In this document: piece after piece, positions 1-64,000 of the stretch | Numbering within the stretch: position 1 is the stretch's first letter | Layout: the number at the start of each line of letters is the position of its first letter | NCBI GenBank assembly: GCA_963969365.1 | Contig: OZ017756.1 | Span: 496,001 to 560,000, forward strand | Length of the DNA stretch: 64,000 nt | Direction of reading: 5' to 3' | DNA from: Asterochloris sp. CNOR1 | Lineage: Eukaryota; Chlorophyta; Trebouxiophyceae; Trebouxiales; Trebouxiaceae | Position numbers and translations under genes: made by a program | The notes under the pieces: model-generated | The model's database searches: none | The model's input: only the letters and a program-made list of their open reading frames with translations | What the model was told of the DNA's origin: nothing

Positions 1-953
1 ATATCAGCATGCCACTTGATGTCTCTGTGGGAGGCCCCCTGGCAACAAGCTGCTTGTAGTCTGCAGAGGGACGGCGAGCATCCAGCTTGGCAATGGAAAT
101 GCTGTGTGCGCCTTTGCTCAGACTCACAGAGCGACAGTCGGTCAGCGGGGTCCTGCTAGATATCGTCTCTGAATCCAGCATGCCATTCAGCATCCTTGAC
201 TTACAGTGCAGTGGTTGTGCCATTGGCCAGCGTGCGCCGCACCAGCTGCCTGTACTCTGCCTCAGCCACCTCCAGGTGGCTGTGGGCTGCCTCACGGGGG
301 TAGGTGTAGTGGTCCAGCCAGTCCATGAGGGGCAGGTCTGTGGCAGTACCAGTGTAACTGTACTGCACCAGCACACTCACCTTGCTTAATGCTCTGGGGC
401 AGGAGCCACTCGCTAGGGGCCCAAGAAGACTGCTGTGATTGCAGCCCCGCTGCCCCATGGCAGGACAGAAGTCATGTGTGGTCTATATCGGCTGCACAGG
501 GGAAGCTATCACGGCCAGGCGCAGATCTGACTGAGCGCTGAAACACCACGGCACAGTGGCCGGCCACAGCTGCAGTTCAGCCTGAATTCATTGCACCCAG
601 GTGTGCAGGGCAGTCTCACCTGAGGTGCATGCAGGTGCAGGTCTATGAAGCCAGGGGTCAGCATCTGGCCCCTCTGCAGACAGGTCAAGTAAAACCTGAA
701 GGCACAAGCTGCAGGCTCACAGGGGACTATCATTGAACTCATTCCCTGCCTGTAGCCGGTGAACATCAGCTGATGTCAGCCCATGCTGCTGCAGCACAGT
801 CTCTTCCTTGTCTCCACAGCAGATGGCCAGTATCTTGCCTGTCCCAACAATCAGCACATGGTCCTCGAGCAGCTCGATCTCATCCAGGCTGACAGCATGG
901 ACCAGTGTCCCCCTCCAGGCCTGCATCAAAGCAGTTTCTGCTCTGAGAGCCAT
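1..953 (-). CDS. GDA: Guanine deaminase, N-terminal part (3' part lies outside the window)
   Basis: Guanine deaminase hydrolyses guanine to xanthine and ammonia in purine salvage and catabolism. The visible exons are 750-953, 620-673 and 205-362, each in consistent phase; bases 1-100 may hold part of a fourth. The first exon reads MALRAETALMQAWRGTLVHA, matching the family start (FRGTFVH type). The second encodes the amidohydrolase metal-binding motif TPGFIDLHLHAPQ, where the HLH histidines bind zinc. The third has DLPLMDWLDHYTYP and the VRRTLANGTTTA segment typical of this enzyme. The start at 953 is the methionine nearest the conserved block. Exon 1 to exon 2 is only in phase if exon 1 ends at CTACAG followed by GC, a GC-AG intron. 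The C-terminal catalytic residues are not in the window, so activity cannot be judged. Confidence 0.85.
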
Positions 954-3900
954 GTGACACAGCATGAAATGGGTCACACGAAAACATGAAAACCTGGCCG
1001 GCTCAGAGACCAGTGACCTCAACGGCTGGCCATCAAGCATGAAGGATGCCAATGCATCCCTTGCAGGACTACATTGGAGGGGGGACAGTGCTGGCCAACA
1101 GCCTTATAGAGCAGAAAATGCTCATAATTGAGTCCATGCTGCTGTGCAGCCGCCTTTCAGGCCCAGGCCACAGTCTGCTGCTTGCCATATCACTCAGGTT
1201 GGCAGCAACCATTTCATGTGATGCTTGTGGTACTGCTGTCACTGGAGCCATGCCTGCTGAACTGCAGGCCTGGAGGGAAACTGCACCTGCAGCTGTTGTG
1301 AAAACCTGCTGCTGAGCTCTCAGGACTGCACAGCGAGCAACAGGTGGAGGACAGCAGCATGCCCAGCGTGCTCCTTAAGCCACAGCCACGCAGCCAGTCA
1401 GCAGTGCTGTCTGCGGGCAACTTCAAGACTGTGCCTGGCTGGCTGTCTTGCTTAAGCGGACTCAGCACCTGCGCCCTGTTGGTGTCAGAAGCAGCAGTGG
1501 TGTTGGCACTGCCGCTCTTCAGTGACTCAGTGGGACTGGCAACGCAGCGCAGCATGTGGGCAGCCAGGTGCAGTGAGCAGCAGGAGCTGGCGACTTCGAG
1601 CACCGGCCATGCGGTGCAAGTGCCCCAGAAGGGCGCTACCTCACGCATGACCCTGACCTGGCAAGCTCTGCTGCCTCGTCCTGGCGCAGTTACAGGACGG
1701 CCAGGTTGTCGTTCAGAGTCTTCAGTAGGACAAGACGTTGGGCCCAGAGGTGTAAAGCAAGGCTTCTGCTGACCTGAGAAGCTGCCTGCAGCTAGCTGCT
1801 GCTATTGTCCTAGCTCATGAGTGATCACTCAGACCAGCACTGGGTGCTTCATATTGTAGGGCGCAATAGATGTTATGCCAGGTTTGGGTAGGCCACTGTC
1901 GCCTGTAACAGCCAGCCTAAATATGAGAATAGCTTTAGGGATTCCCCTGCAAGGCATACGTGGTAACTTAGCTTCAGGCTTGCAGAGCATGAGCCCACAC
2001 TTCAGCATGGAGTAGAAGGCCCCAGGCTCAGGAAAGCAGGCAAGCACCTAAAGGCAAGTTTGTCTGTTTGTGCCATGACAGCGGTAGGCCCTAGCCCTAT
2101 AGGTTGAATCATTTGTCAATGCAACGTTGTTGTGCCCAAAATGTGCTTTTGACGTCTTACTGCTTGAAGCAACCTTGCACTTAATGAAGGAGCCTCACGC
2201 AAGCAAGACGTGGCAGTGCATATCTTGAGACGCCTGATCATTCATGAAACTGCTTCCTGATACCAATCTCAGGTCCTGTGCCTGATTTGTGGGCTGCACT
2301 GCAGCCCTGGATGTGGATGAGTCTACATGTCATTTTCTTAAAGTTGACCCCGAACAATGTTGTCGGGCTGCACAGCGAGTTCAAGGCAGGCCAAAAGTCG
2401 ATCACCTCCATACTAACAGCACAGCACTGACCAGATGGGTGTCGCACAGCCATTGGCGTGTCCCAGACATAGCAGGTTGGCATCTGCATGATGTTGGCAG
2501 CTGCCTGAGGCACAAGTGTGGCGCCAATGCACTTGCACCAGGCACAACTGCTGGGCCACTGATCGGCACTGCACTGTGGTGATCTGCTTGATGGCGGGCT
2601 TAAGCTTGACAAGCTTGCCTTAAGGTGCTGCTCTTGCATTATTGCATCTCTTGCATCATGCATCAGGAGGCTCAGGAGGCTTAGCAGCCTGCTGGCAGAA
2701 CCAAACTTGCTCAGTGTGCCGCGTGCAGTGCTGACTCACCCTCAAAGACGCAGACCTGCGCCTGGCGTGCCAGTCGATCCAGGTTGCTCACCAGCACCCA
2801 GGCACCGTGCCAGCAAGGTGAACGCTGCGAGTAGATCATGCTCCTGTTTGGCCTGGTGACCTGCTGCCCTCTTGCAAGAGGAGCCAGCGCTTCCTTTCAC
2901 CGTCAACGCCTGAGTGGATGCATACGTGTCTTGAGGCCCATGGGTTTCTTAGCGCAGCCCACATAGGAGTCAGGCTGTAGTGTCCCCTGTGCATGTCACA
3001 ACATCTCAAGCCTGCAAGGTCAAGGGGCTTGATGCAATGCTCAGAGGACTTGCTGGCCTGATGATGTGAGTGTATCTGAATGGGAAGCATGCAAGCAAAT
3101 CCCAACAGAGGGGAGAGGCAGGGTCTGTGATGAGGATTGGGAGCAGCGCAGGTGCATGTGCATGTATTGCAGCAGCTCCTGACACAGCTGTCAGCTTACG
3201 GGTCAAGCTGACCTTTGCGTCAGCTGGTGCAGCTGCAGAGGCAGCTGCTGGCCACCACATTGCAGCCCAACATGGCCAGCATGTGAGCCTAAGTACCTGT
3301 AAGTTTGCATGCATCCACATAGCTGGAGCAGAACCAACCTGCTTTACTGAGCCACAACTGTTACAACGCCTATGCTGCAGGCCGGCAGTACCAGCCCAAA
3401 AGCCTCCTTCCCTTCCTAATGTGATACACTGCAATGCATTGCCTCAGCCTGACTGCAGCAGAGGCGTGCGTTTTGCTGATCCAGCCCTTGTTGCCATGTT
3501 GCAGGCCAGCTGTAGCTAGCTGTACGCTGGGAGGCCTTCCAGAACAGCTTTCCAAGAGCGAGTTGAGAAAGCACAGAGGCGTGTGGTGACTGACGTTTGC
3601 GCATTTGTCAGGTGCGGGCCGCACTCAGGCACAACAGTCTCTTGCTCACATCGCAGCTTTGCTCTCACCTGCACCACACAACTGCGTCCTTTGCACTGCT
3701 CTGAGCATGGCCGGTGGAGCAAGGCCCTGCATCTGAATGTTCTCCAACCAGCTGCAGCACGGGCCAGCATTTGAGCATCAATGCAACATTGCCAGGCAAC
3801 CCACATGACACAGAGGATTGACATCGACAACATGCATGCATGCATGCAGCAAGGCAAAGACAAATGGCTCTTGCCATGGCATTATCTCGGCCATGACCTG

Positions 3901-4091
3901 GCCTGCTCGCAAGAGCATCGATGTCTACAGCTGGGGTCTCCTGTGGTGTGCAGCACCCCTTGGGACCCAAGCCCTTGACCTGGTCTGCGAGGTGAGGCCT
4001 GCTACCTCGCAGCCTCTGGCTGGCTGACGACTTCTGCGCATGGTGTCTTGCTGGCATAAGATGCGGATGTGATCATGATGTCTTGGAAGCA
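954..4091. other. Intergenic stretch of about 3.1 kb between divergent genes; nothing recognised
   Basis: Several open frames of 60-150 codons exist on both strands, but none has a recognisable family, a consistent exon chain or a codon pattern that separates it from its antisense. The stretch lies between the start of guanine deaminase on the minus strand and the putative start of the kinase-like gene on the plus strand, so it should contain both promoters. A CATG microsatellite sits at about 3830-3846. First exons of the downstream gene could be hidden here. Confidence 0.45.
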
Positions 4092-7000
4092 ATGCCCTCC
4101 ACAGCTGCATGCAAGGTGAAGACTGCCTCCTTGCCACCTCTCCTCATTTCCTATGACTTATGCGCTGTGAAGTCACATAGGCTCTCAGGGCCATGCCAAA
4201 ACCCATGGGCCTCCTCCAGCAGGCACATATTGACTGCCCAGCCACCATCTTTCATTTCATTCCTTGCAGGGCACCGTCATCCTGGAGAGGCCTCCAGTAC
4301 AGGGCCAGACCATCTCTGCCCGCGAGGTCATGAGGACTTTGCTGGGGGCTGGGGCCAGGGCAATCCACCCTCTGGCTTGGCTGGCGGGCTCCTCTTCATT
4401 GGGCCTGCCGAACACCAATCTGCTGCTGATGGCTGCAGAGCGGCGCCTGCTATTCATGCACATGGCGCTGTCATCACCCTCAAATCAGGACCCAGACGGC
4501 TGTGCAATGCCTGTGAAGCAGCTAGACGTGCAGGGCAGCATGTGCAACTGTCTGTTTTGGCTGATTGATGTTATCTGGTGCAAGGCAAGGTTGTGCTGGG
4601 GCAAGGTGTTGGACCTGATAGCCTTTCGCCTCCTTGTGCAGGCGAGCTGGAGACATTTGAGGGTGACAAGCAGCCAGAAGTCGACCCGCAGCCTGTGTTT
4701 GGCGAAGACCTGGTGGCCTGTGTGCAGGTGAAGCTGCCAGCTCGCTCAGGTTCTTGGCACAACTGCAGAACCTACAGTTGATTATGGACAGAGCGCAAAA
4801 GCAGAAGGCCAACTTGATCTGTGCTTTACAGCAAAGTTGCTTGGCAAGGTTCACAGCTAGCATACATTGCTGAGCCTGTCATCTGCAGCGGCAGTCTCTC
4901 AGGGCAAGGGCATTGTGTGTTGCCCACGATGCTGCCTTCAGTCACTGTGGGTGCTCCTGTAAAGGCCTGACAGCAGCGCCGTGCAACCTGCCTTGCTGGC
5001 TCTTGGCCTACAGCATGTCCACTACTTGCTCTTCAGATATGCTGCATTTGCTGCCTCCAGGAGATCAGCAATCACTCTGTCAGGCCCAACAGGTGGCACG
5101 TACCTGCCTATGGTAACCTGCAGCCTGTGCCCCTGCTGATCATCAGTGGCCCAACGGGTGTCGGCAAGCGCCACGCCGTCAGGCAGGGCCTGAAGATGGC
5201 TGGCAGAGAGGTGGAGGTGTTCATCCTGGACTGGGCTGATGAGAGGCTGCGAGGGGACGCAGTAGCTGTTCTCACAAGGCTGCAGCCAGTTGTGAGGGCT
5301 GGCCACTGTCTGTTGGTGCTGTGTGAGTCAGAGCCGAGGCAATTGCCTCTGTTGCACGGCTGCATGCATGCTCCCTGCTGCTCACTGTCAGCTTGTGCCT
5401 ACACTGCCGACATAAAGTGGACTTGTTGCTGGTCCTGCAGTGGACATGGACTTGCTTGTGGAGGTCGCAGCCCTGGCATTACTGAATTCCATGCTCAAGG
5501 AGACATGGAAGGCAGGCAGGGGCCCGCGATATGCTGTGATAATGACAACCAGCGCGAGCAGAGGCCATGCAGAGCAGCTCTTGTGAGTCCCCTGTGTGCA
5601 TGTGTGACGTGGCTCTTGTGACAGCCTCCCAGTGTCCCGTGCTGACATCAGCGTTGGCCTGAAGTGCTACGTCTGTTGATTTAGAGTCAGCCTCTGTGCT
5701 GCATATCTTGCACAGGCTGCACTTGTGTGTGCATGTTGCAGGGTACCAGACTGTATGCAGGACCTAGGCAGGGCTCTGGGCTCTCGAGGCAGCTGACACA
5801 AGTGCTGTCAGTATCGCTGACTTTGAGTGCGTCTGCTGCAGACGATCCAGCAAAGGCAGCAACATATATGTGGTGCCGCATCAAAACATGATTGAGCAGC
5901 GCAAGCTGCTGCGCCACCTGTCGGGGGTGCACGGCGTGACTTGGCCAGGGAGGGATGACCCAAGAGCTCTCTTTGAGCAGGTGGCTGCCTTCTGCTGGAG
6001 GAAGCATTTGACAGGAGACCAGATCCTGTGTTTGCTGGAGCCATTCAGGCGCAGGTGAGTTTTTGACAGATGCCCCACTCTGGAAGTTGTAGGCAAGCCT
6101 GACATCTACATTCCTGCAAAGTGGTCTCTTGTGATGATGTGTGATTTCCTCAGTACTGAGTGTTGCCATCCACCTGCCTGCTGCAGGGGATTTCTGCGTA
6201 CAGAGGCACGCCTTCAGCAGCACACTGCAGGCCATTCATCTCTTCCAGCATGGGTGAGAAACCCCACACCTCAGGAGCTGCCCTCTCCCCCTGGCTGACT
6301 TTCGCTTTTGTAACAGTACCAGAGAAAGAATATCACTTTCTGTCTGAACTTGTTCTGTCTGCTGCCTGGCTGAAGATGGGGCACTTGTATCTTGGGCCTG
6401 ATCAGGCCCAAGATTTGATAATCATCACAAAGAAATTCCACTCGCAGGAGTCACACATTACCCTAAGAAACCGAGAGGACGTTGTTGCGCACATACAGCC
6501 TTCAAGCGAGACGTGCAGAGTGATAGACAATACAGTCATGCAGCTCTAGTCGCCGGCACTTGTTCCATCAATGCTCACAAGATGAGCAAGCGGCCTGTGC
6601 GGTACCTATCGCAGCAGAGGACGAGACTCCATGAACCCAGGCAAGGATTCCCGGCAGCTTAATGCCTGTCAAGCCCTCAACTAAGCCTGCATGCCCAACG
6701 CAGAGCAGAACGTGCTTGTGTTGCTGGAGCCCAAGCTGATGTGCTGCGGCGTGCTGCAGGTTGCAGGGGCGTGTCTATGCGTTCCTGGAGCTCAAGCCTC
6801 TGCGCACCAGAGCCAAGCACCTCCACCCAGACGTGCAGCAGTGGTGGGAGGCTGTGAAGGGAGCCCAGGCAAAGCAACTTCTACAGGCAATCGCAGACCT
6901 GAGACTTGATCACTCCATCCCCAAAAATGCATGACATGCGCGCTCTGCACTGCAGACAGCTTCCACTCAGGGAGTGGCTCTCTGCAGCAAGCTTGTGGCC

Positions 7001-10000
7001 TTTGCAAGGGCCATGCATTCTTCAACTTCAGCTGTCAAGGCCGCTCTGTACCCAGCTTCCTGAGTCATGTGCATGCAGGCTTTGAGCGAGCTGCACAGCA
7101 GGGGTTTTGTGCATGGGAACCTGGGATGCTTCAGCATTGTGTGCGCCCAGGGCCTGGCCCCCACACCAGGCCTGGGCAGTCAAGCCTCCTTTGACGTAGA
7201 GGCAGCTGCGGCTGCTGTGCTGGAGCAACGCTTCACTCTGGATGGGATCCAGCAGCCTGTGGCAAGTGAGCCCAGGACCTGCTCCATGCAGCATTCTGCC
7301 TTGTTGTGCAGCATCACATGTCTGAAGAACTGCCAGCTCCACGCCTCAGGTGGGCTGCAGCATCTGCACCCCGCAACACCATGCCTGTTTCTCTACAACT
7401 GCCTGCCTGCACAAGTATGCCAACTGGCCAGCACCCTGTCTGAGTATGTCTGAAGCACCCACCCCCAAATGTTCCAGGAATGGAGCACAGCCATTGTACA
7501 GCCTCAGCCTGTGCAGCCGTGAGGGACTGACCTGGTGCAAGGGGTGCCTTTAGCTGTCCTTGCTGCTGGGGTGGGAAAGCTTTCTGCCTGTGCAGATACA
7601 CAACTGGCCCGCACAGTCAAGTTTCCTGGACAGCCAGCCATTTGGCAGTAGTTGCACAGTACAGCCTTGCCAGCAGTACTACTTACCTGCCATACAATGT
7701 TGGCTGTTTCGGCAGTAATGGCACAGCACAGTCTTGCAGGTGGTGTTATTAACATGCTATACAAACCCAGCGCTCTGACGTTCTTGAGCTGATGAGGCTT
7801 GCATGGTGGCCTGCAGGGCATCCCGCTGATTGGTGCAGACCTGGGGAGTACTGCTGCCCTGAGGTTGCAGCTGTGCACAGCCTCTGCGTGCGTCTCTTCA
7901 GCTCGCATGAGGATGCCGTGCAGTATGCTGCCCAGCACAGCTCAGCACAACTGGCAGACGCTTTCGCCGCTGGAGTTGTGCTGTTCGAGATGGTCACAGG
8001 GAGGAAACCTGGCTGGGATGCCAGCATAGAGAGGGCAGTTGCCTGCCTGCCTGCTGCTCCCATACAAAAGCTCAGTGCACATGAGCACCGCAAGCAATTT
8101 CGTCAGGCTGAGGAAGGCATAGAACCAGGCTCAGCCTTGTGTATCTTGCAGTTCTGCCGCAAGAGCACCATACAGGGCTTTGACCAGAAACACACAAACA
8201 GTTGTGCACTAGCATAGTGCGCAGCCAAGAGCAGCATGCAGCATGGCCACAACTGCACCCAGTTGTGCTGTACTAAGCAAAATTCAGCAGGCAGAGCTGC
8301 CATGGCAGTGCTCAGTGTGGAGCCTGTCAAACACCAAGATGGGCAACAGCATTCGGCGCAGATGTGAGCGATGATTGACTCACATACGTTTGACAACATG
8401 ACTGTGATGTGCGGCGCTGTCACCTCCCGTGCAACTGCTCACTGGCTGGACCACCTGAGATGTGGTCGCCTGCTAAGCCCTGTATGTTTGCAGCCGCCAG
8501 CCTCCACAGTCTGCTGGTTTGTCTTGCGCAGGACAAGCTGAAAGCCGGAGATGTGCTGGCTCTGCCGAAGGAACTGCAAGCGGTGATCATTGGCCTTACC
8601 CACAGAGACCCCTGCAGCCGCTTCACAGCAATAAAAGCGCTCCACCTCCTGACACAGAAGCCTGCGGGGGGGTCCTTCCCAGGGCAGGTAAGCCGGACAA
8701 TCTCCTCGGAAGTGGACAGTGCAAAGTACTAGGAAGTGCTTGACACAGCAGGCTGCAATTGTCACAGCAGTGGTTGCAGCAGGGGAGACTGCTGGTGCCA
8801 TGCGTCTTGAAGGTAGGATGGTGTAGTGACATCTAAGTGTGCCTGGGAGATGAGCAGCTGGTGTAGTGCTGTGGCAGAATACCTATTGCAGACCACAGAA
8901 GGGTACTGTGCAGGGGTTGGTGCACTTGGATGCACAGCCAGGCCAGCCTGGCTTGAGTTACATGGCACCCCACCCATTTTCAGGGTCTGGCATTCGTGAG
9001 CGTGGTCTGACATCAGAGTTTCCCTGCAGGGCGCTTTTGTGGTGCCGTCAGCTGCCGCAGAAGGGTTGGACATGGCAGACGCCCCTGGCAGCCGCTCACA
9101 GCCTGCAGTCGACATCATGGTGCAGGCAGAGGGTGCAGCAGAGCTACACCCTGCAGCAAGCGCACCTCAGGTGGGGCATGGCTGACTGCATGCAACTGGC
9201 TGGCCTGCACAGCATCTTTTGCCGTGCCCAAGCCAGCGAAGCGGGCGGCGCCCTGACTGTCCAATTCCACCGCAGGACACGTCGGAGGCGGCCGTGGACA
9301 CTTCTGACCGCGTGGCACAGCCTGCATTGGGTGACCAGCTCCAGGCTGAGAGTGCAGCGGAGGCCAGCCCCGCCGAACACATGTCACCCCGCCGCACATG
9401 TGTCAGGCCAGACCAGGAGGTCGCAATGCCCGCCTGGTACACTCCAGAGCAAGCTCTGGAGCTGCAGCAGTTTCAAGCGGGGCTGTTGGGGGATGTGTCT
9501 CAGGTGAGGCACTGCTGAGCCCAGAGAGCAGGACAGGTAGCAGCCCTCAGCGAATCAACGCAGCTGTCAGTGCCATGCGTGCTACATCTGGATAGCAGCC
9601 CCTCACTCGGGGGGGGGGGGGGGGGGGGGGGGTACAGCAGCAGTGGCTTTGTAGCTCTGTTCCTGCAATGCTTGGCGGCCCTGCATAGCATCAGGGGGGC
9701 TGCTAATCAGACTGCAGGTGGCGCTTGCTGAGAACATCCCTCAAACCTGCAGGATGCCATTGCAGTGTCAGCAGCTTCAGGATCAGATGAGGGGGCAGCC
9801 GAGACCTTTGGCAGCGATGCTCAGCCTGCAGGCAGGTCACCAGTGCAGACCAAGAATCCAGCAGGAGCTAGCCCTGCAGCAGAGATGGGCAATGCAGCAT
9901 GGGCCTCTGGCAGCGATTCCCAACCTGCAGGAGAGGAGCATGCGCGTTTCAAGATTGCTTCAGAGGGCAGCCCTGCAGGCCAAGTAGGGCAGAGCAGAAC

Positions 10001-13000
10001 TTCTAAACGTTTCACAATGCTTCAACCAACAATGCATCTGCAGCAGGTGCTGATGCAGCACTCTAAAGCAATGGCATGGCTGCCATGCGGGTGGCAGCCA
10101 AGCACTGTCAGAGTGACCGTGGGTTCAGAGCCTGGCTTTGCCAGCCTCTGACTTTGACCATGGCATCCAGGAGGTGGGTGGCCGTGAGGGCCTGCCTGCA
10201 CCTGATACATGCCAGACCTTTGCGCAAGAGGAGGCTGAAGTTCTGCAGCAGGCCTCAAGCGCTCAGACTCCTACACTGTGCGCCCTTGGTGGCTGTGCAA
10301 TACACACCCCATGTGTGTGTGCAGACCTCTGGCGTCTGCTTGAGGGTGCACCCTATGTATGCCCTGGATGTCCGTGCTAGTCCAGCTTGCAACAGCCTTC
10401 AGAAGCCCTTTAAGTCCGCCTGCCTTGCTTGCAGACTCCAGCAGGTGAGTCTGGAGCCAGCCAGGACCAGGACCAGGAGGATGGAGCAAGCGTGCCTTCT
10501 GATGTCTCTGAGGCTGACACCATGGATGTGGACCGCTCTGAGTGTCCTGTCGGGGCCGCTGCTGGCGCCTTCTCAGAGCTGCCTCAGGTGAGGCTTCCGC
10601 ACCTGACACCTGACTGACCTGTGTGCGAGAGGTGGCTGACGTTCTGCAGCAGGCCTCAAGCGCCCAGAGATCTACAGTGTGCGCCCTTGGTGGGTGTGCC
10701 TGCAATACACACCCCAACTGTGCAGACCTCTGGCCTGTCTGCTTGAGGGTGCACCCTCTGCATGCCGTGTTCGTCTGTGCTAGTCCAGCCTTCAATGGCC
10801 CTTCAAGTCTGCCTGTCCTGGGTGCAGAATCCAGCAGGTGAGCCGGATGCCAGCCAGGACCAGGGGGAAGGAGTGAGCGTGGCTTATGGTGTCTCTGAGG
10901 CTGACACTATGGATGTGGACCTCTCTGAGTGTCCTGTCGGGGCCCCTGCTGGCGCTTTCCCAGAGCTGCCTCAGGTGAGGCTTCCGCCCACACACTGCCA
11001 CAGTTGCCAAGTTTCAGTCAGCTGTGCATGAAGGTTGCTCTGTACAGTTTGCAGCATAGCACCTTGGCAGAGGGATCTCCAGGACCCACCTCAGGGCCCA
11101 CAAAAAGCGCTGAATGGTGCCGACCCTCATTCTGTGTGATCATCAGGGCCTGGGCTGCTTTGCACTTGTCAGCCACCACCGGCTGCCTGCCTGAAGCACC
11201 TGCATGTAGGTCTGGCGGCCTGCCACCGCTGGGTGCCCACCATCTCTGGTGAGCTCTCTGGCTTTTAGCTACCGTCTGGACTGGGGGGGGGACGCTCTGG
11301 CCAGGATATCAATCCCTGCCTGGCTTAATCACCATATCACAACAGAGGTGTTCTTGCACTGGGATGCCATGCTCCAGGTATGACTCCCGGTGTTCGGCAG
11401 GGCCTCAACAGCATGCACTGCTCTACATAATGCGTATAGCTGCTGCCTGTGATTTGCTTGTGATCTCAGATGCCTGCCTCTTGCACAACATCATCTGGGT
11501 TACAGTGCAGCATGCTTTCCCCAAGGGCGGGTGCTGACCTTTGACTTGCATGTGCTGCAGATTCCAGGACTCAGCAGCCCTGTCAACCGAAGGGAGGTGA
11601 GAGCTCTGTGAGCTGTTGAGCATTGCTTTGCAATGTTGGTATTGATAATGCAAGCCCAGCCTGCCTGATGGCAGCCCATAGCTGCCCCTGCACTGTTGGT
11701 GCAAAGTCCACCACCTGATGGCCCTTTCGGCTGGTTCAGAGCTCGGCGACCCGCTTCAGGAAGCAGAGAGAGAGCAGGATAGCGCTGCTTGCAGATGCTG
11801 CAGCTGTGACAGTGACTGCAATGGTGAGGGCCTAAACCCTGGGTGTGGTCAACTGCACTGGCATTGTGCTGCAAATTTTGGGCACAGCAGTTGAAGGCTC
11901 TCAGCGTGCCTCAGTGCAAGCAGGCAGCTTCCTTGACAAACTTTGTGTGCCAAGGGGAGAAGGTGCTCATATACAGCTGCTGGCATGCATGCATGCTTTT
12001 GCAACTATACAAGCCAACAGACCTGTGCATACTGCAGATGGAGCATCCTTGCAGTAATGCCGCAGCAGCAGAGGCGTGGGCAGCTGTCAAGCAAAGGGTG
12101 CCGGCCACAGAGGCAAGTCTCTGCTGCCTGCAACAGTGCCTGATGGATGCAGTCCCTGTTTGCAGCCTCTCCACTTGCATGCATGGCAGCATTGCATGTC
12201 AGTGCAGGCCAGCTGCGTTGGCATGCTCATGCTACTCAAGTGTGACATGCGTTCGCTTTAGAGGTGCTTGCACCAGCAGCTCTGGCAGATTGTGCATGGG
12301 CCATTGCCAAATGCATGTCAGCAATTGCTGCAGGCAGCCTCGTGCTATGTGCGCTATGACCCCCTGTTTGCACCCAAGGGCCAGTGGTCATTGTTCAGCA
12401 GTCCGAAGGATGCCATGGGCCAGTGGACCATTAATTGCTCTGATGTCGTTGGCAGCTCTCAGGGTCACCAGCTTGTCAGGTGAGATACTTCTGGTATGGT
12501 TGGCAGCTGTTGTGGTTGCCAGCTGTTCAGGGAACCTTTGATGGCCCCACCACGACAATCCAGTTGTGATATCTGAATGTGCTAGAGCCACCCTCACAGC
12601 AGAGAGCATGTGCAGATGCTGCACGGCAGCTGTGGCCCTGAAGCCACAGACGCTGACATTGCATCAACTGCGCGTCATATCAGTCCAGGAGATTGAGCCA
12701 GTGCTCCACACTCAGGCAGGCATCTCCTGCAGGACAAAGAACCACGCCATGGTACTGACACTGTCTGTCCCTCTGTGACTCTGTCAGGTACTCCCCAGTT
12801 GCACCACAGTGACCTGAACAGCACACACTGCTGGCCTCTGGTGTTTCAGCCATCGCAGAGAGTGTGGGCAAAGATACAACTGATGGGTGTTGGCACCCGT
12901 GCGCCATCTCATTAGCACATCAGGCCTTGCCGATGCCCCTTGAGCCTGACAGCAAGCAGCACTCCTCTGGCTGCAGAGCTGACGGAACAGCATCAGACCA

Positions 13001-16000
13001 GGTCCTTGTGCTTAATCACCAGATGTGGCCAGTTGCTCAAGAACATGACGATGCCCATCACTGCTGCTGCTACAGATTTCGCAGTGGACCACCTTGTGGT
13101 GACTGATCATTTGTGGTGCCCCCAGAGATGTCACCCTTGCCTAGGCGATCTGCCTGGCGTCAGGCCGCGCCCAGACCATCTACCTCACAGTGCCCTTTGC
13201 TGCTGTGGCTGCAGGGCCGAGAAGAGCAGGCCTTCTGCAGATCAGGCAATTGTGCCTGTCAGGCTGATCAAGATGACTTACCAGTTGGCATTGGGAGGCC
13301 CTTCAAGCAGGTCTGCCATGCCTTGCCACTTTGCCTGAGCAGCAGGCTTGTGCTCCTCGCCCTGCTTGGCACCATGTGCCTTGGCGACCTGCAGCAGAGA
13401 TTGTACTGAGTGAATGACGCATCAGTCCACATTGAGCGACCAATGCCTGACAATGGCCAGACCTGGTGTGGCTGCAGGGCTGACAACAGCCAACTTGATG
13501 GGGACTACATGTGCAAGCTGTACAAGCCTGAAGCGGGTTGGGGGCTGTATGAGGATGAAGAGGGTTGGGAGCTGTGCAAGGAGCTGGAGGGCCTGCAGCT
13601 AGCTTTTCAGCTGGGCATCCCTCATGTGGGCTGGAGGCTGCCTGGATGCGGCCCAAGCATGATCCCGCGAACCAGGGCTGGGAGCAGGTCACTTGGCCGA
13701 GGAGCTGCAGACCAGATTGCAGGGGTGCCCTCATGATGAGGTATGTGTATCTGTGCAGCAAGTTTCCCTGGTGCTGAGGTGCCTTCCAAACCCAGTGTGA
13801 CAGACTGCATTGATGATGGCTTATATCTTGCACCCTCTGGCTGGGCTGGGGGGTAGCATGCGGGCCCCAATCCTCAAGCCGCTCTCATGTTGAGGTATGT
13901 CTCATGCTTCATTGATGTAGGCTGGTGCTTTGGTGTTCAAGTGACTCACACTGCAGGCGGCTTGTGTTGGCGCAAGACTGCAGCACTGTTCGCTGTCAGT
14001 GACAAGTGAAGAGCGATCTGGCTCTTGCTGCTTTGGCCAGTGTAAGGCTGCCCTGGCGATGATGATGTTTGCCAACTGCAATCTGGCTTGAGCTGGGTGT
14101 CATCTGATCCGTCACAGTGAAGGGCTAGCACTGTGATGAGTGCTGGGCATGTTCAGCAGCCTGCATCTTTGTGGCACATCAACTCCAATTGCAGGCTGTT
14201 CTACTGTGTTCTGTGCCAGTTGGCTAGTGCTCGTGCACAGTGGTGTCCAGGGTGCAGCTCCTGGCAACAACGTCTGGGTGAGCCCCAGGCCGAGGTATGA
14301 TGCTTCTGGTCATGGCTTTCAGGGCGGGCCCAGTTTCAAGGCCGACTCTGTCTGGACCCTCAACTCCTGCAGTGCATGTCATAGCCAGTTGCCTGTGCAA
14401 TGTGCCAACGACATGAGGTTGTATGTGGCAGCTGCTGATGACCACGAGCTTGCTGGACATATCATGCTGCTGCATGGCAACATGAGCTGTTGAGGCAGCA
14501 CAACAATTGGCCCCCAGCCGCTGCATCCTGCAAGCCGCTCTGGCTGCCACGTTCAGGGGTGTCCTCATGCCACGGACTGCAAGGCTGCTCAGAGTGTGGG
14601 CAGCAGCTGGCTGCTGTGCGGGCGCTACCAGATTTGTGCCGTGCGGCACTGTGGGGCTCCAGCTGGTGGCCTTCGCAGTGCAGGTGCATACTCGCTTTCC
14701 AGCCATCAAGAGCATTGGATGTGCCCCAACTATAGTTGACCCCAAACTGAGCAAGCCCCTTCCCTGCTGTAGGCGCATGCTCCCTGTGCGAGACGGAATG
14801 GCATTCCTGAAGCAGCTGAAGCGCAACCCAGTGCAGGAGTGGCTGACGCCTGACCTCTGGAGTCGACTGGCAGAGCGGGCCGCCATTCAGATGCTGCAGG
14901 TGAGGCAGCAAGTATGCGCTGCCCAGTGCCTGCATCTGTCCTGCCAGAAGCAGGCAGCGTGTGGATGCAAAAGCCAGCTGCAGCAAACTTGTTGGTGCAC
15001 AGCTTTGAGGGGCTGCACCCAGACTCCCCAGTGCTGCAGACATCAGGCTGCCTGATGTGGCATCTCTCTGAGGCTCTGTCAGGTGGCAGCAGACTCTCGC
15101 TGCTGCGAACTTGGGTTTGCTTGTCCACTGTTGCGTGTCTCTGACACCCCCTGTGAAGAATAGCCACATCACCCTATGAAGCAGGCCAGCTGACAAGCTG
15201 CTCAGGTGGGTGCTCATATGGGATTGCCTTGCCCGGATGCAGACTCAGGCTAGGTGCTGAGTCAGCTGTGCATGCAAGTGAGCAGATCTGGCATCTTTAG
15301 TGAGACCTTTGGCTGCAGGCAGTGTCAGCCCTGCATGAGGAGAGGATCTGTCACAACGACGTCAGCAGTGCCAATGTGATGATGCGCATCCCCAGGGACA
15401 GCCTGCACTCCATGACGACATCGGCTTCTTCCTGACTGGCTTTGTTGGAGCAAGGGCCTACCACTGTTTTGAGAGTCCCGGTGGGTACCTGCCTCTGGTC
15501 GCCTGCCAGGACCCGACAAAGCAGCGCAAATCATGTCAACTCAAGCAGTGCCATAGCAGCTCAAGACGGGACATGACAATTCAGGCAGGGCTGCTGCAGT
15601 GCCTGCGTCAGGTTGCGCCTTGTGTCTGGCAGTGGATGGGCGCATGTGGCCCTCTTGCATGCAGCCATGCGTGCCTCAGTGCATTGCACCAGCCTGCTCA
15701 ACCTCGCTTTGGCTGATGCACACATTTTACAATGCACAGCAGGAGCCATGGCATTGCTATGCTGCGCGCTGCCCCGCAGATTCGCCACGCAACAGCAGCC
15801 AAGACCTGCCATGCTGCAGGCTGGCCTGCTTGAGTGTGCTTCCCAATGACAGGAGACAGCAGGAAGAGGTTGGTCTGCCGTGCTGCAGGCGAGGTATTTG
15901 GTGTTGTTCAGTACTCCGTCAAATTGTACAACACAGCCCTGGCTCCGCCCGAGGCGGCGTTTTATAAGCAGGAGCTTGAGGTGCCTGACGACTTCAAGGC

Positions 16001-17006
16001 AGAGGCGTGGGCTCTCGGGGCTCTGCTGCTGGAGCTGCTGACCGGGAGGACTCTGACCGACATGAAGGCCAACAAGCAGCTCCTGGTAGGGTGTGCCAAC
16101 CCGCTTGATCTGGCACATACCTTTGTGCCAGTGCAGGGACATTTGCCTGGTCCACCCAGAGGGCACACCATGCTTTGTGGCAGCTTGCTGTCACCCTGTT
16201 TGCCAGTGCTGGGGTGCCCAGTGTCACTTGACTCCCACCTGTCAGTAATTCAAGCATGCACTGCTGCCTGCTTCCTAGGAAACCTGCTGCCTGCACCCCT
16301 GCAAACCAACATGCTCCTCTGCATGTTGGCCAGACGATGTCATCTCCTGTTGAGCAGGTGGATAACGTCAGGGACGTCCCTGAGGAGTGGAGGTCCACCG
16401 TGGCAGGCCTGCTGGAGCAGGAGCCAATCAGGCGCCTGACAGTTCCACAGGCTGTCATGCAGCTGCCCCCGCGCCTGTGGCTTCTCTGGTGGCAGGTGTG
16501 CCTTGTCCACCTACCACCCGATGTGTTGTGCCGCAGCACCTGGTTGAGCCTTGAGTGCCAGGGTTGCAGCACGGAAGAAGGGCCTGACACACAAAACACA
16601 AGGCCTGACTTGCTGCTGCCTTTTAAACCTGCAAAGCTGGCAGTCATCATGCAGCCATGCCGGCATGTGCGGTCTGTCTGGTGCTGGTGCTGGTGCGTGC
16701 ACTGCAACAGTCATCTCATGCTGGGGTGCCCCTTGCGGGGCCGTCTGGCTGCGCATGCTCTGTTATCAAGCCTGCTTGCATGCCTGCCTGCAGGTCAGCC
16801 GGCAGCTCGTGCGCAGGGTGCCCGGCACCACGGCAGCTGCACGCATGTGCCTCCTGTCCACACGCCTCCTGCAGAGCAAACCCTTAACCCCCATTCAGGC
16901 ACCTCTGCTCACAGCAGATGACGGCAGCAGCAGCAGCAGCCTGCTGCTGCTCCCCAGCATGACTAATGGGCCTGTCCAAGCCATCCAGGCGCGCTTGTGC
17001 CTGTGA
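4092..17006 (+). CDS. Large multi-exon protein: P-loop segment plus two kinase-like domains
   Basis: Exons with consistent phase include 4642-4727, 5037-5322, 5441-5582, 5842-6054, 6187-6253, 6767-6886, 7079-7265, 7817-~8060, 8532-8687, 9030-9170, 9276-9503, 9753-9983, 10435-10587, 10828-10974, 11561-11596, 11740-11823, 12038-12112, 12262-12479, 14773-14899, 15319-15480, 15889-16085, 16358-16495 and 16794-17006 (stop TGA). An early exon reads LLIISGPTGVGKR, a Walker A type loop. Two protein-kinase-like domains follow, at 6767-8687 and 14773-16495. They are joined by an acidic, Ser/Ala/Pro-rich linker whose introns are almost all phase 0, which is why I treat the locus as one gene. The first exon (4092-4115 joined to 4270) and the exons between 12480 and 14770 are unresolved; 13476-13640 is a likely coding piece (ADNSQLDGDYMCKLYKP). 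Two adjacent genes remain possible. Substrate and cellular role are unknown. Confidence 0.6.
6767..8687 (+). other. Kinase-like domain 1, probably a pseudokinase
   Basis: A hinge-like strand (VYAFLELKPL) is followed by LLQ and then, after a phase-0 GC-AG intron, ALSELHSRGFVHGNLGCF. This aligns with the kinase catalytic loop, but the HRD aspartate is Asn, the loop lysine is Gly and the loop asparagine is Ser. The exon at 7817 has CRPGEYCCPEV in the place of the APE motif and then FAAGVVLFEMVTGRKPG, a clear F-helix. Exon 8532-8687 gives the C-lobe end, LTHRDPCSRFTAIKAL, with the conserved arginine. The glycine loop and the VAIK lysine were not found. Loss of the catalytic residues points to a pseudokinase; this is inferred from alignment by eye. 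Confidence 0.7.
9609..9632. repeat. 24-base poly-G run inside an intron
   Basis: A homopolymer of 24 consecutive G lies in the intron between the exons ending at 9503 and starting at 9753 of the kinase-like gene. The length is prone to sequencing and replication slippage and may be polymorphic. Confidence 0.95.
10221..10985 (+). repeat. Tandem duplication of intron plus exon in the kinase-like gene
   Basis: Two diverged copies of about 390 bp lie head to tail, roughly 10221-10595 and 10624-10985. Each holds the same intron sequence (ttctgcagcaggcctcaagc in both), the same acceptor region and an exon. The exons are 10435-10587 and 10828-10974. Both are phase 0 at both ends and encode a matching acidic peptide with VSEADTMDVD followed by SECPVGA and ending ELPQ at the donor. 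Both copies can be spliced in frame, so the linker contains either one or two acidic modules. Confidence 0.9.
14773..16495 (+). other. Kinase-like domain 2, catalytic loop retained but frame interrupted
   Basis: Exon 14773-14899 ends IQMLQ, and exon 15319 opens AVSALHEERICHNDVSSANV, a catalytic loop in which Asp and Asn of the HRDxxxxN pattern are present. A DIG triplet (HDDIGFFLTGF) follows in the DFG position but in a different reading frame of the same exon. Exon 15889-16085 has LAPPEA (APE motif) and AWALGALLLELLTGR (F-helix). Exon 16358-16495 holds LLEQEPIRRLTVPQA, the C-lobe end. The three intron positions and phases around these motifs match domain 1. With the frame interruption the domain may be broken, or the assembly may have lost a base. 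Confidence 0.65.
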
Positions 17007-17516
17007 TGATGCTGCAAGAATTCAGCAGCTGACGCCCTGACCTATGTCATGATCCAGGCGGACTACGTGACTCAACAAGTGCAAACAAGAAGTTAAGGCT
17101 AGAGGCCCCAGTGTGCTTTCAGGTGATATAGCTTATGGACACAGACACCCCTACCTGCCTGTCTCCTCTGCAGCCATTTGGGCAGAACGAAGGCTCCCCT
17201 GGACTCAGCAGCATGCCCTCAAGAGCACACATGCTGGGCATGCTGCAAGTCATAAAGGCAGCCCCATGAAGTTCATCCATATGAATGAAGACCGTAGCCA
17301 ATGCATGTGATTCTAAATGTGGATCCGAAAGGCCAGATCGTACAGAATTAAATTGGCAGCCAGCGTTTCTCGGAGCAATTAAAAGCGATTGACATTTTAG
17401 GCTTGCCGTAGTACACCAAGAAGGTGGTGAACAGAGCTGTGACAATCCACTAATGCAGCTCAGCAGCAGGCCTTTGGCCTGACTGCTGGGCATTCGCTAG
17501 GCCACCAAAGGAGAGC
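17007..17516. other. Intergenic, about 510 bp
   Basis: This stretch separates the stop codon of the kinase-like gene from the start of the carrier gene. No coding segment is visible and no TGTAA word was found just after the upstream stop. It should hold the 3' UTR of the first gene and the promoter of the second. Confidence 0.5.
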
Positions 17517-20500
17517 ATGGCAAACAAGCAGAAGCATACGGTGAGGGCATCACTGCATGCATTGGGGAGGACTGTGGACACCTCTCAAGTGGCAGTGCTC
17601 TGATGCTGCAGGGAATACAGCTAGATCATCCAGTAGTTATTGATGCACTTGCCGGCGGCCTGGCAGGTGGGCTGGCTCTTACAGTGTGTGGTCGTTGCCT
17701 GAGCAGCAGTGCCAGTCGCAGCTGCTGTGTGCAGGTGGCATCACAGCAGTGTTTGTGTCCCCACTGGAAGTGCTGAAGACCAGACTGCAGACACAGGAGC
17801 TGAAGGGGCCTGACAGATATCAAGGCGGCTTCCACATCTATGGTGAGGGCCTCCGACCCCTGCCATTCACTGCTGCACCAGAGATACAAGCCATGGCTGG
17901 CTTTGCGGCTGCTTGGAGCCCTGCTTTGTGCATCCTTCAGCTGGGACCGGCCCAATCCTGTTTGGCAGATTCTGCTGCCTGCCCATGTCGTGGCCTACTT
18001 CCTGCACATACTACATTCATGGGCCTTTACTGTCAAGGCCTTGAGACCTAAACAGTCAGGCTCTTGTCATACCTCTCACGAGCCACCCTGCCAACGCTCA
18101 TGTGACCTCAGCACCTGGGCTGATGCAATCTTGCAGGCGGTCTGCAGCGCATTGTGCGCAGCGAGGGCGTGGGGGGCCTCTATCGCGGGCTTGGCCCCCA
18201 ATTCATGGCGCTGTTCCCCAACTGGGCGGTGAGTTCTCATGTGCACACTGCAGCCACATCCCTCCCCTTCGCGCAGACGTCTGCCTGGCAGTGCCACGCA
18301 CTGCCCCTCAACTGCACCAGCACATGCCTGTCCAGATCCTGCCCACAGACCTGCTCAATGTTGAGGTCTGCTGAGCCTTCAGCCATTGAGTGCCGAATTC
18401 TGCCCAGCACACCTATGATGGAGCTTATGCAATGTTCAGGGATGATCCTCTGCCCTGCTCACAACGCAATCAAGCCAGAATCTCACAAGCCTGTAGCCAG
18501 CATCTGCTCAAATTATGTGGCGCGCACAGCTGTGCGCATGTGTGTGCTGCCACAGCTGTGCAGGCTCCAAGCCTCTCCCCTGCGCACAAAGCAGCCTCTG
18601 CACTCTGCAAGTGTAAGCAGGCATGGAAGCACCTGTTGCATCACCACTCACATATCAGCCTCAGCCCTCTCGCAAATGTGAGCGGGCATGTCAACCCTGC
18701 TGCCCCTGCGCACAGGTGTACTTCACGGTGTACAACCGCCTGAAGGGGACACTGGGCAAGCGGCAAAGCCTGCCCCAGCCCATGGTGCACATGCTGTCTG
18801 CAGTCGGAGCAGGTGAGCGGGGTAACATAGCTATGCATCACATTGCACAGCATCCCCGCACTGCATCGTCGCACCAGCTCTGCGCTGGCAGGGAGATGTG
18901 CCTAAGAGCCTGCTGCCTGGCTTGCACATGCTTCCTGAGTTGGAGCAGCTGAGCATTGTGACATAGCTATGCATCTGATCGCACAGCATGCTTGCACTAC
19001 ACTGCAGCACCAGCACTTTGCTGGCAGGGGCGTGTGCCTGCCCCAGCCCATGGTGCACATGCTGTCTGCAGTCAGGGCAGTATCGGTGTGACACAGCTAT
19101 GCCTCAGATGGCACAGCATCTTTGCACTGCACCGCAGCACCATGCTCAGCGCTCCTCTTGCAGTCTGTTGGCTCCGGCCCTGGCGCAAACCGAACTGAGA
19201 CGTTGTCCCTGCTGCTCCCTGTCTGCACGTGCACCTACCTTCAATTTAGTCCACTCAACACCCAACACCCCCCGCCTGTACAGGCGCTGCCACATCAGTA
19301 GTCACCAACCCCCTATGGGTGGCCAAGACGCGCCTACAGACCCAGCACATGGGCAACCGTCCCGCAGGCCGGGAGATCTACCGTGGCACCATGCACTGCA
19401 TGTACAGCATTGCCCGTCGGGAGGGCGTTGGCGCACTCTGGAGGTGACTGGCTCTCAGGACTTGCTGTCTAGCTTGCTGCATGCATTGTTGGGTCACAAG
19501 ACATGGGGACCTCCATGCTGGCTTGTCCGCATTGGGGCTTGCCCTCGGGTGTGCAATCAGCAAGCTGCGTGGGCGGGCTGCCATGCTCTCTGGCATCTGC
19601 TAGACCTGCTGCAGCGCAGCAGTGCAGTTGCCTTCACAACACAGCATGCACACCGTTACGATGTGGGCAGAGCAGTGCACCAGCCCCTCAGCACCCATCT
19701 GATTAGCCTTGATCAGCCCTGATCAGCCAGCGTCAGTGTGTGCTCCCCCTGCAGTGGGATGGGTGCCTCCATGGTTGGCCTGGTGCACGTGGCTGTGCAG
19801 TTCCCATGCTACGAGAAGCTCAAGCAGCTTCTGTCGGAGCGGCGTGAGCGCATCAGCCACACCAGGGAGCTCCAGCCAGTGGACCTGATCCTGGCTTCAG
19901 CCCTGTCCAAGGTGGGAGCATGGCTTAGGGGCAGAGCAGCTCCGCTGCAGTACTGTGCACAGGGGGCAGCATACTGGCTGGCAGGGGGTTGGGCTGGGCT
20001 GGGGTGCAGGGAGCCCACTGGTCGGTGAGTCAGGCTGCTGCATCCCAGTCATGTGCCCTGCCTGCCTGCCCCCCGCTGCCAGCAATGTGGGTTGCTGCCT
20101 GCTGCAGTGGCTTCGCGGCCTGCTTGCTGGGGCCGGTGCACTGCGCAGTGCAGCTGCCGCTGTACCAGGCTGTGAGGCATGCCCTGTGGGCCCAGAGGCA
20201 GCGCCAGCAGCACCCCCTAGCCATGCCCACCACCAGCCCCCTTGCCCTGGCCTTACAGGAGGACCGGCCCACGTACAGCGTCACAGACATCGTGCTCGCG
20301 GCCTCTGCAGCCACTGTACGCCCTGCACCCATGCCCTGCTGTGCTGGTGCATCATGGGGCTGACTCTGCTGCTTGGGATGTGGCCCATTCAGAGAGGGCA
20401 TCATGCACATGCCCTTGATGTGCTCCTGAGCCTCCATTCCCTGCTCGAGGCTCATCGTCCCCTCTCACACTATGTCAATGGCCACACTGCACAGTTCCGT

Positions 20501-21005
20501 ATTTAGTATGTGTGTATGTGTAGTGTCGGGGCCCCTCGCCAGAATTGAGCAAAACCTGTGTGGCTGCAGGCCGTGGCCAGCACAGTTGCCTACCCACATG
20601 AATTGATTAGGTATGACTGCACTTGGTCACAAGCCTACTCTTTGTCAACAGCAGTGAGCCCATGTTTGGCCCTTTGGTGGTGTATCCGACAAATACTCCT
20701 CTGCAGGTCTCAAATGCACGTAGCTGGTCTGGGACCCATTCGGGGCCTCAAAGAGATCACACTTAGGATATATAGGGAGCAGGGCATCAAGGGCCTTTAT
20801 GCAGGCAAGCGGTTAGAGGTTTCACCTTGATGCTGAGCCCTGATGCCTGCCATCTGTGCCGCCACATGGGTGACCTGCTGCAGGTTGGTCTGTCAACATT
20901 GTTCGCACCATTCCTGCGGCCGCAGTCACCTTCACCTCATTTGAGCTCATTTCCAGATTCTTGCATAGATTGGCAGAGAAACAGCGTCAGCAGCAGCCAG
21001 ATTAG
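17517..21005 (+). CDS. Mitochondrial carrier family protein, NDT-type NAD/nucleotide transporter
   Basis: This six-helix organelle inner-membrane carrier most resembles plant NDT NAD+ carriers. Exons: 17517-17540, 17612-17666, 17735-17842, 18137-18228, 18716-18812, 19284-19443, then 19755-19911 or 20108-20315, then 20570-20610, 20707-20804 and 20884-21005 (stop TAG). All phases agree. The three carrier signatures are PLEVLKTR, PLWVAKTR and YPHELIR; the PLW form of the second is typical of the NDT group. Family blocks LYRGLGPQFMALFPNWAVYF and NIVRTIPAAAVTFTSFE are intact. With the first alternative exon the product is 317 residues, normal for the family; with the second it is 334. The intron after 20804 starts with GC and is needed to give the YAGWSVNIVRT motif. 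Whether it sits in mitochondria, plastids or peroxisomes, and its exact substrate, cannot be told. Confidence 0.93.
18769..19160 (+). repeat. Three-fold tandem repeat made from an exon end and its intron start
   Basis: The last part of carrier exon 18716-18812 plus the following intron is repeated. Bases 18769-18805 recur without change at 19037-19073. A more decayed middle copy lies at about 18910-18950, with its intron-type tail at 18955-19030. The tails share catagctatgca-like and cacagcat words. The copies lack a working donor, so they look like non-coding remnants. Confidence 0.85.
20108..20315 (+). other. Alternative version of the H4 exon of the carrier gene
   Basis: This exon lies 196 bp after exon 19755-19911 and encodes a diverged copy of the same segment. 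SGFAACLLGPVHCAVQLPLY matches SGMGASMVGLVHVAVQFPCY of the first version. It has a ctgcag acceptor, a gtacgc donor and no stop. It enters with one base completing AG-T (Ser) and leaves in phase 0, exactly like its partner. Its linker between helices 4 and 5 is 17 residues longer. Using both exons in series would shift the frame, since each is 1 modulo 3 in length. Confidence 0.85.
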
Positions 21006-21978
21006 CATAGAAGTAGCAGCAGACAAGTAGGCGTAGGCGCAGCTTTGTGATGAATCTTGGAGGTCAGATATTCAGCTTACGCCGGCATGCTTAGATTGAT
21101 TAGAATGTAGAAGTTTCAGCATGTAAAGGCAACAGTCGAAATAGGCAAAGCTGGCATTGGCACTGATATTGCCAACTAAATCACGCGTGACAGCCTAAAT
21201 CATGTGCTGGTATAAGACGCAAGTCAAGTTCCTAGCCTGACACTTCTGCCGGCAGCAGCACATCACACCTGACACGTGAACAGGCAGGAGGGCAACAGAC
21301 ATCATGACTGCTGCACACAAGTGCAAAAGGTGACAATTCTGCAGCGCCAGGTCCTGCAGGCGGCCATGGCCTATCCTATGTTGTGTCCAGCAGTACATAC
21401 AAGCTTTATGTTGAGCAGTGTGCACCAGCAGGGGTTTGAGCACAGTCTATATTGGCTGCCTGGGACAGGTTGGCACACTGCTCGCAAGAGGATGGCAACA
21501 ATTTCTGGCCTTGGCCACCTCAGGAGTACAATCGTGTGTTGCAGGGCCACCAACAGGCGCTGGATGCCGGCTTGGGGACCTGGGATGCAGACTCCTGGTG
21601 GGCCCCAGACAAAGGTGCTGTCACACAGCAGCTGCAGCTGCTGCTAAGATGCACCATCCCAGCATAGCCACCGCTGGCTTGGACCCTGGCTCTAAGCTGG
21701 AGCTGCACTTTCGACCCAAAACTCCAGTGACCATCATGAGGCTCCCTGCCACCTGGCCCGGTGCTTGTGCATGCAACGGGGGGCAAAGAAAATCGCAGAT
21801 GCAGTGGCAGTGCTAGTCAAATATCGAGAAGAGGGCCTGAAGCCGTTGTGCAGTTCCTCGAAGCCGGCTTGAGGTTCAGTGAGCATTGCATGAATGGATT
21901 GCATGTGCTGCCTCAGTTCTTGTTGCTTTCTTCCAGCCAGACTTGAACGCAGGACAGGCATCTCATTTGCGTATCTGC
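21006..21978. other. 3' UTR and intergenic space before the LRRIQ1-like gene
   Basis: Open frames of 60-130 codons occur on both strands but have no recognisable content. The sequence just after the carrier stop is relatively A/T-rich, as expected of a 3' UTR. The 5' UTR and promoter of the next gene, and possibly a short first exon, should lie in the second half. Confidence 0.45.
21122..21126 (+). terminator. TGTAA polyadenylation word of the carrier gene
   Basis: TGTAA lies about 120 bases after the TAG stop of the carrier gene. This pentamer is the usual poly(A) signal of chlorophyte nuclear genes, so it is the likely 3' end signal. Confidence 0.6.
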
Positions 21979-24900
21979 ATGCCTGAGAACACTGCAATAG
22001 ACTCAGAACAACATGGCTTTGGAGAGAAGTCAGTCACGGGCACAAACACAATAAGCCATGGGCCTGTCACTTCCGTAGCACCCAATGCCCAAACATTGCA
22101 GCAGCAGGAATCACTCGCAGCAGCAGAGGATGGCAATGAGCCATGGCAGTGGGACTCAGGTTTTGATGAGTCCATGGAAGACTCCTACACTGCCACTGGA
22201 CGTGTCCTGGAGCTGCAGAATCTCCTGCGACAGCGTGAGCAGCAGGCAGAGGCAGCAGAGAGGCAGCTGGAGGAGGCAGCAAGCCTGTCAGTCTCTGTGA
22301 GCCATGCATGTCCAGGGCTACAAGCAATCCCGCATCGAATGCTGCTCTAAACTGTGACCTGAAGCATCAATGCAGTATCCCAACCTGACCTGCAGAAGCA
22401 GCAGGATGTGAGCCACGATGATTTGCAGGATGGTGCGGTCCAGCGCCAGGCAGGCTCCCTTCAAGCAGGTGTCGCCAGCGAGCAGCAGCGGCAAGGCACT
22501 GCTCGCAGCCTCCCAGCAGAACAAGAGGGGCAGCATCTGGCCTCAGATTACGCACCCCAGGGGGTACATGGCGGCATGCCTGCATTCAGTAGTGACAGCG
22601 CTTGCCCCCTGCCAGAGCCAGGCAGCAGAGCAGCAGCCGTGCTTTCCTCCCCAGCGGCTTCCAGGCCTGTCACTGAAGCTGGGGGGCAGCAGCAGGCTCC
22701 TGCCAAGCAAAGTCTGGTGCCAACAGCCGAGGTTGCCAGCCTGATAGAGGCGACCTGCAGTCGTTCCGCAGACCACGGCAGCAGCACCGCTGCTGTCCTC
22801 CCGCGTCTGTCACATGACTGGGCTTCACCGGCGCAGCAGGGGCAGGTAGACAGGCACTCCGCACGGCAGGTGGAGCGTGCATCAGCCCTGCACGAGGAGG
22901 AGGCTGCTGCCCTGCAGACAAGGCAGGCGCAGGGGTTGCCAGCACAACAGCAACAAGAGCCTGCTGCCCTGCTGTCGGGGCCGAAAGAGGCAGCACATGC
23001 ACAGCAGGGGCATGACGATACTGCCTTGATTTGGGGACAGGCACAGGGGTTGCCAGCACAGCAGGAGCATGAGCCTGCCTCCCTGCTCTCTGGGCAGTTT
23101 GAGGCAGCAAATTCGCAGCAGGGGCATGAGCCTTCTGCCCAGCCGTCAGAAGTGGCACAGGAGGTGGTGACACAGCAGAGACAGGACCCTGCTGCCCTGC
23201 TGGCCAGGCAGGCACTGCTGCCTGCGACGCAGCAGGGGCAGCAGCACATTGCCCCGCCCTTAGGCCAGGCAGAGCCGGCTAGGCAAAGCAAGGAGCCTGG
23301 CGCCCTACTGTCGAGGCAGGCAGAGGTTGCCAGGCAGAGGGAGGCGCAGCGGCGTCTCCGGGCCGCCCACATGCAGAGCCTCCAGGCACAGTGGGTGCGC
23401 CAGCTGCGGGCTGCAGGTCAGGAGCAATTGCAGCGCAGGGGTGCTGGTCGATGCAGCGGGGCTGCTCACACAGGCGGCATGTGCATGCTGCAAGCTGTGT
23501 GCTCGACAGGTTTGCGCTGGCTGCTGTGGGACATCTGCATGCAGGCAGATGCTTGAGGTGCTGTGCTTGGCAGCATATTGCCTGCAGCTGTGGGCTGCAT
23601 CCGCCCAGAGTCGTGGTACATCATCCTTGCAGCCTATCTGAAGGTGCAGCAATGCCTAGGGTGGCTTTGTCATCACATCCATCTTTGGCAAACATCCTGC
23701 TTGCGTCTAGGTTCATTCTGCCTGCACCTCCTGATGACCCCCTGTGCTCCTGCAGGGTGCATTAGGCGAGCTTGGAGGGGGTATCTGGGCAGCTCACACA
23801 GGCTGCTGAGGCACGCAGCTGCCACCTCAATTCAGGCACAGTGGCGCGCCCGGCATGCACGATGCCAGGCAGCCCACCTGCGCAAGCAGAACGCTGCAGC
23901 AAAGCGGCTCAGGAGCGCCGCCGAGGCTGGAGAGAGGGCGGCGCTGCAGGCAGCAGCCACTGCAGCAACTGAGTGTGGTGAGCAGCTTCAGCTTGGCAGC
24001 CGTGGCGTTTGATGGTATCTGCTTATGCGAACCTGGCTGCCCTGCGTACAAAAAGTGCCCATGTTGCATACAATTTGTGCACCAGAGCACTGGCTTGTCA
24101 CGAAGACTGCGCCATACGCAGCATGCTAGAGCATGCAGGAACCCCAGTGCAGGGCATGCATGCCAGACTGGTAGGCTGCAGGTGCATCACGCAAAGCATG
24201 ATAGCAGCAGATGGTGTGTGTGGCTGCAGGTCTTGGTAACATAGCTCAGCAGGCCCTGCACAGCTTTGAGGCTGCCGCCAGTAGAGCCAGGCAGGCCCTG
24301 CTGCAGGCTGCGCTGTCAGGGGCCGCTGCAGATGTGGCTGAGGCTGTGCGCTGCGGGCAGCGCTTTGCCCATCTGCAAGGTGGGACCTTATTGACACCTG
24401 TACTGGTGATCAAGGTGTCGGCTGCATGCGCCACGCAGAGCCGCTTTGCTGGCAAATGGGTGCCTCTGTTCCTCCTGCCCCTCATCTGAGTGGCAGTGCA
24501 CTCCCTGCTGGCTGTCCATGAACGGAGATGGCCATGATGCTGTGCGCTGTCCAGGAAAAGACCAGCCCTGTGCTTCTGCATTCACCTCCAGGCAGCTGCC
24601 AGGTGCTCACTCCACGTTGGCTGGCTTGCCCTGCAGAGGAGGTTGCTCAAGCACAGCAGCAGCTTGCCTCCAGGAGGCAGGTTGCAGAAGCTGAAGTGGT
24701 GGCGGCCCTGAAAGGTGAGTTTCCTTTCACCTGGCATCCAGTATGAGCTGCCTGGGTGTTGCAGACGACCAGATTGCTTCATTGTGTTGCTCACTTGAGA
24801 GTCAAACAACCGCTGAAAAGGGCAGCATGTCTTGCAACTGCAGGCATCAGCACGGCTGCCTTCCTGCTGCTGAGCCTCATTGCGGTGTGTGGCTGATTGC

Positions 24901-27900
24901 TGCTATCTGTAGCAGGCCAGCGCATTGTTTGCGTGTAGACTCAACCTTGGAGCGCGTACGAGCCCTGATGCAGCGGGCAGCTGCCCTCGGGTCAGAGGCT
25001 GCCAGGCTGCAGCAGCTGGAGGGGGCTGCCTGCCAGAGGGATGAAGTTGCGGCTGCAGCAGCCATGGATGCCGCCCAGGCTGCAGAGTTCGTTGGGGAGG
25101 CTTTCAGGATGCGCGTCATGGACTGTCGCAGGCTGGGGTTGGCAAAGGCAGCATCTGCTGCGCAAGGTAGGGTTTACTGGTTGCGGCAAGGGCCATGTTT
25201 GATAGCTTGCTGCAGGCTGAGGCTTGTAGGGGCGGTCTCAGCTATGCAGCAAGAGGTTTAGCTGCATGCCCAGGTTCTGTGTGAGATCTGGCACAGGGCA
25301 GGGGCTGTCACAAGCAGCCTCAGCTACTGCAAGTTGGGCTTCAATTGCAAGGCCTTCAGGGTGCGCACACCGCTTGTAGGGCGGCATCAGCTACATCAGC
25401 TGAGATTTCATGGCATGAAACATCTGCCCGGCCTGCACACAGCGCACAGCGGCGTTTTGATGCATGTCAACATCACCCTGCGTCGGCCTGTCTGCAGTCA
25501 GTGCTGCCACTCACGCGCTGGGTGTTCACGAGAGCAGTGTAGGCTCACAAGCGCGCCTGTGCTTTACAAATGGTGGCGCGGCAAAGGCCCTCCCACTGCT
25601 GTGCAGCTGCCCTGAGTGCCAGGAGGGTGGCGCTGGCCGAGGAGCTCAACACAGCGGCCTTGAGGGCCCCTGCTGTCACCATCCAGAGTGAGCGCCCAAT
25701 TTCTGCCTGATCATCTGCGCTATACTCTAATACATTGTCTCAGTGCCGGACGTAGAGCACAAAGAGAATGCAGCAAACAGGTCATGTTTGCCTGCTGCAG
25801 AGCTGTGTGGGCAGGCCCGTCTGCTGGGCTTGACAGGGGAGGCGACTGAGGCTGGTGGGCAGCTGGCGCAGCGCCAGGCAGCCGCCACGCAGCAGCTGCA
25901 CAGTGCCGCAGCTGCAGCCACCCTGCCAGCCTTCCAGTCCGCCCTGCAGGCTGCCAGGCAACTGCAGGCTCCGGCCCCCGCCATCACCACTGCTGAGGCG
26001 ACCTTTGCTGCCCGCGCGAGCCGTGCTGCTGCAGAGCTGGAGGCGGCTGCCAGCAGCCATGGCTTTGCCGCCTACTGGGAGGCACGATGTGCTGCAGTCC
26101 AGCTGGTGCGCACCAAACCCGCCAGTGCAACCAGCTGCATGCCTGCTTGGCTTGCCGGCAGCTACTTGAGATGCTGCACTGCAGGCACTGTCAGGCTGCT
26201 GGTACTTGAGTAGGCCCTGCAGAATTGCCTCACCCTGAAACTCCTGACTTCAATTGTGGTGCGCTGACAGCATTCTGGCAGAATTGCAGCTGTACTTTAG
26301 TAGGCTCATTGTCCCTGCTGGGGCAGCAGAACCATCTTTGCTGCGCTTGTGTTTACCAGCTGGGGAGGTGGAGATGTCTGGCAACAGGATCTGCTAGCTG
26401 TAATTTAGCATACATGGCTGGCCAGCCAGTGCATTGTAGCTGGTACCTGTGTCATGCCTATGGCAGTCCTGCGTCATGTTCACAATCACTGAACAAGCGC
26501 CGCAAACACCATGCTGGTGCCAATGCAGGGGGCAGGCCTGGCGGAGGCAGATGATATTATGAGGGGCCGCCGCACCAGGTAGGCCCGCATGCCAAGATGC
26601 TCTGCCACCCAAGTGGAGAGGGCAAGGAACCCCTTGAAGGCAATTTGGTCCCTGAAGCGCACATCGCCCCATCAGAATGTGTGCCGGCCTGACCAGCTGC
26701 ACTCTTGGCCTGTTGATGATGCAAGCCATCACAAAGGGCCTTGGGGGTCGAAGTGGTGCCGACTGTTGCAACACATGCACTGCAGGGCTCTGGCTGAATT
26801 GGGTGCCTCAGTCCAGGCTGCAATCCCAGTGCTGGCGTCCTGCAGGCAGCAGTGCCAAGCTGCAAAGCCCCAAGCAATGGCTGCTGGGGGTGCAGCCAGC
26901 CCGGTGGCACAGGTTAGGTACAGTGGCAGTCGCCAGTATGTGCAGCAGCTGCAGGGCCTTGTAGCGGCTGTGGCTGTCACAGCCGCCCCCTCACCCGGCG
27001 GCCAGTCTTGTATGGGCCAAGACGCTGAGCAGCAGCCCCTGCACGCCCTGTTGGCCTGGCTGGAAGCTGCCACGCAGCAGTGCGTGGCAGCAGGCCACGC
27101 TCCTGCAGGTGCGATGCGGTGTATAGGGCAGCTGCAGGTGGCAGTGGCCACTGCTGGCATGCTGGGGCTTGGTCGCCGGCTGGCCCTGGGCCTCGCGCTG
27201 CTGCTGGGCCATGTCAAGCAGGCCCACGCTGCTGAGGCGCAGCTGGTGGTGTGCGCCACGCCTGTGCTGCTAGAGCAGCCAGCAGACAGTCTGGGTACCT
27301 GGCAGAATGGTCCTCCAGTCAGTCAGCAGCCAGCACAGGGCAGTGGTGCAGGCTGGGGCAGAGCAGAGGCAGGGTGCAGTACCAGCATAGCCGATTGCCT
27401 TGAACTGCCAGACAGCAGCTCTGCCGGTTCTGTCGGCCGTTTGAGCTGTGCAGATTCTCATGCTGCTGAGGCGGTGAGGTGCCCAGGGGCTGCCTGGCCG
27501 CAGCCTGTGGCAGTGGCTGCACAGCAGCAGCAGAGGGAGGTATGGCAGACAGGGGCAGGAGGTGCTGGCTGCAGGCCAGCCGCACTCAGCGAGCTGCACG
27601 CTTCTGGCCTGCTGCGGCCGCAGCATGTCTTTGGGCACTCCTCAGGTGATTTCATATGGCAGACTTGCCCCGTAGTATGGGCTGATGTCCTTGCATGGAC
27701 TATTGTCACAGCCCCCAGCTGGGGTAGCTGCATGGCGGGTGCTGCAGGGACTGTCAGGCTGCTGGTAGCGGCATCTCACCTCGTGCCAGATGGCCTCAGC
27801 TTGGATCTTTATTTCTGCTGCCTGCTCTGCTGACAGCATGACCTTGCCTAATGCTCCTAAAAGGATCCCACTGCCCGGCACAGGTTGTCAAACTGTTGCA

Positions 27901-30900
27901 TCTGCCTGGTCAATGCACTGACAGCATGCCCTGACCTAACCAGACACTGCTGTCCCTGCAGAGGCAGTGAGGCTGCTGCGCAAGGGGGCCAACAGCATGG
28001 GCGGCACCCTCACCCTGAGCGCCAGCCTGCTGCAAATGCCGGCCAAGCATGTCGAGGCAGGCATCAGCGGGGCCCTCAACCTGGAGCTGGAGCGGCTGAG
28101 CAGCCTGGCCGGCCTGGACAGGGCCCATCCGGGGCTGCTGGCCCTGCAAGCTGGTGCCAATCAGCTGTCTGATTTGCATGGTGAGGCTGGGTTCTGAGGG
28201 GATCACTGCATGGTGTGGGGGTTGGTGTAATTCTGGCTGGGGCTGGAGACCTGCATGGCGAGGCAAGCTGCTCATACAGGGCTTTACGATCCAGCCGGCT
28301 GGTAGACCGGTACGCATGATAGAGACAGGTCGTTGGTGCAATGCGGCCCCATGCTAGGGTGCATGCTGGTGTGTAGGCACCATCGAGTCGCTGCACACTG
28401 GATTCATCATGCACCAGGCGTACCTCAGGCTTGTCGTGCATGGCATGCAAAACTACTGGCAGCTGTGAGGACGTGAGTAGCCATTCTTCTCGAAGTGCGG
28501 CATGAGTCTCCTTTCCAGCTGCGCCAGACTTCTCAGTGGTGACTCGAGGCTGTGAGCACTGGCACCCATGTGCCACACATGCTCTCTGCTGGCTGCAGGC
28601 CTAGCAGGCTGCTCGCAGCTGGTCAAGCTGCGCGCCGGCCACAACAAGATCGCGTGCTTGCGGGGCCTGGAGAGCTTGGCGTCGCTCAGGTTTGCCCCAT
28701 ACAGATTTCCTGCAGCAGCATCTGCTCTGCAATCTGGCAGCAGTGCGTGGCTCATGTGCAGGCGCCCTGACACTCAATGCTGTCAGCGTCTGCTCACCAT
28801 GCCTCTCAGCTGTGTCAACTTGCGAATAGCACAAGCTGCATACACCAGCTGGAGACAGTAAAGCACATCCAAACAAGCAACTCCCTGGCTGCCCTGCAGG
28901 AGCCTGGACCTGACCGACAACTGCCTCAGCAGCCTGGGCCGCCTGTCTGCCCTGTCCTGCCTGACGGTCCTGCGCCTGGCCCGCAACAGCATCAGCAGCC
29001 TGGGCGGCCACCTGAGCCGCTGCTCGGCCCTGTGCTCTCTGGAACTGGCTCATAACAAGCTCGCTACACTGGAAGGCCTGTTTGCTGCGCCAAGCCTCCT
29101 GCCTGAGAGCCCTGAGCCTTCGGACTGGAGCCGTGAGGCAGCAGCTGACAGGCAGCAGGCCCAGGCCTCATTACAGCACCCTGAGCGTGGTGCCCTTCCC
29201 CGGTCAGAGGAGTCAGAGGGCAGCTCGCAGTCTTGCTGCGCGGTGGAAAGGCCCTCCCAGACAGGGAGGCTTGAGGAGCAGCGGCAGGCATCGGCAGCCA
29301 ATGGTTGGCTTTCGGGCAAGCCCTTGCAGGCAGGCAGCCTGCATGGCCGGCAGGGGTCCCTGGGAGCAGCTGCCCTGGCCCTGAACGCGCTGCAGGAGCT
29401 GGACGTGGACGACAATGAGCTGCGCTCGCTCGAGGGCCTCCAGGGGTGCCCCCTGCTGGTGCACCTGTCGGCCGCGCACAACCGCATTGCCGCCTTCCCC
29501 ATGGTGCTGGACTGCGTGCTGCTGCAGCACCTCAACCTGTCCTGCAACAGGTGCGCTTGGGCTGCATGCCAGGCTGCAATGTCAGCTGCCACCCAGTACA
29601 TCGCAGCGTTCTCCACAATGCTGTGTCTTTTGCTGGTGCTGTAGCCAAAGCTGACCTGCATTCAGAGCACTGCTTCTCAGCACAAGCGGGTCAATGTGGC
29701 TGCGTACAGCTGCTGAATCTGTCTTTGACAATGCACGGCCCTGGGTGTGGGCCTCTCAGGGCCTCCATTGTCATAGGGCTGACTGTGTGCTGCCGCAGCG
29801 CATATGCACACTGGATGTCTATTGAGGCTTGGCAATACTTGCAGCAGCTGGACTTGACTGGGGCCTGCAGCAACCTGCTCTTTTTAGGGTTGTTGTCTGG
29901 TTGGGTAGAGCCTGAGCAGTCACATAGGCTCTGGTAGCTCTCCACATGCTTGGCCTGCACCCAATGCCTGACTGTGCCCCCAACCAACGCCAGTCACCCT
30001 TCTGCAGGATCTAGGCACCTGCTTATAGGCCCAAAGAGTCTCCTTCCAGCCGGATCTGGGGCACCTGCCCAGCCTGTATCACCTGCAGTTGCTCAAGCGT
30101 GAGGATGACAGTGCTGCCATCGTGTCACCCCAAGCCTGCAGGCAGCAACTCAAACAAGTCAACACCCTAGTAGCTGATTCTTGCTGATATGCGGCCACCC
30201 TGCCTGCCTGCAGGATCCAGCACCTCCCCGCCATGCCCTACCTGCCCCACCTGCAGACGCTGAAGCTGCAGGACAACGAGATCGCCTCGCTGTCGCCCAT
30301 GCACGGCCTGCCCAGCCTCACTTCCCTGGACCTCTCCTTCAACCAGCTGGCCACGCTGGCGCAGCTGGACAACTTGAGCCCCCTGCTGGAGCTCAGGCAG
30401 CTGAGGCTGACGGACAACCCTGTGGAACATGAGGACGGGTACAGCCAGCATGTGCAGAGGCTGCTGCCGTGGACGGAGCACGCCTTTGTGCTGGTGAGCG
30501 TCTGACATGATCCACACACAATCATATGCATGTCTGGGGCACAAGGAGTGGGGGGGCCAGCACTGCTGCTGCACATAGAGCAGGTCTCTGTGCCGGCAGC
30601 TTTTCACTTCATGATGCATCCTTTGCCCACCTCACATGCACGACATGCCCACCATTGCACATCGCTTGAGCCATGCGCCCACATGCAGGCAGTCCAGCCA
30701 GGCCCGCAGCAGCCCTGGCCGCCGCTGGTAAGCGCCCAGCCACTGCAGATTGCCCCTGCAGCACGCATGCAGAGGCAGGTCGCCACGCAAGGGGCCCACA
30801 CGGGGCGCTTGTTGCGACGGGGCGGTCCTGCTTCAGGCCTGCCCCCACCTTTGCTGGACACGCAGCCCAATGGCCGCCAGATTGACGCGCTGGAGGTGAA

Positions 30901-33900
30901 GTCAGCGTTAGTGTGCTTGTTGCGACGGGGTGGTCTTGCCTTGGGCCTGCCCCCACCTTTGCTGGACACGCAGCCCAGTGGCCGCCAGGTTGACGCGCTG
31001 GAGGTGAAGTCAGCGTCATGGTTGCTCTCCTTGTGTCAGCTTGCGGTGGTGGCACCTGTGCTGCGCCTGCATCCCATCCGCCTGCCAGGCTGACACCCCG
31101 GCAGGCGGGCTTGGCTGTGCTCTTACCGTCTACAGCTTTCTCTGTGTGCCCGCTTGCATTGGTGACGCTCTTTGGCAACTTAGTCCCCACTGCAGAGCAC
31201 GCTGCAGCTTGCAGAACTTTGCAGCCAGGCTTGTACAGCAGCCCAGGGCTGCCCTCCCCTGCAGACATTGCTGAGCAGTGTCATCTGAGCAACACTGCTG
31301 TGCAGCAGACATGCAATGCCTTCCGACCAGCATGCTTGCCTTCGCTGAACTCAACCTTGCCAATTCTGCTCAGGCTGGGCCAGCGACTGGGGAGGAGGCT
31401 GCGCCTCAAGAACTGCACGTGCCTGTGGGGCATGTCAGGCTGGGGCATGCTTTGCGCGCTGAGCTGCCATTGGAACGAGGGCCCCATGCGGAGGTCAGCT
31501 CTGTCTCTCACCTTGCTGGGTACCAGCGGGTTGGCTGGCTGCACGTGCACCCCGCTTCCATATGCCATGATGCTGTGGCTGCCAGCAGGGCGTCTCAAAC
31601 TGGCATGCCTACAGCAGAATATGAGTCTGTGTCAATGACCTCCTCAGGAAGAATCCAGACGACAACGGGGAGTGAGCTCTGTGCTGTGGTCTCCCCTGCT
31701 GGGTGCCATCAGAGCTGGCTGTGATTGCATCACTCTGCTGCAGTGGTGTTCCGCCTACTACTGGGTCACATGAGTTGGAGGGGTACTACCACAAGTCAAG
31801 GGGCACTTGCCCACAAATATGCTGGGCCCTACCACATTTCTGGTCTCTTTGCCCGCTACTAGGTCACATGAGTGGGTTTACAGCAGATCAATCTGTAAGC
31901 TTTGCTGGGCCTTTTAACTACTGCATGCTGGTTACTTGAGCTCAATTGCCACGTGAGCCTGCACACGCTTGGCACAGCAACCAGAAAGCTGCAGTCTGAA
32001 TTCATTGACTTCGCCGCCTGCAGGAGCAAGAGCCTGAGAGGGACGACGCCATGCAGGCCGCCTTGGTTGGTGTGGTGCAAGCCGCCAGCTGCCGCCCTGG
32101 AGCGAGCAGCGCATGGGCACTGGCAGAGACAGCTGCAGAGGTGGCAGCCTGGGAGCATGTGACATGGAGCCGTGCCGTCATAGGCGAGCAGCAGCAGCTG
32201 ATGGGGGCGCTGCAGACTGTCAGGGGGCAGGCGGGGCGGGGGCTGAAGCGCAGGCTGCGCACGCATGCCCCTGCGCAGGCGTGGCAGGGATTGAGGAGGG
32301 TTATGGAGGCTGTCGGTGGCCTGCACCAGGCTGGCGACCTGGCGCTTAGGGCTGCAGCAGGTATGCCTGGTGGCATCTGGTAGAATGTTCCTGCAGCTAC
32401 CCGTGGCACTTGTGAGCACAGGTGGATGAGGTGCGGGGGCCGCTCTGTGGCCAGATTGAGGAAGCTTTGCCTGCAAGGCAAGCCTGTCTGTCGGCTGGAA
32501 TCCTAAAGCTGCAGGGAGCCCTTGCAGGCAATTTGAGTCTGTTGAGCATGTCTCAGCACCTGCCAGGAGCAGTGTTGACCACCTGCTTGATGGCAGGAGA
32601 GCAGAAACTGTGGCTCTGTCATTCTGCCTCTGCATGCCTGACCTGGCATGACAGCAATGCCAAGCTCATGGTAGTCCCTGTGCACACAAGTCAGGATCTT
32701 TGGCTTGGCAGCATACGTAGTCTGGCAGAAGCACCCTACATGGAGCAAAGTTGGGAAGGACTCCTTCCAGGATGCCTGGCTGCAGCAGGCAAGCGCAGGC
32801 AGCAACCTGGCCTATAAACTGCAGATGTTGCCTGACTCCGATGGTGCTGTGTGCAGGGGACAGGCCATCCCAGGAGGCTTGGCTGCAGCAGCAGAGCGCT
32901 GACAGCAGCGTGGCCAAGCAGCAGTGCAGCCATTGGAGGACACTTTTACGGCGCCTGTGCTGGCAGCAGCTCAAGGGGGGGTCCTGCGAGGAATTTCAGG
33001 TGCCTGCTGGTTGACTCTCCATCAGGCTGCCTGCTTGGCAACTGCAGGGATTCACCATCTGGTGGGGGCCAGGCTGCTCCATGTGTGCAGCTCAAGGGGG
33101 ACTCCTGTGAGAAGTTCAGGCGTGCAGCAAAACTGCATGTCGTAGGCTGCCTGCTCTGTGGCCCCTGTTTAGATGGGTCTCTGGCATGAATGTAAGAGTC
33201 CCTTGCGTTGTGAGCTCCCCTCTGCTGACCACCACTCCCTGCGTTGCCCCACTGGGACATTGGCTTGCTCAAGCTGCCCCTCTGTACTGTCGTGAAAGCT
33301 GTGCACAAGATGTGCACAGGCTGCATTTTGTTGGAGGAGCTGAGTTGCAATGCGTTGTGGCTCAATGCTTTGATCACTGGATCCTGCCTCCGTCACGTGC
33401 TGTTCATTGCCACCACCCCTTAGGAGACCAAAACCATGGTTGCCACTTGCAAGGGCAGCCTGTTTGCTCAGAGCTTATCGATGCTGTTGGGGCACAGCCT
33501 GTCCCAATTCTGTGCCCGAGGCCTGCAGGGTCAGCTTGTCTGCTCAGAGGCGCACCAGACAGCTCTACACACCCTGCTAGGGCACAGGGCAGCTGTCATC
33601 CAGGCACACTGGAGGGGCAGGCAGGCTCGGCGGGCTGCGGCTGCAGAGCGGATCCAGCAGCAGCGCCGAGCAAGGCACCGCGCGGCCACCTTCATTCAGG
33701 TGAGTCTGTGTTGGTCTCCACTTCACAGCGTCGGCCCAAGTCTGGACTCCTTCTGCCCTGCTGACATGAGGCCACTTGCTCCGCACTGTTGGTCCCAGTA
33801 CAGACCAGTAAGTGTGCAACTCCCTCTGACGTGAGCTGCCCATCTCCTGCACTGGTGGTGGACTTTCTAGTCTACAACGCAAAGGCACTCACCTCCTGCC

Positions 33901-36900
33901 CAGTGGCAATGAGCCGCCAACACCTGCACTTCCAAGTCTGTCATTTGCAGCGTAATCATGTGTCCTTCCCGCAGACAAAGCCTGGCAGCACAGCACTGCA
34001 TTTGCGCAGCCACCTGCCTGACCCAGGCTTCATTTCGAGACTGTTTTTGGGTCTTACAGCACCGACGGTCATCCACAGTGCTTGGCCTTGTCTGCATTGT
34101 GCACGCAGCCTGCGCAGTCCTTGCCAGAGTTACATCATGCATGCCTGCAGGCCCACTGGCGAGGACATACAGGACGGCGAAGCACAGATCTGCTGCGCCG
34201 CAGGCAGCAAGCAGCCGCTAAGCAAACAGCACGGCAGTCAGCTGCAGCCACAGTCATCCAGGTCAGCTCGATTGTTGCTGTGCCCCTCATGCTGGAAAGG
34301 GACGGAGCTTGCCCTGCCTCTTTTTGCCAGAGGCTGTGAAGGCTGCATTGCATGCTCGCAAAGATTGCCTGTCATCTGTGGCCCTTCATAAAAGCAATAC
34401 AGCTCCCGCTCTGTTTTGGGTGCAAGCTGAAGTGCTGGATCGGGGGCTGTGCAGTCTTTGAGGACCCTGTAGCGTGGGAGTCCAGCTATGAGGATCAGCC
34501 TGCATGCAGAACATGATGCCCACCTCGCCTTGCAGGCTGCAGCACATGATCTTGCTGCCCGAGCCACAGGTGGCCAGCCGCTCAGTGTGCGTGCAGACCG
34601 CTTAACTTGCATCAACTCTGCTTGCAAGTGCGGGGTCCGTAAATGCGCTGCCTCATGCACAGGTTGCTGCCTGTCTCTATTTGCAGCCTGAACACGCCCC
34701 CACTTTGCATGAAGGCTGCTGCAGGGAGCCTGCAGTTGTTGTGCTGCCTGTGTCACACTGGGTGCCGGCTGCCTCGCCCACCCCAAACTGTGCTTGCAGG
34801 CCGCCACGCGGGGTCTGCGGGTACGCCGCCGCCTGCAGAATGCTCGAGCAGCCGCCCAGGCGCAGGACAGCGATGGGGACTCAGATCTGGACATGGGCTT
34901 GGACCCCTCCCTTACAGCCTTTCTGCAGTCGCTGCCCACAGAGGCAGTGCTGGGGCCCAGCACGGCAGCTGTGCCCCAACAGGACAGGCTGCAGGCAACT
35001 GGCAGGGCAGGTCTGCCTCAGCAGGAGCGTCTGAAGAGCAGCGGCCCCTTGCAGACGCTGCCTGCTGCAGGCATGACTGGGCCGCCGCTGGGGCCTGGCC
35101 TGGCAGATGTGGCCCTGCAACATCACCTGAATGGCATGCATGTGTTGCAAGAGGGTGCTGCCAGCAACATGGATGCGGGATGGGTGGGGCCTGGCCCCAG
35201 ACAGGGGCTGGCTGGCAGAGCACCAGGCTCTGTGCCAGACCCAGGGCTCAGAGGGCCTCTGCATGCTGCAACTGGGGGGCGTGGCCGTGCCCGGGCTGCC
35301 GCATCCAGTACTGGGGGCTGGGCAGACACAAGCTGCGCAGCGGCAGCAGGTGAGCTCCAAGGCGTCTACCTCGAAAGTTTCAGCTTTCAGACTTGACGTC
35401 TGCAGCGGCAGCAGGCGGGCTCAAAAGTCTTGTGGCCGGTGCATCAGAGCCATGCCTGGGTTGCTGCAGACAGCAAGTCTGCAGCGGCAGCAGGTGGCCT
35501 TGCGGGAATGCAGCATGCTGCACTCTGTCCTGATCAGCTCCGCAGTGGCATGTGACAGCCCAGCAGACAACAGTCCACTGTTACATGTGGCTGACCCCTT
35601 CCTTGCTGGCAGAGGCGACGCAGTGCAGCCAGACCCTTGATGGCACATGCTGCACACTGTTCACACCCCTACCTTCTGAGCTGGTAGTGACAATGTGTCC
35701 TGCAGTTGACCCCCAGCAGCAATAATGTGGGACACTGCCTGCCATGCAGGTGGCTTGGAGCCTATAGCCCCAGCAGGGGGATGGCTGGTGCAGGTGCCTG
35801 CCCTGCCACAGCTCGTCAGTCGCGATCAACTGCCCGCTGGCCGCTCTCTGGAAGCGCAAGCCGAGGCAAGCCAATTAAGTAGCGAGCTTCAGGGAGAGGC
35901 GACTCAGGACAGCGCAGGGACCCAGCCTGCCAGCAAGGGCGCCAGGTATCAGGTGAGGCGGCCATCTGCAGCAGGGCACAGGAAAGGGGCTCAGGTAGTG
36001 AGCTTCAGGCACAGGTGGTGCAAAACAGGGGAGCAAACCAATGTGCCAGCAGCACGAAATGCACTAGGCACAGGATGGCTCCTGTGACACAGCGCGGCAA
36101 CAGCATGTGCATCAGCGCTTCAGATAGGATGACAGGATGAGGTGGGCCTGGGCGAGGGATGCCCTGGCCAGCGCCTGGGATGGTACAGGCCACCTAATAG
36201 CTGCAGACCCGACCACACATGCAGCTGCAGCTGGCTGGGTGTCAAGGGGCAACACCTCGAGCAGCAGCTCTTGTTGCTGCCCCAGTCTTGGTATGACCGC
36301 GCAGCAGAGAAGCAACACACGTGGACCCTCTGGCAGCCTGAGGCTGTTGTCAGCCTTCTGCCCGCCCCAGCAGTCACACCTGCAGGGGAGCCATGTCCCA
36401 GAGCGTCTTCCTGCTTACCAGAGAAGCCGCCAATTGAGACAGGTCCACCCTGGCAGCACAGGCTGTGGAAGTGCCAGCCTGTACTCATGCAGGTTGTGGA
36501 CCAGCTGGATCCCTGCCAAGGATGCAAAGTCAGGTTGCTTTGCAAGCACTTGCGGCATCAAGGCAGAAAACACAAAAGGGTATACATCCTTGCTGACAGC
36601 TCCAAACACAGGACTCATCACGCATGCACAGCATGCAATGTGCCACATAACCTACCAGCTGGCAGGGCAGGCCCTAATTGTCTCAATAAAGTTGCTTTTG
36701 TGCCACTGCAGGCCATGATTGAACAGCTGATGGCAGAGTGGCACGTGAAGGACTTTGCTGTGGCAGAGTCCATATTCAAGTCACGGCAGCGCCAGCTGAA
36801 GCAGAAGAGCTCCAGCAAGATCAAGGCTCGAATGCAGGTCAGCAGGGCGGGGTGTACCTGCAGGTCTCCATTGTTTTTCTGGGAAGGTGTTCGGGTGGCT

Positions 36901-37625
36901 GTTACCATGTAGGAGAGGCTGCTGATTGTTGGCTGCGGCAGTCCCCAACCTGCTGAAGAGCAGCCAAAGCTGAAGAGCTGCAGCATGAGCAAATGGCTTG
37001 CATGGTGGGTACCTGGGCTTGGTCATGCTTCCGCTTGTGTACAGCCTCAGCTGAGGGGTTAGATTGGCCTGCTGCTTGCCAGCAGATGGCCGTGTGGGCT
37101 CAAGACAAAGCGTCTCACAACTGTAACTGGAATGCTGCCAGCTAGGGGTGCAACATGTTGCATGGGCCCAACTAAGCACTGTGAGGTGGCGCACATCTCC
37201 CCTTTGACAACAAGCACAGCCAGGAATGCTCTGCAGGACCCGGCGGTGCGACTGGCCAGGCTGAGGGCTCAGGTGGGGGACAGGGCGCCACTGCAGCCAC
37301 CAGCTCAGCCGCACAATCGACCATCTCTGGGGCAGCGCTTGCGGGCTGACAGCAACGAAGCCAGGTGAGCTGCTAAGGGTATGTGACTGAGGCAGCGCTT
37401 GCAGACTGACTGCACAGAAGCCAGGTGAGCTGCTGGGGACTGAGTGACCACTGTCGCCCAGCGCAGCGTTGTGTTTGGGCTCGCTCTGGGGCAGCGCTTG
37501 CAGGGTGACAGCATGGAAGCCAGATGGGATGCTAGACTGCTTGTAAGCTCGGCTTGATGCTTGCTTTCACCCCCTGCAGCTACTCCATCCACCCGTATTG
37601 GCAACAACAGCGCGTGGAAGGCTGA
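21979..37625 (+). CDS. LRRIQ1: Leucine-rich repeat and IQ-motif protein, LRRIQ1-like
   Basis: A protein of roughly 2,300 residues. Exons: 21979-22296, 22396-23416, 23756-23977, 24230-24379, 24637-24714, 24939-25166, 25607-25687, 25801-26105, ~26754-27645, 27962-28180, 28599-28689, 28900-29550, 30214-30493, 30689-30895 (or 31003), 32024-32360, 32857-32999, 33424-33699, 34151-34261, 34800-~35349, 35750-35952, 36136-36492, 36712-36837, 37237-37364 and 37580-37625 (TGA). Phases agree throughout. Order: Gln/Ala-rich region, IQ motif (TSIQAQWRARHAR), Ala-rich helices, about ten leucine-rich repeats (SLDLTDNCLSSLG type), two more IQ motifs (VIQAHWRGRQARR; AHWRGHTGRR), and a C-terminal helix (EWHVKDFAVAESIF) leading to DPAVRLARLR. 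This order matches animal LRRIQ1, a calmodulin-type protein expressed in ciliated tissue. The start codon and the start of the ~26754 exon are the weakest points. The function here is inferred only from that resemblance. Confidence 0.82.
22932..23230 (+). repeat. 38-residue Gln-rich coding repeat
   Basis: Within exon 22396-23416 a unit beginning GLPAQQ is repeated after 114 bases (starts at 22932 and 23046), with a weaker third unit following. The core pattern is QEPAxLLSG, then EAAxxQQGH. The region is predicted to be helical or disordered and expands the N-terminal part of the LRRIQ1-like protein. Confidence 0.8.
30788..31010 (+). repeat. 108-bp tandem repeat carrying a duplicated splice donor
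   Basis: Exon 30689-30895 ends GCGCTGGAG before gtgaag. The last 100 or so bases, with the donor, are repeated almost unchanged, so the same GCGCTGGAG/gtgaag recurs with its donor at 31004, exactly 108 bases later. The frame is open between the donors. Both copies encode LRRGG, then GLPPPLLDTQP, then ALE. Confidence 0.9.
37330..37540 (+). repeat. Three copies of an exon end near the 3' end of the LRRIQ1-like gene
   Basis: The end of exon 37237-37364 (gcagcgcttgcgggctgac, then gaagccag and the donor gtgagc) is repeated twice in the following intron. One copy starts at about 37391 and keeps the same gtgagc donor at 37425; the other starts at about 37491 and has lost it (gaagccagatggg). Only the first donor continues the reading frame, because a TGA follows directly. 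Confidence 0.85.
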
Positions 37626-37892
37626 TCTTCAGGCATGCTGTGGCAGCTGCTGGCTTGCTGGGCTGTCACATAGCCCCCTCTGCTGCAATTACTGCCTCTA
37701 GGCCCTTGTTCAGTATCCCTGAGCGGTCAAGACTGAACAGCATCTGTGAGTGTTGCATGCATGTAGCTCACACTTCTGCAAGTTGATCTTTATCATTGAT
37801 GTGTGGCACCCATATTCTTATTGAACATGACAAGAGTGCATGATCTTCTGCGGCTGCATAAATAACTTCCTTCTGCTGCTGTGTGCATGCAC

Positions 37893-38897
37893 AGCCTGCA
37901 GCGCTCGACTGTCGACAGCCTGCCAGCACTGCGGTCAGCTGGAAGCCAGCTCGGCATGCCTGACGGGTAAGCCACAGACAGTGTGCAGTTCTCCTCTGCA
38001 CCAGGGAGGTCGAGTTAGCTCTGCCAAAACTACCTAGTGTCACTTCAGCAGTGCTTTCAGCATGTTCAACAGTTGTGGCGCTTGCTGGTGAGGTACAAAT
38101 CGCTGCAGCAAGCATGTTGAACTGTGATCCCCTCCACCTGGTCCTTTGCTCTGCGGCGCTGTGCTACAGCACTGTGCGAGGTGCCAGTGTAAGCTTGCTG
38201 CTGCAGGACGGCACAGTGTGCTGCATTGGGACAGCATCGTGTTCAGAGGTCTGTGTCAGACAGTGCGCACTGGGCACCTGAGAGGCAGGCAGCCTCTGAC
38301 GACACGCTGTCTTTGGTGTCCTGCACAAGCTCAGGAGGTTCCGCGAGGTGAGCCTGTAGCAAGTGCCTCGTACAAATTCTGCTCAAAGTGCTGTTGTGTC
38401 CACAAAAGGTGGTGTGGCAGATGCATATGAGTACTTGTGAGGTTCTGCTGCAAAGACCGGCTCAAGACTGTGTATGTGAAGGGGCTGCCTATGCATGCCT
38501 GCAGTGCAAAGAGCCGCTGCACTGCCCAAGGTGCCGGCCTGCCCCAGAAATAACCAGTTTTTGCATTGTAGCAACCAGTATTTGATCTTGTGTTAGGACC
38601 AGCCGGCAGGAGCAATGGCTTTTCCCTGCTGTCTGCAGAGGAGTGCACAATAGTCGCGTGTTGCGCAAAGCAGTGTCCCTCCAGATCCAGCCCCAGTCAT
38701 GTATCTTGCCAGACATCCAACCACCTCCCTCTGTAGCATTGAACTCTTGGACTGGCACCGCCACGGTGCCAACTGATACACAAAGGCAGCCGACAGCTCC
38801 TGCCCACATGAGTGCAGCTCAGAAAGCCCTATGGAACAAAGCCATCAAGCACTGGGAGCTACAGCAGAAGCAAGCAAACAGAAGACCGACCCAGTGA
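37893..38897 (+). CDS. Probable small Cys/His-rich zinc-binding protein (incomplete model)
   Basis: The last exon (about 38639-38897, stop TGA) reads HNSRVLRKAVSLQIQPQ, continues proline-rich, and ends with a basic helix containing SAAQKALWNKAIKHWELQQK. It joins in phase to an exon ending CKEPLHCPR at about 38529, itself part of a CLQC...HC cluster. Other Cys-rich pieces on the same strand are STACQHCGQLEASSACLTG (exon 37893-37968, donor gtaagc) and FCSKCCCVHKR (near 38379-38409, donor gtggtg). The spacing resembles B-box or similar zinc-binding folds, but I could not join all pieces in frame. The start codon is unknown and the family is not recognised. Confidence 0.35.
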
Positions 38898-38988
38898 ACT
38901 GGGCGGCAGCCAGCCTGACACACCCTGACAGTGATGAGGAATTCTGTGTTCAACAGCTGTCTTGACTTCCCACATGTTCAATTATGCC

Positions 38989-38993
38989 TTACA
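38989..38993 (-). terminator. TGTAA polyadenylation word of the glutaredoxin gene
   Basis: TGTAA on the minus strand (ttaca on the plus strand) lies about 42 bases after the glutaredoxin stop codon. It is the expected chlorophyte poly(A) signal. Confidence 0.6.
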
Positions 38994-39034
38994 AATCAAG
39001 TAGCATGAATGTAGCGCATTCTGGCTCCCTCCTC

Positions 39035-40535
39035 CTAGGCCAACAAGTTCTTCAGCTCCCCGCTCTGAACCTGTACAATGAGAAGCCATGTTTGAGATGA
39101 CCCAGTATAAGCACCTTGCCCATGAAATCACATGGCATTTTGGCTCACCTTGGCAACAGTGTCATCCCCTCCACCAAGGAACTTGCCTGCAGACATCAGA
39201 AGCTCCCAGTCACAGAATGAGCACAGCAGCTTTCTGTAAAGCGCAATGGCATGGCCAAAAGTCATACTCACCCTTGACAAAAACGCGGGGGACAGACCTG
39301 CAGCAAGCATATCGGCCCACAGTGAGAGCGCACCATGGTGTGCTGCTGCCTGGCTCATTGGCAGTGCACACATTGATCTTTGCCACTGTGACACATGCAG
39401 TGTCTCAAGCAGACGCTCCTGTTGAGCGACAGGCAACTATGGTGTCAGCAAGCACAGCATTTCAGGCAGGACACCATGAGGCAGGTGCTGCTGCGGCCTG
39501 ACAGATTGGCAGCCTGTCTGAGCACCACATGCTGCAGGGACAGCAGCTCAGACAATGCCTGGACAACCCTGCGCTGTGAGGGGGCGGCCTGGTATTGCTT
39601 AAGCACAGGGTCACAGCTGCACACCTGGCTCCGGTCTTCTCCTGCATGTAATCCTGGATAGCATCGCCGTCCTGCCTCTGGTCCAACTGCAAGCCCACAC
39701 GTGAGATTTTGAGGTCTGTCAGGCAGCTGGCAGTGCTGATATGTCAGCCCATGCAGCAGGTGGCACCCACTGCAGGCTGCGCATACAGCAGCGGGCACAC
39801 AGGAGGAGGCTGCCTTGGGTGCAGGGCAGTAGATGTTAGGATCAGATTTCACAAGCAGCTGGCCAAGTGCAGCGCCCACTGCCCCATCAGCATGTGACAA
39901 TCAAAGGGTTGGCATGAATGGCAGCCCTATAAGCAATAGCCATACAGGAGAGGGAGCTAGCAAGGCTGGGCTCTTGTTGTTACTGTGATGCTTGGCTCGA
40001 CCAAGGAGCTGCCATGTGCAGTTGCATGCCTGCCAGTGCGTGCAAAAGCTCACCTCGACAACCACAATGTCATTTTGTGGCACCACCTCAGCCAGGGCAG
40101 CCTTAGCCCTACCAGATCAAAGACATATCCGTCAGTGGGCAGGCGCTGGGATATGACAGCCAGCCGGAAGCCAGCGCTTACCGCTTGCAGTAGGGGCAAT
40201 AAGACTTTGAGATCACCAGCACGGGGGATTGCCTACAGGGAGCCAGAACAATGTGAGCATAGAGATCAGTGGCAGATCAAGCATTACCAGAGGCTGCGCC
40301 TCTCTCACTTGATGAGGTCATCCACAAAGGTCTTGGGGTTGCTCTGTGTCATGGTGGCCATGGCTTGGGGCGAAGGTGATGAGGAGCTGAGCTTGATTCC
40401 AAGGAACGTCAGCAGGGCAAGGGCGATCAGACCGACAACGGAGAGAAAGGCGGTTCTGTTGCCTTGTGGAGGTTTGCTGCGTAGAGATGGAATCCTGGCT
40501 GAAGCCTTTGAGGCAGTGACGTGAGATTGTGCTTT
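39035..40535 (-). CDS. Membrane-anchored CPYC-type glutaredoxin
   Basis: A glutathione-dependent thiol oxidoreductase. Exons on the minus strand: 40309-40535, 40182-40232, 40054-40108, 39625-39686, 39272-39297, 39149-39186 and 39035-39070 (stop TAG), all in consistent phase. The active site is SKSYCPYCKR. Downstream are the family blocks LDQRQDGDAIQDYM, TGARSVPRVFVKG (cis-Pro TVP-type loop, here SVP) and GKFLGGGDDTVAK, which bind glutathione, and the end SGELKNLLA. Before the domain, the first visible exon has a strongly hydrophobic stretch (AFLSVVGLIALALLTFLGI), which suggests a signal anchor, as in the secretory CPYC glutaredoxins of plants. That exon starts after an acceptor (cttcccctag), so the initiating ATG is in a further exon upstream that I could not identify. 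Confidence 0.92.
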
Positions 40536-41098
40536 CTAGGGGAAGCTGGCCTGCCTAATGCAGATTTACAACTCTTGTTGGACTGTTTCAGATGCTCATG
40601 GCAATACAAGACTCAGCAAGCAAAATTGAGCGGCGTCTGATCTACAGGATCCTGGAAATTGCCAGAAAAATGTGCAGCAAGAGGGCCCATCCATTCTAGT
40701 CAATCATTTGCTGGGTTTAGTGGTTTTCTGCCAGGCCATTGGCAGTCTCAGTTGATGGGTACAAACTCAGAAGGTCAGTTTGTTCCATGGCCGCCAGTAT
40801 CCTCGTGCCTGACATAGGCCATGGTCCTGCAGCAGCAATGCAGGACACCATCACAGGCCATACAACTACTTCGGCAGATGCAGGACATATGCAATATGCA
40901 CTGCACAGCTGGGCTGACTCTCACTTGCGCACAGGGTTGTCCCTGTAAGCCTGGCCTTTCTGCTCATCAGGTTCCTCAAGGCGAGACTGCTTTGTGGCCA
41001 TCACATCCTACAAGGGACAAGAGCCTTTTGCACAAACTACATGATGCTCACGGGAGTCGTTAGTCAGCAAAGTTGCATGCATGGCATTTGTTCTGTGC
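40536..41098. other. Region between divergent genes
   Basis: This stretch lies between the first visible glutaredoxin exon (minus strand) and the first visible exon of the next gene (plus strand). It should contain the missing first glutaredoxin exon, both 5' UTRs and the promoters. No clear coding segment or motif could be assigned. Confidence 0.4.
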
Positions 41099-44000
41099 TG
41101 ACAGATGGGCTCACTGGATCTGCCACAATATGCCTGACAGCCATGCCGATAGCCAGAAGGCCTGCTCCTCCGACTGCAATTGCCAGCGGCAGGCCCTCCT
41201 TCGAGACCATCTTGCTGCCCTGGCGAGCAGCATGCTGCGACATGGCCTAAAACTAATGCAGGTGAGCTTTTTCTTCAGGGGCAGTTCGACTTGCTGTCTA
41301 GCACGTTTCGGCAAAACATTTTGAGCTTTTCTGACCACCTGGCAGGACTTGAGCAACCCCACGCAAAGATGTCTAGGCCAAGTATCACAAATAAGGTGAG
41401 ACGTGGCCTGAAGTGACCAGCTTCCAGGGGCGGCAGTGGGGGAACGCAGGATGCTGTACTCTGTGTGCATTGAAGCTGGTGAGCCTATGCAGCTCATCAG
41501 CATTGAGCCGAGCTGCGTGGTTCCCCACCGAGTCAAATGCCCTGTCAGCTCTCATTGGAGCAGAGGGAGTGGCTGCTGCAATGCTTGCAGCCTGGATCAG
41601 AATCTGAGCTTGGCTCAGGAGCATGCACATCAATTGCCTCTCGCAGCATGTTTCCAGTTAGGACATGTATGCCTTGGCTGACACATGTTGACAGCGCAGC
41701 AAGTTGCCCTGCCTGTCGCCTGCAAGCCTGCCTGAGAGCACTGCGGCCTACGTCTTCAGAGTCAGCGTCGGTCAATGGCTTGCCACATGAAGGCGCAGGC
41801 CTCTGCTTCCAGGCTGGTTTCGGGGCTGAGAGGGCTCCTATCTGCAATGGTGGCACGCAAAGTGCAACACTACGCACACCCACCTCATGCAGGCCACCTT
41901 CAGGCCTTTCCCTGCATTCTGCAAGCGGCTCCCAGGCTCAGCCTGCTGATGCTGGCCTGGACTGTCATGTTGTGCCCAGCAGGCTGTGCGCCAGCGACTG
42001 CTGTGGCAGGCGGATCACAGCGTTGGCTTGTGTGCATGATGGGTGTGAGTGGGCGGGCTGCTTGCTAGCTGGTGCAGCGCTGGGTGTCAGCCCTCGCCCT
42101 CCAAGGCAATCGCTGCAGCAGCATCTGAGAGCCCCTGCATCGCCCCAGACAGGCTGTCTGAGGGTATAACCCCTGCAGGCTGGCTTCGCTGTGCTAGCAT
42201 GAGAGACCACCCCTGAGCTGGGCTGTGCAGCCGGTGCCTGCAAGCCAGCCTGCAGAGCTCTGGCGCTGGACAACTGAGCATAATGCATGGAAGTTCCTCA
42301 TGTGAAGCTGTGTAATATGCTGCAACCTTGCTGCAGGCGGAGCAGTCTCAGGAGAAGAGGCTGAGCTGTGAGGCTGCCCCTGCTGCAGGGCTTGCAGAGT
42401 CCAAGGCTGCAGAGCTGAGCTGTTGCAGGTGGAGGCATCAGGGGCCGTTCAGTGGGCCTGGGCCAGGTGCAGGTTCGAAGGGTTGGGGGGAGCACTTCGT
42501 GGGGACTTGCCATCGTCATGTCCCAACACTCATCGTGTTGCTGCAGGTGAAGGAGTCGATGGCTGAGGGGGAGCCGGGGCACACCAGCAAGGCCAGGAGT
42601 GTGTCCACTGGGGCGCGCTGGTTCCAGAGCAAGCGGGTGCCGCTCTACTTCATGGTTGGGGCAGGTAAGGCGCCTCTAGGCGTGTCTGGAGGATGTGTGG
42701 TAATGCACACATCTTGAGAAAGGGGCCTGGTGAGGGCTTCAGAGGGACTTCTTGCAGGGACGCAGGGCGTGCCTGCGGATACTGCCCATGCATTTGTGAG
42801 CTCCTCTACACTTAAGAGGCCCAGCGGGCCCACATGGTACAAGTTTTATAGCAAGCGGCCAGGCTGTGATGGCAGGACAGGAGCTGCCCTTGCATACTCC
42901 TGCAGCTCCCGTGCGCGCGTCAACCAGATCCTGCGTCTTGCACAGCAGAGTGCAAGTCCAGTCTGTCGTGGGCAGCTCTGCCTGTGCTGCTGCAATGACA
43001 GTGCTCCCCGTGCTGCTGCACAGTACAGAGCAGGACTGCTGCCCAGCCCCGCATGCCTAAATCTGTCAGCCTCTGCAGGCAGTCAGCAGTCCTCTGTCCT
43101 GCCCTGAGTCCAGCAGGCACTGCTATGCTTTCCTCAACAGTACATCAACACGAAGCACCAGAAGCTACTTCTTCTGTTGGCCTGATCTCCCCCTGCGTGC
43201 AGGCATTGCCAGAGGCACTGTGGCATCCAGTTTCGCAAAGCCACATGCTGCACCGCTCTATGCCCAGCTCTTCTACTCATCTGCTGCAGGCTTTGCTGGA
43301 GCTTCCCTGTACCTGCTGACCAACCGATCGCAGCACCCATCTGTGGAGGCTGGCAAGGGGCGCCAGGACTCCCTGCATGAGGTAGGCCCATATCCACACC
43401 TCGAGGTTCTTCTGGACTTGGCTGGAAACGCTCTCGAATCCTGGAAGCCGCATGCCTGGGTTTGGCCCCGCTGCCTTGAGCTGAGAGCACTTCGGATCTT
43501 GCTTTAGCACACCCTGCCCAGTCTGGCTCTGCAGCTTGAATGGCGTGCTGGAAGCTGATTCTCGTACTGAGTGTGCCACATGCTAAGCACTGCATTGGAT
43601 CTTTCATGCAGGAGAGGGATGGAGCCCATGCGGAGGGCAAGAACCACTTTGAAAGCTCGGGGCGGAAAATGTCTCGGGACGCAGGGCTCATGTCTGGCCA
43701 GGTGAGCACCTGTGGTGGGCGCAGCAGTGAGAGGCTTATGTTGGGCTCAGAAGCGCCACAGGGGCCAGCCAGAAAAGAAATCCTGATGGACCTGTCGTGA
43801 GCTGCAACATTGGTTCTGCCAGGACGTGCAGCAGGTAGCAGTCCACACGGCTCGCCAGGCAAGGCAGCCGTCTGCGCAAGACAGCTCGCTGCAGCATGTG
43901 GCTGTAAGTCCTCACAGCATCGCAAGGCACCACGCCCCACCATCCGTGCTCTTGTGTGGGCGCATGTCTGACAGATGCATTGTGCGAGGCATTCTGTCCC

Positions 44001-44462
44001 GGCACATGGCGCCGCACGTGTCTGGCACGAGCATGTGGGAGTTGATGGGATGTAGCTGGCTTGATCCTGAAGCATGGCTGTGCCTGACCTGCACTCTTAC
44101 TCATCACACTGCAGCCCACAGCCTTCAGGCTCCCTGTTGCTGATGGGTCCAGCAAAGCCTTCCTTTGCGACGTGTCCCAAGCTCTGCCCTTGCTCTGCAG
44201 CACACAGATGGCATCATCCCCAACACAAAGATCGCCAAGAAGCTGGGTGAGATCCTGCCCACAATGGACTCAGAGCCCAGGTAAGTGTATGCAGTAGGCT
44301 GCATGCAGCCTGTAAGCCACAAAGCTGTGTGTTGACCTCTCAGAGATCAGCCTGCCTGGGGTGCCTAAGTCCACGCTTTTGGTGCATTGCAGCCCCCTCT
44401 CTAAAGCACCAGGGTTTGTGAGTGACTCACCTGACTGGCCCAAAAGGAACTCAAGCGCTTGA
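41099..44462 (+). CDS. Unknown protein with a hydrophobic segment (conserved-looking exon chain)
   Basis: Exons in consistent phase at the 3' side are 42547-42664, 43203-43381, 43612-43701, 43823-43903, 44201-44280 and 44393-44462 (stop TGA). Further pieces on the same strand are about 41140-41260 (ALLRDHLAALASSMLRHGL), 41279-41395 (FDLLSSTFRQNILSFSDHLA) and one from about 42338 (AEQSQEKRLSCEAA). Notable segments are ARWFQSKRVPLYFMVGAGIA, the hydrophobic YAQLFYSSAAGFAGASLYLL, which may span a membrane, and TDGIIPNTKIAKKLGEILPT near the end. I do not recognise the family. The regular splice sites and matched phases argue for a real gene. The 5' end and the exons between 41396 and 42546 are unresolved. 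It converges on the J-protein gene, about 360 bp away. Confidence 0.6.
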
Positions 44463-44823
44463 GTGTATTTGTACTGCAGGATGCCCAAGCCATGAGGCAA
44501 TGATCACGCCATGTACACAACCTGCCAGTGCTGGAATACACTGGCACTGCCCAGCCCTGCACCCTCAGTATTGCAAAATACATTGGTCAGTGACACAAGC
44601 TGCCATCGAACACTAACTCTGCATTCACATTGTTCACTTGCCCTGCTCAGTGGCTATGCTGCTGCCAACAACTGCTGTCCTTGAACTGGTGTTCAACTGG
44701 TTCATTGTAGAAGTGCTGCTGGGTGTCGTAGCAGTGCAATGGGGTGGCGTGCGTTCACATCATTCTTGCTGAGGAGAGATGAAACATTGCTGAGCCCTGA
44801 TTGTGACATTGATAAGGCTGGAT
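44463..44823. other. Space between converging genes
   Basis: This short stretch separates two stop codons facing each other, so it should contain two 3' UTRs. No coding segment, TGTAA word or stem-loop stood out. Confidence 0.5.
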
Positions 44824-47800
44824 TCAGACCATAACCTCCTCAACCAGCTCAGGGCTGCCGCAGCCCTCAGAGAGGGGCGCATTGATGCACCAGACATCGT
44901 GTCGCCGGTCATAACCTGAGACAGGAATGACTTTGAGGGTAGACAGCTCGGCAAAAGACGCCACCCCCAGCTCGTCAGGGATCCACCTGCAGGTTGGGGA
45001 GCGGCAAATTGGACAAACAATATATTCAGTTGTGCAGGTCCATACTTCAGGCTCCGCATGATCACATGCTAGGCCTTGAGTAAGGTTTCACCTCAGCAAG
45101 GTGACCTCATTTCCCCTCAGGGTCACCATTTGCAAGGCTGTGAGAGTGCCAGCCCGTAGTCGCCACTGGTGGGGCTAGAATAGATGCAAGTGCTGCCAGA
45201 CTGACTGTCCACCTTCCAAGTCCGCCTCCTGCAGCTGAGCTACATGCCAGACCATGACTGCCACAGGCACACCCCCTGCGCGTACTAGCTGCCCAACGGT
45301 CAGAGCCCTCCTCAAGTCTCAGCGATGTCCCGCTTGAGCCAGCGGCAGCGCCACGCAGCCCTTGCTGTTGAGTGCACTCTCTGCCCAGCCCTAGCTGCTG
45401 CACAAACATCAATAACCCGCTGCCCACCTGTCAGACCCCTCCGCCTCCAGCCGCAGTGGCTCCACCTCGCACATGGGCAGTGCGCTGGGGGGCAGCTTCT
45501 TGGCGTCCCCTCTGTCGATGTTGCGCCCCACCTGGCACACAGTAAGCACAAGTCCTGAGCACAAATGCTTGAGGCAAAGAGAAGCAGGGACGCCAGAAAC
45601 ACAGCGTCAAGCAGTGGAACTCTGACCACAGACTGCCCAGGCCTTTTGGTGCCCGTTTGTGCAACCACACAAGATCTGGGCAATTTTGCGTGTCATGCAA
45701 AGGCAGTGAAGCGTTTTGTTGGGTCAAAAGTTTTCAAACGTGACCCACCAGTAGGCCAACTCCGTGGGTGCGCCCATCCATGAGCTCTCGCTGCACGTGC
45801 TCACTCAGCGGGTATTCCACCACATCGCCAGCCTCTGGCAGCCTGCAGGGCATCACAGGTGCTCAGTCGGGGGATCTGTCTGGTTCATGAAAGTTACAGT
45901 ACCATCAGCGGCCTGCAGGGGCATAGATTTGCTCACTTGGATACAGTGAATTCAAGTTTCAGCCCGCTTATTGCGGCTGGCTTGGTTTCTTAAGGCCTAA
46001 AACTTGTCACTGCAGCCCACTGATCCTCAACACCAGCATTGTCCATCCCAGCAGTGATAACTGTGCCTCCTGCTACCACATCCCGCCTGTGTGCACAGGG
46101 ACCTGAGTGCTGCACCACTCTCAGCAACAGCAGCCCAGCCTACCTGTCAGCCTCATTGGTGGCAATCCATACCAGCTGCAGGGCTGCCGGCTGCAACTGC
46201 GTCATGTCCGCTGGGCCAGTGGCATCCCAAACAAGTGCGCCCGTTGCCGACAGCAGCGCCATCCATGCCAGCATTGCAGCTGGTGGCCGACCGCATCGGA
46301 GCGTGCTTGCTGGTGCAAATTGAGTGGGGTGAGGCCCCAAGGCAGATGCTGGAGAAGGAGTAGGCCCCTCACCTGTACTGCATTCCATCCTGTCAACCCA
46401 ATCACCCGCAGGCATGCCAGCACTACACTCGGCAGCCTCCCCTGCCTCTCCAGACCACCAAAGAACCCGTGCACACAATCCAAAAGATTGGCCCGCTGTC
46501 TACAACACCAGCGCAGTCCATCTGTTGATCGCAGCAGAACCATCCAGCCCAGCTTTGTGCCTGGCGGCTCAACCTGAGCATTGTAACCCACCTTTCAGAT
46601 TCATTGGCGTCTCATTGCAGCAGTGCGGCTGTTGGATTGCCGGCTGCAGTTCAGCAAATTTGACCATCCACAGCCCACCTGGCACCCCCATCCATGCCGG
46701 CAGTGTTGCCAGCGGCATCCCGCGCCTGGGTGTGCTTGTTGGTGCGGGTGAAGGGCTTGAACTCATCCCAGGCCTCCCGTGCATTGCCTTGGCCTGAGGC
46801 TGCCCCAGCGTGCCGCTGCATGCCCTCTGGCCCATACTCGTCATAGAGCTGCCGCGAGACAGGGTCGGACAGAGTGTCTGCAGAGCACAGAGCGGTGGTT
46901 TGCATCTAGGTGGACGATGCTGATGAGGGCCAGAATGCAGCCTGATGCTGTCCTGTGTGCTGCTGCATGCCCTCTACACTACATCCAATGTAAGCTGTCC
47001 ACGTCTGATTACTCCAGAAGACCGCACTTCAATGACTCGTTTGCGACAGGATGTATGGCTCCTTGTGACGGTCTGCAGTGCATGAGCCTGGTCTGCATTA
47101 CACTGCAAGTCATTTGGGGGATATGGAAGCCCTGCTCTGTGCAGGCCTTGGAATCCTTGGCCATTATGATGCTGCCAAGGAAATAGAGGCAGCGAGGCCT
47201 TGCCCTGCCACTGTGCCAGCTGGAGGTGGACAGTGACCTGTCCAGAGCCAGGCACGCCTCAGCACGCCAGGGGATCTGCAGAGTCTTCTCACCATACGCA
47301 TTACTGATCTCTGCGAACCGCTCGTTGGCGTCAGACGCGCTGCTGACGTCTGGGTGAACCTCCAGCGCCCTTCTGCGGTAGGCACTCTTGACCTCAGCCT
47401 GCTCAGCGCCAGGATGGATGCCCAACAACCTGCACACCAAGTTCGTGTGTGTATAGACTGTGTTTACTATATAAATGGCAGTAGTGCTTCTGATCTCAGA
47501 CTGGTTGGCGCCCAGGGGATCCTGCAGCAGCCTGCATGCAGGGGTGACGCCATATGTTCTGTGGGCAGTGGTGCAGGGTGCTGTAGGCTCTTTGGGTCTC
47601 AGCCTGCTCGCGTGCTGAATGCCCCCCACCTGCTCACAGCGGTTGCGTATAAGGAGGGCAGCAGGAACTCCTGATCCTGGCGCCTGGCTAGCTGCTGAGA
47701 GGTCTGCACACAATGGTTGGTCGCAGCACCCGGCAGCAGACCCATGCCTGCAGCTCTCACTTGTAGAATGCGGCATCTGCCACGCCCCTCAGGCCCCGCT

Positions 47801-47888
47801 GGCTGGAGGGTTGGGATGCCCCTGCAGCGCTGCTGGATGCCGCTGCCCCACTGCTGGACGCCCCTGGCGCCTCACCTCCCATGCTCTC
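44824..47888 (-). CDS. J-domain (DnaJ-like) co-chaperone with a plant-type C-terminal domain
   Basis: J-proteins stimulate Hsp70. Exons on the minus strand: 47761-47888, 47293-47429, 46679-46877, 45749-45842, 45428-45531 and 44824-44986 (stop TGA), all in phase; the visible part is 274 residues. A Ser/Ala-rich leader (ASSSGAAASSSAAG) precedes the J domain: FYKLLGIHPGAEQAEVKSAY, RRALEVHPDV with the required HPD, ISNAYGDTLSDPVSRQLYDE and YGPEG. No Gly/Phe region or CxxCxGxG zinc repeats follow. Instead come AWDEFKPFTRTNKH, DVVEYPLSE, HGVGLLVGRNIDRGD and WIPDELGVASFAEL. A C-terminal part of this kind fits plastid-targeted J-proteins as I remember them, so chloroplast location is likely but not shown. 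Translation may begin at the ATG inside the first exon or further upstream. Confidence 0.87.
46250..46325 (-). repeat. Decayed copy of a J-protein exon inside its own intron
   Basis: The intron between exons 46679-46877 and 45749-45842 contains a diverged copy of part of exon 46679-46877. Plus-strand bases 46260-46317 (ccatccatgcc, then gtgcttgctggtgc) match 46688-46745 (ccatccatgcc, then gtgcttgttggtgc). The flanking phases join without this copy, so it is not needed. Confidence 0.7.
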
Positions 47889-48665
47889 CTGCAGCAGTGA
47901 GCATGAAGCCGTCGTGACTAAATCTGAGGTCCTGCATCCCTGTTGGATGAGACAACAGGTGGACAGACAAAGCGTAAACAAGGAAGTCATGCCAAGGGCA
48001 ACATTTGCCACATTGAGGACTATGCTCAGATGTGGCAGGTGCCACAGCAGGCACAGGAGCACACACTGATGCAACACCGTGCCATGTGTTTCCTGCAGGA
48101 GTTGGCAGCAGTGCAGGTCACACTCCAGACGGTCAGCCACAGCTGAGCAGGCTGAGGCCATGCACAGCCCTGCAGGCCAATCCACGCTGGGAGGTGGGTG
48201 CCCATGAGGAGGTCTCAGCAGCACCCCCAGCAGCACCAAAGCAGGGCTGCCAAGCCTCCCCAGTCAGAGGCAAGTGATGGCAGTGCACCGCCGATAGCAG
48301 CTGAGCAGCAATGTGAAGGCTACCCAGCCTGCAGCACCTCAGCACCTCCGCTTCACCCCCTCCCAGCCAGCACCACCTGGGCGACGCTGCAGAGCTTGTT
48401 AGCAGCGAGCAAGCCTCAAGTGGCCCAAAAAGTCTGCTGGGCCACCAGCAGACGACGAAAATGCAGATTCGGACAGCCAGCAGCACCTGAGCAGACTGCC
48501 GTAGTGCACAAGGCACCAAGCTAGATGAACCCCTGAGCCTACTGCCCACCCCTCTTGGCTTGTGGTACGTCAGCAACGCAGCCAGGCCTGCCCAGAGTTG
48601 GCTGGCAGTGCCGCCACTCTCAGCCAACAGCAGCAGAGCAACCCCAACAAGTCCTCAAGCTGCAC

Positions 48666-50716
48666 CTGAGCGGACTGCCCGCTGGCCTTGCGCTTGGCCT
48701 TCACATCCTCCCAAGTTGAGAACCGGGGCTCCTCTGGGGCAGCCTCGCCCAGCACGCTCATCTTCCAGTCTGAGCCAGCCACCTATGCATACACAAGCAG
48801 AGTGCGAAGTGCGGCAGTGTCAGGCGTTAGGTGTGGCAGTGGCACAGGCATCCAGCCTAGGGGCTGCAATGGAGCCTGCCTCGTGGGCGTGAGGCAGTCG
48901 TCTGGACATCTGAGGACGAAGTGGAGGGCGGTGAGGCACAGGAATGCTCACTTTCCAGCCTCAGCCAACCACCTGTCAGTCACGGATGGCAAAAAATTGA
49001 TTGGTGGGCTCTAGCCTGTGCTTTGAGAGCAATAAGCAGTACACAATGTGCTGGCTGATGTCAGCCTGCACGCCCAGCACCCCGAGGTCTGGCAAGGCAT
49101 GCCTGAGCCAGCCTCGCGGTCTCTAAGGCGCTTGAGGCTGCGCCAAAATGACTGGTCTGGCACCTCAAACAGCCAGTGCTTTTGCACCCTGCAGTCATGC
49201 TGTAAGCATGCAAGCTCCTCATCATGCCTGCACGCCCAAAGCAAGCTGAGATGCCCCTGCCAAGGCGATCTATCAAGGCCGCAACATGACGCAATGACAG
49301 ACTGGCACCATTGGAAGGTTCTGAGCTGACTGTGGGAAGCACATTCATGCAGAGAAGCACTGCCCAAAGCCCTCGCTGCTCCGCTGCACACAGCCACTGC
49401 AGGCCTGAGCAGCCCTGCTGCACCTGGTTGCAGATGCGACTGAAGGCCTGCTGGTAGGGCCCCTCCAGGCGCTCAACTGCTGGCAGGAGGGTGTGGTCCA
49501 GCATGGCCTGCACAGCAACACCACCGTTTAGCCAGCACCTTGGCAGGTCCTGTGACAAGTATTGCCATCCCATATTCAGCACCTTGGCAGGTCCTGTGAC
49601 AAGTGCTGCCGTCCCACACTCAGCAGAACTGCAGCCAGCTTCCAGCAGCGTGAGGACAGCGTGATGGCTTTTAAACACTGTGGCTGGTCTGCTGAGTATC
49701 TGCCATGTAGGCATGGGCAGCTGGGCAGAGTGCACATAGCTATGGGGTACGGGGTCGCTGCCTGGCAGCCAGCTGGCAAGTTTGCTGAGCGACTGCGCAG
49801 CACAAGAGGATTTGGCAGGCATGCTCAGCGAGCACTGGGGCCTAGGCGGCCCTGCAGCAACAAGAGGTCCAAAACCTCCACCCTATGCAGAAGTGCATTG
49901 CAAGGCACGCACCTCGAGGATTTGCACAAAGAGCTTGTCCTGCTCACTTGCAATCTGCAGTTGGCTGAGCTGCTGCCTTGCCCTAGCAACATCTTGCTGG
50001 CTATTGTTCAGCATTGCTGAGACAGCTTGGTTGCTGGCCTGCATTGTGAGCAGCCAGACATGTTGAGGGAGGGAGGTGTTTGCGTGCCAGCTTCATGCAA
50101 ACTGTTCTTGCCTCGTTAAGGGGTGCCCACTGTTCCTGAGCCAGGTGGCCAGAAGCTCTGATGGGTCTGACACCATGCCTGCTCCTAGATCTAGGTTCTA
50201 GCACTGGAGTTCTGTGTGAGACTACATTCCTGGCCAGTGGCACTCTTGGCTTGACATGCATTAGTAGCATGGGTCTGCAGACCAGCCTGTGCCGTGCGCT
50301 GTGTATAGGTCAGCTGAGATCTGCTGCACCTCCGAAACCAGGAAACAGCACGTACATGCTGTACGGTCCAGATTCAGAGCTGCCCCACCACTGCAAGCAA
50401 CAGCTCGAGATCAGCATCATCAATCACTGAACATTTAAGAGCAGTTATCTGCAGCACCCATGGCTGCAACCATGCAAGCCCCTTTTCAGTCAGGACGTGT
50501 TGGTGAGGTCTGCCATGGATGTCCTGCACCTTTGACACCTTCTCAGCAGCTCACTGGCAGTCCTGTGGTGAATCGCAGGAAGCGTGCAACACAGGCAGCT
50601 GAGCAGCAGTAGTATGCTTCTGCGTATGCCTGCCAGCACTTCACACAGAACGGCAGGGTGCCAGCAGCGGCAGCAATGCATCAGGTATGAGACGATGTTG
50701 CTCATACCTCGGACAT
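48666..50716 (-). CDS. Uncertain helical protein of unknown function
   Basis: Three phase-0 exons on the minus strand look real. Exon 49913-50038 encodes a helix or coiled coil (QQDVARARQQLSQLQIASEQ). Exon 49424-49507 contains LDHTLLPAVERLEGPYQQAF. Exon 48666-48782 contains GSDWKMSVLGEAAPEEPRFS, then a Lys-rich WEDVKAKRKASG. A possible first exon, ATG TCC GAG before gtatga, lies at 50708-50716. The connecting exons and the 3' end are unresolved, and part of the region could belong to the 5' end of the J-protein gene. No family is recognised; confidence rests on splice signals and amino-acid pattern only. Confidence 0.35.
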
Positions 50717-50789
50717 GCTGTTGCTAATCACCTGCTGCCCCACATGCTGTCCTCATAACACTTTCCTCAGCCAGGCTGGTGTGATGCAG

Positions 50790-51613
50790 GGCCAGCAGCG
50801 ATCGCAATGGTGCTGGCTTCACATCAGGCTTTGTTGTCGGTGGGGTTCTCTTTGGCGCTCTGGGCTTCCTCTTTGCACCCCAGGTACAGTTGCAGCTGCC
50901 TCTGTGGGCTGCGTGGAATGGCAAGTTCCAATCAGACTGGCATTTGCCAGCATAAGGCAGGCAGGCGGGGAGGTGCTGCAGGACATTGCCTTCTCATGCC
51001 ACAACCGCGCTGCAATGCACATCTCCTATAGCCAGACTGGGAGATGACAGAGGGCTGAGGCTGCCCAGTGCTGCTGAAATCAGCCTCACTGCAAAGCAGA
51101 CCTTACGAGCCGATTTGCTGGAGGCCATATCAAGTTTGCCCTGTGCTGTTGGCCTTCCAAAGCTACTGATGCCATCCTCAACTTGCTTGTACAGATCTCG
51201 CGAGCTATTCTGGGAGATGACAACCGGCTGAGGCTGCCCAGATTTTTGGAAGATGAGCAGAAGTCACCTGAGGACACCAAGCAGGTGGAATGCTTTGCGC
51301 AGCATGCAGTACTGCCAGCTTTGGCTCAGCAGTGGGAGATGCTAATCTTTGGGCCTGTGCACAATCAGCGTCAGGCTCAGCGGTGGGAACTGCCAAGTTA
51401 CCATTCTGCTTGACGCTTCGGTTGCAGGCGGCCTGCTGTGAGCTACGGAACTGGCACCCAATAGACAGTGTGCACCCCTCACATGTGATGGTGCTTGTGC
51501 AGGACCTGGCAGACAAGATTGCCCAGCTAAACTCAGCCATCGACGAGGTGTCCTCCCGTCTCAAACCTGAGGACAGAGTGGCCAATGAGTCTATTGTAGA
51601 TGCCACCAGCTGA
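50790..51613 (+). CDS. Small chloroplast inner-membrane family protein (At1g42960-like), 5' end unresolved
   Basis: Exons 50790-50883, 51195-51284 and 51503-51613 (stop TGA) join in phase. The first encodes SSDRNGAGFTSGFVVGG, running into a single membrane span ending GALGFLFAPQ. The second reads ISRAILGDDNRLRLPRFLED, and the third DLADKIAQLNSAIDEVSSRL, an amphipathic helix. This order (Gly-rich span, APQIS, short acidic linker, KIAQLNSAIDDVS helix) is the one I know from a plant protein family located in the chloroplast inner envelope, for example Arabidopsis At1g42960; its biochemical function is unknown. A transit peptide should be encoded upstream, but no convincing exon was found. The family assignment is from memory of the motif order. 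Confidence 0.75.
51030..51250 (+). repeat. Partial copy of exon 51195-51284 in the preceding intron
   Basis: Bases 51038-51067 (gggagatgacagagggctga, then ggctgcccag) repeat 51211-51240 of the exon (gggagatgacaaccggctga, then ggctgcccag). The upstream copy carries an in-frame TGA in the exon's frame and is not needed for the model, so it looks like a decayed duplicate. Confidence 0.7.
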
Positions 51614-52349
51614 TGCAGAAAAGCAACAGCTCCCATCATGGTACGATACCAGCCTGAAGCATGCCAGTGGACTTGAAAAGTGGGCCCTCACAAACTTGAA
51701 TGTATTTGACAGCACAGGTTCTCTGAAAGTGGCCTCCCAGTTTTGTCTAGACTTGTCGATAATGTTCGTGTTACAGCCCGAGAGTCTGAGACAGCTATAT
51801 TTTGAGGATGGTCCTCTTCAGTTTCAGGATATCTGCAGCGTCTGAGGTATTGCACAGCATGTCCAGCTGCTGGATGTGAGCTCCACAAGTGGTTGCCTGG
51901 CTGCAAAGCTAGCAGCTGCCCACATCAGAAGTGCAGGCTGCTTGCCAGATTGGGTGCAACTGGGCAGTGAATCTCAAGATTGCTCACACTTTGGTGTGCC
52001 AGAGCCAATGCAGTCTGGGCTGCCTGAGCACATCATTCTGGCTGAAGCCAACAGAGATGGGCACATGTCTGCCACCTATGCTTTGCACACCTGCATCACT
52101 GCAGGGCGCTTGATCATGTGCGGCCAAGAGTTCAAGCACCTGTCACAGGCTCATAATGATGTAGTTTCAGCTAGCACCGCACAGGCAATGTGTTTGCAAC
52201 CAGCATTTCAGGGATGACTCTAAATGCTGCAACATTCCTTTTTTCTAGTTGGTGGCTTCAGTATTAGTTTCTATAACTGCATGCATATGACTGACATACT
52301 TTGCATAACAATTGCCTGATTGCCCTTCCTCAGGAAGTCACTGGCAGCT
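51614..52349. other. Intergenic, about 735 bp
   Basis: This stretch separates the chloroplast membrane protein from the aldo/keto reductase, both on the plus strand. One open frame of 113 codons (51876-52217) has no recognisable content or splice partners. The sequence is partly A/T-rich around 52230-52320, in keeping with a 3' UTR and promoter. Confidence 0.45.
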
Positions 52350-55300
52350 ATGGTGGCAGGCACACTCAGCAGCACAATCCCCAGACTAGCCTATGGCACA
52401 GGCACCGCTTGGTGAGTAGTGGCAGCATGTGTAAGCGTGCGCAGCTGTGACATTGCAGCAAATGCCGGTGTACTGCTGCCTTGATGGTGCCTGCAGCCTG
52501 ATGCTGCCACAGCTTTTTGCTTCAAAGGGTGGCACAAATGTGTGCAAGACTGTCAAGCACCCCACCATCCATCAACCATGCTGCAGGTACAGCAAGGATC
52601 CTAATGGGCCCCTGAATCAGGCCCTGATCAGCAGCATCCAACAGGTGACCGGGCTGCAGAAGGAGTGCCATTGCCCCCATGGGGTCAACCAACTGCTGCT
52701 GAGCCAGGGAGCTCTGTCCACTGCAGCATCGGGGCTGCAAAGCAGCCTGGAACTGCTTGGATGAAGGCACTGGCTTGAGCAAATGTATCCCTCATGCTGC
52801 ATCAGCGCCCTGTTCCTGTCGAGCAGCCTGTCTGCTCGTATGTATGCCAGCCCTGCCGCCCTGGCTCTGCTGGGGCTTGCAGCAGGGAGCTCGATGGCTG
52901 GGCACAGCTCTGGTCCGTGCAGCCTATGCAGAGCAATCGACTGATGCAGAAGGGCCCCAGCATGAGTACGGGCCATCCCTGCATGAACACAAGGCACTGC
53001 AACACACAACATGGGAGCTGCAGCATTCTTACACTGCAGCTGCTGAGCAGAAAGCCCTCTGTCAGTGGTGGATGTGCCTGGGCGCAGGCTTGGGCGTGTG
53101 CTGGGAAACGCTGCGCAGTGCAGCACGCAGGGGGCTGGCGCGTGGCATGCATTGTCACTGCTGCAGACTGTGCAGGCAGGCAGACACCTGGACCATGCTG
53201 CATGGCTTGTACAAGGCAGCAGTCTGCAGCACAGAGGTTGCAGTTCAAGAGCTGCCTCTCATTTTGCACATTGGTGCTGTCCCTCACTGCAGGCCCTGGA
53301 TGTGTTCAGCCACCTGGACTGCGCTGAGGCCTATGGGACAGAGCGGGAGGTGGGCATCGCCCTGAAGGAGCACCTCTCAGCCAGCAGCAAGCAGCGGGAG
53401 GACGTTTTCATCACCACCAAGGTCTTCAGGTCCCTGCCCAACGTCAGGCAGGCAAGTGTTTTCATCAGTAAGCTCCTGCCTGGCAGCAGCAACCAGTGGG
53501 GCCCTGATGAAGTCACCCACCAAGTTCTGCCCAAGCGTCAGGTGGGCAACTACTGCGAACTTTGGCAGGCATGACACTTGCCACTGTGGTCCAGAGAGGT
53601 CCGCACCAACAAGCAAATGCGCCCAGGCACTGCGTCCGCTTCAGTCCCTGCCCAGCGTTAGGCAGGGACCACATGCTGCATTTGCCGGGGGCAGCCCTCC
53701 TGCAGGCTGACTGATTATCAGGGCACCCTCAAGCACAATAAGGCCTCTCCCTCAGGAAATTGTGTCTCGCCCTGCCTGGCCTACCTACTGACCAATTAAG
53801 AGCGCAGTGCACCTAACTTTGAGTGGCCCTACTGTGCCTGTCGCTGCAGGCTTAGGAGGTCCCTGGTGCAATAACAGGCTGGCCCTGCCAGGCTGCATGT
53901 GACCTCACACTCTCCTGTAAAGCCTCATTTACCCTGTGCTGTAGTGAGCATGCAGCCATGTGGAGCTCCAGCACTTCTCGTCCAATGATCTGCACGAACA
54001 GGTTTTTCCAAACTGCTCAGCAAGTGCTGCACAACTGCAGGCTCATGCAGCAGCTGCAGGCCGCATGTGCTTTATGAAACAGAGAATTGTTCCTGGAGGC
54101 CAATGGTGCTCTTACGTTTTTTCTGCAGGCAGTGGAGAATCGCTTTGTGTTGCTGCAGGCACTGGAGGCCTCCCTGCAGAAGCTGCAGCTGGACTATGTC
54201 GACCTCTACCTGATCCACTCCCCTTTTGTCTCAGATGACATTGACCTGGCTGCCTGCTGGGAGCAGGTGAGTCAGAACGCAATCATGCTTAATGGATGCT
54301 GTCGACGTATTCCTGCACGGGACTGCTGCAACGGTACCCAGCACTGAATGTATTGATCATCGTCAATATGTATTGATCATCGTCAATTCACACTTGGTGA
54401 TTTTCCCGCAGATGGAGGCAGTGCAGAAGGCGGGGCTGACGCGCCATATCGGGGTCAGCAATTTTCGAGTAGCTGACCTGCAGCTGCTGCTCAAGACCGC
54501 CAAAGTCAAGGTCCGCGCCCCTGTCCAGCTTCTTCTTTGGGGCAGGCATGTGCACGCTGCCCCTGCATGAGTAGACCTGTTGAAAGTACAGGCCCTGCTC
54601 TCAAGCTGGGCAACAGTGCTGTACACAGAGCCAAGCAGCCATGGTCCAGCCTGGGTGGGGGGCACTAACTGCAGCTCTAGCAGTGGCTCTGCCTCCACCT
54701 CGGCACCCGATGTCAACCCCTGAACGCTCCGCTGAGCTGCTTCCCCAAACAACCGGGGCTGCAAAGTCGCCGGCAGCAGTGCAAGGGGCAGTGCAACCCT
54801 GCTCCCCAGGGTACATGCTGTGTCCCTCTCAGGGACCCAGCATGCCAGTCGCTGTGGTTGGGGAGTGTAGGGTTTGGCAGGGCTTCCCAGCCATGCACGA
54901 GGGGTGAGCAGGGTGCCACTGCTGCTCCCCAGGGTGCAAGCTGTGTCCCTCGCTGGACCCAGGATGCCAGCCGCTGTAGTTCAGAGCGGTGCACCTGTCT
55001 GGCAGGCCAGACTTTGTTGCAGGCTCCTGCAGGGAACCCTCTGCTGTCCTGGTCGTGCTGATGCTGGCCGTGCTGGCCCGCTGTGTGCTGCTGACGCTGC
55101 CAGGTCTTCTGGTGTTGCAACACGCTGCCCACACGCCTCTGCCAGCCTTGCCCTGCTCTCGCAGCAACCCGGCTAACAGTCGCAGCCACCCTGCTGACAG
55201 CAACATTGCTGACCACAGTGACCCGTTGTGTGCAGCCAGAGCATATGTATGGGGTACTTCTTGCCTGTCTGGGGCACGTCCAGCTGTCCTGCCCCGCCCA

Positions 55301-56389
55301 TGCCAGACCAGCTGCCCACAGCATGCCTGCTGACCCATTCCGGCTTGTTGGGTGCAGCCAGAGCTAAATCAGATAGAATTTCACCCCTACCTCCAGCAGC
55401 CAGAGCTGGCAGCCTTCTGCAAGGAGCATGGCATTGTTCTAGAGACGTACTCGCCCCTAATGTCCCTGACCCATAAAAGAGGTGAGCTGGCTGCTGAATA
55501 GCTTGGGCCAGATGCTCGGCAGATTTGTAGGCGAGCTGCAGCAGCCTTCTGTAGCACCATTGCCTCACCTAAGTCTCCCTCTGCGCTTGGCTGCCAGCCA
55601 GGTCTCAGCAATCTGCAGCTAGTTGACGTTTAGGTTTGGTATGGCCTGCAGGGTTGCAAAACCAGCACCATGCCTCTGGCAAGCCATGCATGTGCGTGAC
55701 GCAGGCGGCTGCCCATCCGTTAAACCCTGCATTTGCCCAGCACCCCAGTGTTGTATCTAGATATGCAGGGGGCCAGTGTCTGCAGCTGTGAAAGAAGGCA
55801 TCAGGGGGGCCAGTGTATGCAGCTGTGAAAGACAGCGTCAGCAGGCATAGTCACAGTCCAGCCACTGCTATAGTAGACCCTGCAGCCTCGTGGCGCAAGT
55901 ACAAATCCATAAGCCGATCACTCCTGGGTACTGTCAGAACTCACAGGTGGCCCAATGGATGCAGCATCCACGCAGGAGCTACTCAGCAAAGCACCGGGAT
56001 CCTGTTTGTGAATGCTCCTGCTGCAGGGGGCTCAGAGGCCCCCTCCGTGGCCTTTGGCCCCAAAGACCCGCCACAGTGCAGCGCAGGTGCCGATGGGGAG
56101 ACCATGGCCCTCGCTTCCAGGAATCTCAGGGTCACTGTCTGTGCTTTTCAATGTAGGCGGTCCGGTGGATGCAGCAGTCGAGGAGATTGCCAGCAGGACT
56201 GGCCACAGCCCTGCACAGGTGCTGCTGCGCTGGAACCTGCAGCAGGACAGGGTGGTGGTCACCACCACCAGCAAGAAGGAACGCATGCAGGAGTTTGCTG
56301 AGGTGCAGAGTTTTGACCTGAGCGCTGGGGACGAGCAGATCATCTCGCAGGCAGGCGACAAGCTCTTCTTCAGGTGGGTGTTGCAGTGA
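52350..56389 (+). CDS. Aldo/keto reductase
   Basis: NAD(P)H-dependent reductase of aldehydes or ketones with a TIM-barrel fold. Exons: 52350-52411, 52587-52644, 53293-53451, 54129-54266, 54412-54510, 55358-55481 and 56157-56389 (TGA), all in phase, giving 290 residues. The start ATG is directly followed by the conserved PRLAYGTGTAWY strand. Catalytic residues are seen: Asp and Tyr in HLDCA(E)AYGTE, Lys in FITTKVF and His in LYLIHSP. Further blocks are HIGVSNF, NQIEFHPYLQQPEL and LETYSPL, and the cofactor-binding end VVTTTSKKERMQE. The intron after 53451 starts with GC. An alternative end splices at 56373 to 56439-56502 and replaces the last four residues with a 21-residue tail. The physiological substrate is unknown. 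Confidence 0.93.
53424..53667 (+). repeat. Copies of the end of reductase exon 3 in the following intron
   Basis: The exon end (ttcaggtccctgcccaacgt, then caggcagg) at 53424-53451 recurs as ttcagtccctgcccagcgtt at 53640-53667. A shorter, weaker copy, ttctgcccaagcgtcagg, begins at 53525. The exon model joins without them. Confidence 0.75.
54348..54387. repeat. Exact 20-bp direct tandem repeat in a reductase intron
   Basis: The unit atgtattgatcatcgtcaat occurs twice in succession, 25 bases before the acceptor of exon 54412-54510. It contains the palindrome TGATCA. Both copies are identical, suggesting a recent duplication. Confidence 0.95.
54800..54985 (+). repeat. Diverged direct duplication in a reductase intron
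   Basis: tgctccccagggtacatgct near 54801 is repeated as tgctccccagggtgcaagct near 54922. Both are followed by gtgtccctc, a ggaccca word and gatgccag-like sequence. The spacing is about 120 bases. No coding content is apparent. Confidence 0.75.
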
Positions 56390-56502
56390 CAAGGTTGTTG
56401 GTGAGGGCTGCTGGTGACTAGCTTTGGCCTGTCTGCAGCTTGGGCCAGATCTTGCTCCTCGAGAAGGGGCAATGCGAGTACTCTGGGCCATTTGCTCCAT
56501 GA

Positions 56503-57408
56503 GTGTCTCCTGTCAATCTAGTTGTATGCGCATCCTGGCCTGCATGCATCTGGCTTGAGTCAGGCCTTCACAGACTTTTGCAATTCAGATGGCTGGTAGC
56601 TATAAGCCCCAAAACTGGGCAGACCCCTTGATATGTCTTGCCCTGAGGCAGCCCCTGGCAGAGGTTCTGCACACGGCTCGCGGCCCTGCCTCATCAAAGC
56701 TGGCGTATCAACCTGCAGAAAGGGCTGGAGCTGGGCCAAGGGGTTTGTTGACGATGATGCTGCAGAGAAGGCAAGGCGAGAGTCGGCAGAGCAGCGACAG
56801 AAGCTCTGACAATGGCCTGGCTGCTGTGTGTGCCACCCTGAAGTGAGTCAAAGTATGTCCATGTGCGCTATGTCGCTGGGGGCAGAGGAGCTGCTGCAGA
56901 TCAACATCATATGTGATGCTGCAACCTGACACTGAGTGCAGCACTGCTTTGTCAGGGTATCGAGACCCCAGCTTCTGTTTTGTTGGCTAGGAGGTGGCTA
57001 GGTGACGCTGAAATGCTTGATCGTGCTCAACGGCTGAATGACAATTCAAAGCTGAAACTGAGCCAACAAACATGCAGAATATGCTACATCAGTGCTGCGG
57101 CAAAAGTTGAACAAGTTGCGTCACAATTCATTGCAGCATGCATTTGTCAGCAAGCTGACCAGAAGAGATGGGAACAGGTGTTGTGATGGATGGCCTACAC
57201 AAAATGGCTGGTGGTGATGGCTTGACCAGCGAACAGACGGTATCAGTAAGTGTGGAGCAGCCAATGTGCTCTGCTCATGCATCACGGGCAGCAGCGGCTG
57301 CACCAGGGGGGCTCTGAGCATTATGCTGTGTGCCAGCCTGCTAGGCTGGCGCATGAGGTGAAATGTACAAACTCTGAAGTATGCAGCACGGGTGGCTGTT
57401 ATGTATGG
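56503..57408. other. Intergenic, about 900 bp, between converging genes
   Basis: This lies between the reductase and the 3' end of the small membrane protein gene on the opposite strand. Open frames of 60-85 codons are present on both strands, but none has a recognisable domain or a matched splice partner. It probably holds the two 3' UTRs. Confidence 0.45.
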
Positions 57409-58246
57409 CTAGATAGATTCAGGACCCCAGCTTTTCTTCTTTGTGATTGTCCTGCGAAGCTTCTCTGATGCAGGCCTCTGTGGCTTCTCCAGAACAGGCT
57501 TGCTGGTGGCTGGGGGGATGCCTGGATGGTCAGCAGTCTGCAGGCAGGCAGCAGGCAGAGTGAGGATTTTTGCATGGCACTGGCCTCAACATGGCCTGGC
57601 TGCAGGCAGTCTGGTCCCAAAGAGGATTGTGGCAGCCAGGCAGGCAACACAGTGCCCTGGTTGTAGGGTAAGGCATCTGTCAGGCAGGTTTAGCAGGACG
57701 CAGGCTTGCTGGCAGGGCAACTGGCTAGATACAGGGAGCATGCAAGGACAACCAATGGACATACTGCTTCCAGGAAGGCTAAGCAGACCTCAGGCAATTG
57801 TATGAACAATGCACCAGATGCCAAACGGTGGGCTGCTCACCTCTGCATGATAACCGAATGTCAGGAGCATGCTTCTGAGACGCGTGCATTCCTGATTCAG
57901 CAGCTTGACTTGCTGCTCCAGGATGCCATCGCTAGTGGGGTGCTTCAGAGCGTACTGCAAACATGTCATGTACTGGTGTCACGCTCAAAACTCTCCCAGA
58001 ACCAGCTGGGCAGCCATTCAAGGTGCCCAGGGTCACCTGCGCAGCCTGAAGGTCCCGCCTGACCTGAGCCATCTCTGCTTTGAGATGGTCAGCATCCTTG
58101 CCCAAATAGTGGCTGAAGTATGGATAGGCCACCAACACCATCAACAGCACCAGCGCCACATCATACGCAACCAGCCAGCGACTCTCCGAGTGAAGCTTCT
58201 GTAATGAAGATAGCCACATGACGCCACCTTGATCCATAACACCCAT
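57409..58246 (-). CDS. Small membrane protein with a coiled coil, unknown function
   Basis: Exon 58037-58246 begins at an ATG (MGVMDQGGVMWLSSLQKL) and holds one membrane span (WLVAYDVALVLLMVLVAYPY), followed by a charged helix (DHLKAEMAQVRRDLQAAQ). It joins in phase 0 to exon 57841-57954, which continues the helix (ILEQQVKLLNQECTRLRSML). A lysine-rich last exon, 57409-57521, ends KKKSWGPESI and a stop, but it needs an entry of phase 1. A short exon between 57522 and 57840 is therefore missing from the model. The layout suggests a single-span organelle or ER protein with a coiled-coil tail. No family is recognised. It lies about 220 bp downstream of the PHT4 gene stop, on the same strand. Confidence 0.5.
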
Positions 58247-58465
58247 CAAATGTGGCGAGGAAGAGTTTGGCACACTCATACACAGCGTTGTTGGAATTGA
58301 TGTGACCGGTCTGCCAGGAAATGTCAGTGAAACTAAATTTGGCGGGCAGCACAGGACACGTGGCTCAGTCCCAAAGTTGATTCAAAAGAATGACAGATCT
58401 GAATTTCATGGAGATAGATACAGTCTTATCTGATCCAAAATCGTGGTGCATCAGCTAGAGCGCAG

Positions 58466-61400
58466 TCAGTCAATGACTCTCTCTCCGGTGCTCATGGTAT
58501 TCCAGATGAGGGTGCCAATGCAGTACAAGATGATGGAGACATGCCACACATCGTCCCAGCTGCCAGTCTTCAGGATCATGCCGGTGGCTGCAGTGCCCAG
58601 GACACCTGCCAGAACGCCTGCTGTATTGGACATACCCAGGAGGACGCCAGAGTATCGCGGGGCGATGTCCTGCAAAGGCGACCAGGGCATCCCTCAGCCT
58701 GCAACACCTCCTGTTGCTTGTGATTCGGACACTCAAGCATGCAACACCTGCTTGGACTGATTGACAAAGGGCCCGTCAGGACGACTCTGCTGCTTGCACA
58801 GAGTGTCACTGCAGCAGTGATCTCGGGCCGCACCTCCGCCCACAGCGAACACTGCTGCTTGCAAGGGCTGGGCAACCTCAAGCACAACAGACAGGCCTAG
58901 TGGGTGGTGAGTGGGCATCAGACAGACACATTGAAAGCTCACCTGGTGATTGGAGTAGAGCCCTGACTGAGAGAAGGCGTCTAGGCCCTGGCAGGCCATC
59001 ATGCAGCCAACAGCTTGCCCTGCTGTCGTGACTTTGCTGAGCTGCGTGAGGAAGAAGGCTGGGCCCATGAAGCCAATCTGCATGGAGCATGGCAGCAGAT
59101 GCTGACGGGCTGAACAAGTGCTGACGGCGCTTTGGCAAACAGTGATGATGCAGACAGTAGCAGGCAACGCTGCCGAGAGTGTACCTAGCGGCAAGCAAGT
59201 GGAGGGGTAGCATGCAGTGCAGCGGTATGTGGGCTGTTGGATACATGTGGCAACAACAGCACACACTAACTGCTACAGCGCGGGAACCAGCATGAGTTAA
59301 GGGCCTGACCATCGCGGCAGCCTCCCTGCTGCTGCTGGAGCTGTGCCAGGAGCACTGCTCAGTGCTATCCTGCAGAGTGTGCTGCACCTTGAGGGGTCAG
59401 AGCTGCTCACCGTCTGCATGATTTTGCGCACACGAGTGACTGAAACTCCCCTGCCCACGAGTGTGTCTGCAATCCACCCTCCCACCTGCAGCCAGGAGGC
59501 CGCACATGTCAGAGGCGTGGCAGGTTGGCGCACAAGATGGTGCAGTCAGTGTCCTGGAATGGAAGGCATGCTTGTTTGTGTGTGCTGAATCACAGGGGCC
59601 CCCCAAGATACGGCATCTCAGGCAAACATCAGGCCCTGATAGGGCAGGGACTGCTGCTGCAGTGCCTGAAGTTGGCCACAAGAATGAGTTCGGGATGCGC
59701 ATCGACTTGCAAAGTACAACCGGAGCTCACATTGGCAGAGATGGCCATTGTGATCCAGGGCAGCACTGAGAAGAAGCCTGACTTGAGCAGGTCCATGCCC
59801 AGCACCTGCGGACAGCAGTGGTTGTGCTCAGCGCCTGACTGCAGGCACTTGAGCTGCAAAACGTCACAGCATGTTTTGACCTCAGCCCCTGCACGCCAGC
59901 AAGGTGATCAGCTCAGTGCATGCAGTCCCATTCAGCTGGCAGCAGCGGCTGTGACCTCCTTTGTGGCAAGCAGATCACAGTGTTCGGCGCAGGCTGAGCA
60001 ATGAAACAGCACGTCCATCCTCAGCCACTGCATACCAGCATGGCAGCGGGTGTGCGGCGCATGATTCCACACCCTTCCCACTGGGCAGCTAGTGGCAGCA
60101 GGGGACACAGGCCGCAGGGTCAGCATGGCAGGGTGATGCCCAGCACCTGGGCAGACAAGCTGGGTTGCTGTTTTGGGCAGCCGAACGTCTATGGAGAGAG
60201 GGACACGGTTTCCCAAGACTGTTTTCTTGTCCCCCTGTGGTGTCGCGTCAAGAGGCCTCACTCGGTGTAGGCATGGGTGCTGGGGTCAGATGGGAGGAAC
60301 ACAGGACAGACTGGGATGCAGGGCTCATAGCCTTCTGCGCACTGCATGCAGGGTCAGCCACACATGCCAGGCACAGAGGGTTTGAGACCTTCATTTAGTC
60401 TGCAGAATCATCCCTGGAAGCAAGACAAACAGCAACAGTATCAGGACAACCCCTCCAGGCATGACGCAGATGGCACTGATGGCAAGACAACATCTCATGC
60501 AAGGCAGGTGAGCCTGATGCAAGGCACACTGATGCAGCGCAGGTGGCCTTTGATGCATTCTACAAATTCGCTGCATGGCGTAAGCTTCTGAAGGGCCAGT
60601 GGCAGGGAGCCCTGGTTTGTGGCAACCCTGTGAGGCTAGATAAGACAGTGGTGAACATGGCCCATGCAGCTATAGTGAGCCTTTATGTCGTACAAACAAG
60701 CCACCATTGACGGGCATGTAGCGTCCGCATACAGGTTGCACCTGGTTGTAGTAAGTGGGCATCCAGGTGAGCAGGATGAAGGTGCCCCAGTTGTGGCAGA
60801 AGTGGCTCAGAATGAGTGCCCACACCGCGCGTTTGGACAAGATGAGCTTCCAAGGGATTTTGTCGGCTGCTGACTGCACGTAGGGCAGCAAAGGTTGTAA
60901 GAAACAGCTGCGAGCGGCCTAGGCTGTGCGCCATGCGCAGAGCACTGCATCAGTACTCAGACAGCCAGCTGTTGTTGGCAGGGCAGCCTGCTGCACAAGC
61001 TTATGTGCAACCTTGAGCTGATCTGCAAATTTATTCAAGCGCTCAAAATCCAACCAAGCGCTCCACAGTCTGAGCTCCTGGGCCTCGATTGCATTGAGTA
61101 CCCACAACACAAGCGCACACAGCGACACAGCGCACCCGACCTGACAACCCCCTTCAACCCAGACAGCCACAGCAGGCCCACATGGGGACCAGCCTGGTCC
61201 ACACTGCAAATGACTTCTTGCTGGCCGACTGTGCAAAGTGGCTTGGCGCAGCAAAACAGGCACAATCCTCTCTGCCTTGCAGTCACACTGCCGAGCTCAA
61301 CACAGGTGCCCACTTGTGTCTGACTCCGTGTTTGGTGCACCACTTCCAAGCGCGCAGCCTGGCATGGCAGAGCAGAAGCTGCCCCACAGCTGCCTTTTGC

Positions 61401-63911
61401 CCTGCAGGCCCTCCTAAATGCCCCAGATGAGACGGCAGGGCACCCACCCGAGTCACAGTCTGATCCACAATGTAACTCCGCTCCTCTGTGCTGATTCTGG
61501 TGTCCTCCTCAGGGGAACTGCCGGCAAACTTTTGCCATGCAATGAACCAGAAGATGCCCATGAAGCCAAAGATGTAGAACACAGAAGGCCAGTGCAGGAC
61601 CTGCAGGATAGCATCAAGGCCTTGTCTTTGACCACTGCCAGCCACTGAAAGTAACCATTTGCACTTGATCGTGAATCATTGCTCTGCATCACTCTGAGGG
61701 CCTGGGTGCGCTGATGGGCATGTCAGCATGCAGGTCTGTGGGCAACGAACAGCGCCCTGGCTGCTTATTTGTACAGCCCTGTAGTACAATGCTGGTGATC
61801 TTGAATGTCTGGCTTGCGCCCCCACATCAATGAAGTCTGATCTGTGGCAGCAACAGGACTGCAGGCACAGCACAGCGATCTGGGCAGGTGCTGACCTGAA
61901 TCATGTGAGGGCTGAGTGCCAGGCCTAGGATGGAGCCCGTGTACATTCCTGCAGGTCAATAAGCCGTCAGGTGAAGCAGCTCAGCTGCTGCTGGCAGGAC
62001 CTTGAGCACAGGCTGAATGCAGCATATATGCTATTATCCCATATTTGAGTCAGTGCTGACCGCAGGCAGCATTGAGCAAAGAGCCCAGACAGCTTTGTGG
62101 GGCACATCTGTCAGACCAATAGTGCATCTGGAGGGTTTACAGCCCTTCACCCTTCCACATGCGCCCTCAATTGCTGTTGAGGATCAAAAACTGTTGGAAG
62201 CATGATTGATGGGGGCCGACGTGCTCACCACTGTAAACTAGTGACAGCGATCGAGAGCGTTCTCCGACAGGGATCCATCTGCAGCGCAGCAAGGTGCTTG
62301 TGCATGCTGCTACGGCGCTATGCCAGATTGGCAGACTTGGGGTGCACTGGGTATTGAGGATGCACCAGCTAAGGCTGAGGGCATGGAATCCACACTTCAA
62401 TGACATCAGGTCGGCCATAGCTCCCCAGCCGCCCAGCAGGTGGAAGCAACCCTGCAGCCTGTAACCTGATCAGCATGTTGTGCAAGTCTGTCAGACCTAA
62501 TGGGTACCGGCCCATGGGGCTTCACAGCCAGCCAGCCAGCATGCACTGACTACACACCTTCCCATCATTCATGACCAGCTGTCCGCTGCGCCATACTCCT
62601 GTTGCATGACTAGCATGCATGTAGCACAGCAACTCTGCAAGCTAGCACGCATATTTTGTGCACAGGCAGTGGATCACTGCGAGGGCGCCTCAATCACCTG
62701 GATAGCAGATTATTCATGGCTGGCATGGCCACTCCTTCCCCAACGCCCATACAGGCCCGTGCAGCCAGCAGGACAGGCAACCCCATCTTGGCTGCAATGG
62801 GGGTCATTGCTGTGGCAATGGACCACCAAATGACGCCAAAGCCCAGGACGCGCTTGCCCCCAAAGCGATCCGCCCACACGCCTCCAGCCACCTGGGTCAA
62901 GAGGTAACCCCTGCATAGCAGACAAGACATACTGGCTTAGCTGCAAGCACACAGGCTCACGCTGCTGCACTTCACTTTGGCTCCTGCAGCACGTCATGCA
63001 CCTTTCTTCACCGAAATACAGGACGCACTTGCCCCTGAAGCACTCGCACCCCGCTGGCCAGCTGTGGAGCAGGAGGCCCTGTGCAGGAGACACAGTTGCA
63101 CATAGGGTGGGTGCAAAGAGCGGCTGCAAGGACTTTGGCAGGAACCACATACTGTGAGAAGATTTCAGCAGTGCCTGCACCGAGCAGATGTGGGCCATGC
63201 GCAGAGGAAGCAGCATTGCATCCTTGCTCCCAATGCTTGGTAATGCACATTGGGACGCAGGCTGGCTGAATGAGGGTAACAGCGCCTTGAGCTTCCATTG
63301 CAGCCCGGACTGCACAGCTGCCAGTGGCCGGTCAAGAGCCAGCAAAAGCACAGATAGCCGTCTGCAGGAGTGCCACAGGCAAGGTGTGATGCAGCAGGCC
63401 TAGTCCCAGCTTCAAAGGTTGGCATTGAGGGTTGCCTGCAGCAGTTGCCAGCGCAGGCTGTGCAGGCCGCCTGTAAGTGTACCACATGGGGGGAATGCTG
63501 TAGCAGGTCTGGTCCCAGCCCCGGAGCTGCACACTGCAGGTTGCCTGCAACAGTTGCATGCGCTGCCTGCGCAGGACCAGGACAGAGAGCCTTTGCCAGT
63601 GAGCTCCTCTGCCGTAAGCAGTGCCCAAAGCTCCTCAATGGAAGGATGAATGTACAACGCTCAGAGTCGTACTGCCCCAGCCAGACTTGGCTGCCATGAC
63701 TGTGCTCCCCCTCCGTCAAGGCGAGGAGCGGGGACTCACCAGAAGAAGGATGACTGAACAATGCCTGTGGTGGCAGTGTCCCACCCAAACTCGGCTGCCA
63801 TGGGCATCACGGCAATGCTCATGTTCACACGGTCCATGTTGCACAGCATAAAGGCCACGAAGCACAGCGCCACAATGGTCCACCGGCGCTTCCAGCGGCT
63901 GACGCTTGTGA
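58466..63911 (-). CDS. PHT4/ANTR-type anion (phosphate/ascorbate) transporter, 5' end outside the window
   Basis: Major-facilitator transporter of the SLC17/plant PHT4 (ANTR) group, whose plant members move phosphate, or in one case ascorbate, across plastid or Golgi membranes. Exons on the minus strand: 63740-63911, 62698-62910, 62229-62278, 61896-61948, 61448-61600, 60742-60873, 59731-59805, 59411-59485, 58943-59077 and 58466-58669 (TGA); 420 codons, all in phase. Landmarks in order: NMDRVNMSIAVMPMAAEFGW, GGVWADRFGGKRVLGFGVIW, RWIPVGERSRSLSLVYSG, WPSVFYIFGFMGIFWF, LSHFCHNWGTFILLTWMPTY, then the C-terminal helices from APRYSGVLLGMSNTAGVL to the end. The R-x-x-MS motif of helix 1 and the ER-SR loop fit this group. 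The N-terminal targeting sequence is missing. Phosphate versus ascorbate cannot be decided. Confidence 0.93.
63385..63590. repeat. Diverged tandem duplication in a PHT4 intron
   Basis: Two copies of about 100 bases lie in the intron 62911-63739. gtcccagcttcaaaggttgg with gttgcctgcagcagttgc (63403-63450) pairs with gtcccagccccggagctgca with gttgcctgcaacagttgc (63511-63558). No exon is involved. Confidence 0.75.
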
Positions 63912-64000
63912 CTGCCTGCAGGGCATAGGAACACTACTGGGTACCGAGCTGTGGCTGCCGCTCAAGAACATGACTTGCAGAGGTTGAAGTGCAGACCACC

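Follow-up and report, generated by a model that had tools for sequence, protein, structure and literature searches.

The window, a stretch of 64,000 nucleotides from Asterochloris sp. CNOR1 (contig OZ017756.1 of a 56.4 Mb genome assembly in 21 contigs), contains a carrier gene of the PF00153 family at positions 17517–21005 on the + strand. Its mRNA is composed of ten exons, with either 6a or 6b in the seventh place. Exon 0 (17517–17540) carries the start codon, encodes MANKQKHT and is directly followed by gtgagg. This peptide agrees with the N-terminus of P0001, a gene model from Asterochloris (JGI Astpho2) that is near-identical to isoform A and uses 6a. The junction of exon 1 (17612–17666) is taken from P0001, and its translation is open. 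Exons 2 (17735–17842), 3 (18137–18228) and 4 (18716–18812) were placed by frame check and spliced alignment. Exon 5 (19284–19443) ends in phase 2 (AG) at the donor GAG/gtgact. It is followed by exon 6a (19755–19911), exon 6b (20108–20315), exon 7 (20570–20610), exon 8 (20707–20804) and exon 9 (20884–21005), which ends with the stop codon TAG. The acceptor of exon 7 is common to 6a and 6b and lies in phase 0. Exons 8 and 9 are separated by a GC-AG intron (20805–20883).

Our own spliced aligner, given the homologue P0002 (62% identical to isoform A) and no exon coordinates, returned eight introns between exons 1 and 9 with 6a used, and these agree with the introns of the gene from exon 1 on. The P0001 model leaves out exon 8 and is out of frame at its end; its C-terminus is therefore probably wrong.

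Use of 6a gives isoform A (954 nt including the stop, 317 residues), and use of 6b gives isoform B (1005 nt, 334 residues), confirming the 17-residue difference reported in the first-pass annotation. Both isoforms contain three Mito_carr stretches, with scores of 232.5 and 217.4 bits, respectively, and belong to PF00153. Among the best 120 of 4192 homologues, P0001 is listed as 100% identical over 76% of isoform A, with at least one residue differing on sight, and the other 119 are 38–63% identical. The next best after P0001 reach 62–63% among the matches listed. P0002–P0005 form one group, 60–63% identical to isoform A. The Trebouxia and Myrmecia proteins among the matches listed, which are about 50% identical, fall with the C14 paralogue of the same genome, not with P0002–P0005. 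Some homologues are named NAD transporter or folate transporter by their sources. The gene would belong to an NAD/folate-like branch within the family, and going by these names NAD+ and folate are candidate substrates. Ten distinct chains of solved structures match isoform A, the best being an uncoupling protein (2lck).

Exons 6a and 6b are 157 and 208 nt long, respectively, and both lengths are 1 modulo 3. Each exon is preceded by ctgcag and starts with TGG, the T completing a serine codon with the AG of exon 5. Both exit in phase 0 into 20570–20610. In addition to helix 4 and the helix 4–5 linker, each encodes the first part of helix 5, as far as the conserved SK (AT in 6b). The core VHxAVQxP is found in 6a and in 6b. 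The coordinates, the lengths and the shared entry and exit phases on which a mutually exclusive pair had been proposed all check in the sequence, as does the retention of the core.

Joining 6a to 6b, or skipping both, shifts the frame and leads to a premature stop inside exon 7. Both outcomes are non-productive, as required of mutually exclusive exons, and the earlier claim that only one exon works at a time is borne out. In either case two exon junctions lie downstream of the exon 7 stop, and such transcripts would be likely targets of mRNA surveillance. The joint outcome could serve a regulatory (poison) exon, in which 6b is included beside 6a and lowers expression through the exon 7 stop. 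We consider such a role improbable: a carrier-like frame would be superfluous in a poison exon, yet 6b retains its family HMM score and the phases with which it could replace 6a.

An excerpt of PMC5740500 lists sequence criteria for mutually exclusive exons: adjacency and similarity, the same frame, the absence of a stop, a length difference of up to 60 nt in multiples of three, and GT-AG borders. In frame, borders, length difference and residue identity, 6a and 6b agree with this list. Their frames are open, their borders are GT-AG, they differ by 51 nt, and 20 of 53 aligned residues are identical. The same paper reports a frame clash on joint inclusion for 20 (71%) of the genes with validated pairs in one comparison set, and the frames of 6a and 6b also clash when included together.

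The global alignment that gives the 20 identical residues scores 69, where 2000 shuffles average −18 and reach at most 15. In a local alignment the BLOSUM62 score is 80, and none of 2000 shuffles scored above 47. These alignments identify 6b as a genuine duplicate of 6a, diverged and 17 residues longer. A genome search with the 6b peptide plus the exon-7 tail matched 6b itself, weakly 6a (E 0.014), and nothing else. The introns around 6a and 6b show no convincing similarity beyond a trivial overlap of the two query stretches. In a tree built from 52 of 77 columns of the exon-6 peptides, 6b lies on a very long branch beside P0040. Groupings of 6b with 6a, with 6a and P0004, and with 6a and P0002–P0005 give p-AU values of 0.28, 0.31, and 0.28, respectively, and none is rejected. 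The tree thus neither places 6b nor dates the duplication.

6b seems to have been kept in the past as protein code. A family HMM that excludes 6a, 6b, and P0001 and is built from 104 distinct homologue segments gives 32.7 bits for 6b and 75.6 bits for 6a. In 48 ungapped codons, 6a and 6b are identical at 25 first, 30 second, and 21 third positions. Neutral divergence was simulated by evolving 6a on two branches for equal time, one restricted to silent changes and the other free, in 14 settings (two substitution schemes by seven times) of 4000 runs each. At most 5 of the 4000 neutral runs in any setting combined a third-position identity of at most 21 of 48 with an HMM score of at least 32.7 bits, in a simulation that starts from the modern 6a rather than the ancestor and leaves out indels. 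At codon positions 1 and 2 together, 55 of 96 bases are identical, which is what the neutral runs average at matching time (0.57). The case for selection is therefore which positions were kept, not overall identity. With a codon usage table trained on two genes, the in-frame score of 6b is higher than those of the two remaining sense frames, and 0.33% of 1515 overlapping intron windows score as high; one antisense frame scores above the sense frame and one equals it.

An open frame of this length is not rare by itself, surviving in about 20% of neutral runs at matching time, and 6b might thus be a chance frame or an assembly artefact. Its homology to 6a, far beyond shuffles, and a full-length 6b frame on another public contig (P0121), which is 90% identical and has a single additional codon, speak against this. 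We regard this explanation as refuted, and the likelihood left to it is very slight.

Several features suggest that constraint on 6b is now weak or that the exon is fading. First, at the columns where at least 95% of the 104 distinct homologue segments share one residue, 6a keeps 13 of 13 and 6b keeps 7 of 13. Three residues that every one of the 104 segments shares are altered in 6b: V in HV, E in YE, and K in SK. In the six altered columns, the L, R, and A of 6b each occur in a few homologues, and the C, Q, and T in 0 of 104. At a site occupied by I, V, or L in 104 of 104 segments, the 6b of the window carries P, and P0122, a related sequence described below, has Q at a G that is invariant in 104 of 104. 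The 6b residues HC, YQ, and AT are absent from all 119 listed homologues other than P0001, NAD/folate-type carriers of green algae and plants, when aligned over exon 6. In mitochondrial carriers, helix 4 ends with the motif [FY][DE]xx[KR]. Isoform A has YEKLK at this position. Isoform B departs from the motif with YQAVR in the window, and P0122 likewise has YQ, but P0121 has YEAVR.

Second, the 6b donor (ACT/gtacgc, 20313–20321) is weak. It scores −0.9 bits, below all 16 reference donors (0.08 to 12.38), a small set drawn from the carrier gene and its paralogue with each site left out in turn. The 6a donor scores 7.1 bits. Among 112 intronic decoy GTs, 47% score as high as the 6b donor.

These features would fit a relic, that is, a once-used exon that is now decaying, with its weak donor passed over and the gene making isoform A only. 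That P0001, the sole gene model found for the genus, uses the family-typical 6a is also in line with a relic. No spliced isoform-B protein was found among 316 candidates sharing words with isoform B residues 165–260; the one match, P0001, carries 6a. This result says little, because the matches listed for isoform A include no other sequence of the genus than P0001, itself a gene model. In addition, no cDNA of the genus came to light for either isoform. RNA-seq with 156 million reads from fungus and alga is reported in PMC6652019, and PMC12542154 mentions four published Asterochloris genomes in addition to its own. We give the relic a considerable chance, though clearly less than an even one. 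Part of the evidence from related sequences runs the other way.

A search with the 6b open frame returned three proteins at E up to 1 among 37 candidates: P0121, P0122, and P0123. P0122 and P0123 come from contigs of identical listed length (1,091,504) and represent two overlapping frames of a single copy; P0122 represents two member sequences, of which one was used in the comparison. The 6b frame of this copy is broken by a one-base deletion, as expected of a relic. The deletion, read from the predicted proteins of that contig, falls in a run of C, however, and is possibly an assembly error. The frame is open in the window and in P0121. The border residues at the acceptor (Ser) and the donor (Val, GTN) are identical in the window, P0121, and P0122/P0123, and the splice borders of 6b thus look to have been kept in both related sequences. 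Scans for relatives of P0121 in viral contigs and of P0001 in prokaryote contigs found none.

6b has also changed less than its flanking introns, read alike as protein. Between the window and P0121, 6b differs at 6 of 70 residues and the introns at 10 of 66 (two-sided p 0.29, non-significant). Between the window and P0122/P0123, the differences are 6 of 69, counting in-frame residues only, and 20 of 89 (p 0.029). The pooled counts are 12 of 139 for 6b and 30 of 155 for the introns (two-sided p 0.012), in a test that reads with frame shifts allowed and in which the window sequence is common to both comparisons. Frame-shifting indels number 0 (P0121) and 1 (P0122/P0123) in 6b and 4 and 5 in the introns, or 1 against 9 when pooled. 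The difference in residue changes, which counts against a relic, is significant only for P0122/P0123 and for the pooled counts.

Drawing on the duplication, the phases and frame logic, the signs of past protein selection, and the presence of 6b in two related sequences, all of which the analysis shows, we favor a pair of the mutually exclusive type, with nearly an even chance of being right. Exon 6 would have been tandem-duplicated in one NAD/folate-like carrier gene. 6a would be the default exon, and 6b, as a minor or fading alternative, could only replace it, because both or neither shifts the frame into the exon 7 stop. The first-pass reading of mutually exclusive exons is upheld in part: the anatomy of the pair and the traces of selection speak for it, and the signs that constraint on 6b may be fading weaken it.

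Exclusion would be achieved by the reading frame and by competition of the strong 6a donor with the weak 6b donor, with no very short intron involved. Steric exclusion is unlikely as the switch, because the intron between 6a and 6b, at 196 nt, is longer than the gene's shortest intron (68 nt). Intron pairing is likewise unsupported: the duplex energies of three intron pairs were no stronger than those of 200 shuffles each (z +0.2 to +1.2), in a coarse test made without comparative alignment. 6b may be spliced in at a low level or under some condition. Isoform B would then be a carrier whose helix 4 is altered and whose linker is longer, and it would presumably transport something; the substrate-facing surfaces may differ between the isoforms. 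A bolder proposal, which we think unlikely, is that the lichen photobiont switches carrier by its choice of exon 6, isoform B with its HC, YQ, and AT having a changed substrate or gating, perhaps linked to symbiosis or drying. If 6b is used, one algal gene produces two carriers differing in one transport helix, and the unusually diverged pair offers a clean case for the role of helix 4 in substrate choice or gating. If it is unused, the locus may capture the loss of an alternative exon inside a single genus.

Mutually exclusive exons are already known in a carrier and in a green alga. The human mitochondrial phosphate carrier gene SLC25A3 is described in the excerpt of PMC5740500 as having mutually exclusive exons with an expression switch. 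It is likewise a carrier-family gene, but it encodes another carrier in another lineage, and its exon use is proven, whereas that of 6b is putative. In the green alga Volvox carteri, exons 4 and 5 of cyn23 are also adjacent and similar, and both variants were detected by RT-PCR, according to an excerpt of PMC4378016. The cyn23 exons, from a cyclophilin-related gene, are equal in length (106 nt) and differ by 13 residue changes, whereas 6a and 6b differ by 51 nt, share 20 of 53 residues, and are known from sequence. The arrangement had been called rare for algae, a claim that the cyn23 pair tempers. 6a and 6b would be a candidate pair unusual for its divergence and unequal length.

The C14 paralogue (904500–910000 in the same genome) resembles the carrier gene in having a phase-2 intron within the Ser of SG. 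It differs in lacking an intron at SK, and its own helix 4 is split by another intron.

A further duplicated segment lies upstream of the pair. At 19036–19080, intron 4 holds a 96% identical copy of the last 45 nt of exon 4 (18768–18812). This copy lies in a 136-nt tandem array (2.8 copies). The intron 4 copy looks like a dead partial exon duplicate of the same gene, because a GT donor is absent there.
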